DNA of 64,000 nucleotides from positions 620,001 through 684,000 of the forward strand of contig BPKJ01000001.1 in the NCBI GenBank assembly GCA_026005075.1, in the 5' to 3' direction. The position numbers were made by a program, and so were the translations under genes. Each line of letters opens with the position of its first letter. Position 1 is the first letter of the stretch. This document shows, piece after piece, positions 1 to 64,000 of the stretch. The DNA comes from Lysobacteraceae bacterium. Its GTDB lineage: Bacteria > Pseudomonadota > Gammaproteobacteria > Xanthomonadales > Xanthomonadaceae. Below the pieces are notes generated by a model that was not told the origin of the DNA, searched no databases, and was given only the letters and a program-made list of their open reading frames with translations.

Positions 1-1
1 G

Positions 2-1351
2 CTTCCTGCGAGCAGCACGCAGGAGGCGCTCAACAAGCTGCGGGCGACGGCCGCGCGACCGGAGGGTGCGGGCTTCCAGCTCCTGATCGTCGACCTCAAT
101 GCGGTGCGCACCACCGCGCTCGGCCTGCATCGCAACGTGCTCCGCGAGCCCGGCCTCGAGGAGCTGCGCCTCGTCTACCTGCAGGGCAAGGATCCGCCAC
201 CGGAAGAGATCGTCAACAGCGACCGCGTCCTGCTGGTGCCGCGCAGCAGCAGTGACAGCGAGCTCCGCCAGCTGCTGACCCGGCACATGGACGACCCCGG
301 AACCACCGTGTCCGCGGCCGAGCCCGAGGTACGGGTGCGCGCCCCCGGCAGGGCGCCTGGCGCGGACGCGATTCCCACCCTGCAGCCGCCGGCCACACCC
401 GTGCCCGCGCCGGCCCCTGCGCCTGCCGCCCCTGCCGCCGCTCCGCGGCTCCGCGGCCACGTGCTGCTGGTGGAGGACAATCCGGTCAACCGGCAGGTCG
501 CGCAACGCCTGCTCAGCCTCTCCGGGCTGACCATGGACTGCGCCGAGAACGGCCGCGAGGCGGTCGAGATGTCGGCCGCGAGGTCCTACGACGTCATCCT
601 CATGGACTGCCAGATGCCGGTGCTGGACGGCTACGCGGCCACGCGCGAGATCCGCCAGCGCGAGAGCCGGCACGGCATCGAGAGGATCCCCATCATCGCC
701 ATGACCGCCAACGCGATGGTGGGCGATCGCGAGAAATGCCTCGCCGCCGGCATGGACGACTACCTCTCCAAGCCGCTCAATCGCCACCTGCTCGAGCAGA
801 CCGTCCGCAAATGGCTGATGCGGAAGGCCGATTCGATCCCGGTCAGCACGATCGGCAAGGATGCCCTGCGCGAGCCGCCGCGGGCGCTGCCGCAGCCCGC
901 ACCCGCCGCGCGCCCGCCGGCGGCGGCACCCGCAGCGCCTGCACCCACCGTGCCGGCGCCGACGCCTGCCGCTGCCCCTGCCGCTGCCCCCACGCCCACG
1001 CCGGCGCCGAAGGCGTCCGATCCGATCAACCGCGAGGTGGTCGAGGACCTGCGCACGATCATGGGTACCGAGTTCGACGCGCTGGTGCGCGTCTTCCTCG
1101 AGGATGCCCCGCGCTCCATCCAGCGCCTGCGGCAGGCCGCCGAGGGAGGGCAGGTGGACCTGATGGTCGGGCCCGCACACACCCTCAAGTCCACCAGCGC
1201 CAACCTCGGTGCCCTCGAGCTCTCGGCAGTGGCCAAGCAGATCGAGATGGGGGCAAGGCAGAAGGGCCTGAAGGATCCGCTGGTCTGGGTCGCGCGCCTG
1301 GAGAGGGAATTCGATCGCGCGGACAAGGCACTGCGCGAACTTCTGGAGTGA
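2..1351 (+). CDS. C-terminal part of a hybrid sensor histidine kinase: receiver (REC) + HPt domains, 5'-truncated by window edge
   Basis: Frame is open to the left edge; REC motifs VLLVEDNPVNRQVA, DVILMDCQMP, SKPL; HPt motif AHTLKSTSANLGA; Pro/Ala-rich linkers. Confidence 0.85.
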   Translation, partial: LPASSTQEALNKLRATAARPEGAGFQLLIVDLNAVRTTALGLHRNVLREPGLEELRLVYLQGKDPPPEEIVNSDRVLLVPRSSSDSELRQLLTRHMDDPGTTVSAAEPEVRVRAPGRAPGADAIPTLQPPATPVPAPAPAPAAPAAAPRLRGHVLLVEDNPVNRQVAQRLLSLSGLTMDCAENGREAVEMSAARSYDVILMDCQMPVLDGYAATREIRQRESRHGIERIPIIAMTANAMVGDREKCLAAGMDDYLSKPLNRHLLEQTVRKWLMRKADSIPVSTIGKDALREPPRALPQPAPAARPPAAAPAAPAPTVPAPTPAAAPAAAPTPTPAPKASDPINREVVEDLRTIMGTEFDALVRVFLEDAPRSIQRLRQAAEGGQVDLMVGPAHTLKSTSANLGALELSAVAKQIEMGARQKGLKDPLVWVARLEREFDRADKALRELLE

Positions 1352-1402
1352 GCCGGGTCGGTCCCGGTGCCATAATGGTGCTCCCCGCAGGGAGGCTGGT
1401 AC

Positions 1403-2305
1403 GTGGAGCACGGGACGATCAAGGGCCGGATCCTGACCGAGGCGACCACCCGCGTGCACACGCCGTCGCTGGCCGCCGAGGCTCACCCCTGGTGCCTGAA
1501 GCTCGTCTCCGGCCCAGACGCCGGCGCGGTGTTCGCGCTCGGCGATTCGGCGCTGGTCGGTCGCGAGCACGGCGTCGACGTGCGTCTTGCCGAAACCAGC
1601 GTCTCGCGCCGTCACTGCCACCTCTACCGCAAGCGTGGCGGCTACTGGGTGCTCGACCTCGGAGCCACCAACCCGACCCGGGTCAACGGCATGCAAGTCA
1701 CCGCCACGCCGATGATGGACGGCGACCTGCTCCATTGCGGCGACCTCGATCTCAAGCTGATCGGTCCGCGCAACCCCGAGCATCCGCGGATCACGCTGCC
1801 GCCCGCACCGGATGGCCGCGACCGGCTGAGCGGCGTGCTCTGCCGGTCGCGCTTCCGCGAGGCCCTCGAGGGCGAGTGCGCGCGCCGCCAGGGCGACGGA
1901 GCGCTGGCGCTCCTGGTGCTGGACGTGGATCACTTCCGCCACATCAACGACCGCTTCGGCTTCGCCGCCGGCGACCGCGCCCTGAAGACCCTGGGCCGGC
2001 TGCTGCTCGACCAATGCCGCGACGGCGCGCAACCCGGCCGCATCGGTGGCGAGGAGTTCGCCGTGCTGCTGCCCGGCTGCCCACGCCAGGAGGCCATGCG
2101 GCTGGCGGAGCGTCTGCGCCAGTCGATCGCGGCGCTGGAACTTCTGGAAGACGGCGAGCCGGTCACCTTCACCGCCAGCATTGGCGTCGCCGCCCTGCGT
2201 TCCTCCGATACCGGCTGCGATCCGCTCTACGGGCGCGCCGATGCGGCGCTCTACGAAGCCAAGCGCCTGGGGCGCAACCGCGTGGTCGCCTTCCCCGACG
2301 GCTGA
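1403..2305 (+). CDS. FHA-domain diguanylate cyclase (GGEEF)
   Basis: GTG start after ggagg; FHA-like GREHGVDVRLAETSVSRRHCHLYR; GGDEF-domain motif GRIGGEEFAVLLPG. Confidence 0.85.
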   Translation: MEHGTIKGRILTEATTRVHTPSLAAEAHPWCLKLVSGPDAGAVFALGDSALVGREHGVDVRLAETSVSRRHCHLYRKRGGYWVLDLGATNPTRVNGMQVTATPMMDGDLLHCGDLDLKLIGPRNPEHPRITLPPAPDGRDRLSGVLCRSRFREALEGECARRQGDGALALLVLDVDHFRHINDRFGFAAGDRALKTLGRLLLDQCRDGAQPGRIGGEEFAVLLPGCPRQEAMRLAERLRQSIAALELLEDGEPVTFTASIGVAALRSSDTGCDPLYGRADAALYEAKRLGRNRVVAFPDG

Positions 2306-2351
2306 GCCGACCGGCGCTGCCGCTGCCCGTGTCCTCGCACCCGGAACCGAC

Positions 2352-2675
2352 ATGCCCTGCCGCTGGATGCTTTCCTCCGCCCCGGCCGAACAGGCACCCG
2401 CCCTGGCCGAGCACCTCGTGCAGTGCGGCGCCGCCGCCTGCGTCAGCCTGCTGCCCGGTGCCCGCTCGGTGTACCGCTGGAAGGGACGCATCGAGCAGGC
2501 CGAGGAAACCCTGCTGCTGATCAAGACCGCCGCCGACACGGAGACGGTCGCGGAGGCGCTGCGTTCCAGGCATCCCTACGAACTTCCGGAGCTGATCGCG
2601 GTCGACGTGTCCTCGGGCCTTCCGGCCTATCTGGAATGGGTGGCGCGCCACAGCGGCCCGGCCGCCACCGACTGA
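2352..2675 (+). CDS. cutA: Divalent cation tolerance protein CutA
   Basis: CutA signature AACVSLLPGARSVYRWKGRIEQAEETLLLIKT and HPYELPELIAV; adjacent to dsbD. Confidence 0.9.
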   Translation: MPCRWMLSSAPAEQAPALAEHLVQCGAAACVSLLPGARSVYRWKGRIEQAEETLLLIKTAADTETVAEALRSRHPYELPELIAVDVSSGLPAYLEWVARHSGPAATD

Positions 2676-2688
2676 CGAGGACGTATCG

Positions 2689-4824
2689 ATGCACAAGCTG
2701 TTCTGGGCGCCGCTGCTGGCCCTTGCCCTGCTCGCAACCACGCGGGCGGCCGACGAATCCGACCTGCTGCCGGTGGACGAGGCCTTCGCCATCCACCACG
2801 AAGCCAGCGCCGACGGCAGCCTGACGATCCGCTGGGACATCGCCCCCGGATACTACCTCTACCGTCACCGCTTCGACCTGCGCCCGCTCGAGGGCTTTCG
2901 CATCGAGCGGGTCGAATGGCCCCCGGGCGAGCCCCATGAGGACGAATTCTTCGGCGCCACCGAGACCTACCGGGGGGCCGTGCAGGCACGCGTGTTCGGT
3001 CAGCCCGAGGCCGCCGAGGCGCGCATCGAGGTCCGTTACCAGGGCTGCGCCGACCTCGGTATCTGCTACCCGCCGCAGAAACGCGAGCTGCGCATCCCAC
3101 TGGCCGCGGCGGGCGGTATCGCCAGCCTGCCGCACGCCACCACGGCCGCACCCGCACTGCCCGGCCTCGCCGCCCCGGCCGGCCTCGACCCACTCGCCCT
3201 CCCTCCCGAGCAGGCGTTCACGGTCGAGGCGATCGCCGACGGTGCGAGCGGGCTGCTATTGCGTCTGACCCCGGCCGATGGCTACTACCTCTACCGCGAC
3301 AAGACCCGCCTGCGGGTGCTCGAGCCGGCGGAGGTGGCGCTCGCCGCGCCGCGCTGGCCGGCGGCCACCCCGCACCGCGACGACCACTTCGGCGAGGTGA
3401 TGGTCTATTTCGAGCAGATCGAGGTTCCGGTTCCGCTCGCGCGCCGTCCGGCCGGGCCGCTGAACCTGCAGCTCGAGGTCGGGATCCAGGGCTGCCAGAC
3501 CGACGGCATCTGCTACCCGCCCATGCGGCGGGTGCTCGAGGTCGCGCTGCCCGCGGGGCCGGCAATCGGCCCCGAAGCCGACCCCGAGGCGCTGGCGGGC
3601 GAAGGCGTGCCGACCAGCGCGGCACTTGCCCTGCTGCTCGCCCTGCTCGGCGGCCTCGTGCTGAACCTGATGCCCTGCGTGCTGCCGGTGCTGTCGTTCA
3701 AGCTGCTTGGCCTCGCCGAAAACCAGGAGAGCCGCGAGAGCGCGCGCCGGCACGCGATCTGGTACACCGCCGGCGTCCTCACCAGCTTCGCCGTGGTCGG
3801 CGCGTCGGTGCTGGCCCTGCGCGCGGGCGGACAGCTGCTGGGCTGGGGCTTCCAGCTCCAGCAACCGCTCGTGGTGGCGGCGCTGGCGTACGTGATGCTG
3901 GCCGTGGGCCTGTCGCTGTCGGGACTGTTCCAGGTCGGTGCCGGGCTGGCCGGAACCGGTGAGGCGCTGACCCGCCGCGGCGGCCGTGCCGGGGACTTCT
4001 TCACCGGCGTGCTGGCGGTGGTGGTGGCCACTCCGTGCACCGCACCCTTCATGACCGGAGCGCTGGCCTTTGCCTTCACCGCGCCGCCCCTGCTGGCCCT
4101 GGCCGTGTTTCTGGTGCTGGGCCTCGGCCTTGCCCTGCCCTTCCTGCTGGTGGGCCTGGTGCCTGCCCTCGGTCGTCTCCTGCCCCGCCCCGGGCCGTGG
4201 ATGGACACCCTCAAGCAACTTCTCGCCTTTCCGATGTACCTGACCGCGGTCTGGCTGGTCTGGGTGCTGGCCAAGCAGCGCGGCGCGGATGCGGTCGGCT
4301 GGGTGCTGATCGGCGCCACGTTCATCGGGTTGGCCGGTTGGGCCCTGGGCCAGGCCCAGTACCGGGGGCGGCGCTGGGGATCGGCCCTGGCGCTCGCCGG
4401 CATGCTGGCGGCCACCGCGCCGCTGTGGGCGATCGCCTCGCTTCCGCCGGCGGGGCGCGAGGTGGCGGAGGAGGCCGGGGACAGCGTGCCCTACTCGGCC
4501 GCGGCGCTGGCCAGCTACCGTGCCGCAGGCCGTGTGGTGTTCGTGAACATGACCGCGGACTGGTGCGTGAGCTGCAAGGCCAACGAGAAGAACGTGCTCT
4601 CCGGCGAGGCCTTCGCCCGCGCCCTTGCCGAGGCCGATGCGGTCTACATGAAGGGCGACTGGACCAACGTCGATCCCGAGATCACCCGCTTCCTTGAACA
4701 GCACGGCGCCGTCGGCGTGCCGCTCTACGTGGTCTTCCCCGCCGATGGCGGGCCGGGGCGGCGCCTGCCGATCCTGCTCACCGACGCCATCGTGAGCCGC
4801 GCCCTCGAGGAGGCACGCCGATGA
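2689..4824 (+). CDS. dsbD: Thiol:disulfide interchange protein DsbD
   Basis: Signal peptide, two DsbD-alpha-like modules, cytochrome-c-biogenesis-type transmembrane domain (NLMPCVLPVLSFK, VVATPCTAPFMTGAL), C-terminal thioredoxin motif ADWCVSCKANE. Confidence 0.92.
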   Translation: MHKLFWAPLLALALLATTRAADESDLLPVDEAFAIHHEASADGSLTIRWDIAPGYYLYRHRFDLRPLEGFRIERVEWPPGEPHEDEFFGATETYRGAVQARVFGQPEAAEARIEVRYQGCADLGICYPPQKRELRIPLAAAGGIASLPHATTAAPALPGLAAPAGLDPLALPPEQAFTVEAIADGASGLLLRLTPADGYYLYRDKTRLRVLEPAEVALAAPRWPAATPHRDDHFGEVMVYFEQIEVPVPLARRPAGPLNLQLEVGIQGCQTDGICYPPMRRVLEVALPAGPAIGPEADPEALAGEGVPTSAALALLLALLGGLVLNLMPCVLPVLSFKLLGLAENQESRESARRHAIWYTAGVLTSFAVVGASVLALRAGGQLLGWGFQLQQPLVVAALAYVMLAVGLSLSGLFQVGAGLAGTGEALTRRGGRAGDFFTGVLAVVVATPCTAPFMTGALAFAFTAPPLLALAVFLVLGLGLALPFLLVGLVPALGRLLPRPGPWMDTLKQLLAFPMYLTAVWLVWVLAKQRGADAVGWVLIGATFIGLAGWALGQAQYRGRRWGSALALAGMLAATAPLWAIASLPPAGREVAEEAGDSVPYSAAALASYRAAGRVVFVNMTADWCVSCKANEKNVLSGEAFARALAEADAVYMKGDWTNVDPEITRFLEQHGAVGVPLYVVFPADGGPGRRLPILLTDAIVSRALEEARR

Positions 4825-5381
4825 ACACCGAGCGACCGCACCGCCGCTGGGCCGGTCCCGCCCTGATCCTGGTCCTGGCGCTGGCGGGCGCGTGGGCCGG
4901 CCTGTGGGCGGGGCGGGTCCTCAGCCCCAACCCCAGCGTTCCGCCCGGGGCCGGCGGCATGGCCCCGGATCTGGTCGTGCACGGCCTCGACGGCACCCGC
5001 CGTCCGCTCTCCGCCTGGCGCGGCGAGCCGGTCCTGGTCAACTACTGGGCGACCTGGTGCGCGCCGTGCGTGGAGGAGCTGCCGCGGCTCGAAGCCCTGC
5101 ACACGGCAGGCGAGGGCGAGCGCATCGAGGTGATCGCCATCGCCCGCGAGGACGACCCGGTGGCCGTGCAAGCCTTCCTCGCCCGTCTCGTGCCGGCCCT
5201 GCCGGGCTACATCGAGCCGCTCGCCGAGAACAGTCCGCGCCGGTTCGGCACCGAACGCGATGTGTTGCCCTTCAGCGTGCTGATCGCGGCAGACGGTCGG
5301 ATCCTGGATCGCAAGGCGGGAATCTTGCGCGAACGCGACCTGCGTCAGTGGGTGGAAATGGCCAGGGACAGCGCCCGCTGA
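4821..5381 (+). CDS. TlpA-like membrane-anchored thioredoxin-fold protein
   Basis: N-terminal TM helix; NYWATWCAPCVEELPRLEAL; overlaps the dsbD stop by 4 nt. Confidence 0.85.
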   Translation: MNTERPHRRWAGPALILVLALAGAWAGLWAGRVLSPNPSVPPGAGGMAPDLVVHGLDGTRRPLSAWRGEPVLVNYWATWCAPCVEELPRLEALHTAGEGERIEVIAIAREDDPVAVQAFLARLVPALPGYIEPLAENSPRRFGTERDVLPFSVLIAADGRILDRKAGILRERDLRQWVEMARDSAR

Positions 5382-5608
5382 CCTGCGGCGCGACGCCCGC
5401 GCTTGCGGATCGGGCGACCCGCCGCTAACCTCGCGCGCGCGGTTCACGGCAGGGGGCAGGACCGCGCTCCGAGGGCAGGCATGGACCAGGGATGGGCAGG
5501 GTGAGGGCACGTCGCCCGGCGCTGCCATGCCCGTGGATCCCACCCTGCCGACCGTGCATCCATGGCCCGCCATGGGCCTGCGTTTCTTTTCATCGGGGGG
5601 ATACCACC

Positions 5609-7499
5609 ATGCTGCATCGCCTGACCGTCCTGCTCGCCGCGCTCGCGCTGCTGGCCGGAACCAGCCACGCTCGGCCCATCGAGCCGGAAACCGAGGACGC
5701 GACCCTGAATGCGCGGATCGCGGCCGAGGAGCAGGTCCTGCGCGCCGAACGCGCGGCCTATCCGGCGTTCTTCGAGGAGGCCTACCGACGCTTCCCGCAG
5801 ATTCCGCGGGGCGTGCTGGAATCGATCGCCTACGTCCAGAGCCGCTGGCAACACCTGCGACCCGAGCCTGAGGGAAGCGGACGGCCACATGCCCCCGGCC
5901 TACGGCCTGATGGGGCTGTACGCGGGCAAGGGCTTCTCCGACCAGGTCGGACAGGCCGCGCGCCTGCTCGGGGTGAGCCGCCAGACCATCCTCGGCGATC
6001 CGCGCTGGAACGTGCTGGCCGCCGCCGCCCTGCTCGCCGCCGAGATCGAGCGCGAGCACGGCGCCAAGGCAAGGGATCTGTCCCCCGAGGCGGTGGCGGG
6101 GGCCCTGGCGCGGTACGCCGGCTTCGGCCCCTCCACCCGCAAGAGCGCGGTGCAGGATTTCGCCCGCACCAGCTTCGCCTTCGACGTCCTGCTGACCCTC
6201 GACCGGGGCGTGCAGGACAAGGGCATCGCCGTACCCGAGCGGGCCGTGGCCTTCGAGCGCGCCTTCACGCCCGAGCAGCTGGTGCGGCTACGGGCGCCCT
6301 TCCTGCGCCTCGATGCCGAGAAGGATGCCATCGAGGTGCCGGGCTACCGGATCGACCCGATCGACGGCATCCTCAAGGAAGACCCAGCGCAGGCCGGGGA
6401 AAAGTCGGAGTCGGCCAAGAGCACCGATTACGCCCCCGCCCGCTGGGTGCCGGCCAGCTCGAGCAACTACAGCGCTTGGCGCAATGCCGCGGTCAGCGCG
6501 GTGACCATCCACACCGTGCAGGGCAGCTACGCGGGAGCCATCTCCTGGTTCCAGAACCCCTCGGCGCGGGTCTCGGCACACTACGTCATCCGCAGCTCCG
6601 ACGGCCAGGTCACGCAGATGGTGCGTGAGGCGCACACCGCATGGCACGTCTATGCCAACAACAGCTACACGCTCGGCATCGAGCATGAGGGCTACGTCAG
6701 CAACAGCGCCTGGTACACCTCGGCCATGTACAACGCTTCGGCCGCCCTCGTCCGCCACTTCTGCGCCCGTTATTCCGGCATTTCCTGCAGCAGCGCCTAC
6801 AACGGCGCAAGCAGCAGCGGCCTCGTGGTCCTGCCATCCAGCATTCGCATCAAGGGCCACCAGCACTTCCCCGACCAGACCCATACCGACCCCGGCATTT
6901 ACTGGGACTGGCGGCGCTACTACGCCCTGCTCAACCCGGCCAGCCAGCCGGGCAACCCGCCGGCCCCGCAGGTGCTGGACACCTTCGAGACCGGGCTCGG
7001 GCATTTCCAGCACAGCCCGACCTACTCGGGCAGCACCGTCGGCATCTCCAGCAGCAGCACCGCGCAGCGCTGGTGCTCGATGGCGCGGGTCGGTTCCTGC
7101 TCCCTGCAGGTCAAGCTGGTCGACAACCCCAGCAGCAACGCGAACTGGGCGGTGCGTCTGCTCTCCGGGGGCGGCAACCCTGGCAGCAACGCCACCCTGC
7201 GCAAGGGCGGCGGCCGCATCGGCTTCTGGGTCTATGCCGCCGGCACCGGCCTGAGCGCCGCCCTCGGCGTGGATGACAGCGACGGCACCGAACGCTCGAT
7301 CGCGCGGACGATCCCCGCCAACACCTGGACCTACCTCGAGTGGCGACTGGACGAGAACCAGCATTGGAACGCCTGGGCGGGCGGCAACGGCTTCATCACC
7401 AGCCCGACCGTGACCCTCGACGCGATCTGGCTGTTCCGCGCCCAGACCAGCTATCCGGTCTACGTCTACATCGACCAGTTGCAGATCAGCAACTACTAG
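5609..7499 (+). CDS. Secreted N-acetylmuramoyl-L-alanine amidase (Amidase_2) with N-terminal lysozyme-like region and C-terminal beta-rich module; apparent +1 frameshift near 5873
   Basis: Signal peptide MLHRLTVLLAALALLAGTSHA in frame 2; body in frame 3 with Amidase_2 motifs (VTIHTVQGSYAGAISWFQNP, KGHQHFPDQTHTDPG). Skipping one G in GGG (5872-5874) joins the two frames. Confidence 0.75.
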
Positions 7500-7559
7500 C
7501 GCGGTGCGCGGTGCCCGGCGCCCTGTCCCGGGCACCGACCTCGCCCGGGCAGGGTGTCC

Positions 7560-8681
7560 TCAGGCCGGATCCACGGCGGCCTGCACCCGGTCGCGCCCGC
7601 TGCGCTTGGCCACGTACAGCGCCTGGTCGGCGCGCCGGATCAGGCTCTCGGGCGTATCGCCAGGCCTCCAGCCCGCCACCCCGAAGCTCGCCCGGACCGG
7701 CAGATCCGGCGCGCCCTCGACATGCAGGCCATGGCAGACCCGACGCAGGCGCTCGGCGACCAGGATGGCTTCGTCCACGGTCGTTCCAGGCAGCAGCAGC
7801 AGGAATTCCTCGCCTCCCCAACGCGCGACCTCGTCCCCGCCGCGACGCTGCGCGCGCAACATCCGGCCCACGGCCTCGAGCACACGGTCCCCGGTCTCGT
7901 GCCCCCACTGGTCATTGATCTGCTTGAAACGGTCGAGGTCGAGCAGGACCACCGCAGGCGGTGCCGCGCCGCGCTCGGCCCGCGCCAGCTCGGCCCGCAG
8001 CCGCGGCACCATGAAGGCCCGGTTGGCCAGTCCGGTCAGGGGATCATGGCCTGCCTGCCAGCGCGCCGAGAGCAGCTCGGCCAGCAGGGACAGCTGCGCC
8101 ACCGAGGCCCAGACCGCCACCGCGAGAATCAGCAGGCACAGCCACAGGTCCAGCGCCACGGCCGCCAGCGCGACCTTGCCGGTCAGCGCCGGCAGGGCGA
8201 CCAGCGCCAGCGCCGGCAGCCCCAGCAGCACACCGGCAACGAGGGAGAGCGGAAAGATCGCCACCTGGGCGGCCAGCACGAAGGGAAACAGCGCGTACGA
8301 CAGCGGCAGCCAGCCGCTCCCCGTGGCGCCCACCTCGGCGCGCATCAAGGCCAGCAGCAGGGCCTGCAGCCCGAAGGCAAGGCCCAGCCCAAGGCCGGGG
8401 CGCAGACGCGGCGCAAGCCACGCGAGCCCGAGCAGCCCCGCTGCCAGCAGCAGCCGCAAGCCGAGCAGGGTGGGCCAAAGCTCCCGCTCCAGCCGGACCC
8501 ACTCCACCGGCGCCCATGCCAGCACGGCCACGGCCACGACCGCGCACAGGCTGCGCAGCCGTTGCCGCAGCAGCTGCGACTGGCGCTGGCGGGCATAGTC
8601 CGGAAGGCGCCCGAGCACGGGCCCGCCGAGGACCTGCCGCCCTTCGCTGAACCTGGCTTGCTGCGCTCGACCGTCCTGCAT
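7560..8681 (-). CDS. Membrane diguanylate cyclase (multi-TM sensor + GGEEF)
   Basis: Several hydrophobic helices followed by HDPLTGLANRAFM and ARWGGEEFLLLLPG with upstream RGGD I-site. Confidence 0.88.
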   Translation of the reverse strand: MQDGRAQQARFSEGRQVLGGPVLGRLPDYARQRQSQLLRQRLRSLCAVVAVAVLAWAPVEWVRLERELWPTLLGLRLLLAAGLLGLAWLAPRLRPGLGLGLAFGLQALLLALMRAEVGATGSGWLPLSYALFPFVLAAQVAIFPLSLVAGVLLGLPALALVALPALTGKVALAAVALDLWLCLLILAVAVWASVAQLSLLAELLSARWQAGHDPLTGLANRAFMVPRLRAELARAERGAAPPAVVLLDLDRFKQINDQWGHETGDRVLEAVGRMLRAQRRGGDEVARWGGEEFLLLLPGTTVDEAILVAERLRRVCHGLHVEGAPDLPVRASFGVAGWRPGDTPESLIRRADQALYVAKRSGRDRVQAAVDPA

Positions 8682-8741
8682 CGGGCCAGTATGCCGGACG
8701 CACGCTGAGCCTTGCCCGGCCGGGGATTGCCTGTCCCGTGC

Positions 8742-9662
8742 TCATCGCCGCGCAACCGCGGGCCTTGCCCGCCGCCTAAGGACCAGAAGGTTGCCCAGCA
8801 GGACCAGCAGCAGGCCCGCAACCAGGCCCGGCGTCCAGCGCAGCCCCTCCAGCAGCCCGGACAGCAGCAGGGCGATCACCGGACTCAGGACCGAGCTGTA
8901 GGCCGCCCGCACCGGCCCGAGCTCCCGCACCACGTGCAGGTACAGGGCGAAGGCGAGGACCGATCCGAACAGGGCGAGGTAGAGCAGGCTGGCAAGGTAG
9001 GCGGGCGTGGCCTGCAGGCTCCAGCCTTCGCCACCGGCCGCGGCCGCGAGCAGGGCCACCGTGGTGCCGACCACGAAACCCCAGAAGTTGAGCGCAGGCA
9101 GCGAGGCACCGCCACGGAGCAGCCGGCTGGAAAGCACGTTGCCCAGCCCCACGCAGACCGCCCCGCCGAGCGCAAGGCCGACCCCCAGCAGGCGCGTCGG
9201 AGCCAACGCGTCGAAGCCCTCCGGCAGCAGCACCAGCGCCAGGCCTCCCACCCCGAGGGCGGCAGCCAGCCACAGCCCGGACGGCGAACGCTGGCCGAGC
9301 AACCAGGGCTCGAGCAGCAGCGAGACCACCACGTTGAAGGCGAACACCAGTGCCACGACCCCCGAGGCCACGTAGGCGGTCGCAGCATAGGCGAAGAGGT
9401 AGTTGACGCCGTAGATGCACAGCCCCTGCACCATCACCACCGGCCGCAGGCCCGCAGGCACCGCGAGCGGCTGCCGCCGCGCCCGCATCCACAGCCCCAG
9501 CACCGCCGCCGCGAGGGCGAAGCGCAGCGCCACCGAAACGAACATGGGCGTGCCGTTGAGCTGGAGGTGGATCGCATGCCAGGTGCTGCCCCAGATCAGG
9601 GTCATGCCGGCAAACGCCCAGACGGCGGTGGGATGGGCGCGGAAGAAGGCGCTCGGGTTCAC
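8742..9662 (-). CDS. EamA/DMT-family transporter
   Basis: About 10 hydrophobic segments; [37 protein letters not shown] start chosen at VNPSAFF. Confidence 0.82.
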
Positions 9663-9810
9663 GGCGGATCCTGGGCCGCGGCGCAGGTGCGGGGCGACGA
9701 GCTTGCCTCGGCGGCAGCGGAAGAGGAAGGCCAAGTCCGGCGAACATCGGCCAACTGGACAGGAACGCACGCTTGTCCGACACTGCCCGCCTTCACGGGA
9801 GGATGCCAGC

Positions 9811-10275
9811 GTGGCCGCGATCCTGGTCCTCAACGGACCCAACCTCAACCTGCTCGGCGAGCGCGAGCCCGAGATCTACGGGCGCACCCGTCTTGCCGAC
9901 ATCGAGCGCGAACTCGAAGCCACGGCGGCGGCAGCCGGGTACACGCTGGCCACCCTGCAGAGCAATGCCGAGCACGTGCTGATCGAGCGCATCCACGCCG
10001 CCCGTGCCGACGGCACGGCCTTCATCCTGATCAATCCCGCGGCCTTCACCCACACCAGCCTCGCCCTGCGCGACGCTCTTGCCGCGGTGCGGATTCCCTT
10101 CATCGAGCTGCACCTGTCCAATCCGCACGCCCGCGAGCCGTTCCGGGCGCACTCTTACCTTGCCGACCTCGCCGTGGGGGTGATCGCGGGATTCGGCGCC
10201 GACAGCTACCAGCTCGCCCTGCAGGCGGCCCTGCGCCACCTCGGACGAGCGGCGAACGGGCCCCGCTCCGCCTGA
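9811..10275 (+). CDS. aroQ: 3-dehydroquinate dehydratase, type II
   Basis: [71 protein letters not shown] start. Confidence 0.95.
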
Positions 10276-10316
10276 GTCCGATCCCCCTGCCCAGACCCAA
10301 GACCCGAGAGAAGACC

Positions 10317-10802
10317 ATGGACCTGCGCAAGATCAAGAAGCTCATCGATTTGCTGGAAGACTCCAACCTGACCGAGATCGAGATCCGCGAGGGCGAGGAG
10401 TCGGTCCGGCTCTCGCGCGCCGCCAACCCCGCAGCCCCCCTCCCGGCCACCACGGTGGCGATCCCGGCGCCGGCCCTCCAGCAGCCGGAGGCCCCGCCCA
10501 AGGGCATGGCATCCCCCACCGAAGCGGCCACCGGGGGGCGCACACCGCCTGCTCCCAAACTGCCGGAAGGCCACGTGGTGCGCTCGCCCATGGTCGGAAC
10601 CTTCTACGCCTCGCCCAGCCCCGACGCGCCGCCGTTCGTCAAGCTGGGCCAGACGGTCAAGGCCGGCGAGACCCTCGGCATCATCGAGGCGATGAAGATG
10701 TTCAACCCGATCGAGGCGGACGTCTCCGGCACGATCACCGCGATCCTGGTCGAGACCGGCCAGCCGGTGGAATTCGACGAGCCGCTGTTCGTGATCGGCT
10801 GA
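10317..10802 (+). CDS. accB: Acetyl-CoA carboxylase biotin carboxyl carrier protein
   Basis: Biotinylation motif [14 protein letters not shown]; precedes accC. Confidence 0.96.
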
Positions 10803-10809
10803 GGCGACC

Positions 10810-12183
10810 ATGGCCATGCTCGACAAGGTGGTGATCGCCAACCGCGGCGAGATCGCGCTGCGCATCCTGCGCGCCTGCCATGCCCTGGGCATCCGCACGG
10901 TGGCCGTGCACAGCACGGTGGACCGCAACCTGAAGCACGTGGCGATGGCCGACGAGTCGGTGTGCATCGGGCCCGCGCCTTCGGCACGCAGCTACCTCGA
11001 CATCCCGGCCATCATCGCCGCGGCCGAGGTGACCGACGCCCAGGCCATCCACCCCGGCTACGGCTTCCTCTCCGAGAACGCCGACTTCGCCGAGCGTGTG
11101 GAGCGTTCCGGCTTCATCTTCATCGGCCCGCGCCCGGAGACCATCCGCCTCATGGGCGACAAGGTCGAGGCGATCCGGGCGATGCGGGAGGCCGGCGTGC
11201 CCTGCGTCCCCGGCTCCGGCGGACCGCTCGGCGACGACCCCGCCGAGAACGCGCGGATCGCGCGCGAGATCGGCTACCCGGTGATCATCAAGGCCGCAGG
11301 CGGTGGCGGCGGGCGCGGCATGCGGGTGGTCCACAGCGAGGGTGCGCTGCATGGCGCGATCCAGACCACCCGCTCCGAGGCCAAGGCCGCGTTCGGCAAC
11401 GAGCAGGTCTACATGGAGAAATTCCTGGAGAACCCGCGCCACGTGGAGATCCAGGTCCTCGCCGACGGCCAGGGGGGCGCCATCCACCTCGGCGAGCGCG
11501 ACTGCTCGATGCAACGCCGCCACCAGAAGGTGGTCGAGGAATCCCCGGCGCCGGGCCTCACCGAGGCGCAGCGCGAGGCGATCGGACGGGTCTGCGTCGA
11601 GGCCTGCCTCAGGATCGGTTACCGCGGCGCGGGCACCTTCGAGTTCCTGTTCGAGAACGGCCGCTTCTACTTCATCGAGATGAACACCCGCATCCAGGTC
11701 GAGCACCCGGTCACCGAGATGGTCACCGGCATCGACCTCGTGCGTGAGCAGCTGCGCATCGCGGCGGGCGAGAAACTCTCGATCCGGCAGGAGGACGTGG
11801 TCCTGCGCGGCCATGCCATCGAATGCCGGATCAACGCCGAAGACCCCGAGAGCTTCCTGCCCTGCCCCGGCCTCATCAAGCACTTCCATGCCCCGGGCGG
11901 CCCCGGCGTGCGGGTGGACTCGCACATCTACGAGGGCTACACCGTCCCGCCGCACTACGACTCGATGATCGGCAAGCTGATCGTGCACGGCGCCGACCGC
12001 GCCGAGGCGATCGCCCGCATGCGTGTGGCGCTGTCCGAGATGGTGGTGGACGGGATCAAGACCAACATCCCGCTGCAGCAGCGGATCATGGCCGACCTCG
12101 GCTTCCAGCAGGGCGGCATGAACATCCACTACCTCGAGAAGCGCCTGAAGGAGCAGAAGGAGCGCGCCATCGACCTTGGCTGA
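10810..12183 (+). CDS. accC: Acetyl-CoA carboxylase biotin carboxylase subunit
   Basis: [57 protein letters not shown]. Confidence 0.97.
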
Positions 12184-12217
12184 ACGCGGACCGCCCGCGC
12201 CGCACACCGCACGCCGC

Positions 12218-13135
12218 ATGCCCCACCTCGAACTGACCCTGCGCTGCCGCAAGCACGACCAGCCCCGCTACGAGGCGGCGCTGGAGGACGTGGGTGCGCT
12301 GGCCATCACCCTTCTCGACGCCCAGGCCGAGACCGGGGCCGAGCAGCCCATCCTCGAACCCGGTGTCGGCGAGACGCCGTTGTGGGAGGAGATCACGCTG
12401 GCCGCGCTGTTTCCCCACGATGCCGACGGCGCGCGGGTGCTCGCCGCGCTCGAGGCCTTCGACGACGGACTCGATCTCGCCGGCGCGCAGTGGCGGGAAG
12501 TCGAGGATCGCGACTGGGAGCGCGCATGGCTCGACCAGTACCGGCCGATGCGCTTCGGCAGGCGCCTGTGGGTCAGCCCCTGGAACATGGACCCGGAGGA
12601 CGCCGACCCGGCCTCGGTGGTGGTCAGGCTCGATCCCGGTCTGGCCTTCGGCAGCGGCACCCATCCGACCACGGCGCTGTGCCTTGCATGGCTGGAGGCC
12701 CAGGCGCTGGAGGGCCTCGACCTGCTCGACTTCGGCTGCGGCTCCGGGGTGCTGGCGATCGCGGCCCTCAAGCTCGGCGCGGCGCACGCCGACGGCATCG
12801 ACAACGATCCGCAGGCGCTCGCGGCCAGCCGCGACAACGCCGTGCGCAACGGCGTGGCGGACCGGCTGGGCCTGTATGCGCCGGAAGAGGCCCCGCCACG
12901 GCGCTACCCGCGGGTGGTGGCCAACATCCTCGCCGGCACGCTCGAGCAGCTGGCCGAATGGATCGCCGGCTTCTGTGCGCCGGGCGGCCTGCTGGCCATG
13001 TCCGGCATCCTGCACGGCCAGCACGAGGCGGTGATCGAGCGCTACGCGCCCTGGTTCACCGACTTCGTCCTCGCGCAAAGCGAGGACTGGGTGCGCATCG
13101 ACGCCCGCAGGCGGGCGGAGCCCGATCCCCGCTAG
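12218..13135 (+). CDS. prmA: Ribosomal protein L11 methyltransferase
   Basis: DPGLAFGSGTHPTTALCLAWL, DFGCGSGVLAIAALKLGA; downstream of accC. Confidence 0.94.
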   Translation: MPHLELTLRCRKHDQPRYEAALEDVGALAITLLDAQAETGAEQPILEPGVGETPLWEEITLAALFPHDADGARVLAALEAFDDGLDLAGAQWREVEDRDWERAWLDQYRPMRFGRRLWVSPWNMDPEDADPASVVVRLDPGLAFGSGTHPTTALCLAWLEAQALEGLDLLDFGCGSGVLAIAALKLGAAHADGIDNDPQALAASRDNAVRNGVADRLGLYAPEEAPPRRYPRVVANILAGTLEQLAEWIAGFCAPGGLLAMSGILHGQHEAVIERYAPWFTDFVLAQSEDWVRIDARRRAEPDPR

Positions 13136-13144
13136 ACTGGGCCC

Positions 13145-13873
13145 ATGCTGACCCAGTGCCCGCACTGTGCCACCGTCTACCCGGTCGAGGCGGAACAGCT
13201 CCTGCCCTCGGCGGGACGGGTGCGGTGCGGCGTCTGCGGCAGGGAGTTCGACGCCCTCGAACGGCTGCGCCAGGAGACCTCCGGCGCCGAGACCCCCCGT
13301 CTCGATCCGCAGCCGGGCACGGACCAGGGCGACCTGTTCGCCCCGCGGCCCGCCGCCGCGCCGGCGGCCGAGGCGGAGGTGCCGAGCTTCGCCCAGCGCC
13401 GAGGCCTTGCGCTCGGCACCGAGGGCCTGTGGTGGCTGGCCGCCGTCGTCCTGGCCTTGCTCCTGTGCCTGCAGATCGGTCTTGCCGAACGCCACCGGCT
13501 GGCGCTCGACCCCGCGCTTCGCGGCGGCTACGAGCTCGTGTGCGGGTGGCTGGGCTGCAGCCTGCCGCCGTGGCGCGAGCCACGGGCGTGGCAGATGCTC
13601 AGCCGCGAGATCGGCCCCCATCCGAGCGAAGCCGACGGCCTGCTCGTCACCGCGACCCTGCGCAACGGCGCGCGCTGGGCCCAGCCCCTGCCATGGGTCG
13701 AGCTGAGCCTTGCCGACCTCGACGGCAAGGTCGTGGCGCGCCGCCGCTTTGCGCCGGCCGAATACCACCACGGCGAGGATTCCGTCCTCCTTCCCGGCCA
13801 GACCACCAGCCTGCAGCTCGAGATCGTCGACCCGGGCAGCCAGGCCATGGCCTTCGAGTTCGAGTTCTTGTGA
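13145..13873 (+). CDS. Zinc-ribbon, DUF3426-type membrane protein
   Basis: N-terminal MLTQCPHCATVYPV...VRCGVCGREFDAL, then a TM helix; between prmA and fis. Confidence 0.85.
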   Translation: MLTQCPHCATVYPVEAEQLLPSAGRVRCGVCGREFDALERLRQETSGAETPRLDPQPGTDQGDLFAPRPAAAPAAEAEVPSFAQRRGLALGTEGLWWLAAVVLALLLCLQIGLAERHRLALDPALRGGYELVCGWLGCSLPPWREPRAWQMLSREIGPHPSEADGLLVTATLRNGARWAQPLPWVELSLADLDGKVVARRRFAPAEYHHGEDSVLLPGQTTSLQLEIVDPGSQAMAFEFEFL

Positions 13874-13969
13874 GTGCCGCTCATCGGGAGTTCCCCTAGT
13901 CCGACTCGCCATGCCGCGGCGCGAGGTCTACACTGGCCCGCCCCGAACCTCGCCCAACGCAAAGGCTCC

Positions 13970-14224
13970 ATGTCCTCCGATCCCGTGTCCGCTGCCGGCT
14001 CACCGCTCCGCGAGCACGTCGCCCGGGCCGTCCGCCGCTACCTCGCCGACCTTGGCGACACGGTCACCGGCGACCTCCATGCCTTCTTCCTGCGCGAGCT
14101 GGAAGAGCCGCTGTTCCGCGAGGTGATGGCCCACTTCGGCGGCAACCAGACGCGGGCGGCGGCGGCGCTGGGCATCAACCGGGCGACCCTGCGCAAGCGC
14201 CTGCGCGACCTCGGCCTGAACTGA
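13970..14224 (+). CDS. fis: Fis-family DNA-binding protein
   Basis: C-terminal helix-turn-helix [28 protein letters not shown]. Confidence 0.92.
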
Positions 14225-14270
14225 GCGGCAGGCGGCTATAATCCGCGGCCCGCCGAACCGGAGCCCGCGC

Positions 14271-15845
14271 ATGACCGCCGACCGCCAGCCGATCCGCCGC
14301 GCCCTTCTCTCGGTGTCGGACAAGCAGGGGCTGATCGAGCTGGCCCGTGCGCTGGCCGGGGCCGGCATCGAGCTGCTCTCGACCGGGGGCACCGCCCGCG
14401 CCCTGCGCGAGGCGGGGCTGACGGTCACCGACGTCAGCGAACGGACCGGCTTTCCCGAAATCATGGACGGTCGGATCAAGACCCTGCATCCCAGGGTGCA
14501 CGGTGGCCTGCTCGGCCGCGAGGCGGTCGACGCCGAGGTCATGCGGGCGCACGACATCCTCCCCATCGACCTTCTGGTCGTGAACCTCTACCCCTTTGCC
14601 GCCACCGTGGCCCGCGAAGGCTGCCGCTACGAAGAGGCCATCGAGAACATCGACATCGGTGGCCCGGCGATGCTGCGGGCAGCGGCCAAGAACCACGAGC
14701 GGGTGGCGGTGCTGGTGGATCCGGGCGACTACCCGGCGCTGATCGAGGCCCTCGCCGCGGGTGGCACCACCGCCGCGCAGCGCCGCCGGCTGGCGGCCAA
14801 GGCCTTCGCCCATACCGCCCGCTACGACGGCCAGATCGCGATGTGGCTCTCGCCGCGCGCGGAGGATCCCGAGCGCCCCGGGGACTGGCCGGAGAGCTTC
14901 CACGCCAGCCTTGCCCTGCGTTCGGTGCTCCGCTACGGCGAGAATCCGCACCAGCGCGGGGCGCTCTACGTCGAGTCCGGCCCGCTGCAGGGCACGGTGG
15001 CCGGGGCACGCTTCCTGCAGGGCAAGGAGCTGTCCTACAACAACCTCGCCGACGCCGATGCGGCGCTGGCCTGCGTGCGGGCCTTCGCCGCCCCGGCCTG
15101 CGTGATCGTCAAGCATGCCAACCCCTGCGGGGTCGCCGTGGCCGAGGACATCGGCCAGGCCTACCGGCGCGCCTTCGCCACCGACCCCACCTCCGCGTTC
15201 GGCGGGATCATCGCCTTCAACCGGCCGCTGGATGCGGCGACCGCCGAGGCGATCCTCGAGCGGCAGTTCGTCGAGGTGATCCTCGCCCCCACGGTCGAGC
15301 CCGGGTCGCTGGCGGTGCTGGCGCGCAAGCCCAAGGTGCGTGTCCTCGCGACCGGCCCGCTCGACCCGCGCAGCCCGGCCGGACTCCATCTGCAGCGCAT
15401 CGAGGGCGGACTGCTGGTCCAGGACCGTGACCACGACGCGCTTGGCGAGGACGCGCTGCGCGTGGTGACCCGCCGCGCCCCCAGCGCCACGCAGCTCCGC
15501 GACCTGCTATTTGCGTGGAAGGTGGCCATGCACGTCAAGTCGAACGCCATCGTCTACGCGCGCGACGGCCAGACCGTCGGCATCGGGGCCGGCCAGATGA
15601 GCCGGGTGGTGAGCGCGAAGATCGCCGGCCTCAAGGCGGCCGAGGCCGGCCTCGCGGTGGCCGGCGCGGTGCTGGCCTCGGATGCCTTCTTCCCGTTCCG
15701 CGACGGCATCGACGCGGCGGCCGAAGCGGGCATCGCCGCGGTCATCCAGCCGGGCGGCTCGATGCGCGATGCCGAGGTGATCGCCGCGGCCGACGAGCAC
15801 GGCATGGCCATGGTCTTTACCGGCGTCCGCCACTTCCGCCACTGA
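14271..15845 (+). CDS. purH: Bifunctional AICAR transformylase/IMP cyclohydrolase
   Basis: [59 protein letters not shown]. Confidence 0.97.
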
Positions 15846-15868
15846 GGCCGCGTCCACCCCGCCTTCAT

Positions 15869-17193
<1,325 letters not shown>

Positions 17194-17197
<4 letters not shown>

Positions 17198-17334
17198 TTC
17201 TTCTTCGCCGAGCTCGCCGCGCGCTCCAGCGCCTCGCCCGCCTTCTGGATGTCCTTGCCTGCACCCTGCAGGGTGTTGCAGCCGGCCAGCAGGACCGTGC
17301 ACAGCAGCGCAAGCCACAGCCTTCCGATTCTCAT
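17194..17334 (-). CDS. Entericidin-type small lipoprotein
   Basis: 46 aa; lipobox LLAGC then NTLQGAGKDIQKAGEALERAA. Confidence 0.82.
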
Positions 17335-17384
17335 GCCTTCGCTCCGTCGGGTGGATGGGCGGGCCTTGCGGGACCGGGCCCGCG

Positions 17385-18299
17385 CTAGGCCCGCATCAGG
17401 GTGGATTTGCCGAACAGGCTCTCGACCAGGTCCACCGCCAGCAGGGCGGTCTGGTTGCGCTGGTCGAAGGCCGGGTTGAGCTCGACGATGTCCAGCGAGC
17501 CCAGCCGGCCGGTGTCGCAGATCATCTCCATGACCAGCTGCGCCTCGCGGTAGGTCGGACCACCCTTGACCGTGGTGCCGACACCGGGGGCGATCGACGG
17601 ATCGAGAAAATCGACGTCGAAGCTGACGTGGAGGTGGGTGTCGGCATCCAGCCCGGCCAGCGCCTCCTCCATCGCGCGCCGCATTCCGTTCTCGTCGATG
17701 TAGCGCATGTCGTAGATGTCGAGCCCGACGTCGTGGACCAGCCGGCGCTCGCCCTCGTCGACCGAGCGGATGCCGATCTGGCGGACCTGCGCAGGATCCA
17801 GCACCGGCGTGCGGTCGCCGATCCCGACCAGCTCGGCCGGGCCGATGCCGCACAGGCAGGCCACCGGCATGCCGTGGAGGTTGCCGGTCGGCGTGATCGC
17901 GCTGGTGTTGAAGTCGGCATGCGCATCCAGCCACAGGACGCGCAGCTTGCGGCCGGCACGGCGGACGTGCGCCGCCACCGCCGCGATCGAGCCGATGGCG
18001 AGGCAGTGATCGCCGCCGAGCACGATCGGCAGGCGCCCCTGATCGAGTTCGCCGGCGACCGCATCGCGCAGGGCCAGGTTCCAGGCCACCACCTCGCGGA
18101 GGTGGCGGTAGCCGCCGGTGGGAGGCAGCCAGGGATTGTGCGGGCCGGACAGGTTGCCGCGGTCCACCACGTCCACCCCGCGGGCGGCCAGCGCCTCGCC
18201 CAGCCCCGCCACGCGCAGGGCCTCGGGCCCCATCGACGCGCCACGGTGGCCGGCGCCGATGTCGGTCGGCACGCCAATCAGCGAAACCGCTCTCAACAT
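17385..18299 (-). CDS. rocF: Arginase (ureohydrolase family)
   Basis: GGDHCLAIGSIAAV, LWLDAHADFNT, HVSFDVDFLDPSIAPGVGTTVKGG, LDIVELNPAFD. Confidence 0.92.
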   Translation of the reverse strand: MLRAVSLIGVPTDIGAGHRGASMGPEALRVAGLGEALAARGVDVVDRGNLSGPHNPWLPPTGGYRHLREVVAWNLALRDAVAGELDQGRLPIVLGGDHCLAIGSIAAVAAHVRRAGRKLRVLWLDAHADFNTSAITPTGNLHGMPVACLCGIGPAELVGIGDRTPVLDPAQVRQIGIRSVDEGERRLVHDVGLDIYDMRYIDENGMRRAMEEALAGLDADTHLHVSFDVDFLDPSIAPGVGTTVKGGPTYREAQLVMEMICDTGRLGSLDIVELNPAFDQRNQTALLAVDLVESLFGKSTLMRA

Positions 18300-18346
18300 G
18301 CTTGCACTCCAAGGGACGGGATCGCGGCGGGGCCGCGACCGTGGTC

Positions 18347-18422
18347 TGGTGCCGGCAGTCCGGATCGAACGGACGACCTACCGCTTACAAGGCGGTTGCT
18401 CTACCTGCTGAGCTATGCCGGC
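18347..18422 (-). tRNA. tRNA-Thr, anticodon TGT, CCA encoded
   Basis: Reverse complement GCCGGCATAGCTCAGCAGGTAGAGCAACCGCCTTGTAAGCGGTAGGTCGTCCGTTCGATCCGGACTGCCGGCACCA folds as a 76-nt cloverleaf. Confidence 0.96.
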
Positions 18423-18459
18423 GACGGGACAGGCATTGTAGGCCGTCCGCGGGCCCCGT

Positions 18460-19155
18460 TCACCCCGCCGCGGGGGAAGGGGCCTGACAGGGAATCTCCC
18501 TGGCGCCGATGTCGCGATGGCGGCCCAGCAGGCTGCGCCATTCGGTGCCACGGTCGATGTCGATGTCCAGCCAGTACTGCGGCAACTCGTCGTTGCGGGG
18601 CTGGAGCTGGGCATCGAAGCCGAGCGCGCGCACCTGCTGCAGGCGGGCCCGGGCGTTGGCCTCGTCGCGGAAAAGGCCCAGCGAGATGCTGTCGCGCTCG
18701 TCGCCGGCCGTGACCACGTAGTAGTCGGACAGGCCGCGTGCCGACAGCTGGCGGGCGACCTCGAGCGCCTTCTCGCGGCTGCCCTGCGAGGGAAGGAAGA
18801 CCCGGTAGCCGCGACGGATCACCTCGCGGGCCTCGCGGAACTGGATGCGGTTGACCACCGGGGTCAGCGCATCCAGCGCCCGGCGCAGGTCGACCTGGGT
18901 CACCCAGGGGCCGAGTTCGAGGCAGATGCGCTGCCCGGGATCCGCCAGCGGCTGCGGCGGACCGACCGCCTCGGCCTCGGCCGGCGGCGCATCCTCGGCC
19001 ATGGCGCGTTCGGAGAGCAACTGCAGTCCCGGCACCCCGGGATCGAGCGGCTCCGGCGCGACCGACGGCGGAGGCTGGCGCAACCACCACCACACCCCGA
19101 CACCGAGATTCATCACCAGCAGGACGAGGACGAGGATCCGCGCAAGCATCGGCAT
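18460..19155 (-). CDS. SPOR-domain-like membrane-anchored protein
   Basis: N-terminal TM anchor; RVFLPSQGSREKALEVARQLSARGLSDYYVV...ISLGLFRDEANARARLQQVRALGFDA is SPOR-like. Confidence 0.78.
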   Translation of the reverse strand: MPMLARILVLVLLVMNLGVGVWWWLRQPPPSVAPEPLDPGVPGLQLLSERAMAEDAPPAEAEAVGPPQPLADPGQRICLELGPWVTQVDLRRALDALTPVVNRIQFREAREVIRRGYRVFLPSQGSREKALEVARQLSARGLSDYYVVTAGDERDSISLGLFRDEANARARLQQVRALGFDAQLQPRNDELPQYWLDIDIDRGTEWRSLLGRHRDIGAREIPCQAPSPAAG

Positions 19156-19198
19156 GTACCAGACGGGGGGCTGCAGTGTAGCCGGCCGCGAGCAGGCC

Positions 19199-19948
19199 TC
19201 AAGCGACCGCCTCGGCGAGGTCGGCCAGTCCCTGCAGCACGGCATGCTCGAGCCGTTCGGCCGGCTCGGCCAGCAGGGCCTGCAGCGCCGCCGCGCCGCC
19301 GCCGGTGAGCACCAGCCGTAGCGAGCCCCCGGTCGCGGCCGCGGCCTGCGCCTGCACGAGGCCGATCAGGCCCACGGCGGACAGCCATGCCCCGGAATGC
19401 AGCGCGCTGGCCGTGTCCCGCGCCAGCGCGGTGACCGGCCCGGTTGCCGGCGGCAGGTGCGGCGCGCGCGCGCGCAGCGCCTCCAGGGCCCGCTCCGGCG
19501 CCGGCGCAATCACCCCGCCAAGATGCCGACCTTGCGCATCGACGGCATCCACGGTCAGCGCGGAACCGCAGGCCGCCAGCACGAAGGGACCCTGCAGCCG
19601 GCGCCGCACCGCGCGCATCGCCAGCCAGCGGTCGACGCCCAGACGGGTGGGATCGGCGTAGGCGAGTTCGAGGCAGGCATCGCTGGTGGGCGGCCCGACC
19701 CGGTGCACGGCAAGACCGTGGCGACGCAAAAGCCCGGCCAGGCGACGCGTGCGCCCGGGCCGGGTGACGCTGGCGATCCAGGCGCGCGCCCCGCCCGTCG
19801 CCGCCTCGGCGACCCATGCCTCCAGCCGCGCCCAGACCTCGGTCTCGGCATAGGCGAAGGCCTGCACCGGCCCCAGCCCCTGGGCCGTCCGCCGTGCTGC
19901 CTTGGCGCGTGTGTTGCCAAGGTCGAAGAGCAGGTCCCTGCATTCCAT
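19199..19948 (-). CDS. coaX: Type III pantothenate kinase
   Basis: LLFDLGNTRAKAA, DRWLAMRAVRR, GSALTVDAVDAQGRHLGGVIAPAPE; downstream of birA. Confidence 0.88.
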   Translation of the reverse strand: MECRDLLFDLGNTRAKAARRTAQGLGPVQAFAYAETEVWARLEAWVAEAATGGARAWIASVTRPGRTRRLAGLLRRHGLAVHRVGPPTSDACLELAYADPTRLGVDRWLAMRAVRRRLQGPFVLAACGSALTVDAVDAQGRHLGGVIAPAPERALEALRARAPHLPPATGPVTALARDTASALHSGAWLSAVGLIGLVQAQAAAATGGSLRLVLTGGGAAALQALLAEPAERLEHAVLQGLADLAEAVA

Positions 19949-20075
19949 CCTCGTCGTGGCTCCCTGCCGCAGCCCCTCGTTCGGGGGCCTCATCCAAGCC
20001 TAGCCCTTCCAGGCCCCGCACGGCCCCTGCCTGCTGCCGGCCAATGCCCCGGCCGGCCGCTGGACGCCCGGGCAT

Positions 20076-20816
20076 TCACCGGCTGCATGCCGGGCGCAGG
20101 ACCGGCTCCCCCGCGGATACCGTGAAGACGCCCGCGGCGTCGGCAAGGCGTAGGCTGCCGTCTTCGGCCACACCGAGCACGGTGCCGCGACGCCCCGGCG
20201 CGCCGGCCAGCTCGACCTCCTTGCCACGCAGCAGGTCGAGCCTCTCCCACTCCGGCAGGAAGGGCGCAAAGCCCTCGGCGCAGAACCGCTCCAGCACCTC
20301 GTCCAGCTCCGGCAGCAACGCGGACAGCAGGGCCTCACGCTCGATCCCGAGGCCAAGGCGGTCGAGGTCGATCGCGGGCTGGCCGGGATCGAAACCCGCA
20401 GGCAGACGCAGGTTCAGGCCGATCCCGATCACCACCTCGGAACAGGAGGTGTCGGCCCGCGCGAACTCGATCAGGATCCCGCCGAGCTTGGCGCCCCGTG
20501 CCAGCAGGTCGTTGGGCCATTTCAGGCCGACCTCGGCGGCGCCGAGCCGGTGCAGGGTCCGGGCCACGCCGATCCCGACCGCGAGGCTCAGCCCGCCGAG
20601 CCGCCCCGGCGCGAGCGGCAGGCGGCGGAACAGCGACAGGCACAGGTGGCTGCCGGAGGCGAGCCAGCGCCGACCCTGCCGTCCGCGGCCGCGCAGCTGG
20701 TTGTCGACCACCAGCGCATGGCGGTCGGCCAGCGTCGCGGCGCGCCGCAGCAGCTCGCTGTTGCTCGAGTCGCAGACCTTCTGGCGCTCCAGCGTCCAGC
20801 CTCCCACGCGCTCCAC
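20076..20816 (-). CDS. birA: Biotin-[acetyl-CoA-carboxylase] ligase
   Basis: DSSNSELLRRA, DNQLRGRGRQGRRWLASGSHLCLSL, LKWPNDLLARGAKLGGILIE; GTG start. Confidence 0.92.
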   Translation of the reverse strand: MERVGGWTLERQKVCDSSNSELLRRAATLADRHALVVDNQLRGRGRQGRRWLASGSHLCLSLFRRLPLAPGRLGGLSLAVGIGVARTLHRLGAAEVGLKWPNDLLARGAKLGGILIEFARADTSCSEVVIGIGLNLRLPAGFDPGQPAIDLDRLGLGIEREALLSALLPELDEVLERFCAEGFAPFLPEWERLDLLRGKEVELAGAPGRRGTVLGVAEDGSLRLADAAGVFTVSAGEPVLRPACSR

Positions 20817-20823
20817 GGCGGCC

Positions 20824-21459
20824 TCAGCGACGGCCGCGGGCGAGCAGACGTGCGCGCTCGAAGCGGTGCTCGGTACCGGCACGCAGGCGCGCGAGGTTGC
20901 TGCGGTGGGTGAACAGCAGGAACGACGCCGCGAGCAGGGCGAAGGGCAGCGCTGCCTGCGGCACCGGCCACGGCGAGAGCAGCGCGAAGATCGGCAGGCT
21001 GAGCGCGCCGAGGACGGTGGAGAGGCCAACAAAGCCGGTCGCGCCCAGCGTCACCAGCCAGGTGCCGAGGAAGGGCAGCAGGGCCGCCGGCCAGACCGCG
21101 GCCAGGCCGCCGATCAGGGTGGCCGCGCCCTTGCCGCCACGGAAACCGTGGAACAGCGGCCAGACGTGGCCGGCTACCGCGGCGAGCACGCAGGCCGGGG
21201 CCAGCCAGGCCGGCCCCGCATCGCCGAGCGCGCGGGCAAGCAGGCCCGCCAGCACGCCCTTGCCGACGTCGATCAGCACCACGCCCAGCGCGAACCGCCA
21301 GCCACGGGTACGCAGGGCATTGGTGCCGCCGGCATTGCCGCTGCCCAGGGTGCGGATGTCCACCCCCTGCCAGCGGCCGAGCACCAGCGCCCCGGACACC
21401 GAGCCGAGCAGGTAGGCCAGCAGCAGGCAGAGGACGGCGGGCATGGCGGAGGACGGCAT
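20824..21459 (-). CDS. plsY: Acyl-phosphate:glycerol-3-phosphate acyltransferase PlsY
   Basis: LGSVSGALVLGRW, LGSGNAGGTNALRTRGW, GHVWPLFHGFRGGKGAAT, LLFTHRSNLARLRAGTEHRF. Confidence 0.94.
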   Translation of the reverse strand: MPSSAMPAVLCLLLAYLLGSVSGALVLGRWQGVDIRTLGSGNAGGTNALRTRGWRFALGVVLIDVGKGVLAGLLARALGDAGPAWLAPACVLAAVAGHVWPLFHGFRGGKGAATLIGGLAAVWPAALLPFLGTWLVTLGATGFVGLSTVLGALSLPIFALLSPWPVPQAALPFALLAASFLLFTHRSNLARLRAGTEHRFERARLLARGRR

Positions 21460-21495
21460 CGCGGCAGCGCGCGCAGTCTAACCGCGTACGCGCCC

Positions 21496-23316
21496 TCAGC
21501 GCGCCACCTCGGTCTCGACCTGGGCGGCGACCACCAGGGTCCCCGGCCCGGCATGGGCGCCGATCGCCGGGCCGGTCTCGACCAGCCAGTCGCGGCTGAT
21601 CGGCAACCGCTGGCGCAAGGCGGCGAGCAGGGCCTCGGCCGCGGCCGGGGCATCGCAGTGGCCGACCATCACCCGCCACTGCGGTGCGGGCGGGAGACGG
21701 CGTTCGACGTAGCGCGCGAAGCGCTCCGGAATCCGCGCCCGGCCGAACAGCGCGGAGGCCACCCCCAGCCGTCCGTTGCGGCGGATCCGCGCGATCACGG
21801 TCAGGCCCAGCCGCTCGCCCAGCGGCAGCACCCAGGAAGGGATCCGGCCGCCACGCACGGCGTGGCCCACGTCGCTGGCGGCGGCGAAGGTGAAGGTGCG
21901 CGGCGCGAGCTCCGCCATCCGCGCCTGCACGTCCGCAAGGCCGGCCCCGCGCGCCGCGAGCTCGGCGGCGGCGAGGACCATCAGCGCCTGGCCGCAGGAG
22001 GCCTGGCGGCTGTCGATCACGCACACCCGCGAAGGACCGCAGCGCTCCGCCGCCGCCTCGGCGCTCTGCAGCGTCCCGCTGAGCGCGCGCGACAGCCCGA
22101 CGTAGACGACCTGCTCGGCGTAGCCCAGCAGCAGCTCGAAGCGGCGGCGGAAATCGCCCGGCGGCGGCTGCGAGGTCTGCGGCAGCGCCCCGCCCTCGCG
22201 CAGCCGACGGTAGAACTCCCGCGGACGGATCGACACCCGGTCGAGGAACTCTTCCTCGCCGAAGCTGACCCGCACCGGCACCACGTCGAGCGGCAGCTGT
22301 TCGACCAGCGCCTGCGGCAGGTCGGCCGCCGAATCGGTGACCACGGCGAGCTGCCCGCGTCGCTGCGCGGCGCGCATCTGGGCGCGCATGTCCTCGGCCT
22401 TGCGCGCGCTGACCTTGCCGAAGCGTCCGGCCAGTTCGAACAACGCCCCGGGCTCGGCGACGTGGGCATGCAGGCGCACCCGCTCCGCGGTGCCGGCCAC
22501 CACCACGCTGGCCGCACCGGCCGCCTCGACCGCCGCCCGCAGGCCGGCACGGTCGATCGCGTCTCCGGTCACCAGGCACTCGCTGCACCACGGCCGGCCG
22601 GCGTCGGCCTCCTCGTGCCAGTGTTCGGCGGCGAACTCGCGGGTCGCGTCGAGGCGGCCGGGGGCCGCGCCGATCTCGCGCCGCTGCACGAAGGCCTGGA
22701 TGCCCTCCACCAGTTCGAGGAAACCCTGCCCGCCCGCATCGACCACCCCCGCCTGACGCAGCACGGCGAGCTGCCGCGGGGTCTCGGCCAGCGCGCGTCG
22801 CGCGCGCTCCACCGCGCCCTCCCACCACCGCGCCAGATCCTCGGCCGGCTGCTGCAGACCTTCGGCAAAGGCCTGGATCACGCTGAGGATGGTGCCCTCA
22901 CGGGGCTGGGCGAGGGCCTCGCGGGCCTGCCGCGCACCGGCCTGCACGGCCGCGCCGAGCTGCCCCAGGCTGAGCACCCGCGCCTCGCCGACGGCCTGCC
23001 CGGTGCCGCAGAGGAACTGGGCGAGGATGGCTCCCGAGTTGCCGCGCGCGCCATCGATGGCATCGTTGGCAAGGGCACGCAGCAGCGCGCCGGCATGCCG
23101 CCAGCGGGTGCGCAGGCTGCCGGCCAGCATCGCCTGTGCGGTGAAGGCGAGGTTGCTGCCGGTGTCGCCGTCGGGCACCGGGAAGACGTTGATCCGGTTC
23201 AGTTGCTCGCGGCGGTCGACCAGCCGGCGCAGGCCGGCGATCAGCGCCCGCCGCATGCCGCTGGCGGCCACCCTGGGCTGGGCGCGGCCACGCGCATCCT
23301 TGGCTTGGGCATCCAT
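21496..23316 (-). CDS. DAK2 (DhaL/FakA-like) + DegV (FakB-like) fusion protein, predicted single-chain fatty acid kinase
   Basis: N-terminal LNRINVFPVPDGDTGSNLAFT, GARGNSGAILAQF, PREGTILSVI (DAK2); middle VRLHAHVAEPGALFELAGRFGKV; C-terminal AVVTDSAADLP, PQTSQPPPGDFRRRFE, GLSRALSGTLQSA (DegV). Confidence 0.88.
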   Translation of the reverse strand: MDAQAKDARGRAQPRVAASGMRRALIAGLRRLVDRREQLNRINVFPVPDGDTGSNLAFTAQAMLAGSLRTRWRHAGALLRALANDAIDGARGNSGAILAQFLCGTGQAVGEARVLSLGQLGAAVQAGARQAREALAQPREGTILSVIQAFAEGLQQPAEDLARWWEGAVERARRALAETPRQLAVLRQAGVVDAGGQGFLELVEGIQAFVQRREIGAAPGRLDATREFAAEHWHEEADAGRPWCSECLVTGDAIDRAGLRAAVEAAGAASVVVAGTAERVRLHAHVAEPGALFELAGRFGKVSARKAEDMRAQMRAAQRRGQLAVVTDSAADLPQALVEQLPLDVVPVRVSFGEEEFLDRVSIRPREFYRRLREGGALPQTSQPPPGDFRRRFELLLGYAEQVVYVGLSRALSGTLQSAEAAAERCGPSRVCVIDSRQASCGQALMVLAAAELAARGAGLADVQARMAELAPRTFTFAAASDVGHAVRGGRIPSWVLPLGERLGLTVIARIRRNGRLGVASALFGRARIPERFARYVERRLPPAPQWRVMVGHCDAPAAAEALLAALRQRLPISRDWLVETGPAIGAHAGPGTLVVAAQVETEVAR

Positions 23317-23413
23317 GGCGGCGAGTCTGCCAGAGCCGGCCCCGACGGCCATGCTGCGGCGCAGCGAGGTCCTGGCTTGCCGGGCGCTGCCGCCGCCGCG
23401 CAAGATCGCCGCC

Positions 23414-24172
23414 ATGATCCTGCGCTGGCTCGGCCTTGGACGGCCTCCACCCGCACCGCTCGACGAGGCGCTCTGGCGACGGGCCCTGCAGCGGGCCGGG
23501 CTGCACCGCCTGCCGCCCGCCCGGCGGGAAGCCCTGCGCGAACGCTGCCAGCGTTTCCTCGCCAGCAAGACCTTCCACGGTGCCGGCGGCTTCGCGATCA
23601 CGCCGTCCCGGCAGATGCTGCTGGCGGTGCTCTGCTGCCGTCCCGTGCTGGCACTGCCGGCCGACTGGCTGGACGGCTGGCACGACGTGATCGTCTATCC
23701 GGGCCGCTTCCGGGTCCGCCGGCGCGACCACGACGAGAACGACGGCGTGGTCCACGAGTGGGAGGAGGAACTGGCCGGCGAGGCATGGGCGCCCGGCCCG
23801 CTGGTCCTTTCCTGGGCCGACGTGCTTGCCGACCGCCGCTGGCCGGAGCCCGGATTCGACGTGGTCGTGCACGAGATCGCGCACAAGCTCGATGCCCTGG
23901 ACGGGGCCATGAACGGCACGCCGATCCTGCCCGACCGGAGGCGCCTCGCGGCCTGGGTCGACGCCTTCCAGTCCGCCTTCGACGACCTCAACCGCCGCCT
24001 CGACCGTGGCGAGGAGGCGCCGATCGACCCCTATGCCGCCGAGGCCCCCGAGGAGTTCTTCGCGGTCGCCAGCGAGTACCACTTCACGGCGCCGGAAGCG
24101 CTGCGCGCGGCCTATCCGCAGGTGGCCGCGCAGCTCGAGGCCTTCTACGGCCCGCCCGACGGCGCGGGCTGA
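23414..24172 (+). CDS. mtfA: MtfA-type zinc metallopeptidase
   Basis: SKTFHGAGGFAIT, LSWADVLADRRWPEPGFDVVVHEIAHKLDALDGAMNG (HExxH), EEFFAVASEYHF. Confidence 0.9.
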   Translation: MILRWLGLGRPPPAPLDEALWRRALQRAGLHRLPPARREALRERCQRFLASKTFHGAGGFAITPSRQMLLAVLCCRPVLALPADWLDGWHDVIVYPGRFRVRRRDHDENDGVVHEWEEELAGEAWAPGPLVLSWADVLADRRWPEPGFDVVVHEIAHKLDALDGAMNGTPILPDRRRLAAWVDAFQSAFDDLNRRLDRGEEAPIDPYAAEAPEEFFAVASEYHFTAPEALRAAYPQVAAQLEAFYGPPDGAG

Positions 24173-25455
24173 GCACGGAACACGACCAGCCCCTTGAGCA
24201 GGTTGTGCGCCTCCCGGAGGGCGAAGTCGCCGACCTCGCCGGAAGCATCCCCGGCCGCTGCCGAGGCAGCGACCTCGGCGGGCAGGTGCCCCGGCAGATC
24301 GCGCTCGCGCAGCGCGCTGGCCGCACCCGCGTCCTGGCTCAGGCGGACCCGCTCCGGCAGGACGATGTCGGGCTCGATGCCGGAGGCCTGGATCGAGGTT
24401 CCGTTGGGCGTGTAGTAACGGGCCGTGGTGAGCTTGATCGCATCGCCGTTGTCGATCGGCAGGACGGTCTGCACCGAGCCCTTGCCGAAGCTGGTCTGCC
24501 CCATGACCAGCGCCCGGCGATGGTCGCGCAGGGCGCCGGTGAGCACCTCGGAGGCCGAGGCGGTGCCGGCGTCGATCAGGATCACCACCGGCGCACCGTG
24601 GAGCAGGTCCCCCGGCCTTGCCTCGACCTCGGAGCGGGCCTGCGGCAACCGGCCGCGGGTGCGCACGATCAGCCCGCGCTCGAGAAACAGATCGGCGGTC
24701 TCCACCGCGGCGGCGAGCAGGCCGCCGGGGTTGCTGCGCAGGTCCAGCACCAGCCCCGCGACCGGCCGCTCTCCGGCCAGTGCTTCCAGTTGCCGCCGAA
24801 GTTCGCCCGCGGTGTCGGCCTGGAAAGCGGCGATGCGGGCGTAGGCCAGGCCGGGCTCGAGCCAGCGAGCGCGCACGCTGGCAACGCGGATGGTCTCGCG
24901 GGTGAGCTCGAACTCGAGCGGCTCGGCGCGGCCTTCGCGGAGCACGCTCAGACGGATCGTGGTCCCCGGGGGGCCGCGCATCGACTCGACCGCGGCCTCG
25001 ACGCTGTCGGCCTCGATCGGCACGCCGTCGATGCGCACGATCACGTCTCCGGGCAGCAGGCCGGCACGCGCGGCCGGGGTGCCGTCGATCGGTGCGACCA
25101 CGGTCAGGCTGCGGTCCGCGTTCTGCACCACCTCGAGGCCAAGGCCGTCGTAGGCGCCCTCGGCGGCTTCCTCGAGCTCGCGCGCCTGCGCGGCATCGAG
25201 GTAGCTGCTGTGCGGATCCAGCCCCGCCAGCAGGCCGCGGATCGCCGACCGCATCAGGGTGGCATCGTCCACCGGCTCGACGTAGGCCTGCTTGACCGCC
25301 CGGAACACCGACACGAAACGGCGGATCTCCTCCACCGCGACCCGCTCGCCCTGCGCCGCGGCGGTCGCCGGCTCGTCGGCTTCGGCGGCCGGTTCGGCGG
25401 CCTGCGCCGGAACCAGCACGAGACAAAGACCCAGGGACAGAAGGATGCGCTGCAT
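24145..25455 (-). CDS. S41 carboxy-terminal processing protease with PDZ domain
   Basis: Signal peptide; PDZ GLGLEVV...VRIDGVPIEA; DLRSNPGGLLAAAVETADLF; DAGTASASEVLTGALRDHRRALVMGQTSFGKGSVQ. Confidence 0.92.
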   Translation of the reverse strand: MQRILLSLGLCLVLVPAQAAEPAAEADEPATAAAQGERVAVEEIRRFVSVFRAVKQAYVEPVDDATLMRSAIRGLLAGLDPHSSYLDAAQARELEEAAEGAYDGLGLEVVQNADRSLTVVAPIDGTPAARAGLLPGDVIVRIDGVPIEADSVEAAVESMRGPPGTTIRLSVLREGRAEPLEFELTRETIRVASVRARWLEPGLAYARIAAFQADTAGELRRQLEALAGERPVAGLVLDLRSNPGGLLAAAVETADLFLERGLIVRTRGRLPQARSEVEARPGDLLHGAPVVILIDAGTASASEVLTGALRDHRRALVMGQTSFGKGSVQTVLPIDNGDAIKLTTARYYTPNGTSIQASGIEPDIVLPERVRLSQDAGAASALRERDLPGHLPAEVAASAAAGDASGEVGDFALREAHNLLKGLVVFRAQPAPSGGP

Positions 25456-25488
25456 GGGCCGATTATGCGCCCAAGGGCGGCTGCATGC

Positions 25489-26634
25489 TCAGCGTGCCAG
25501 CCATGCCGCGGGATCCAGCGCCTGGCCATTGCGGCGCAGCTCGAAATAGACACCGCTGCGCGAGAAGCCGCCGGAATCGCCCGCCCGCGCCACGACCTGG
25601 CCGGCCTCGACCCATTCGCCGGGTTCGGCGAGCAGGGCATCGCCCCCGGCATAGAGGCTCATGTAGCCCTCGCCGTGGTCGAGGATCAGCAGCAGTCCGT
25701 AGCCGCGCATCCAGTCGGCGAAGGCCACCCGGCCCCGCGCCACCGCACGCACCTCGGCCCCGGGGCGGGCCTCGATCCACCAGCCCTTGCTCGGCCGCCC
25801 GTCGGGCAAGGTGCCGGCGAAGGCGCTGTGCAGGCGGCCAGGCAGCGGCCGTGGCAGCTGCCCCTTGCGCCGGGCCAGCGGCTGCGCCTGCGGCGGGTTC
25901 TCGGGCACGTCGGCAAGCACGTCCTGCAGGGAGCGCAGCAGCGCGGCGAGCCGCTGCTCGTCGCGTCCGAGCAGGGCGGCACGCTCGCGCAGGCTGGCGT
26001 GGCGGTGCTCGATCGCGGCCAGCGCCTGCGCCCGCTCCGCTCGGGCCCGTTCGAGGCGCTCGACGGCCTGCGCCTGCCTTGCCCGCGCCTCGGCGACCGC
26101 CGCCTCCTGCTCGCGCAGGGCGCGTTCGGCCTCGGCGAGGCGGCGCAGGCTGTCGAGCAGCTCCCGGGCCCGTGCCTGGCGGTGCTCGCGCAGGTAGCCC
26201 AGATAGGCGCGACGGCGGAGCAGCTCGTCGAGGTGATCCGGCGCCAGCAGCTCGCGCAGCGGCTGGTCGCGCCCGCCGAGGTGCCACGCGCGCACCAGCC
26301 CGCGCAGGGCGGCGCGCTCGCGCTCGAGACCCCGCTGCAGCGCATCGCGCTCCTGTTCCAGCGCCGCCAGCGCCGCCTGCTGCCGTGCGAGCCCGGCGTC
26401 CGCAGCGTCGAGCTCGATCCGTGCGCCCTGGATGGCCCGATCCAGTCCGGCCAGGGCCTCGACCTCGGCCCGGCGCTCACCCTCGACGCGGCGCTGCTCC
26501 TCCGCGACCTGTGCGAGTTGCCGGCGCAGGGCGGCAAGCTGCTGTTCGACCTCGTCCCGGCTCGCATCGGCTGCGGCCAGCGCAAGGCCGGACGCCGCGC
26601 ACAGAAGAAGACCCAGCCGCCACCGCCAGGGCAT
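25489..26634 (-). CDS. Murein hydrolase activator, EnvC-like (coiled coil + M23 domain)
   Basis: Signal peptide, long coiled coil, C-terminal LPGRLHSAFAGTLPDGRPSKGWWIEARPGAEVRAVARGRVAFADWMRGYGLLLILDHGEGYMSLYAGGDAL. Confidence 0.9.
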   Translation of the reverse strand: MPWRWRLGLLLCAASGLALAAADASRDEVEQQLAALRRQLAQVAEEQRRVEGERRAEVEALAGLDRAIQGARIELDAADAGLARQQAALAALEQERDALQRGLERERAALRGLVRAWHLGGRDQPLRELLAPDHLDELLRRRAYLGYLREHRQARARELLDSLRRLAEAERALREQEAAVAEARARQAQAVERLERARAERAQALAAIEHRHASLRERAALLGRDEQRLAALLRSLQDVLADVPENPPQAQPLARRKGQLPRPLPGRLHSAFAGTLPDGRPSKGWWIEARPGAEVRAVARGRVAFADWMRGYGLLLILDHGEGYMSLYAGGDALLAEPGEWVEAGQVVARAGDSGGFSRSGVYFELRRNGQALDPAAWLAR

Positions 26635-26643
26635 GGCCGCGGC

Positions 26644-28173
26644 TCAGGCGGCCAGCAGGCTGCGCCCGGTCATCGCCGAGGGGACCGGAAGCCCCAGCAG
26701 GTCGAGCAGGGTCGGGGCGACGTCGCAGAGCGCACCGCCCTCGCGCAGCGGCCCGCGGCAGGGTCCGAGCACCACCAGCGGCACCGGGCCGGTGGTGTGC
26801 TGGGTGTGCGGCTGTCCGCTCTCCGGATCGCGCATCAGCTCGAGGTTGCCGTGGTCCGCGGTCACCACCAGCGCCCCGCCCACGGCCTCGATCGCCTCGC
26901 GGATCCGCCCGAGCGCCTGGTCCACCGCCTCGGCGGCGCGGATCGCGGCCTCCAGCACGCCGGTGTGGCCCACCATGTCCGGGTTGGCGAGGTTGCACAC
27001 GATCAGGTCGAAGCGGCGCTGCAGGATCGCCTCCACCAGCCGGTCGGTCACCTCGGGGCAGCTCATCTCCGGCTTGAGGTCGTAGGTCGCCACCTTCGGC
27101 GAGGGCACGAGGATGCGCTCCTCGCCCGGCAGGACCGTCTCCACCCCTCCGGAGAAGAAGAACGTCACGTGCGCGTATTTCTCGGTCTCGGCGATGCGCA
27201 GCTGGGTCAGCCCGGCGCGCGCGACCACCTCGGGCAGGGTGTCGGCAAGGCTCGCCGGCGGATAGGCGACGTCGACCGGCCAGCCCGCGGCGTACTCGGT
27301 CAGGGTGACCATGCGCGAAAGCCGCGGCCGGCGGCCGCGATCGAAGCCGTCGAAGTCGTCCAGCGCCAGGGCCATGGTCAGCTGCCGGGCGCGGTCGGCG
27401 CGGAAATTCATGAACACCACGGCGTCGCCGTCCTCGACCGGAACCCCTCCCGCGATCCGCGTCGGGCGCACGAACTCGTCGCTCTCGCCGCGGGCGTAGG
27501 CGGCCTCCAGCGCCGCCACCGCGGTCCCTGCCTCGTGCTCCGCGCGGGCATGGACGATCGCCGCCCAGGCCTCGGCCACGCGCTCCCAGCGGCGGTCGCG
27601 GTCCATGCCGAAGTAGCGCCCGCCGATGCTGGCGATGCGCAGCCCGGGCTCGCGCTCCATGCGGGCTTCGAGGGCCTCCAGGCTGGGCCTGGCCGAGCGC
27701 GGCGGGGTGTCGCGCCCGTCCAGCAAGGCGTGCACCGCGACGCGCCGGACCCCGCGCTGGCGGGCGAGGTCGAGCATCGCATGCAGGTGCGACTCGTGGC
27801 TGTGCACGCCGCCCGGCGAGAGCAGGCCGATCAGGTGCAGGCAGCCGGAGCCGGCCCGCACCGCCTCGCAGGCACCGACCAGCGCCGGGTTGGTGAAGAA
27901 GCCGCCCTCGGCGATGTCCTTGTCGATGCGGGTCAGTTCCTGGTAGACGACCCGCCCGGCGCCCAGATTCATGTGCCCGACCTCGGAGTTGCCCATCTGC
28001 CCCTCGGGCAGGCCGACGTGCAGTCCGCTGGTGTGGATCAGGGTATGGGGGCAGTCGGCGAGAAGCCGTGTCCAGTGGGGCAGCCGGGCCAGGGCGATGG
28101 CGTTGTCGGTGCGTTCCTCGCGGTGGCCCCAGCCATCGAGGATGAGCAGCATCACGGGTTTGGGTGCGGCCAC
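26644..28173 (-). CDS. gpmI: 2,3-bisphosphoglycerate-independent phosphoglycerate mutase
   Basis: VMLLILDGWGHREERTDNAIALA, GNSEVGHMNLGAGRVVYQELTRID, TADHGNLELM; GTG start with aggag SD. Confidence 0.95.
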   Translation of the reverse strand: MAAPKPVMLLILDGWGHREERTDNAIALARLPHWTRLLADCPHTLIHTSGLHVGLPEGQMGNSEVGHMNLGAGRVVYQELTRIDKDIAEGGFFTNPALVGACEAVRAGSGCLHLIGLLSPGGVHSHESHLHAMLDLARQRGVRRVAVHALLDGRDTPPRSARPSLEALEARMEREPGLRIASIGGRYFGMDRDRRWERVAEAWAAIVHARAEHEAGTAVAALEAAYARGESDEFVRPTRIAGGVPVEDGDAVVFMNFRADRARQLTMALALDDFDGFDRGRRPRLSRMVTLTEYAAGWPVDVAYPPASLADTLPEVVARAGLTQLRIAETEKYAHVTFFFSGGVETVLPGEERILVPSPKVATYDLKPEMSCPEVTDRLVEAILQRRFDLIVCNLANPDMVGHTGVLEAAIRAAEAVDQALGRIREAIEAVGGALVVTADHGNLELMRDPESGQPHTQHTTGPVPLVVLGPCRGPLREGGALCDVAPTLLDLLGLPVPSAMTGRSLLAA

Positions 28174-28281
28174 GGGGTTCTCCTGCGGGAAAACCCGCAT
28201 TGTAAGGAATACCCCGACGATCTCCCGGCGCGACCGGCCGACGCGGTAGCATGGGCGGCTTACCGAGTCAGGAATCTCCCG

Positions 28282-29995
28282 ATGCGTCCGAGCCTGCTTC
28301 CCACCCTGCTGGCGCTTCGGCCTCGCCGCCTGCCAGCCGCAGCCACCCTCCGATTCCGCAACCCAGGCGGCGCCGGCCGCGGCCACCGCCGGCCCCGCGG
28401 CGCACGCACCGGCCACCGGTCCGGAGATTTCCGCCGAGGACTTCGCCAACCACGTGCGCATCCTTGCCAGCGACGAGTACGAGGGCCGCGCGCCGGGCAG
28501 CCGGGGCGAGACCCTGACCACCGGGTACATCCGCGAGCAGTTCGAGCGCCTCGGGCTCGAGCCCGGCAACCACGGCGAGTGGTTCCAGACCGTGCCGATG
28601 ATCGGCATCACCGCCGACCCGGACACCACCGTCCGCATCGAGCAGGATGGCAAGACCCTGAGCCTGCCGATCGGCGAGGACATGGTGATCGGCTCGGCGC
28701 GCGGCGAGGCGGAAATCCGCGTCGAGGACAGCGAGATGGTGTTCCTGGGCTACGGCGTCGATGCGCCCGAGGCCGGCTGGAACGACTACGCCGAGGACGT
28801 GCGCGGCAAGACCGTGGTGGTGCTGGTCAACGATCCCGGCTTCCATGCCGGCAACCCGGACCTGTTCGAGGGCCGGCGCATGACCTACTACGGCCGCTGG
28901 ACCTACAAGTTCGAGGAGGCCGCACGCAAGGGCGCGGCGGCGGCGCTGATCATCCACGACGACGAAGGCGCCGGCTACGGCTGGGACGTGGTGCGCAACA
29001 GCTGGAGCGGCGAGCAGTTCGAGCTGCCGCCCGAACTCGACCCGGCGCCGCGGCTGCCCGCCCAGGGGTGGATCAGCTCCGCGCAGGCCGAGAAGCTGTT
29101 CGCCGCGGCCGGAACCAGCCTCGCGGCCATGCGCGAGGCGGCCGGGCAGCCGGGGTTCCGCCCGGTCCCGCTGCAGGCGAAGTTCAGCACCACGATCCGC
29201 TCCACCATCCGCCATGCCGAATCACGCAACGTGCTCGGTCTGCTGCGCGGCAGCGAACGCCCGGACGAGACCATCGTCTACATGGCGCACTGGGACCACC
29301 TCGGCAAGCATCCCGACCTGCACCCGGACGGCATCTTCAACGGCGCCATCGACAATGCCACCGGCGTCGCCGGCATCCTCGAGATCGCCGAGGCCTTCGT
29401 GACCCAGCGGGAACCGCCCCGGCGCAGCGTGCTGTTCCTCGCCGTCACCCTGGAGGAGTCCGGGCTGCTGGGCTCGAAGTTCTTCGTCGCCCAGCCGACG
29501 GTGCCGCTGCGTGACATCGTGGCCGCCATCAACCTCGATGCCATGCCCGTGCTCGGCCCGACCCGTGACCTGACCGTGATCGGCCGCGGCAGCTCGGAGC
29601 TCGAGGATCTGCTCGCCCGCGAGGCCGAGGCCCAGCAGCGCGTGCTGCGCCCCGAGTCGGCGCCGGAGAAGGGCTTCTACTTCCGCTCCGACCACTTCAA
29701 CTTCGCCAAGGCCGGCATTCCCGCCCTGTACGCCAAGGGCGGCGTCGACCTCGTCGAGGGCGGCGAGGAGCGCGGCAAGGCCTGGTACGCGGCCTACACC
29801 GCCGAGCGCTACCACAAGCCCACGGACGAGTTCGACCCGAACTGGGACCTGCGCGGCGTGGTGCAGGATCTTGACGCACTCTACGGCGTCGGCCGCAGGC
29901 TGGCGGCGGGGGATGGGTGGCCGAACTGGTATCCCGGCCACCCGTTCCGAGTCCTGCGCGAGGCGCAGCGGCAGGCCACGGGCGCGCAGCACTAG
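28282..29995 (+). CDS. M28-family metallopeptidase, predicted lipoprotein; apparent +1 frameshift in the signal peptide near 28316
   Basis: HWDHLGKHPDLHPDGIFNGAIDNATGVAGILEIAEAF, VTLEESGLLGSKFFV, FRSDHFNFAKAGIPAL. Skipping one T in CTTCGG restores MRPSLLPTLLALGLAAC-QPQPPSDS. Confidence 0.82.
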
Positions 29996-30011
29996 TTCGG
30001 ACCGCGACCTG

Positions 30012-30677
30012 GTGCGCGCCTCTGCCAAGGTGTTGCTGCTGGCGATCGCGCTCGGCGGCTGCGCCGCGGCGCCCTCGCCGCCGGCGGCCGACGCCGCCCG
30101 CGAAGCGGAGCCGACCGGCGTATTGCGCGGTCAGGTCGTGCTGCCGGCCGGCCACACCGCGGTGACCGCGGGTCGCCTGCAGCTGCAGCTGCTGCCGCGC
30201 TTTGCTCCCTCGCCCGCGCCGATCGCCGAGGCGCGCCTCGAGCTCGAGGGGCCGCCGCCGTGGCCCTTCCGTCTCGCCTTCCCGCGGCGCGCGGTGCAGG
30301 ACCCGACCCTGTACCGGCTCGAGGTGGCCCTGTTCGACACCGAGGGCCATCTGCGTTTCGTCAGCGACGGCGAGCATCCGGTGAACCTCGGCGCCGAGGC
30401 CGAGCCGGCCCGCGTCGAGCTGATCGCCCTCGACCCCGGGCAGCCCGAGATCGGCGAGCTGGACTGCGAGGGGAAGATCGTCACCCTGCGCTTTGGCGAG
30501 CCGGACCTCGAACTGAGCCTGGATGCCCGGTCGCACCGGCTGCGGCGGGCGCGTGCGGCCCTCGGCCGTCGTTACCTCGGGGCCGATGCCGAGCTCTGGC
30601 TGGACGCGGACGGCGCGCTGCTGCAGCTCGGTGCGGACCGCTTCAGCTGCGTGGCAGTGCCGCCAGCGGCGCGCTGA
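30012..30677 (+). CDS. YbaY-like lipoprotein
   Basis: Lipobox LLLAIALGGC; beta-rich VLRGQVVLPAGHTAVTAGRLQLQLLPRFAPSPAPIAEARLELEGPPPWPFRLAFPRRAVQDPTLYRLEVALFDTEGHLRFVSD. Confidence 0.6.
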   Translation: MRASAKVLLLAIALGGCAAAPSPPAADAAREAEPTGVLRGQVVLPAGHTAVTAGRLQLQLLPRFAPSPAPIAEARLELEGPPPWPFRLAFPRRAVQDPTLYRLEVALFDTEGHLRFVSDGEHPVNLGAEAEPARVELIALDPGQPEIGELDCEGKIVTLRFGEPDLELSLDARSHRLRRARAALGRRYLGADAELWLDADGALLQLGADRFSCVAVPPAAR

Positions 30678-31617
30678 GGAAGTCCACCAGCACCCGGGCC
30701 ACCGCCCGCGGACGTTCCATCATCGGCATGTGGTTGCAGTCCTCGAGCAGGGCCAGCTGGGCATGGCGGATGCGCTGCTGCCAGCCTTCCGCGGCGCTGC
30801 GATCGACCACCCGGTCCTCACGGCACCACAGCAGCAGGGTCGGCACCCGAATGCCCTGGGCGGCCGCGGCCGGCGCGAAGGCGCGCAAAGGATCGCCGGC
30901 GATCTGCGCCAGCACTTCGCGCTCGAAGGCGGCCTGCGCCCGGCGCTGGGCGATCAGGGCGCGATCCGCCGGCCACGGGATGAAGGGCCGGTGCCGGAAC
31001 ACCAGCTCGATCTGCCGCTCGAGGCCGGCCTCGTCGATCACCTCGAACGGATGCTCCCCGGCTTCCACGCGGCGGGCGAAGTCATTCCGGAACGGCACCC
31101 CGGCGGCATCCATCAGCACCAGCCGCTGCAGGGACTCCGGCGCCTCGCCCGCGTACAGCGCGGTGATGCCGCCCCCCATCGAGTGCCCGACCAGACGTAC
31201 CGGCTGACCGGGCGCCACGCGGGCGATGAAGGCCGCGAGCCGCTCGGCCTGCGCACGGTAGCCGTAGTCCGCGCCCTCGATGCGCTGACTCTCGCCCCAG
31301 CCCGGAAGGTCCGGCGCCAGCACGCGGAACCGTCCCTCGAGGTAGGGCAGCAAGGGCAGCCAGTTCTCCTTGCTGCCGGTGAAGCCGTGGACCAGCACCA
31401 GCGGCTCGCCGCTGCCGCTCTCCAGATAGCGCCAGCGGTGGCCGCCCGCCTCGACCTCGCGCTCGACCGCGTCGGCCCGCCAGCGCTGACGGGCGAACTC
31501 GGCCTCCAGCGCCAGCTCCGGCCGCCACCACAGCAGCCCGAGCCCCAGCCCGGCCAGCACCAGCAGCCAGCCCAGCCGCGGACCGCGACGCCGACGCCGG
31601 CCGAATGCGAGCGGCAT
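30643..31617 (-). CDS. Alpha/beta-fold hydrolase
   Basis: PLVLVHGFTGSKENWLPLLPYLEGRFRVLAPDLPGWGES; LVGHSMGGGITALYAGEAP; LLWCREDRVVD; GWQQRIRHAQLALLEDCNHMPMMERP. Confidence 0.9.
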   Translation of the reverse strand: MPLAFGRRRRRGPRLGWLLVLAGLGLGLLWWRPELALEAEFARQRWRADAVEREVEAGGHRWRYLESGSGEPLVLVHGFTGSKENWLPLLPYLEGRFRVLAPDLPGWGESQRIEGADYGYRAQAERLAAFIARVAPGQPVRLVGHSMGGGITALYAGEAPESLQRLVLMDAAGVPFRNDFARRVEAGEHPFEVIDEAGLERQIELVFRHRPFIPWPADRALIAQRRAQAAFEREVLAQIAGDPLRAFAPAAAAQGIRVPTLLLWCREDRVVDRSAAEGWQQRIRHAQLALLEDCNHMPMMERPRAVARVLVDFLSAPLAALPRS

Positions 31618-31619
31618 GC

Positions 31620-33482
31620 CTAGCCTCCTTCAGCGGCCTTCTCGAGGACGGCCTCGACCGAGGCCGTGGTCAGGGGATGGTAGCCCGGCCGGGCCTTGGC
31701 CAGCACCTCGCGGGCGAAGGCCAGGCCCTCGGGGGTTTCGGCCAGCGCCTCGTAGATGGGCAGGATCAGCTTGCGCCGCCCCACCGTGGTGAGGAACGCC
31801 GCCATCGCGGGCCGCGCCTCGAAGTAGCCGCTGCGCACCGCACGCGGATACCAGCGCATGGCGATCTCGCCGTTGGGGGTGCCGGTCCAGCGGAAGGCCG
31901 CGTCCAGCTCGGCCATCTGCTCGACCTCGAGCCGCGCGGGCAGCCCGTCGAGGAAATGCAGCCACTGCTGGGTCACCCACCCCGCGGTGTCCAGTTCCGC
32001 GGCCGGCGTGCGTCCGGCGAGCCAGCGCTTGAGTTGGCGGCTGGCCGCGTCCAGGCGCTCGGAGTGGGTGCGCGGCGCGTTGCGGGGAATGCCCGGACCC
32101 TGCAGCCAGGCCGCAAGCTCCTTGCTGCGCACCGCACCGGGCTTGCGCGGCAGCAGTTCGCGCTCGAGGTAGGCGATGAAGTCCTCGCTGCTCACGCTCT
32201 GGAAGGCGTGACGGTCGAACCAGCTGCGCAGGAAGGGATCGAACAGTTCGCGGCCGAAGCGCTGCTCGAGAAAGCGCAGGAACCAATGGCCCTTGACGTA
32301 GGCCACGTCGGTCAGCGCCTCGTCCGGGTCCATGCCGGTCAGCCGCGGCAGCACCAGCGCCTGCAGCGGCGGCGGGATGTGCTCGAGTTCCTGGTGCAGG
32401 GAGGTCTCGTTGATGACCACTTCCATCCGCGCCGCTTCCTCGCCGTAGAGGGCCTCGCTGATGCGGCCCTCGACGTAGTTGGTGAAGCCCTCGTTGAGCC
32501 AGATGTCCTTCCAGCTGGCATTGGTCACGAGGTTGCCGGACCAGCTGTGCGCCAGCTCGTGCGCGATCAGCGAGACCAGGCTGCGGTCACCGACGATCAC
32601 CGTCGGCGTGATGAAGGAAAGGCGCGGGTTCTCCATGCCGCCGAAGGGGAACGAGGGCGGCAGGATCAAGAGGTCGTAGCGGCCCCAGCGGTAGGGGCCG
32701 TAGAGCTGCTCGGCGGCCTGGATCATCCGCTCGGAGTCGGCGAACTCGGCCAGCGCGGCATCGAGCATGGCCGGCTCGGCCCAGACGCCGGAGCGCTCGG
32801 AGATGGCGCCGAACACCAGGTCTCCGGCGGCGATCGCCATCAGGTAGGAAGGGATCGGCTGGCTCATGCGGAACACGTAGTCGCCGTCGCGCGGCTCGTT
32901 GGGCGGGTTGTCGGCGCTCATCAGCACCATCACCCTGGGGTCGGTGCGCACCCGCGCGCTGTAGGTGTAGCGGACCGAGGGCGTGTCCTGCAGCGGCACC
33001 CAGGATCGGGCGTGGATGGCCTGCGACTGGCTGAACATGAACGGCAGCCGCCCGCCGCGGGTCATCTCCGGCGTCAGCCACTGCAGGCCGGAAGCGGACG
33101 GCGAGGTGCGGTAACGGATGCGCACGGTCTCGTAGGGCTGGCGGAGCTCGATCGCCAGCTTGCTGCCCAGCACCGGATCGGCCGGCTCGAGTTTCCAGCG
33201 CAGCCGGTACCAGCCGCTGTCGCGGCGCTTGCCCAGCACCTTCTCGATCACGAGGTCACGGGTGTCGAGCCACAGCCGGCGGTGCTCGGGATCCTTCCAC
33301 GTAAGGTGCAGGTCGGCGTGACCGCGCAGGACGCGCTGGTCGAAGTCGAGCACCAGCGAGAGGCCGAGGTCGCGGACCACGACCTTGTCCGGCTCGGCAT
33401 AGGAATGCTCGTCGCCGGCGCGGTCGCTCGCGGCGAGCACGGACAGGGGCAGCAGCAGGCACAGCAGGAGCAGTCGCGGCAT
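31620..33482 (-). CDS. M1-family metallopeptidase (aminopeptidase B/LTA4-hydrolase-like)
   Basis: FPFGGMENPRLSFITPT; LIAHELAHSWSGNLVTNASWKDIWLNEGFTNYVEGRI; signal peptide. Confidence 0.92.
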   Translation of the reverse strand: MPRLLLLCLLLPLSVLAASDRAGDEHSYAEPDKVVVRDLGLSLVLDFDQRVLRGHADLHLTWKDPEHRRLWLDTRDLVIEKVLGKRRDSGWYRLRWKLEPADPVLGSKLAIELRQPYETVRIRYRTSPSASGLQWLTPEMTRGGRLPFMFSQSQAIHARSWVPLQDTPSVRYTYSARVRTDPRVMVLMSADNPPNEPRDGDYVFRMSQPIPSYLMAIAAGDLVFGAISERSGVWAEPAMLDAALAEFADSERMIQAAEQLYGPYRWGRYDLLILPPSFPFGGMENPRLSFITPTVIVGDRSLVSLIAHELAHSWSGNLVTNASWKDIWLNEGFTNYVEGRISEALYGEEAARMEVVINETSLHQELEHIPPPLQALVLPRLTGMDPDEALTDVAYVKGHWFLRFLEQRFGRELFDPFLRSWFDRHAFQSVSSEDFIAYLERELLPRKPGAVRSKELAAWLQGPGIPRNAPRTHSERLDAASRQLKRWLAGRTPAAELDTAGWVTQQWLHFLDGLPARLEVEQMAELDAAFRWTGTPNGEIAMRWYPRAVRSGYFEARPAMAAFLTTVGRRKLILPIYEALAETPEGLAFAREVLAKARPGYHPLTTASVEAVLEKAAEGG

Positions 33483-33588
33483 GGTCGGTTCCGGGGATGC
33501 AACAGGGGCCGGAGTGTAGCGCAGCGCCTGACGCGGCAGTCCCGCGGCGCGACCGCTACCATGGTCGCCCCCCGCCCGCGCCCCGACC

Positions 33589-34395
33589 ATGCCCGGCTGC
33601 CCGATCCTCACCTACCACTCGCAACTGCTGTTCGGAAACGACTACGCCGACAACTCGCACGTCGCGCTCGCCGCCGACCTCGAGGTGATCGCCGCCAGCG
33701 GCCGGCAGATCATCGGCCTGCGCGCGCTGCTTGCCGCGCTGCACGGCCCGCGCGACCTGCCGCTGGAACGCCTGGTCTGCCTGACCTTCGACGACGGACC
33801 GGACTTCGACTGGCTCGACCTCGAGCACCCGGAACACGGACCGCAGCCGTCCTTCGCCACCCTGCTCCGCCGCCATGCGGCCGCGCACCCGGGGCCGCGG
33901 CCGGTGTCCGCGACCAGCTTCGTGCTGGCCGACCCCGCGGCGCGGTCGCGGATCAGCAGGGCGACCATGGGCGGGGACTGGATGCACGACCACTGGTGGC
34001 GGGAGGCTGCCCTGAGCGGGGTCCTGGAGATCGACAGCCACGGCCTGGACCACCGCCACCCCTGCCTTTGCCCGGGGGACCCGGATTGGGGCCACTTCCA
34101 CGCCGTGGACGACGATCCGTCCTGCCGCCAGCAGGTGGACGCCGCGATCGCGCTGATCACGTCCCTCAGCGGCCAGCGACCGCGGGTCTTTGCCTATCCG
34201 TACGGGCAGGCCAGCGACTACCTGCGTCGCGAATACCTGCCGCGCCACGGGCCGCGGCTAGGCCTGCTGGGCGCGGTGTCGATCGAGCCCGATCCCTTTC
34301 ATTGGGATTGCGATCCGTGGTTCGTGCCGCGCTACGTCTCGCAGGCCCACTGGCGCTGCCCGGAGGAACTCGCACGCCTGCTCCGTGAGGCCTGA
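33589..34395 (+). CDS. Polysaccharide deacetylase-like protein
   Basis: ILTYHSQLLFGNDYADNSH, LVCLTFDDGPDFDWL, EIDSHGLDHRHP, RVFAYPYGQASDYLRREYL. Confidence 0.82.
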   Translation: MPGCPILTYHSQLLFGNDYADNSHVALAADLEVIAASGRQIIGLRALLAALHGPRDLPLERLVCLTFDDGPDFDWLDLEHPEHGPQPSFATLLRRHAAAHPGPRPVSATSFVLADPAARSRISRATMGGDWMHDHWWREAALSGVLEIDSHGLDHRHPCLCPGDPDWGHFHAVDDDPSCRQQVDAAIALITSLSGQRPRVFAYPYGQASDYLRREYLPRHGPRLGLLGAVSIEPDPFHWDCDPWFVPRYVSQAHWRCPEELARLLREA

Positions 34396-34425
34396 GCCGG
34401 CGCCGCGCGAGGCCGCGCCGCCGGC

Positions 34426-36123
34426 CTAGTGCCGCCCCTGCGGGGGCCGCTTGATGAGGGCACGCAGGCGGTTGCGGAGGCGGGCCAGAAGGCCGCCCCC
34501 GGGCTGCGGCGAGGGTGCCGCGGCCGGGCTGGACGGGGTCTCGGCACGCCCCCCGCCCTCCTGCGGCGGCGTGGCCGCTTCCGGTTCGCGCCGCCTGCGG
34601 CCACGGCCGCCACGACGGCGGCGACGCTTGCGGGGCGCCGGGTTCGCGCCGTCCTCGGCCTCGCCGGGCAGCGGCGCCGCCGGCACCGAGGTGATCTCCA
34701 CGCCGGCCTCCGTGGCGGGCTGCGCGACCGCCTCCTCCGCCTGAGCGCCGCCCGCGGCGCGTTCGCCCCGACGGCGCCGCCGGCGGCGGCGCGAACCGGC
34801 CGTGGATCCCGGCGCAGGCTCCGCACCCTCGCCCTCCCGACGCGGACGGCGCCCCCCGCGCTCCTGCGCCCTGGCCTCGCGCACCTCGCGGAAGATCTCC
34901 TGCACCGATTCGCCCTTCTCCGCCGCCGGGCGTTCGGGCCGCGGCAGCGCCACCAGCAGGTCGGGGGTGATCTGCGCCACCGGGATCTTCTGGCCGATGT
35001 AGGCCTCGATGTCCGGCAGGCTCATGGCGTACATCTCGCAGGCGAAGCTGATCGCATCGCCCTCGGCGCCGAGGCGTGCGGTCCGGCCGATGCGGTGGAC
35101 GTAGTCCTCGGCATCGAACGGCAGGTCGTAGTTGAACACGTGGCTGACGCCGTCGATGTGCAGGCCGCGCGCCGCGACGTCGGTGGCGACGAGGATCTCC
35201 AGCTGCCCGGCCTGAAACCTGCGCAGCAGCGTCTCGCGCTTGCGCTGGGGCACGTCGCCGGAGAGCACGCCGACCCGGTAGCCGGCACGCTCCAGCGCCC
35301 GCGCCACCTTCTCGACCCAGTTCTTGGTGTTGACGAACACCATGGTGCGGGCGCCCTCGCTGCGGGAGAGCAGGCCCAGCAGCAGCGGCAGCTTCTCCTC
35401 GTTGGCGGGGAAGTAGACCACCTGCCGCACCTTGGCCGCGGTGACCGTCTCGGCCTCCACGACCAGCTTCTCGGGCTCGTTCATGTGCTCGTAGGCCAGC
35501 TCCAGCACGCGGTGGCTGAGCGTGGCCGAGAACAGCAGGGTCTGGCGCGTGGTGCGCTCGGGCATGCGCCGCAGCAGGAAGCGGATGTCCTTGATGAAGC
35601 CGAGGTCGAACATGCGGTCGGCCTCGTCGAGCACGCAGACCTCGCAGGCATGCAGGCTGACCACCTTGTGCTGCTTGACGTAGTCGATCAGCCGCCCCGG
35701 CGTGGCGATGATCACGTCGGCGCCGGCCTGCAGCTGCTCGCGCTGCTTGTCGTAGTCCACGCCGCCGTAGACCAGGGCGAAGCGGAGGCCGAGGTCGGCC
35801 GCGAACTTCATCGCGTCCTTGTGGATCTGGATCGCCAGCTCGCGGGTCGGGGCGAGGATCAGCGCACGCGGATCCTCGGGACGCCGGTCGGCCAGCGCGG
35901 GCCGGGTCAGCAGCCGGTTGACGACCGCGACCAGGAAGGCGAGCGTCTTGCCCGTCCCCGTCTGCGCCTGCCCGGCGACGTCGCGGCCGGAAAGGGCGAC
36001 CGGCAGGGCCATGGCCTGGATCGGGGTGCAGCGGGCAAAGCCCGCGGCCTCGAGGCCGGCGAGCAGCGAAGGCGCCAGCTCGAAGCTGGAAAAGGCAATG
36101 TCGGTAAGGGGCTTGTCGCTCAT
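34426..36123 (-). CDS. rhlB: DEAD-box ATP-dependent RNA helicase, RhlB-like, with Arg-rich C-terminal tail
   Basis: [101 protein letters not shown]; divergent from trxA. Confidence 0.93.
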
Positions 36124-36294
36124 TCGGGTCCTGAGCTGGTCATCCATGATGGCGCCATCACGGCGCGCGTGCTTGATCCGCCACCGTCGTCGGCCGCACA
36201 CTGGCCGCTTTCCCGGGGCGCCCGCCACGTCCGGCGCGGGCCCCAAGTGTAACGGATGCAGCCGGCCCGGACCGGCCAGCCAAGGAGCCTACCC

Positions 36295-36621
36295 GTGAGC
36301 GAGCACGTAGTGACGGTCAGCGACGACACCTTCGACAGCGAGGTTCTCAACGCCAGCGAGCCGGTGCTGGTGGACTTCTGGGCCGAGTGGTGCGGTCCGT
36401 GCAAGATGATCGCGCCGGTCATCGACGACATCGCGAAGAGCTACGCCGGCCGGCTCAAGGTCGCCAAGCTCGACATCGACCGCAACCCGAAGACGCCGCG
36501 GCAGTACGCCGTGCGCGGCATCCCCACCCTGATGCTGTTCAAGGACGGCAAGGTGCAGGCCACCCAGGTCGGTGCGGTGACCAAGGCCCAGCTGGCCCAG
36601 CTTCTCGACAAGTCGCTGTAA
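36295..36621 (+). CDS. trxA: Thioredoxin
   Basis: VDFWAEWCGPCKMIAPVIDDIAKSYAGRLKVAKLDIDRNPKTPRQYAVRGIPTLMLFKDG; GTG start after aaggag. Confidence 0.96.
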   Translation: MSEHVVTVSDDTFDSEVLNASEPVLVDFWAEWCGPCKMIAPVIDDIAKSYAGRLKVAKLDIDRNPKTPRQYAVRGIPTLMLFKDGKVQATQVGAVTKAQLAQLLDKSL

Positions 36622-36663
36622 CGGCGGCCCCCCACCCGTCGCCAGCGCCGCGGCAGCCCCGCG

Positions 36664-36679
36664 CCGGACCCGCGTCCGG
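36664..36679. terminator. Hairpin CCGGAC-CCGC-GTCCGG downstream of trxA, weak terminator candidate
   Basis: Perfect 6-bp stem with 4-nt loop; only a short T stretch follows. Confidence 0.35.
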
Positions 36680-36720
36680 TTGCGGCTGAAACCTTCCAAG
36701 GCATTGATGCAGCTTCGTTT

Positions 36721-36742
36721 CCGTCCTGCTGCGGCAGGACGG
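36721..36742. promoter_or_regulatory. Perfect 9-bp-stem hairpin in the trxA-gltB intergenic region
   Basis: CCGTCCTGC-TGCG-GCAGGACGG. Confidence 0.5.
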
Positions 36743-36953
36743 GCGGCGCGCCATACGCCTGCGCATTGCGGCGGCGCAGCATTTGTGCTGTAGTCGGACC
36801 GGCACCCCTCCCGCACGTCGCCCGGGCGAACCTCGCGGCGCTTCCGCCGGGTCGGAGCGCGCCGCGGGGTGCGGCGGGCACCTGTCGCCCCCGTGGGCAG
36901 GCGGGGACGTTGGCGGGAAGGCGTGGTGCGTACCGGAGCATCCGGGAGGACGC

Positions 36954-42880
<5,927 letters not shown>

Positions 42881-42900
42881 ACACCCTGTTGCGCTGTTTT

Positions 42901-43092
42901 CGCGCACGCCCTGGCTCGCTCGGTTACGGTGCGCAACAGACTTTCGAACAGGATCGGTGTCGGCACGCCTGGGGGCTGAACCTCGATGCCGACGAGGTCG
43001 TCTCGCCACCGCTCGCGCAGGAGCTACCTGAGCGGTTCGGGGCCGGTGAGCCCAGCGCCGACGCCTTCGAGCCCGTCCGACTCCACCGCACG
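42901..43092 (+). pseudogene. Remnant of a family-2 glycosyltransferase (LPS core WaaE/KdtX-like)
   Basis: Frame-1 translation RARPGSLGYGAQQTFEQDRCRHAWGLNLDADEVVSPPLAQELPERFGAGEPSADAFEPVRLHR resembles the GYGxQK...DWVLNLDADEVVSPxLAxEI region; no start and no flanking domains. Confidence 0.55.
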
Positions 43093-43212
43093 GGCGCATC
43101 CGTCGCCCCCGCCCCTCGCCGACGCCCTGTTCGCCCGGCCGCGCGCCTGCCCTGGTGCCGCCGGCGGACCGGCCGCAGCCGAAGGCACCCTGGGTTTATC
43201 CCGACATTTCCG

Positions 43213-43228
43213 TACAGAACGTTCTGTA
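43213..43228. promoter_or_regulatory. Perfect 16-bp palindrome, predicted TetR-family operator
   Basis: TACAGAACGTTCTGTA, 14 bp before the TetR ATG at 43242. Confidence 0.75.
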
Positions 43229-43241
43229 TAGAATCGCCGGC

Positions 43242-43832
43242 ATGAGCCGTCCACCCCGCGCCCGCGCCCAGATCCTTGCCGCCGCCCGCCAGATCGTCGA
43301 ACGCGAAGGGGCCGGCGCCCTGACCTTCGAGGAGCTGTCCCGGGTGAGTGGCCTCACCCGTGGCGGGATCACCTACCACTTTCCGACCAAGGACGCGCTG
43401 CTGCGAGGCCTGCTGGAGCATGACCTCGAGCAATGGCGGGAGAGCGAGGCGGCCTGCACCCCGGACGACCTGCCCTGCCCCAGGCAGCGCGAGCTGCTCG
43501 GTTTCATCCGCTCGCACACCAGCCAGGACGACCGCCGGCGCCGTTTCGTGGCCGGAATGCTGAGCGCGGCGGTGCACCGGCCGGAACTGCTCGACGGCTG
43601 CCGCGAGGAGATCCGCGCCCGCTTCCACGACGTGGCGTGGACCGAGTCCGCGCTGCGCGCCCACCTGCTGCGCCTGGCCGCGGTGGGCCTGTTCTGGGAG
43701 GACGTGTTCCAGATTCCCTCCCTGCCGCCGCCCGCACGGGCGCGGCTGGTCGAGCTGCTCGAACGCCTGGCCCTCGACTGGGCCGCGGACGAGCCCGACT
43801 CCACCCCCTGCCGCAAGGACACCTCCGCATGA
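43242..43832 (+). CDS. TetR/AcrR-family transcriptional regulator
   Basis: N-terminal HTH RAQILAAARQIVEREGAGALTFEELSRVSGLTRGGITYHFPTKDALLRGLLEH; precedes efflux genes. Confidence 0.92.
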   Translation: MSRPPRARAQILAAARQIVEREGAGALTFEELSRVSGLTRGGITYHFPTKDALLRGLLEHDLEQWRESEAACTPDDLPCPRQRELLGFIRSHTSQDDRRRRFVAGMLSAAVHRPELLDGCREEIRARFHDVAWTESALRAHLLRLAAVGLFWEDVFQIPSLPPPARARLVELLERLALDWAADEPDSTPCRKDTSA

Positions 43833-45031
43833 CCGTCCGCTCGCTTCCGCAAGCCTTCGTTCCCGCCCCGACGCGCGTCGCCGCCCTGCTGGCGACGCTG
43901 CTGCTGGCCTCCTGCGGCGGTGGCGGACCGCCGGAGTTGCCGCCGCCCGAGGTCAGCGTCGCCGTGCCCGTGCAGCGCACGGTGACCGAGTGGGACACCT
44001 ACAGCGGCCGCGTCGAGGCCGTGGACCGGGTGGAGATCCGGCCGCGCGTGGGCGGATACCTTGCCGCGGTGCACTTCGAGGAGGGCATGACCGTGCGCAA
44101 GGGCGATCGCCTGTTCAGCATCGACGATCGCGAGTACCGCGCCGCGGTGGCCAGCGCCCGGGCCGATGTCCAGCGCGCCGAGGCGCGCCTCGAACTCGCC
44201 GAACGCGAGCTGGCGCGTTCGCGCGAACTGGCGGCGGCCGCCGCGGTGGCACAGGGCGAGCTGGAGCAGCGCGAGGCCGAGCAGCGGCAGGCCCGCGCCG
44301 ACCTGCTGGCGGCGCGGGCCCGGCTCACCCAGGCCGAGCTGCAACTCGGCTTCACCGACATCCGCGCACCGATCTCGGGGCGCATCGGCGCTGCGCGGGT
44401 CAGGCCCGGCAACCTGGTGACGCCGGACCAGACCCTGCTGACCACGCTGGTCTCGATCGATCCCGTCTACGTCGCCTTCGAGGGTGACGAGCACGCCTTC
44501 CTGCGCTACCAGCGCATGATCCGCAACGGCCAGTGGGAAAGCCCGCGCCAGGCGCGGGTCCCGGTCGAGGTCGCGCTCGCGGGCGATACCGGCTTTCCGC
44601 ACCGCGGCGAGATCGTGTTCGTGGACAATGCGCTCGATCCGGGCACCGGGACCATCCTCGCCCGCGCCCGGCTGCCCAACCCGGACGGGCTGCTCATCCC
44701 GGGTCTGTACGCCCGCGTCCGCCTGCCGGGCGCGACCCTGGAGAACGCCCTGCTGATCCACGAGCAAGCCCTGCTCACGGACCAGGACCGGCGCTTCGTG
44801 TACGTGCTGGGCGAGAACGGAACCGCGCAGCGCCGGGACGTGGAGCTCGGACCGCTGGTCGACGGGCTGCGCGTGGTCGAGCGCGGGCTTTCCGCCGAGG
44901 ACCGCGTGGTGGTCAAGGGCACCCGCAAGATTTTCTTCCCGGGCCAGCCAGTAAGCCCGGTGGAGGTGTCGATGACCGATCCCGACCGGGCGCCGGCCGA
45001 GGCCCCGAACGCGCCCGCCCACGGAGGCTGA
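43829..45031 (+). CDS. RND efflux periplasmic adaptor (membrane fusion) lipoprotein
   Basis: Lipobox LLLASC; RVEIRPRVGGYLAAVHFEEGMTVRKGDRLFSIDDREY; LGFTDIRAPISGRIG. Confidence 0.94.
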   Translation: MTVRSLPQAFVPAPTRVAALLATLLLASCGGGGPPELPPPEVSVAVPVQRTVTEWDTYSGRVEAVDRVEIRPRVGGYLAAVHFEEGMTVRKGDRLFSIDDREYRAAVASARADVQRAEARLELAERELARSRELAAAAAVAQGELEQREAEQRQARADLLAARARLTQAELQLGFTDIRAPISGRIGAARVRPGNLVTPDQTLLTTLVSIDPVYVAFEGDEHAFLRYQRMIRNGQWESPRQARVPVEVALAGDTGFPHRGEIVFVDNALDPGTGTILARARLPNPDGLLIPGLYARVRLPGATLENALLIHEQALLTDQDRRFVYVLGENGTAQRRDVELGPLVDGLRVVERGLSAEDRVVVKGTRKIFFPGQPVSPVEVSMTDPDRAPAEAPNAPAHGG

Positions 45032-45037
45032 GTCGCC

Positions 45038-48000
45038 ATGGCCCACGCCGACATCTCGCGGGTCTTCATCGACCGCCCCGTACTGGCCTCGGTGCTGTCC
45101 ATCCTGGTGCTGGTGGCCGGACTGCTGGCGATCCCCAACCTTCCGGTCAGCGAATATCCGGACGTGGTGCCGCCCTCGGTCCAGGTCACCGCGACCTACC
45201 CCGGCGCCAACCCGACCACCATCGCCGAGACCGTGGCCGCCCCGCTGGAGGAGGCGATCAACGGCGTCGAGGGGATGATCTACATGAAGTCCACCTCGGG
45301 CTCCGACGGGGTGATGCAGCTGACCGTCACCTTCCGCGGCGGCACCGATGTCGATCTCGCCGCGGTGCAGGTGCAGAACCGGGTGGCGCAGGCGCTGCCA
45401 CGGCTTCCCGAACAGGTCCGCGCGCTCGGCGTGACCACCACCAAGTCCTCGCCCAACCTGACCATGGTGGTGCACCTGCACGCACCGGACGGCCGCTACG
45501 ACGGCCTCTACCTTTCCAACTTTGCCAACCTCAGGGTGCGCGAGGAGCTGGCGCGCCTGCCCGGCGTCGGCCAGGCCCTCGCCTTCGGCGCCGGGACCTA
45601 CGCGATGCGGGTGTGGATCGACCCCGACCAGGCCGCCGCCCGCGGCCTGAGCGCGGGCGACATCGTCGCCGCGATCCGTGAGCAGAACGTGCAGGTTTCC
45701 GCCGGCAGCCTCGGCGGGCCACCGGCCGAGGACGGCACCGCCCTGCAGCTCGTGGTCAATGCGCAGGGCCGCCTCGACGCGCCGGAAGCCTTCGGCGAGA
45801 TCGTGCTCAAGAGCGACCACGGCGCGCTCACCCGCCTGCGCGACGTGGCGCGGGTCGAGCTCGGCGCCCATTCCTATGCAATGCGCTCCCTGCTCGACAA
45901 CGAGGAGGCCGCGGCGATCGCCATCTTCGAGGCCCCGGGCGCCAACTCCATCGCGCTCTCGGATGCGGTGCGCGCGCGCATGGCCGAGCTCGCGCCCTCC
46001 TTCCCCGAAGGGCTGGAGTGGTCGATCGTCTACGACCCGACGGTGTTCGTGCGGCACTCGATCGACGCCGTCATCCGCACCCTGCTCGAGGCGATCGCGC
46101 TGGTGGTGCTGGTCGTGGTCGTGTTCCTGCAGACCTGGCGCGCCTCGCTCATCCCGCTGCTCGCGGTGCCGGTGTCCATCGTCGGCACCTTCGCCGTGCT
46201 CTGGATGCTCGGCTTCTCGATCAACGTCCTGACCCTGTTCGGACTGGTGCTGGCGATCGGCATCGTGGTCGACGACGCGATCGTGGTGGTCGAGAACGTC
46301 GAGCGTCACATCGAGGAGGGGCTGGCCCCGCGCGCTGCCGCGCACAAGGCGATGGAGGAGGTCTCAGGCCCGATCGTCGCGATCTCGCTGGTGCTCGCCT
46401 CGGTGTTCGTGCCCATGGCCTTCCTGCCCGGCGTGACCGGAGAGTTCTACAAGCAGTTCGCGGTGACGATCGCGGTGTCGGTGCTGATCTCGGCGTTCAA
46501 CTCGCTGACCCTCTCGCCGGCGCTCTCGGCGGTCCTGCTGCAACCCCACGGCGCCCGCAAGGACGCCCTCGGACGCGGCATCGACCGGGTCCTCGGCGGC
46601 TTCTTCGCCCGCTTCAACCGGGTGTTTCGCAGTGGCGCGCGGCGCTACTCCGGCGGCATCGGCACGGTCATCGGCCGCGCCCCCAGGATGCTCGCGATCT
46701 ACGCCGTCCTCATCGCCCTTACCGTGGCGGGCTTCTCGGCGGTGCCGCTCGGCTTCATCCCCACCCAGGACAAGCAGTACCTGTTCGCGGTCGCACAGCT
46801 GCCGGAAGGCGCGACGATCGAGCGTACCGAGAAGGTGATGAAGCGCATGGGCGAGATCGCGCTGTCCACGCCGGGCGTCGTCAGCGCCGTGCAGTTTCCG
46901 GGCCTCAATGCGATCCATTTCGTGAACACGCCGAACATCGGCACCATGTTCGTCGGCATCGAGCCGCAGGACGCGCGCGACATGGACGCCGCCGCGATCG
47001 CGATGCAGCTCAACATGCAGTTCAGCACGATCCAGGAGGCGCTCGCCTTCGCCTTGCTGCCGCCGCCGGTCCTCGGGCTGGGCAATGCGACCGGCCTCGA
47101 AATGTACGTGCAGGACCGCGCCGGGGTCGGCTACGGAGTGCTGAACGAGCAGACCCAGGCACTGGTCGGCGCGCTGCGCGCGACGCCCGGTTTCGACCCG
47201 ACCGGCACCTTCAGCTCCTTCCAGCCCAACGTGCCGCAGCTGGAGGCGCGGATCGACCGCACCCGCGCCAAGCAGCTCGGCCTGCCGCTGACCTCGGTGT
47301 TCGAGACCCTGCAGGTCTATCTCGGCTCGGCCTACGTCAACGATTTTAACCTGTTCGGCCGCACCTACCCGGTCTACGTGCAGGCCGACGCGCCGTTCCG
47401 CCGCGACGCCGCCGACATCGGCCGGCTGCGGGTGCGCAACGCGGCCGGGGAGATGGTGCCGCTGGGCAGCGTGCTCGAGGTCAGGGACGACTACGGACCC
47501 GATCCGGTGATCCGCTACAACGCCTATCCGGCCGCCGACGTGTCCGCGGGCATCAACCCCGCGCTGCTCTCCTCCAGCTCGGCGCTGGAGAAGGTCCGCG
47601 TGATCGCGCAGCAGGTCCTGCAGCGCGGGATGGGGCTGGAGTGGACCGGCCTGACCTACCAGCAGGTCAACCAGGGCCGTGCCGCGCTGTGGGTGTTCCC
47701 GCTCTGTGTGCTGCTGGTCTACCTGGTGCTGGCCGCGCTCTACGAGAGCTGGTCGCTGCCGCTGGCGGTGATCCTGATCGTGCCGCTGTGCCTGCTCTCG
47801 GCGATCGGCGGCATCTGGCTCATCAACACCGTGCACGGCCTCTCGCTGGCCCTGTTCCCGCCGACCGGACCGCCCACCTTCCTCGACAACAACCTGTTCA
47901 CCCAGATCGGCCTCGTTGTGCTCATGGGGCTGGCCTGCAAGAACGCCATTCTGATCGTCGAGTTCGCGCGCGACCTCGAAGAGCAGGGCCGGGGCATCGT

Positions 48001-48268
48001 CGAGGCCGCGGTCGAGGCCTGCCGCCTGCGGCTGCGCCCGATCCTGATGACCAGCCTTGCGTTCTGCGCCGGCGTGGTGCCGCTGATCCTCGCCACCGGG
48101 GCCGGGGCCGAGGTGCGCCACGTGATGGGCGTGACCGTGTTCTGCGGGATGCTGGGCGTGACCGTCTTCGGCCTGTTCCTCACCCCGGTGTTCTACGTGG
48201 TGCTGCGTCGCTGGGTGGCCGCGCGCCGGCCCGCGCCTGCCGCCGCGAAGGAGAACCACCATGGCTGA
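45038..48268 (+). CDS. RND (HAE1-type) multidrug efflux permease
   Basis: FIDRPVLASVLSILVLVAGLLAIPNLPVSEYPDVVPPSVQVTATYPGA; GIVVDDAIVVVENVERH; LFTQIGLVVLMGLACKNAILIVEFARD. Confidence 0.96.
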   Translation: MAHADISRVFIDRPVLASVLSILVLVAGLLAIPNLPVSEYPDVVPPSVQVTATYPGANPTTIAETVAAPLEEAINGVEGMIYMKSTSGSDGVMQLTVTFRGGTDVDLAAVQVQNRVAQALPRLPEQVRALGVTTTKSSPNLTMVVHLHAPDGRYDGLYLSNFANLRVREELARLPGVGQALAFGAGTYAMRVWIDPDQAAARGLSAGDIVAAIREQNVQVSAGSLGGPPAEDGTALQLVVNAQGRLDAPEAFGEIVLKSDHGALTRLRDVARVELGAHSYAMRSLLDNEEAAAIAIFEAPGANSIALSDAVRARMAELAPSFPEGLEWSIVYDPTVFVRHSIDAVIRTLLEAIALVVLVVVVFLQTWRASLIPLLAVPVSIVGTFAVLWMLGFSINVLTLFGLVLAIGIVVDDAIVVVENVERHIEEGLAPRAAAHKAMEEVSGPIVAISLVLASVFVPMAFLPGVTGEFYKQFAVTIAVSVLISAFNSLTLSPALSAVLLQPHGARKDALGRGIDRVLGGFFARFNRVFRSGARRYSGGIGTVIGRAPRMLAIYAVLIALTVAGFSAVPLGFIPTQDKQYLFAVAQLPEGATIERTEKVMKRMGEIALSTPGVVSAVQFPGLNAIHFVNTPNIGTMFVGIEPQDARDMDAAAIAMQLNMQFSTIQEALAFALLPPPVLGLGNATGLEMYVQDRAGVGYGVLNEQTQALVGALRATPGFDPTGTFSSFQPNVPQLEARIDRTRAKQLGLPLTSVFETLQVYLGSAYVNDFNLFGRTYPVYVQADAPFRRDAADIGRLRVRNAAGEMVPLGSVLEVRDDYGPDPVIRYNAYPAADVSAGINPALLSSSSALEKVRVIAQQVLQRGMGLEWTGLTYQQVNQGRAALWVFPLCVLLVYLVLAALYESWSLPLAVILIVPLCLLSAIGGIWLINTVHGLSLALFPPTGPPTFLDNNLFTQIGLVVLMGLACKNAILIVEFARDLEEQGRGIVEAAVEACRLRLRPILMTSLAFCAGVVPLILATGAGAEVRHVMGVTVFCGMLGVTVFGLFLTPVFYVVLRRWVAARRPAPAAAKENHHG

Positions 48269-49931
48269 ACCCTGCCTTCGCACCCACCGCCTCGGCGCCG
48301 CGCTCTTCGCCGCCCTGCTGCTCGCCGGCTGCACCGTCGGGCCGGAACACGTCCGCCCCGAGGTGCCGCTGCCCGAGCGCTTCGACCAGGCGCTGGAGGC
48401 CGGACAGGACGCCGTCCCGTCAAGGCTCTGGTCCAGCCTCGCCGATCCGCGCCTCGACCTCCTGCTGGCCCGCGCGCTGGAAGCCAACACCTCGCTGGCC
48501 CAGGCCACGGCCCGTCTCGGCGAAGCCCGCGCCCTCGCCGGACTCACCGTGTACAGCCTGTTCCCGACGGTGACCGCGGGCGCCAGCGGCCAGCGCAACC
48601 GGCCGAGCGGGCGCGATCCGTTCATCCCGCCGGACGCGGCGCGGCAGACCGACACCTACCGGGCCGGGTTCGACGCCAGCTGGGAGATCGACCTGTTCGG
48701 CAGCCTGCGCAATCCGGCGCGGGCCATCCGCCGGCGCGCCGAGGCCGAGGAGGCCCGATTCGCGGCGGTCCGGCTGAGCGTGGTCGCCGAGGTCGCGCAG
48801 TCCTATTTCGCCCTGCTCGGCGCGGGCGAGATGCTCGCCCTGCGGCAACGGCAGCTGCACAACCAGGAGGCCAGCCTGCGGCTGGTCGAGCGCCTGCACG
48901 CAAGCGGCCGCGTCAGCCGCCTCGAACTGGCCCGCGCCGAGTCGGCCTTGCGCGCGGTGGCCGCGCTGCTGCCGCAGGCCGAGCTCGAGAGGACGCGCCA
49001 CGAACAACGGCTCGCGGTGCTGACCGCGTGGCCGGTGGCCACGGTTCGCGAGAAGCTGGGCGAGCCCGTCGCCCTGCCCGAGCTGCCCGTGCTGGAGACC
49101 GTAGGCCGGCCTGAGGAGTGGCTGCTGCGCCGCCCGGACCTGCGCGAGGCCGAACGCAGGCTCGCCGCCGCCCGCGCCGACGTCGGTCAGGAGACCGCAC
49201 AGTACTTCCCCATCCTCACCCTGCTCGGCGACTTCGGCTGGACCGCGACCGCGCTCGGCCGGCTGGGCAATGCCGATGCCGAACGCTGGAGCTTCGGCCC
49301 CACGCTGTCATGGCGATTCCTCGACTTCGGCCGGGTGCGGCAGAACGTGGCGGCCGCCAGGGCCCGTGCCGACGGCGCCGAGGCGGCCTACCGCGAAGCC
49401 GTGCTGCGCGCCCTGGAGGACGTCGAGACCGCACTGGCCCGCCTGCGCTCCGCCAACCGCAGCGGCGTCGAGCTCGCCGCGGCCCGGGAGGCGGCGACCG
49501 AGGCCGCGCGCATCGCCAGGCTGCGCTTCGAGCATGGTGCCACGGACTACCTCGGCGTCCTCGACGCCGAGGGAAACCTCCTCGAGGTCGAGGCCTCGGC
49601 GCTGCAGTCCCGGATCGACCAGGCCACGGCGCTGGTCGCGGTCTACAAGGCGCTGGCCGGCGATTTCGCCGCGGCAGCGCCCCCACCGGAAGCAGCACCG
49701 GAAGCGGCGCGAAGCCGCAAGGGCCCGGAAGGCGGCGACCCGGCCGGCTCAGGCGGGCGCGACGCAGACCCGGTTGCGCCCGAGCTCCTTGGCCCGGTAG
49801 AGGCAGGCGTCGGTCCGGTTGATCCAGCCGCGCAGGTCCTCGCCCCGGCCGAGGTCCACCGTGGCGATGCCGATGCTGACGCTGACCCGGTCCAGCCCGC
49901 AGCCCGGAGCGTGCGGAAGATCCAGTCCTAG
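48261..49931 (+). CDS. RND outer membrane factor lipoprotein (NodT/OprM-like)
   Basis: Lipobox LLLAGC-TVGPEHVRPEVPLPERF; ASWEIDLFGSLRNPARAI; RRPDLREAERRLAAARADVG; C-terminal tail probably overextended. Confidence 0.92.
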   Translation: MAEPCLRTHRLGAALFAALLLAGCTVGPEHVRPEVPLPERFDQALEAGQDAVPSRLWSSLADPRLDLLLARALEANTSLAQATARLGEARALAGLTVYSLFPTVTAGASGQRNRPSGRDPFIPPDAARQTDTYRAGFDASWEIDLFGSLRNPARAIRRRAEAEEARFAAVRLSVVAEVAQSYFALLGAGEMLALRQRQLHNQEASLRLVERLHASGRVSRLELARAESALRAVAALLPQAELERTRHEQRLAVLTAWPVATVREKLGEPVALPELPVLETVGRPEEWLLRRPDLREAERRLAAARADVGQETAQYFPILTLLGDFGWTATALGRLGNADAERWSFGPTLSWRFLDFGRVRQNVAAARARADGAEAAYREAVLRALEDVETALARLRSANRSGVELAAAREAATEAARIARLRFEHGATDYLGVLDAEGNLLEVEASALQSRIDQATALVAVYKALAGDFAAAAPPPEAAPEAARSRKGPEGGDPAGSGGRDADPVAPELLGPVEAGVGPVDPAAQVLAPAEVHRGDADADADPVQPAARSVRKIQS

Positions 49932-50684
49932 CACCGCCTGCCGCATCCGCTCGCCCACGGTGCGGGCATTGCCGGCCGGAGTGTCGGGCAGGAGCGCGGC
50001 GAACTCCTCGCCACCGATGCGGGCGACGAGGTCGCTCGGCCGCAGCGCGGCGGCACGCAGGGCGGCGGCGATGCGCTGCAGGCATTCGTCGCCGGCGACG
50101 TGGCCGTAATGGTCGTTGTAGGCCTTGAAGCGGTCGATGTCGATCATCAGCAGCGACAGCGGCGCATCCAGCCTGCGGCTACGCCCCAGCTCGGACTCGA
50201 TGCGCTCGAACAGGTAGCGCCGGTTGGGCAGCTGGGTCAGCGGGTCCTTGAAGGCCAGCTCGCGCAACAGGTCGGTCTGGATCTTGAGCCGCAAGTGGGC
50301 GCCGACCCGGCGGGCCAGCGTGTGCAGCTGCAAGGGCTTGGGCACGAAATCGACCGCCCCGGCCTCCCAGCAGCGCGCCTCGAGTCCGGGGTCGGTGCTG
50401 GCGGTGATGTAGACGAGCGCGGGCGCCGGTTCGGCGCGGTCCTGCAGCAGCGCGCGCCCGAGTTCGAGGCCGCTCACTCCGGGCAGTCCGCAATCGATCA
50501 GCAGGAGGTCGAAGGGCGTGCGGGCGCAGTCCTCGAAGGCCTGCTCCGCGCTGGTCGCCACCGCCAGCTCGGCGTCGAGCTCCTCGAGCGCCAGCTCGAC
50601 CAGCCGCGCAAGCTCGGGATCGTCCTCGACCAGCAGCACACGTGGACGGCGCGCACGCAGGACGCTGTGGAACGGGATCGCCAT
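49749..50684 (-). CDS. Response regulator with REC + GGDEF domains
   Basis: RVLLVEDDPELARLVELALEE, LLLIDCGLPGVSGLELG; DPLTQLPNRRYLFERI; RPSDLVARIGGEEFAALLPDTP. Confidence 0.92.
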   Translation of the reverse strand: MAIPFHSVLRARRPRVLLVEDDPELARLVELALEELDAELAVATSAEQAFEDCARTPFDLLLIDCGLPGVSGLELGRALLQDRAEPAPALVYITASTDPGLEARCWEAGAVDFVPKPLQLHTLARRVGAHLRLKIQTDLLRELAFKDPLTQLPNRRYLFERIESELGRSRRLDAPLSLLMIDIDRFKAYNDHYGHVAGDECLQRIAAALRAAALRPSDLVARIGGEEFAALLPDTPAGNARTVGERMRQAVLGLDLPHAPGCGLDRVSVSIGIATVDLGRGEDLRGWINRTDACLYRAKELGRNRVCVAPA

Positions 50685-50751
50685 CGGTCGAACCTCGCCG
50701 GGGTCAGGCAGCTTCCAGCATACGCCAGCCGGCCCGGCACGGCGCCCCGGC

Positions 50752-51684
50752 TCAGCCGGCCGGACGCCGGTCCAGCCACACGCCCAGGCCGGCGGCATTG
50801 AGCTCGATGTCCATGCGCAGCACCTCGAGGACCTCCTGGCTGGAACGGGGCACGCCGTGGACACGGGCCCGCTCGGCATACAGCTGGCGGAGCTCGGCGA
50901 CCAGCGCCGCGTGCCGCGGTCCGGCCGGCAGACCGGCGTGGGGCAGGGCCCGCGCGACCATGCCGCGGATCTGCTGCCGAAGTTCGCGGGCCAGCGCCTC
51001 GACCTGCTCCACCGGACCGAAATGGGTGAGGTACATGCGTTGCGGGCGCATGGCCAGCATCCGCTCGATGCTGGCCTCCAGCGCCTCCGGCTCGAACTGC
51101 ACCGGCGTGGTCGAGGGCAGGATGAACGGCCCGCAGGGTCCGTCCAGCTCCCGGTAGGAAAGGCCAAAGGTATCCCCGCAAAAGAACGCCTCCTCGGCCT
51201 TCAGGTGGACCACGATGTGATGGCGCGCATGGCCCGGGGCATGCAGGCAGCGCAGCGCCAGCCCGCCGAGCTCGAGATCCTGGCCGTCGGCGACCTCGAG
51301 GATGCGTGCGGGCGCCACCGGCCGCAGCCTGCCGTAGGTGCGGGCCACCTCGTCCGCGCCGTAGACAGCTGCCGCGCCCGCCACCAGCTGCGCGGGATCG
51401 ACCATGTGCCGTGCGCCGCGCGGATGCACCACCAGGCGCGCGTTCGGCAGCCGCGCCATCAGCTCGCCCGCACCCCCGGCGTGGTCGAGGTGAACATGGG
51501 TGAGGATCAGCCAGTCGACCGCCTCGGGGCCAAGCCCGGCCCCGGCCAGCGCCTCCAGAAGCCGCGGCACCGAGTGGTTGGTGCCGCAGTCGACGAAGGC
51601 CGCGCGGCCCCGGTCGACCACGAGGTAGGCCGCATCGAAACGCGGCCGGTGAAACCCGGTGTCCACGGTCAGGACCTTGTGCAT
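50752..51684 (-). CDS. MBL-fold metallohydrolase
   Basis: LILTHVHLDHAGGAGELMARLPNARLVVHPRGARHMVDP; HAPGHARHHIVVHL; FFCGDTFGLSY. Confidence 0.9.
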   Translation of the reverse strand: MHKVLTVDTGFHRPRFDAAYLVVDRGRAAFVDCGTNHSVPRLLEALAGAGLGPEAVDWLILTHVHLDHAGGAGELMARLPNARLVVHPRGARHMVDPAQLVAGAAAVYGADEVARTYGRLRPVAPARILEVADGQDLELGGLALRCLHAPGHARHHIVVHLKAEEAFFCGDTFGLSYRELDGPCGPFILPSTTPVQFEPEALEASIERMLAMRPQRMYLTHFGPVEQVEALARELRQQIRGMVARALPHAGLPAGPRHAALVAELRQLYAERARVHGVPRSSQEVLEVLRMDIELNAAGLGVWLDRRPAG

Positions 51685-51852
51685 GCTCACCTCCCGATGG
51701 CGCAAGCATGGCCCGTCCCGGTCCTTGGCTGTCAACCGGGGCGGCGCCCGTCCGAGCGCTCCGGCCGCTGACAGCCGGGGAGCGCCCGGGTATGCTGGGC
51801 CCTTTGGCGCCTTCCCGCGCCGGCCTGTCCTGACCTGCACGGATCTTCTGCG

Positions 51853-52821
51853 ATGAGACTCCCTACCTGCCTGCTCCTGCTGCTGGCCGCAACCGCGGTC
51901 CGCGCCGAGAACCCCCTGGTCCTGATGGATACCGACTACGGCCCGCTGCTGATCGAGCTCGATGCCGAGCGCGCGCCGGCGCTCGCGGAGAACTTCCTCC
52001 ACTACGTCGATGCCGGCCGCTACGACCGCACGGTGTTCGAGCGGGTCGCCCGCAAGACCGCGGAAGGGGCGGGCATCGACATCGTCCAGGGCGGCGGTTT
52101 CACCGAGACCGGGGCCCCGATCGAGGCCTTCGACAGCGTCAGCACGACGCTTCCCAACGGGCTGTCCAACACCCGCGGCACGATCGCGGTGGCACTGCCG
52201 GCCAACAGCCTCGGGCAGCCCAACCTGAACGCGGTGCGGTCGGCGTTCTACTTCAACGTCTCCGACAACTCCGCCGCGCTGGACTCCGGGTACCCGGTGT
52301 TCGGGCGGGTGGTGTTCGGCCTTGCCAACCTCGACGTGATGCTGGCCGCCCCGCGCTTCACCGGCAAGGAGCAACCCATCCGCCCGCCCTTCGTCAAGCG
52401 CGCGGTGCGGGTCGACGCCTTCCCGATCCTCGAGCTGCACACCGGCGCCTGGTTCGATCCGGCCAAGCCCGGTCGCGGCTTCAGCGTCGAGGTGGCCCAG
52501 GATCCCGAAAACGAGGACGGCGCGCGGCTGGTGGTGTACTGGTACGACTACTTCCAGGGCGAGCAGGTGTGGATGAACGGGGTTGCCAGCTTCGACTGGG
52601 GCACCAGCGCCGTCACCGTGCCGATGCAGCGCACGCGTGGCGGGCAGTTCGGGGACGCCTTCGAGCCCGGGCAGGTGGAGACGACGGCCGACTGGGGCAG
52701 CCTGACCGTCCGCTTCACCGGCTGCAGGACCGCCGAGTTCAGCTACACGAGCGCATTCGGCAACGGCAGCTTCGCGCTGCAGCGGCTGACCCTGCCGGTC
52801 GGCAGCCGCTGCGACGACTAG
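51853..52821 (+). CDS. Exported cyclophilin-type peptidyl-prolyl isomerase with additional C-terminal module
   Basis: Signal peptide; cyclophilin MDTDYGPLLIELDAERAPALAENFLHYVDAGRYDRTVFERV...NTRGTIAVALP...NAVRSAFYFNVSDN...YPVFGRVVFG; C-terminal HTGAWFDPAKPGRGFSVEV...VVYWYDYFQGEQVWMNGVASF. Confidence 0.88.
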   Translation: MRLPTCLLLLLAATAVRAENPLVLMDTDYGPLLIELDAERAPALAENFLHYVDAGRYDRTVFERVARKTAEGAGIDIVQGGGFTETGAPIEAFDSVSTTLPNGLSNTRGTIAVALPANSLGQPNLNAVRSAFYFNVSDNSAALDSGYPVFGRVVFGLANLDVMLAAPRFTGKEQPIRPPFVKRAVRVDAFPILELHTGAWFDPAKPGRGFSVEVAQDPENEDGARLVVYWYDYFQGEQVWMNGVASFDWGTSAVTVPMQRTRGGQFGDAFEPGQVETTADWGSLTVRFTGCRTAEFSYTSAFGNGSFALQRLTLPVGSRCDD

Positions 52822-55270
52822 GCGCCTGGCGGCGGGACGCCTCGGCGCGCGCCTCTGGCGGGGCGCCGCCCGGCGGAAGTTCGCTCAGGGTCTGCAGCGC
52901 GGCGCGTGTCTCCGGGGCCTGCGCGCCGAACCCGCGCTGCAGCGAAGGCAGCGCCTGCTCCACCCAGCCTCGGGCTTCGTCCGGCCGGCCCTGGGCGAGG
53001 CGAAGCCGGGCCATGGTGTGCTGCCAGATTGCATAGCGGGGGTGGTCCGGGCCGAGGCTGCGCAGCAGGACCTCGCCCGCGTCGTGCAGCAGCGCCTCGG
53101 CCTGTGGCAGACGCCCGGCAGCGAGCGCATTGCGGGCCCGGTTGTGCAGGACGATGCCGACCAGCGAGTGCCGGTCCCCGCGCGCGCGCCGCATGGCCTG
53201 CTCGGCCTGCGCGTAGAGCGTCTCCGCCTCGCCGTGCCGCCCCTGCGCCTCCAGCACGCTGGCAAGGCCATTGGCCGCGGTCGCGGTGTCCGCCGCGTCC
53301 TCGCCCAGACGCTCGCGGAAGATCCGCAGGGCCTGCTGGTAATGGGCGCGGGCCTCGTCCAGCCTGGCCGCCCCGCCCCGGCGCAGCAGGAAGGCCCCGA
53401 GGTTGCTGAGGTCGATGGCCAAGCCCACGCTGTCGCCGCCGAACAGCTGCTCGCTGAGGCGGACCATCTCTCGGCGGTGCTGCTCGGCGCGGTCGAGGTT
53501 GCCGGCCAGCGCCTCCGCGAGGGCGAGATCGGACAGGGTGATGGCCGTGCGCGCATCCCCCTCGCCCCACAGCTGGATCGCGAGCCGGTAGGCCTCGCGG
53601 AGCGGCGCGGCCGCGGCATCGCCTTGCTGCGCCTTGACCGCGAGGCGTCCGCTCAGGCGGTACCAGGTGTAGAGGAGTTCGGCATCGCCCGAACGCCCAA
53701 TCTCGGGCCACAGGTGCTGGAGCAGTTCCTGCGCGTCCCTGCCGCGATCGAGGTTCTCGAAGACCTCGACCCGCAGCATCGCCGTCCGCAGCGCCAGCGC
53801 CGAGGATCCGGCAAGCGGCCAGCGCCGGGCGACGGCGTCGATCGCCGCGGTGGCCTCGTCCCATCGCTCCAGATCGATCAGGGCCTGGGCCCGCTCCAGC
53901 TCGAGTCGATCGCCCGCCTCGGCGGGCAAGCCCACCCGGGCGGCCATGCGCACGGCCTCGGTACGTGTCTCGAGGGCGTCCTCCCACAGTTCGAGGTTGG
54001 CCTGCACCTCTGCCAGCCGGGTCAACAGGCGCAGCTTGACCTCGGGGTCCAGCTCGCGTTCCACGGTGCGCTGCGCGCTGCGGGCAAGCAGTTCGCGCAC
54101 GCTCATGCTCGCGCCTGGGTAGGTATAGGGGTCGGCCGCCTGGAAGGTGGCCAGCAGCAGCCCCGCGGTCTGCTGCGCGATGTCCCGCTGGCGCAGGGCC
54201 TCGCGGTACTGGATGGCAAGCTGGACCCCGAGCACCACCAGCGCCAGCGCGGCCCCGGCCACCACCGCCGAGACCAGCGCATGCCGGCGCATGGCGCACA
54301 GCATCCGGTAGCCCGTCGCCGTGGAGTACTCCTCCACCGGTTCGCCGGCAAGCCAGCGCTCCAGCGCCCGCGCCAGCTGGGCGGCACTGTCGTGACGCTG
54401 CTCGCGATCGACCCGGGTGGCGCGATCGATGACCGCGTCCAGCTCATCGCAACGAAGGCGGGACAGACCGGGCGGTGCGTTCATCCGCAGGGGCCGCAGG
54501 TCGGCACGCCCCGCCATCGCCTGCAACTGCCGCTTCAAAGGATTTGCCGTCGGCTCGATGCGGGTGAACCGGGTTTCCGCGATCAGCTCGTAGAGCAGCA
54601 CGCCGAGACTGAACACGTCGGTGCGGGTGTCGAGATCGGTCAGCCCGGCCGCCTGTTCCGGGCTCATGTAGCCCGGCGTGCCGGCCTGGCTCACCCCACC
54701 GGACTGGCTCATCGGGCGCGCAATGCCGAAGTCGATGATCTTCGGCTGAATGCGCCCCTCGACCTCCACCAGCATGAGGTTGGAGGGCTTGAGGTCGCAG
54801 TGGATCACACCGCGGCGATGGGCATGCTCGACACCGTGGCAGAACTCGATGAAGAGCGCGACCCGCTGCCGCGCGTCGAGCCCGCGCCGACGCACGAAGT
54901 CGATCAGCGTGCCGCCCTCGACGTGCTCCATCACGAAATACGGGGCACCGTCGTCGAGGGTGCCGGCATCGAAGAGCTGGGCGATGGCGGGGTGGCTCAT
55001 GCGCGCAAGGACCTGGCGCTCGAGCTGGAAACGGGACAACTCGACCGCGTCGAGGCGGCGTTCGCGGCAGACCTTGATCGCCACCTGCCGCTGCACCGGC
55101 TCGGTCTGGCTGGCGAGGTAGACCTCCCCCATGCCGCCCCGCCCGAGCAGGCCTTCGATGCGGTAGCGTCCGATCCGGAAGCCCGCGGAAAGCTGCGCTG
55201 ACGCGTCGGCCTGCGCCTGGACGCCGGTGTCCAGCCGCTCGGTCGGCTCGGTTTGGTTGCGACCCGTCAT
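52739..55270 (-). CDS. Ser/Thr protein kinase with TM helix and C-terminal TPR-like repeats
   Basis: YRIEGLLGRGGMGEVYLA, VAIKVCRE, GVIHCDLKPSNLMLVE, IIDFGIARPMSQSGG, GTPGYMSPEQAAG; TM near AVVAGAALALVVLGVQLAI; TPR-like C-terminus. Confidence 0.9.
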   Translation of the reverse strand: MTGRNQTEPTERLDTGVQAQADASAQLSAGFRIGRYRIEGLLGRGGMGEVYLASQTEPVQRQVAIKVCRERRLDAVELSRFQLERQVLARMSHPAIAQLFDAGTLDDGAPYFVMEHVEGGTLIDFVRRRGLDARQRVALFIEFCHGVEHAHRRGVIHCDLKPSNLMLVEVEGRIQPKIIDFGIARPMSQSGGVSQAGTPGYMSPEQAAGLTDLDTRTDVFSLGVLLYELIAETRFTRIEPTANPLKRQLQAMAGRADLRPLRMNAPPGLSRLRCDELDAVIDRATRVDREQRHDSAAQLARALERWLAGEPVEEYSTATGYRMLCAMRRHALVSAVVAGAALALVVLGVQLAIQYREALRQRDIAQQTAGLLLATFQAADPYTYPGASMSVRELLARSAQRTVERELDPEVKLRLLTRLAEVQANLELWEDALETRTEAVRMAARVGLPAEAGDRLELERAQALIDLERWDEATAAIDAVARRWPLAGSSALALRTAMLRVEVFENLDRGRDAQELLQHLWPEIGRSGDAELLYTWYRLSGRLAVKAQQGDAAAAPLREAYRLAIQLWGEGDARTAITLSDLALAEALAGNLDRAEQHRREMVRLSEQLFGGDSVGLAIDLSNLGAFLLRRGGAARLDEARAHYQQALRIFRERLGEDAADTATAANGLASVLEAQGRHGEAETLYAQAEQAMRRARGDRHSLVGIVLHNRARNALAAGRLPQAEALLHDAGEVLLRSLGPDHPRYAIWQHTMARLRLAQGRPDEARGWVEQALPSLQRGFGAQAPETRAALQTLSELPPGGAPPEARAEASRRQAPSRRSGCRPAGSAAAARSCRCRMRSCS

Positions 55271-55387
55271 GGTCGGCCCCCTGGTTGGCGTCCGCACGAG
55301 GGCGGTCACCACGGACCGCCGTCCATGGCCAAGCCTAATCGGCAGCGTCTTCCGAATCGAGCGCCGGCGGCAGCGGCGCGAGGCGGA

Positions 55388-55729
55388 TCAGCCCAGTTCG
55401 ACCTCGTCGGTGGTGAAGCTCTCCCCGCAGCCGCAGGCGGCGCGTGCGTTGGGGTTCTCGAACACGAACTCGTGGTTCAGTCCGCGGCGGACGAAGTCGA
55501 TGCGGGTGCCATCCACCCTGGCGAGGCTGTCCTCGTCCACCAGCACGCGCAGGCCGTCGATCTCGAACACGCGGTCCCGGGCGCCGACCTCGGTGGCCAC
55601 CTCCACCACGTAGCCCCAGCCGGAACAGCCGGTGCGGCGCACGCCGAAGCGCAGACCCACCGCCTCGGGGCGGGAGGCGAGGTATTGGCGGGCACGCTGC
55701 TGGGCGGCAGGGGTGAGGGTGATGGCCAT
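55388..55729 (-). CDS. IscA/HesB-family iron-sulfur cluster assembly protein
   Basis: [48 protein letters not shown]. Confidence 0.88.
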
Positions 55730-55848
55730 GGGCGGTTCTCCTGCGCTGGGCGGGGCCGGCCAGGGGCCGGCCTGTTACCGGAAACGGGCCGGGTTTATCA
55801 TGCCCGGCCCTGCATCCAGATGGGTCCCGACGGACCCGGAGTTCAAGC

Positions 55849-57249
<1,401 letters not shown>

Positions 57250-57297
57250 ACCCCGCCGGCGCGTCGCCGCGCGAGCGTCCGGAAAGGAGCAGCGATC

Positions 57298-57594
57298 GTG
57301 AGCGCGCCGATGATGTTCCTGCTGCTGCTCACCACCGGCATGGCGGTGACCGGCGTTGCGGGCTACCTGATCTTCGGCCCGCTGAGCTACGTGCAGGCGC
57401 GCGACCGTGGTCTGCGCATCGGTCGGCATGCCTTCTCCCCGGCCTTTCTGGTCTGGATCGCGGGCGGGCGATTCCGCGCCCTCGGTGACCCTGCCATCAG
57501 CGGCCTGGCCACCCCGGCGCGCATCCTGTGCTGGTGCTTTCTGCTCGGCATCGCCGGAACCGGGCTGATCCTGCTGCCCGAGGCCCTGCGGTGA
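57298..57594 (+). CDS. Small predicted membrane protein, unknown function
   Basis: 98 aa, two hydrophobic segments (MFLLLLTTGMAVTGVAGYLIFG; ILCWCFLLGIAGTGLILLP); GTG start after ggaaaggagc. Confidence 0.65.
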   Translation: MSAPMMFLLLLTTGMAVTGVAGYLIFGPLSYVQARDRGLRIGRHAFSPAFLVWIAGGRFRALGDPAISGLATPARILCWCFLLGIAGTGLILLPEALR

Positions 57595-57896
57595 GCGTGG
57601 TCCGCAGCCAGTGGTGGGTGGCCAGCCTTGGCAGCACGCTGGTCTGGGCACGGCTCGACCTCTTGGAGGCGGGAACCGCCCGCGTCCTCGACTGCGATGG
57701 CCGCAGCCTGCCCTACGATTCGGAGGACAGCGCGCGCGCCGCCCTGCTCGACGCCGAGTTCCGCGCCTTCGACGGGCTGGACGAGGCCGACGCCGCCCAG
57801 CTCGGCATCGACCTTGCCAGCGTGCAGCCACCGCAGGGCGAGGACCTCGAGGCCCTGCGCGCGCAGATGGTGATCAAGCTGCCCCGCCGCCAGTAG
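57591..57896 (+). CDS. Small conserved-looking protein, unknown function
   Basis: 101 aa, GTG start overlaps the upstream stop (GTGA). Confidence 0.6.
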   Translation: MSVVRSQWWVASLGSTLVWARLDLLEAGTARVLDCDGRSLPYDSEDSARAALLDAEFRAFDGLDEADAAQLGIDLASVQPPQGEDLEALRAQMVIKLPRRQ

Positions 57897-58022
57897 CCGC
57901 GGCAACCGGCCCCACTTCACCAGGTGCGCTGGCGCCGGGGCATGGGCTCATGCCTTCCCCTCTGTGCTGCGTCGCAGCATATGGTGCACACTCGGAAGCC
58001 CAACCCGTGCCTCGAGGCCACC

Positions 58023-60491
58023 GTGTCCCTTGCCATCGCTCCCGTTGCGCACAAGTTTGGCGGCTCCAGCCTGGGTGACGCCAAGCGCATCGCCCATGTC
58101 GCCGACGTGCTCACCGCGCGTTCCGATCCGGCCCAGGTCATCGTCGTCTCCGCCATGCAGGGCGTCACCGACGCGCTGATCCGGCTGGTCCGTGTGGCCA
58201 GCGAGGATGGCAGCACGGCGGAGGGCCAGCTGGACCTGCTTGCCGCGCGGCACCGGCAGACGGCGTTCCAGCTCCTCGGCGAGGCCCATGGCGAACTGGT
58301 CGAACGGCTGTGGCGCGACTGGAACGACCTGACCGCGGCGCTGCGGACCACCGCCCTGCTCGGCCATCCCTCCGCCGACCTGCTCGACTACGTGCAGGGG
58401 CTGGGCGAGGTCTGGTCGGCGCAGATCCTGACCGCCCTGCTCCGCGCCCGCGGCGAGGATGCAGGCTGGCTGGACGCGCGCGAGGTGCTGGTGGTCGAGC
58501 GTGGCCCGCTGGGTGTCGGTGTGGACTGGGCCCGCACCGGCGAGAGGCTGGCCCGCTGGCGCGAGCGGCAACCGCTGCCCGCACGCCTGGTGGTGACCGG
58601 CTTCATCGCCCGCACCTCCGACGGGCGGCCGACGACCCTCGGCCGCAATGGCAGCGACTACAGCGCCGCGATCTTCGCCCGCCTGTTCGGGGCCCGCGAA
58701 CTGCACATCTGGACCGACGTGGACGGCGTGCTGAGTGCCGATCCGCGACGGGTGCCCGATGCGGTCCTGCTGCCTGCCTTGAGCTACGAGGAGGCCTTCG
58801 AGCTCGCCTACTTCGGGGCCAAGGTGCTGCACCCGGAGACCATGAGCCCGCTGGTGAAACTCGGTACGCCGGTGTACGTGCGCAACACCTTCCGGCCCGA
58901 GCATGAAGGCACCCGGATCGGTCCCGACCCGGTCCCGGGGCCTGGTCCGGTCAAGGGCCTGACCATCGCCCCTGACCTTGCCCTGGTCGAGGTCATCGGC
59001 AGCGGCATGATCGGCGTACCCGGCACCGCGGAGAGGGTGTTCGGCGCCCTGCGTGCGGCCGGGGTGTCGGTGGTGATGATCGCCCAGGCCAGCTCGGAGC
59101 ACTCGATCTGCTGCACGGTGCGCGAGGCCGATGCGGCCCGCGCCGTGCAGGTCCTGCGCGAGGCCTTCGCCCGCGAGCTCGAGGCCGGGCTGATCCAGTC
59201 GATCACCGCGGAGGGCGGGGTGGCGGTGCTGGCCGCGGTCGGCGACGGCATGGCCGGACACCCCGGCACCGCCGCCCGGCTGTTCTCCGGGCTCGCCCGC
59301 GCCGAGGTCAACGTCCGCGCCATCGCGCAGGGCGGGACCGAGCGCAACATCTCGGTGGCGATCCGCCAGGAAGAGGCCACCCGCGCCCTGCGCGCCGTGC
59401 ATGCGGGCTTCTGGCTCTCGCCGCAGACCCTGAGCATCGGCCTGATCGGTCCAGGACAAGTGGGCAGCGAGCTGCTCGACCAGATCGCGGCCGCAGCCGC
59501 GCGGCTGCGTGCGGGCAAGCAGCTCGACCTGCGCCTTCGCGGCATCGCCGGCAGCACGCGGATGCATCTGGCCGAGCGCTGGGTGGACTGGCCCCGCTGG
59601 CGCAGCGCGTACGTCGAGTCGGGCCTGCCGGTCGACCTCGATGCCTTCGCCGCCCACATCAAGGCGCCGCACCTGCCGCACGCGATGATCATCGACTGCA
59701 CCGCCAGCGCCGAGGTCGCCCGCCACTACCCCCGCTGGCTGGCCGAGGGCATCCACGTCGTCACCCCGAACAAGCACGGCGGCAGCGCTCCCCTTGCGCA
59801 GTACCTCGCCACCCGCGCGGCCTGCACCCGGGCGCACTGGCGCTACGAGGCCACCGTCGGCGCCGGACTGCCGGTCATCGGCACCTTGCGCGATCTCATC
59901 GACACCGGTGACGAGGTGCACGCCATCGAGGGCATCCTCTCCGGAACCCTGAGCTACCTGTTCCAGCGCTACGACGGCTCGCGGCCGTTCTCGGAGCTGG
60001 TGCTGGAGGCGCGCAGCCGAGGTTTCACCGAGCCGGACCCGAGGGAGGACCTCTCCGGCATGGACGTGGCGCGCAAGCTGGTGATCCTCGCCCGCGAGTG
60101 GGGCCGCGAGATCGAGCTCGAGGATGTCGCTCTCGAGGGCCTCGTGCCCGATCCCCTCGCCCGGCTCGAGCGCGACGCCTTCCTCGAGCGCATCCACGAG
60201 CTGGACGCGCTCCTCGCCGACCGCATCCACGGCGCGCGTGGACGCGGCAAGGTGCTGCGCTTCGTGGCCCGGGTCGATGCCGAGGGGGCCCGCGTCGGCC
60301 TCGCCGAGCTGGACCAGGACCACGCCTTCGCGCACCTCAAGCCCACCGACAACGTCATCCAGTTCACCACCCGCCGCTACTGCGACAACCCGCTGGTCGT
60401 GCAGGGCCCGGGCGCCGGCACCGCGGTGACCGCGGCCGGCGTGTTCGCGGACCTGTTGCGCATCGCCCAGGCGCTGGGGGCGCAACCCTGA
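58023..60491 (+). CDS. thrA: Bifunctional aspartate kinase/homoserine dehydrogenase I
   Basis: VAHKFGGSSLGDAKRIAHVADVL; TLGRNGSDYSAAIFARLFGARELHIWTDVDGVLSADPRRV; GLIGPGQVGSELLDQI; GILSGTLSYLFQRYDG; start uncertain (ORF open to 57924). Confidence 0.95.
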   Translation: MSLAIAPVAHKFGGSSLGDAKRIAHVADVLTARSDPAQVIVVSAMQGVTDALIRLVRVASEDGSTAEGQLDLLAARHRQTAFQLLGEAHGELVERLWRDWNDLTAALRTTALLGHPSADLLDYVQGLGEVWSAQILTALLRARGEDAGWLDAREVLVVERGPLGVGVDWARTGERLARWRERQPLPARLVVTGFIARTSDGRPTTLGRNGSDYSAAIFARLFGARELHIWTDVDGVLSADPRRVPDAVLLPALSYEEAFELAYFGAKVLHPETMSPLVKLGTPVYVRNTFRPEHEGTRIGPDPVPGPGPVKGLTIAPDLALVEVIGSGMIGVPGTAERVFGALRAAGVSVVMIAQASSEHSICCTVREADAARAVQVLREAFARELEAGLIQSITAEGGVAVLAAVGDGMAGHPGTAARLFSGLARAEVNVRAIAQGGTERNISVAIRQEEATRALRAVHAGFWLSPQTLSIGLIGPGQVGSELLDQIAAAAARLRAGKQLDLRLRGIAGSTRMHLAERWVDWPRWRSAYVESGLPVDLDAFAAHIKAPHLPHAMIIDCTASAEVARHYPRWLAEGIHVVTPNKHGGSAPLAQYLATRAACTRAHWRYEATVGAGLPVIGTLRDLIDTGDEVHAIEGILSGTLSYLFQRYDGSRPFSELVLEARSRGFTEPDPREDLSGMDVARKLVILAREWGREIELEDVALEGLVPDPLARLERDAFLERIHELDALLADRIHGARGRGKVLRFVARVDAEGARVGLAELDQDHAFAHLKPTDNVIQFTTRRYCDNPLVVQGPGAGTAVTAAGVFADLLRIAQALGAQP

Positions 60492-61501
60492 TGCCGGCGC
60501 CGCGGTTCGCCCGCGACCGCGCGCTGGCCTTCGCCCCGGCCAGCGTCGGCAACATCGGCGTCGGCTTCGACCTCCTCGGCCATGCCCTCGCCGGGCCCGG
60601 CGACTGGGTCGAGGTGCGGCGCACGGCCGAGCCCGGCGTCGTGCTCGCGCCCATCGAGGGCGCCGACCGCCCGCTGCCGCAGCGCGCCGAGGACAACACC
60701 GCCGGCGCGGCGCTGCTCTCCTTCCACACCGCGCTCGGCTGCCCGGGCGGCTTCGAGGCGCGCATCCGCAAGGGCATCCCGTTCGGCTCCGGCATGGGCG
60801 GCTCGGCCGCATCGGCGGTGGCCGCCGTGGTCGCGGCCAATGCCCTCCTGGAAGAGCCCCTGCCGAGGGAGGCGCTGTACCGCCACGCGCTCGACGGCGA
60901 GGCGGTGGCCAGCGGCAGCCGGCATGGCGACAACGTCGCCCCCATCCTCCTCGGTGGCGTCGCCCTGGCCGTGGGTGAGCGCCCGCCCCTGCGCCTTCCG
61001 GTGCCGCCCGAACTGCACTGCGCCCATGTGCACCCGCACTGCGCCATCGAGACCCGCAAGGCCCGCGCCGCGCTGGCCGGCGCCTACCGGCTCGACGCGT
61101 TCGTGCGCCAGAGCGGCCACCTCGCCCTGCTGCTGCTCGGCCTGACCCGCGGTGACCGGGAGCTCATCGCCGCGGGCCTCGACGATGGCCTCATCGAGCC
61201 GCGCCGTGCCGGGCTGATCCCGGGCTTTGCCGAGGTCAAGCGCGCGGCGCTGGATCACGGGGCACTCGGCGCCTCCATCTCCGGCGCCGGGCCATCGGTG
61301 TTCGCCTGGTGCTGGGGCCGGGCCGACGCCGAACGTGTTGCGCGCGCGATGCAGGCTGCCTTCCGCGGCGCCGGACTGGACAGCGACCGGCTGGTCTGCC
61401 CGGTGGATGCCCCCGGGGCACGGGTGCACGTGCCCGGGACCGACCTGGAACCGCCGCGGCCTGCACACTGCGAATCGGAGTCCCTGCCATGCGCTTCGTA
61501 A
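60491..61501 (+). CDS. thrB: Homoserine kinase
   Basis: FAPASVGNIGVGFDLLGHAL; KGIPFGSGMGGSAASAVAAVVAAN; GASISGAGPSVFAW; overlaps thrA stop. Confidence 0.95.
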   Translation: MPAPRFARDRALAFAPASVGNIGVGFDLLGHALAGPGDWVEVRRTAEPGVVLAPIEGADRPLPQRAEDNTAGAALLSFHTALGCPGGFEARIRKGIPFGSGMGGSAASAVAAVVAANALLEEPLPREALYRHALDGEAVASGSRHGDNVAPILLGGVALAVGERPPLRLPVPPELHCAHVHPHCAIETRKARAALAGAYRLDAFVRQSGHLALLLLGLTRGDRELIAAGLDDGLIEPRRAGLIPGFAEVKRAALDHGALGASISGAGPSVFAWCWGRADAERVARAMQAAFRGAGLDSDRLVCPVDAPGARVHVPGTDLEPPRPAHCESESLPCAS

Positions 61502-62787
61502 GCACGCGCGGAACGGCCCCGCCGGTGTCGCTCTCCGAGGCCCTGAGCCAGGGCCTCGCCCCGGACGGCGGCCTGTACCTGCCCGAGTGCTGGCCCGCCC
61601 CCGAGCTCGACGGCCGGCCCCTCGGCCTGGTCGAGGCCGGCGTGCGCGTCCTGCGCGGCTTCTTTGCCGGGGACCGGCTCGAAGGGCAGCTGCCGTCCAT
61701 CTGCCGCGAGGCGCTGGACCTGCCCGCGCCGGTGGTGCCGACCCGCGACCCCGGGCTGTTCCTGCTCGAGCTCTTCCACGGCCCCACCGCCGCCTTCAAG
61801 GATTTTGCCGCCCGCTTCCTCGCCGCCTGCCTGGCCCGCCTGCGCCAGCCCGGCGATCCACTCCTTACCATCCTCGTCGCCACCAGTGGCGACACCGGCG
61901 GCGCGGTGGCCGCTGCCTTCCACCGCCGGCCCGGCTTTCGCGTCGTGGTGCTCTACCCGGACGGCAAGGTCTCGCCGCGCCAGGCGCATCAGCTGGGAGC
62001 CTTCGGCGACAACGTCCACACCTTCCGCGTCGCGGGCAGCTTCGACGACTGCCAGGCCATGGTGAAAGCGGCGCTCGGCGACCCCGCCCTGCGCGCACGC
62101 ATGGCGCTGTCCTCGGCCAACTCGATCAGCCTCGGCAGGCTGCTGCCGCAGATGAGCTACTACGCCGCCGCCGCATTGCGCTGGCAGGCCGTGCACGGCC
62201 GCCCGGCCCATTTCGTGGTGCCGACCGGCAACCTCGGCAATGCCCTCGCCGCGCTGCTGGCCCGCCGCCTCGGCCTGCCCATCGGCGAGGTGGTGCTCGC
62301 CACCAACGCCAACCGGGTGCTGCCGGACCTGCTGCGCACCGGCCGCTACCAGCCGCGGCCGTCGATCCCGACCCTCGCCAACGCGATGGACGTGGGCGCG
62401 CCGAGCAACCTCGAGCGCCTGCGCGCGCTGCACCCGGAGCTTGCCGACCTGCGCGCGCAGGTGCACGCCGACAGCGCCGACGATGCCACCATCCGCCGTG
62501 TGCTGCGGGAATCGGAGGCGCGCTACGGCACCGCGGTCTGCCCGCACACCGCCGCCGCCATCGCGGTCGCCGAACGCCTCCGCGCCGCCGGCCGCGGCGG
62601 TCCATGGATCGTCGCCGCCACCGCCCACCCCGCCAAGTTCGACACCGTGGTCGAACCCTGCCTCGGCCACCCCGTCGAGGTCCCCCCGGCGCTGGCGGCC
62701 CTGCTGGCGCGGCCGAGCCGGGCGCAGCCGCTTGCCGCCAGCCCGGCGTGCCTCAAAGCTGTACTCGCAACAGACCTGTCGGACTGA
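61489..62787 (+). CDS. thrC: Threonine synthase
   Basis: MRFVSTRGTAPPVSLSEALSQGLAPDGGLYLP; LFHGPTAAFKDFAARFLA; ATSGDTGGAVAAAF; overlaps thrB by 13 nt. Confidence 0.95.
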   Translation: MRFVSTRGTAPPVSLSEALSQGLAPDGGLYLPECWPAPELDGRPLGLVEAGVRVLRGFFAGDRLEGQLPSICREALDLPAPVVPTRDPGLFLLELFHGPTAAFKDFAARFLAACLARLRQPGDPLLTILVATSGDTGGAVAAAFHRRPGFRVVVLYPDGKVSPRQAHQLGAFGDNVHTFRVAGSFDDCQAMVKAALGDPALRARMALSSANSISLGRLLPQMSYYAAAALRWQAVHGRPAHFVVPTGNLGNALAALLARRLGLPIGEVVLATNANRVLPDLLRTGRYQPRPSIPTLANAMDVGAPSNLERLRALHPELADLRAQVHADSADDATIRRVLRESEARYGTAVCPHTAAAIAVAERLRAAGRGGPWIVAATAHPAKFDTVVEPCLGHPVEVPPALAALLARPSRAQPLAASPACLKAVLATDLSD

Positions 62788-62827
62788 ATGCGCTCATCCA
62801 CATGTACAGCCGCTGCCGGCCATTTGC

Positions 62828-63619
62828 TCAGTGCCGCACGGAGAAGTCGAAGAAGCTGTCCGTCATCCCACTGAAAAAGCCGGGTACCTGAATCTTGCTG
62901 TTTGCGGTCACGATAGCGTATTCGCCCGCTGCCAGCGGATCGGCAGGTCGCATGCTGAAAATCACGAAACCGTCCGGCGCGCCTGCCTGATCGTCCAGCG
63001 GATTGGCGACCGTCGCCACGATGCGCTCCTTGACGAACCCTGTCGAGTAGCTCATGTAGCCGCCCCCAGTGGCAATTTCTCGCGTACCGTTCCGTCTGGG
63101 CTCCAGCCGGACCAGCGTCATGTAGGCCTGGGGCTGAGCGTTCTTCGGAACTGCAACGGTGAAGGAGACATCGCCCGAGTCCACCGCCAGCTGGGCGCTG
63201 GCGCCATTGAGAACCGCGTACTGCGCAACGCCTCCAAAGCCCATGGCTCGAGCCGCGGTGCGGAAGGTAGGGCGGAGGTAACGAAGCACGTGCACCTTGC
63301 CGTCGTGTTCAAGCAGGATCTGCTCGGGATCGAAGCGCTTCGAGGCCGCAGGCTGGGCACCCGCCTCACCTGCCTTGGCAATCATGGCCTCGAGCACGGT
63401 CTGGGGTACACCTTTCTTGTTCAGTTCGATGATCGCGTCGGGGGATGTATCGAACTCTGCCTGCGAGTTCTGAATCGCCATCACGACCGTACTTTCTGGA
63501 AGCCCGCTGGACAAAAGCTTCAGCACGGCCTCGTTATCCAGCTTGTCCGAGCAGGAGGCACGCTGTGACGCCAGCGCCATCACCACCACCATCACGATGG
63601 CAAGACTTCGGTTGAACAT
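62828..63619 (-). CDS. Predicted exported protein of unknown function
   Basis: Signal peptide MFNRSLAIVMVVVMALASQRASC; helical repeat-like LDNEAVLKLLSSGLPESTVVMAIQNSQAEFDTSPDAIIELNKKGVPQTVLEAMI; lower-GC codon usage. Confidence 0.7.
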   Translation of the reverse strand: MFNRSLAIVMVVVMALASQRASCSDKLDNEAVLKLLSSGLPESTVVMAIQNSQAEFDTSPDAIIELNKKGVPQTVLEAMIAKAGEAGAQPAASKRFDPEQILLEHDGKVHVLRYLRPTFRTAARAMGFGGVAQYAVLNGASAQLAVDSGDVSFTVAVPKNAQPQAYMTLVRLEPRRNGTREIATGGGYMSYSTGFVKERIVATVANPLDDQAGAPDGFVIFSMRPADPLAAGEYAIVTANSKIQVPGFFSGMTDSFFDFSVRH

Positions 63620-63659
63620 GTGTGTGAATCTCCCCTTTGATCAGCCTTTCCCCATCGAC

Positions 63660-64000
63660 TCACTCGGCAACTCGTGCGTACTCTCCCTTGAGTGCCACGC
63701 CCGCCATGATCGCACCCGCATGACACTCGATCAGGGCAGGATCCTGCCATGCATTTTTCTTGTAGTAACTGATGATATTGACCACCGCGTTCGCACCACG
63801 GGACCTCGCAGACTCCTGAAACGCGATTAGCGCGCTCAGCGCCGCCCACCGGCAAGCCTCCTCGTCGCTCTTGTTGGCCGCATTCGTCTTCTTGTTCGAG
63901 ACGCCTTCACCCAGGCGCCGCTCCACAGCGGGCGTAGCCGCTCCCTGCAGGAAGAACCTAACCGAGCCATCCAGCTTTCCACTGGAGCGCCCAAGCTCGA
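63660..64000 (-). CDS. Uncharacterised protein, possibly YbjQ-like fold (truncated at window edge)
   Basis: Open frame to the right edge; ACRWAALSALIAFQESARSRGANAVVNIISYYKKNAWQDPALIECHAGAIMAGVALKGEYARVAE. Confidence 0.6.
   Translation of the reverse strand, partial: ELGRSSGKLDGSVRFFLQGAATPAVERRLGEGVSNKKTNAANKSDEEACRWAALSALIAFQESARSRGANAVVNIISYYKKNAWQDPALIECHAGAIMAGVALKGEYARVAE

Follow-up and report, generated by a model that had tools for sequence, protein, structure and literature searches.

A single-chain kinase-binder fusion adjoining plsY, a putative substitute for PlsX in Lysobacterales

The closest described counterpart of the protein reported here is the FakA-FakB fatty-acid kinase of Firmicutes. 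In Staphylococcus aureus, FakA comprises the ATP-binding domain FakA_N, the dimerisation domain FakA_L, which carries Cys240, His282 and His284, and FakA_C, which docks FakB and is itself a FakB-like domain without the pocket (PMC9136124). FakA_N and FakA_L together are catalytically active without FakA_C, the KM for FakB1 being raised from 0.09 to 0.99 μM (PMC9136124). In vitro, with no PlsX present, purified Bacillus subtilis FakA/B can drive the PlsY of Escherichia coli (PMC13400652). FakAB has been described in a review as a Gram-positive strategy (PMC10146087), and the Xanthomonadales (Lysobacterales) have been stated, after a 2008 review, to have PlsB and PlsC only (PMC11633183, PMC13400652), one of these two papers calling them an exception to universal PlsY.

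The window analysed is a stretch of 64,000 nucleotides from a Lysobacteraceae bacterium (contig BPKJ01000001.1). A single 606-aa ORF on its minus strand (21496..23316) was originally predicted to hold a DAK2 kinase domain, a FakA-middle-like segment and a complete DegV domain, and all three were recovered with Pfam and NCBIfam. The DAK2/DhaL-type ATP-binding kinase domain, equivalent to FakA_N, spans residues 46-207 (22696..23181; Pfam Dak2 E 3.7e-34; Foldseek). It is followed by the FakA-like middle domain, equivalent to the catalytic and dimerisation domain FakA_L, at residues 243-315 (22372..22590; Pfam FakA-like_M 3e-11, above the Pfam cut-off), and by the DegV (FakB) fatty-acid binding domain at residues 323-598 (21523..22350; Pfam DegV 3e-59), which occupies the position of FakA_C. 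The DegV assignment is clear in both databases (Pfam DegV 201 against a cut-off of 27; TIGR00762 228 against 99.7, with the model matched completely). The YloV model was matched over positions 3-302 of 530 only, and the scores for YloV (TIGR03599, 252 against 396 bits) and FakA (NF038248, 148 against 975 bits) lie below the NCBIfam cut-offs. Pfam and NCBIfam detected no FakA_C docking domain in the chain, which past its YloV-like part is DegV. The predicted FakA-FakB fusion was therefore borne out as kinase, middle and DegV domains in one chain and not as a whole FakA, since FakA_C is gone and FakB stands in its place. As read from its sequence, the protein contains the components that make up a minimal fatty-acid kinase and would work like FakA without being a canonical FakA. 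The ORF runs from ATG 23316 to a stop at 21496 in a frame that is open upstream as far as GTG 23601, and ATG 23316 is a sensible start because most homologues align only from residues 11-16.

On the same strand, 36 nt beyond the fusion stop codon (21460..21495, as predicted), begins plsY, encoding a 211-aa acyl-phosphate:glycerol-3-phosphate acyltransferase (20824..21459) with 39% identity to E. coli PlsY (G3P_acyltransf 2.2e-43; TIGR00023 147.9 against a cut-off of 137.2). The PlsY motifs GSGNAG, GH.WP, GGKGAAT and HR.N are conserved in 19 family sequences, which were themselves picked by motif, and an alternative in-frame ATG lies five codons further in. No convincing terminator was found in the 36-nt gap, and the two genes are likely to form one transcript. 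A simple sigma-70 scan returned no promoter; the DNA is 72% GC. Downstream of plsY, on the same strand, are a birA-like gene of the biotin/lipoate-ligase family, a type III pantothenate kinase gene and a SPOR-domain gene, and upstream of the fusion lies a divergently oriented gene for an M90 peptidase, together with one for a Ctp-type S41 peptidase. The fusion ORF is not a chance reading frame, because 36 further genomes in a 100-genome family sample carry an orthologue (two in pieces), pairwise dN is below dS for the fusion and for plsY (some of the plsY figures taking in non-coding 5' sequence), and the two genes lie less than 1 kb apart in 92 of the 96 genomes of an order sample that carry both. 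The expected conservation of plsY linkage thus held in Lysobacterales and Wenzhouxiangella-like genomes and failed for Proteobacteria at large; linkage across Proteobacteria was rejected, the gene being mostly unlinked outside the order. Frame changes interrupt the fusion in two family genomes (G011 and G052), reflecting either assembly error or decay.

The source genome (99.8% complete) encodes PlsY and PlsB. A family search gave no PlsX match in this genome or in any of the 100 family genomes, the same search matching 8 of 14 control genomes, and family searches of the source genome detected no second FakA or FakB. The family sample, which includes Rehaibacterium (Lysobacteraceae, Lysobacterales, formerly Xanthomonadales, in the NCBI taxonomy) and Lysobacter daejeonensis, contains PlsY in 38 genomes and the fusion in 37 of these 38, and the fusion never occurs there without PlsY. 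Among the 199 genomes of the order sample, the fusion was found in 99, PlsY in 102 and PlsX in 93; 96 have both fusion and PlsY and nine are discordant, three having the fusion alone (at least two of them cut by contig ends) and six PlsY alone. PlsX is missing from 46 of the 102 PlsY genomes of the order sample, and 44 of those 46 have the fusion; over both samples, the fusion is present in 73 of 76 PlsX-less PlsY genomes. Within each of four genera (g3, g6, g10 and g18) the fusion and PlsY come and go together. Fisher p-values for the co-occurrence are not to be read literally, because of shared ancestry and adjacency.

From these observations, the fusion probably phosphorylates free fatty acids, feeds the acyl-phosphate to PlsY and replaces PlsX in the PlsX-less lineages of Lysobacterales. 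The DegV domain would hold a free fatty acid, and the DAK2 and middle domains would move the gamma-phosphate of ATP onto its carboxylate, in cis or across a dimer, to give acyl-phosphate. PlsY, made from the next gene, would use this product to acylate glycerol-3-phosphate at sn-1. In PlsX-less Lysobacterales, including the source genome, the fusion would be the only recognisable source of acyl-phosphate, in the place of PlsX, and PlsY would open a path alongside PlsB for fatty acids that are recycled or exogenous. The earlier suggestion of a CoA/ACP-independent route for fatty acids is supported, and the absence of PlsX adds an argument which that suggestion did not have; it is the strongest argument that acyl-phosphate from the fusion feeds PlsY.

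Several other arrangements of these genes were seen within the order and family. One family of the order sample (f172; for example G338, G356 and G363) includes 33 genomes with PlsX and without the fusion, only one of which (G348) has PlsY; the PlsX of that genome (loci G348:C1:2288920-2289889 and 535350-535871) is fragmented and contains an in-frame stop. A second, stand-alone DegV protein of about 315 aa (for example L133:304-1251, minus strand; Pfam 190 bits) occurs in many Lysobacteraceae and is not found in the source genome. The TSQP, SGT, RGGR and GAHAG motifs are missing from it, and its occurrence does not follow that of PlsY. Weak second matches to the fusion search occur in many family genomes (about 23-30% identity), and the one tested by Pfam was a stand-alone DegV.

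In the class sample, 11 of 185 genomes gave a match to the fusion. Named relatives with the fusion include Arenimonas, Pseudoxanthomonas, Dyella, Dokdonella, Tahibacter, Wenzhouxiangella, Woeseiaceae and Steroidobacteraceae. In most Woeseiaceae, Steroidobacteraceae and neighbouring groups, exeA/gspB-like genes precede the fusion gene and the genome usually has PlsX as well. Outside the order the fusion regularly has just 5' of it an AAA ATPase gene of exeA/gspA-like type and a gspB-like gene, a conserved neighbourhood (L063, L070, L073, L079 and others) in which the gene names come from reading of the sequence and not from Pfam. A universal replacement of PlsX by the fusion was rejected, PlsX being present in 30 of 50 fusion genomes (examined via named loci, most outside the family). 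Replacement of PlsX is not the general role of the fusion, because outside the order the gene mostly lies apart from plsY and in most cases is accompanied by PlsX. The phylum-level sample was filled mostly with near relatives and is uninformative on other classes. A fusion with 34% identity, adjoining plsY, was found on a contig labelled Candidatus Neomarinimicrobiota (L109:5001-7380; GC 0.30) from a genome with no PlsX match, and represents either cross-phylum transfer or a mis-binned contig. In another gammaproteobacterium (G167:C7:14731-17139), neighbouring separate FakA-like (563-aa frame) and FakB-like (285-aa frame) ORFs appear from their sequences to be a split fatty-acid kinase outside Firmicutes.

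In Woeseiaceae, Steroidobacteraceae and their neighbours the gene adjoins exeA/gspB-like genes and not plsY. This position, together with the presence of PlsB as another route to lysophosphatidate, would suit a fatty-acid kinase whose main product goes elsewhere, to a regulatory acyl-phosphate pool, the removal of toxic free fatty acids or the turnover of a signalling fatty acid, DSF for example, with PlsY as a minor consumer. Such a role is improbable, however, and in Lysobacterales the fusion is found without PlsY only in the three order genomes noted above and in none of the family sample. It is more improbable still that the fusion and PlsY are functionally unrelated chance neighbours, with PlsY fed by an unknown PlsX-like enzyme. 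A single deletion can remove adjacent genes together, and PlsX and the fusion are both missing from three genomes that have PlsY (G073, G336 and G397), which also counts against the main reading; in G073, which is listed as 100% complete, PlsY lies at G073:C4:430296-430838 and the birA-coaX-SPOR neighbourhood is kept. Against chance proximity, one genus (g23; G022 and G067) has retained both genes although they are unlinked, and dN is below dS for each.

The Mg/ATP aspartates and the DegV carboxylate pocket, on which the original prediction depended, are kept in an alignment of 23 orthologues retrieved by whole-protein search with no selection on residue motifs. The ATP/Mg site residues N43, D49, D51, T52, N93 and D193 are invariant and correspond by alignment to Asn32, Asp38, Asp40, Thr41, Asn82 and Asp185 of FakA, and C244, H283 and H285 of the middle domain are likewise invariant and correspond to Cys240, His282 and His284. 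In the DegV domain, T381, R491 and H588 are invariant and correspond to Thr62, the catalytic Arg173 and His270 of the FakB1 carboxylate network, the FakB1 numbering having been placed on the fusion by motif order and by spacing in B. subtilis DegV and not by direct alignment with S. aureus FakB1. S409 (Ser95 of FakB1) is Ser in at least 90% of the 23 orthologues; in a wider table of 95 sequences it is S in 69, T in 19, A in 6 and P in 1, so that T or A is found in a quarter, a point against the reading as a fatty-acid kinase. The 95 sequences were picked by the motifs DG.TG.N and RGGR, and claims of invariance therefore rest on the 23. The roles of these residues in FakA and FakB1, including Arg205 of FakB1 as a FakA-binding residue, are taken from earlier work (PMC9136124, PMC8892158). 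The Arg205 position is Arg in six DegV/FakB structures and F524 in the fusion, where the Arg173-Arg205 spacing is one residue longer than the 32 residues shared with B. subtilis DegV; it is non-Arg (F, L or other) in 92 of the 95 fusions. Replacement of this docking residue is as expected if docking of kinase and binder has become covalent.

An AlphaFold2 model of the fusion built from the 23-sequence alignment (pLDDT 85.5, pTM 0.82) was compared with known structures using Foldseek. Matches included S. aureus FakA_N (TM 0.93 by target, rmsd 1.3-1.5) and the DegV protein 2dt8 (TM 0.89 by target), DegV matches overall scoring 0.8-0.9. The full-length Streptococcus suis FakA 7w7h aligned over 612 columns, but its global fit was poor (TM 0.33-0.37), as hinged domains in the fusion would lead one to expect. 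DAK2 domains are relatives of dihydroxyacetone kinases, and family membership leaves the substrate unfixed, with the DegV carboxylate pocket alone pointing to a fatty acid; phosphorylation of some other lipid-like or hydroxylated molecule, with DegV as carrier, is nevertheless very unlikely, given that the FakA_L Cys-His-His residues and the FakB1 Arg173, Thr62 and His270 equivalents are all kept and that the nearest structures are FakA and fatty-acid-bound DegV proteins, not Dha kinases.

The published statements that limit the order to PlsB/PlsC and FakAB to Gram-positive bacteria both need correction. Roughly one in two of the 199 order genomes carries PlsY, in nearly every case together with the fusion, and in many Gram-negative species of this group the fusion beside plsY appears to replace PlsX as the supplier of PlsY. 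No report of the fusion was found in the literature searched; the paper that first described Fak and the acyltransferase review of 2008 lay outside that search, so an earlier mention is possible. The fusion-plsY pair may have been common to Lysobacterales and Wenzhouxiangella-like bacteria, with PlsX then lost in Lysobacteraceae and several related families; this loss would have left PlsY dependent on the kinase. The pair would later have been lost jointly in many genera, which may explain the earlier PlsB-only records for the order. It is on balance favoured, with less assurance than the replacement of PlsX itself, that in PlsX-less Lysobacterales a single-chain kinase alone drives sn-1 acylation by PlsY, leaving PlsY cut off from acyl-ACP as a dedicated recycled or exogenous route parallel to PlsB, and that the fused architecture also illustrates how a FakB joined to the kinase could have given rise to FakA_C. 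If active, the fusion would represent a PlsX-independent use of PlsY in nature and a fatty-acid kinase made of one protein, in which the ratio of binder to kinase is fixed at 1:1, and would offer a clean genetic system for the role of acyl-phosphate in Gram-negative cells with PlsB as well. The fixed chain would be useful for structural work because the association of FakA and FakB is weak.

Compared with known systems, the fusion resembles the FakA-FakB of Firmicutes (S. aureus FakA/FakB1, S. suis 7w7h, B. subtilis YloV/DegV) in its ATP, Mg and Cys-His-His residues, in the Thr, His and catalytic Arg residues of its DegV pocket, and in the predicted conversion of ATP and fatty acid to acyl-phosphate. 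It differs in being one chain instead of two proteins, with FakA_C replaced by FakB (the fusion presumably providing the tether that FakA_C normally gives) and the docking Arg205 changed, in having a single fixed binder instead of several exchangeable FakBs, and in adjoining plsY in a Gram-negative host. As in the PlsX-PlsY pathway, PlsY would make lysophosphatidate from acyl-phosphate, but PlsX, which forms acyl-phosphate from acyl-ACP, is absent from the source genome and the family sample, and acyl-phosphate would derive from free fatty acid and ATP. Stand-alone DAK2 proteins and Dha kinases (DhaL/DhaK) share the kinase fold and weak profile similarity (PRK14479, dak_ATP), whereas the fusion has no DhaK, has middle and DegV domains, and scores far under the Dha kinase cut-offs. 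The acyl-CoA and acyl-ACP synthetases FadD, Aas and AasS belong to another family and produce a thioester for PlsB/PlsC, unlike the fusion, for which the predicted product is an acyl-phosphate for PlsY.
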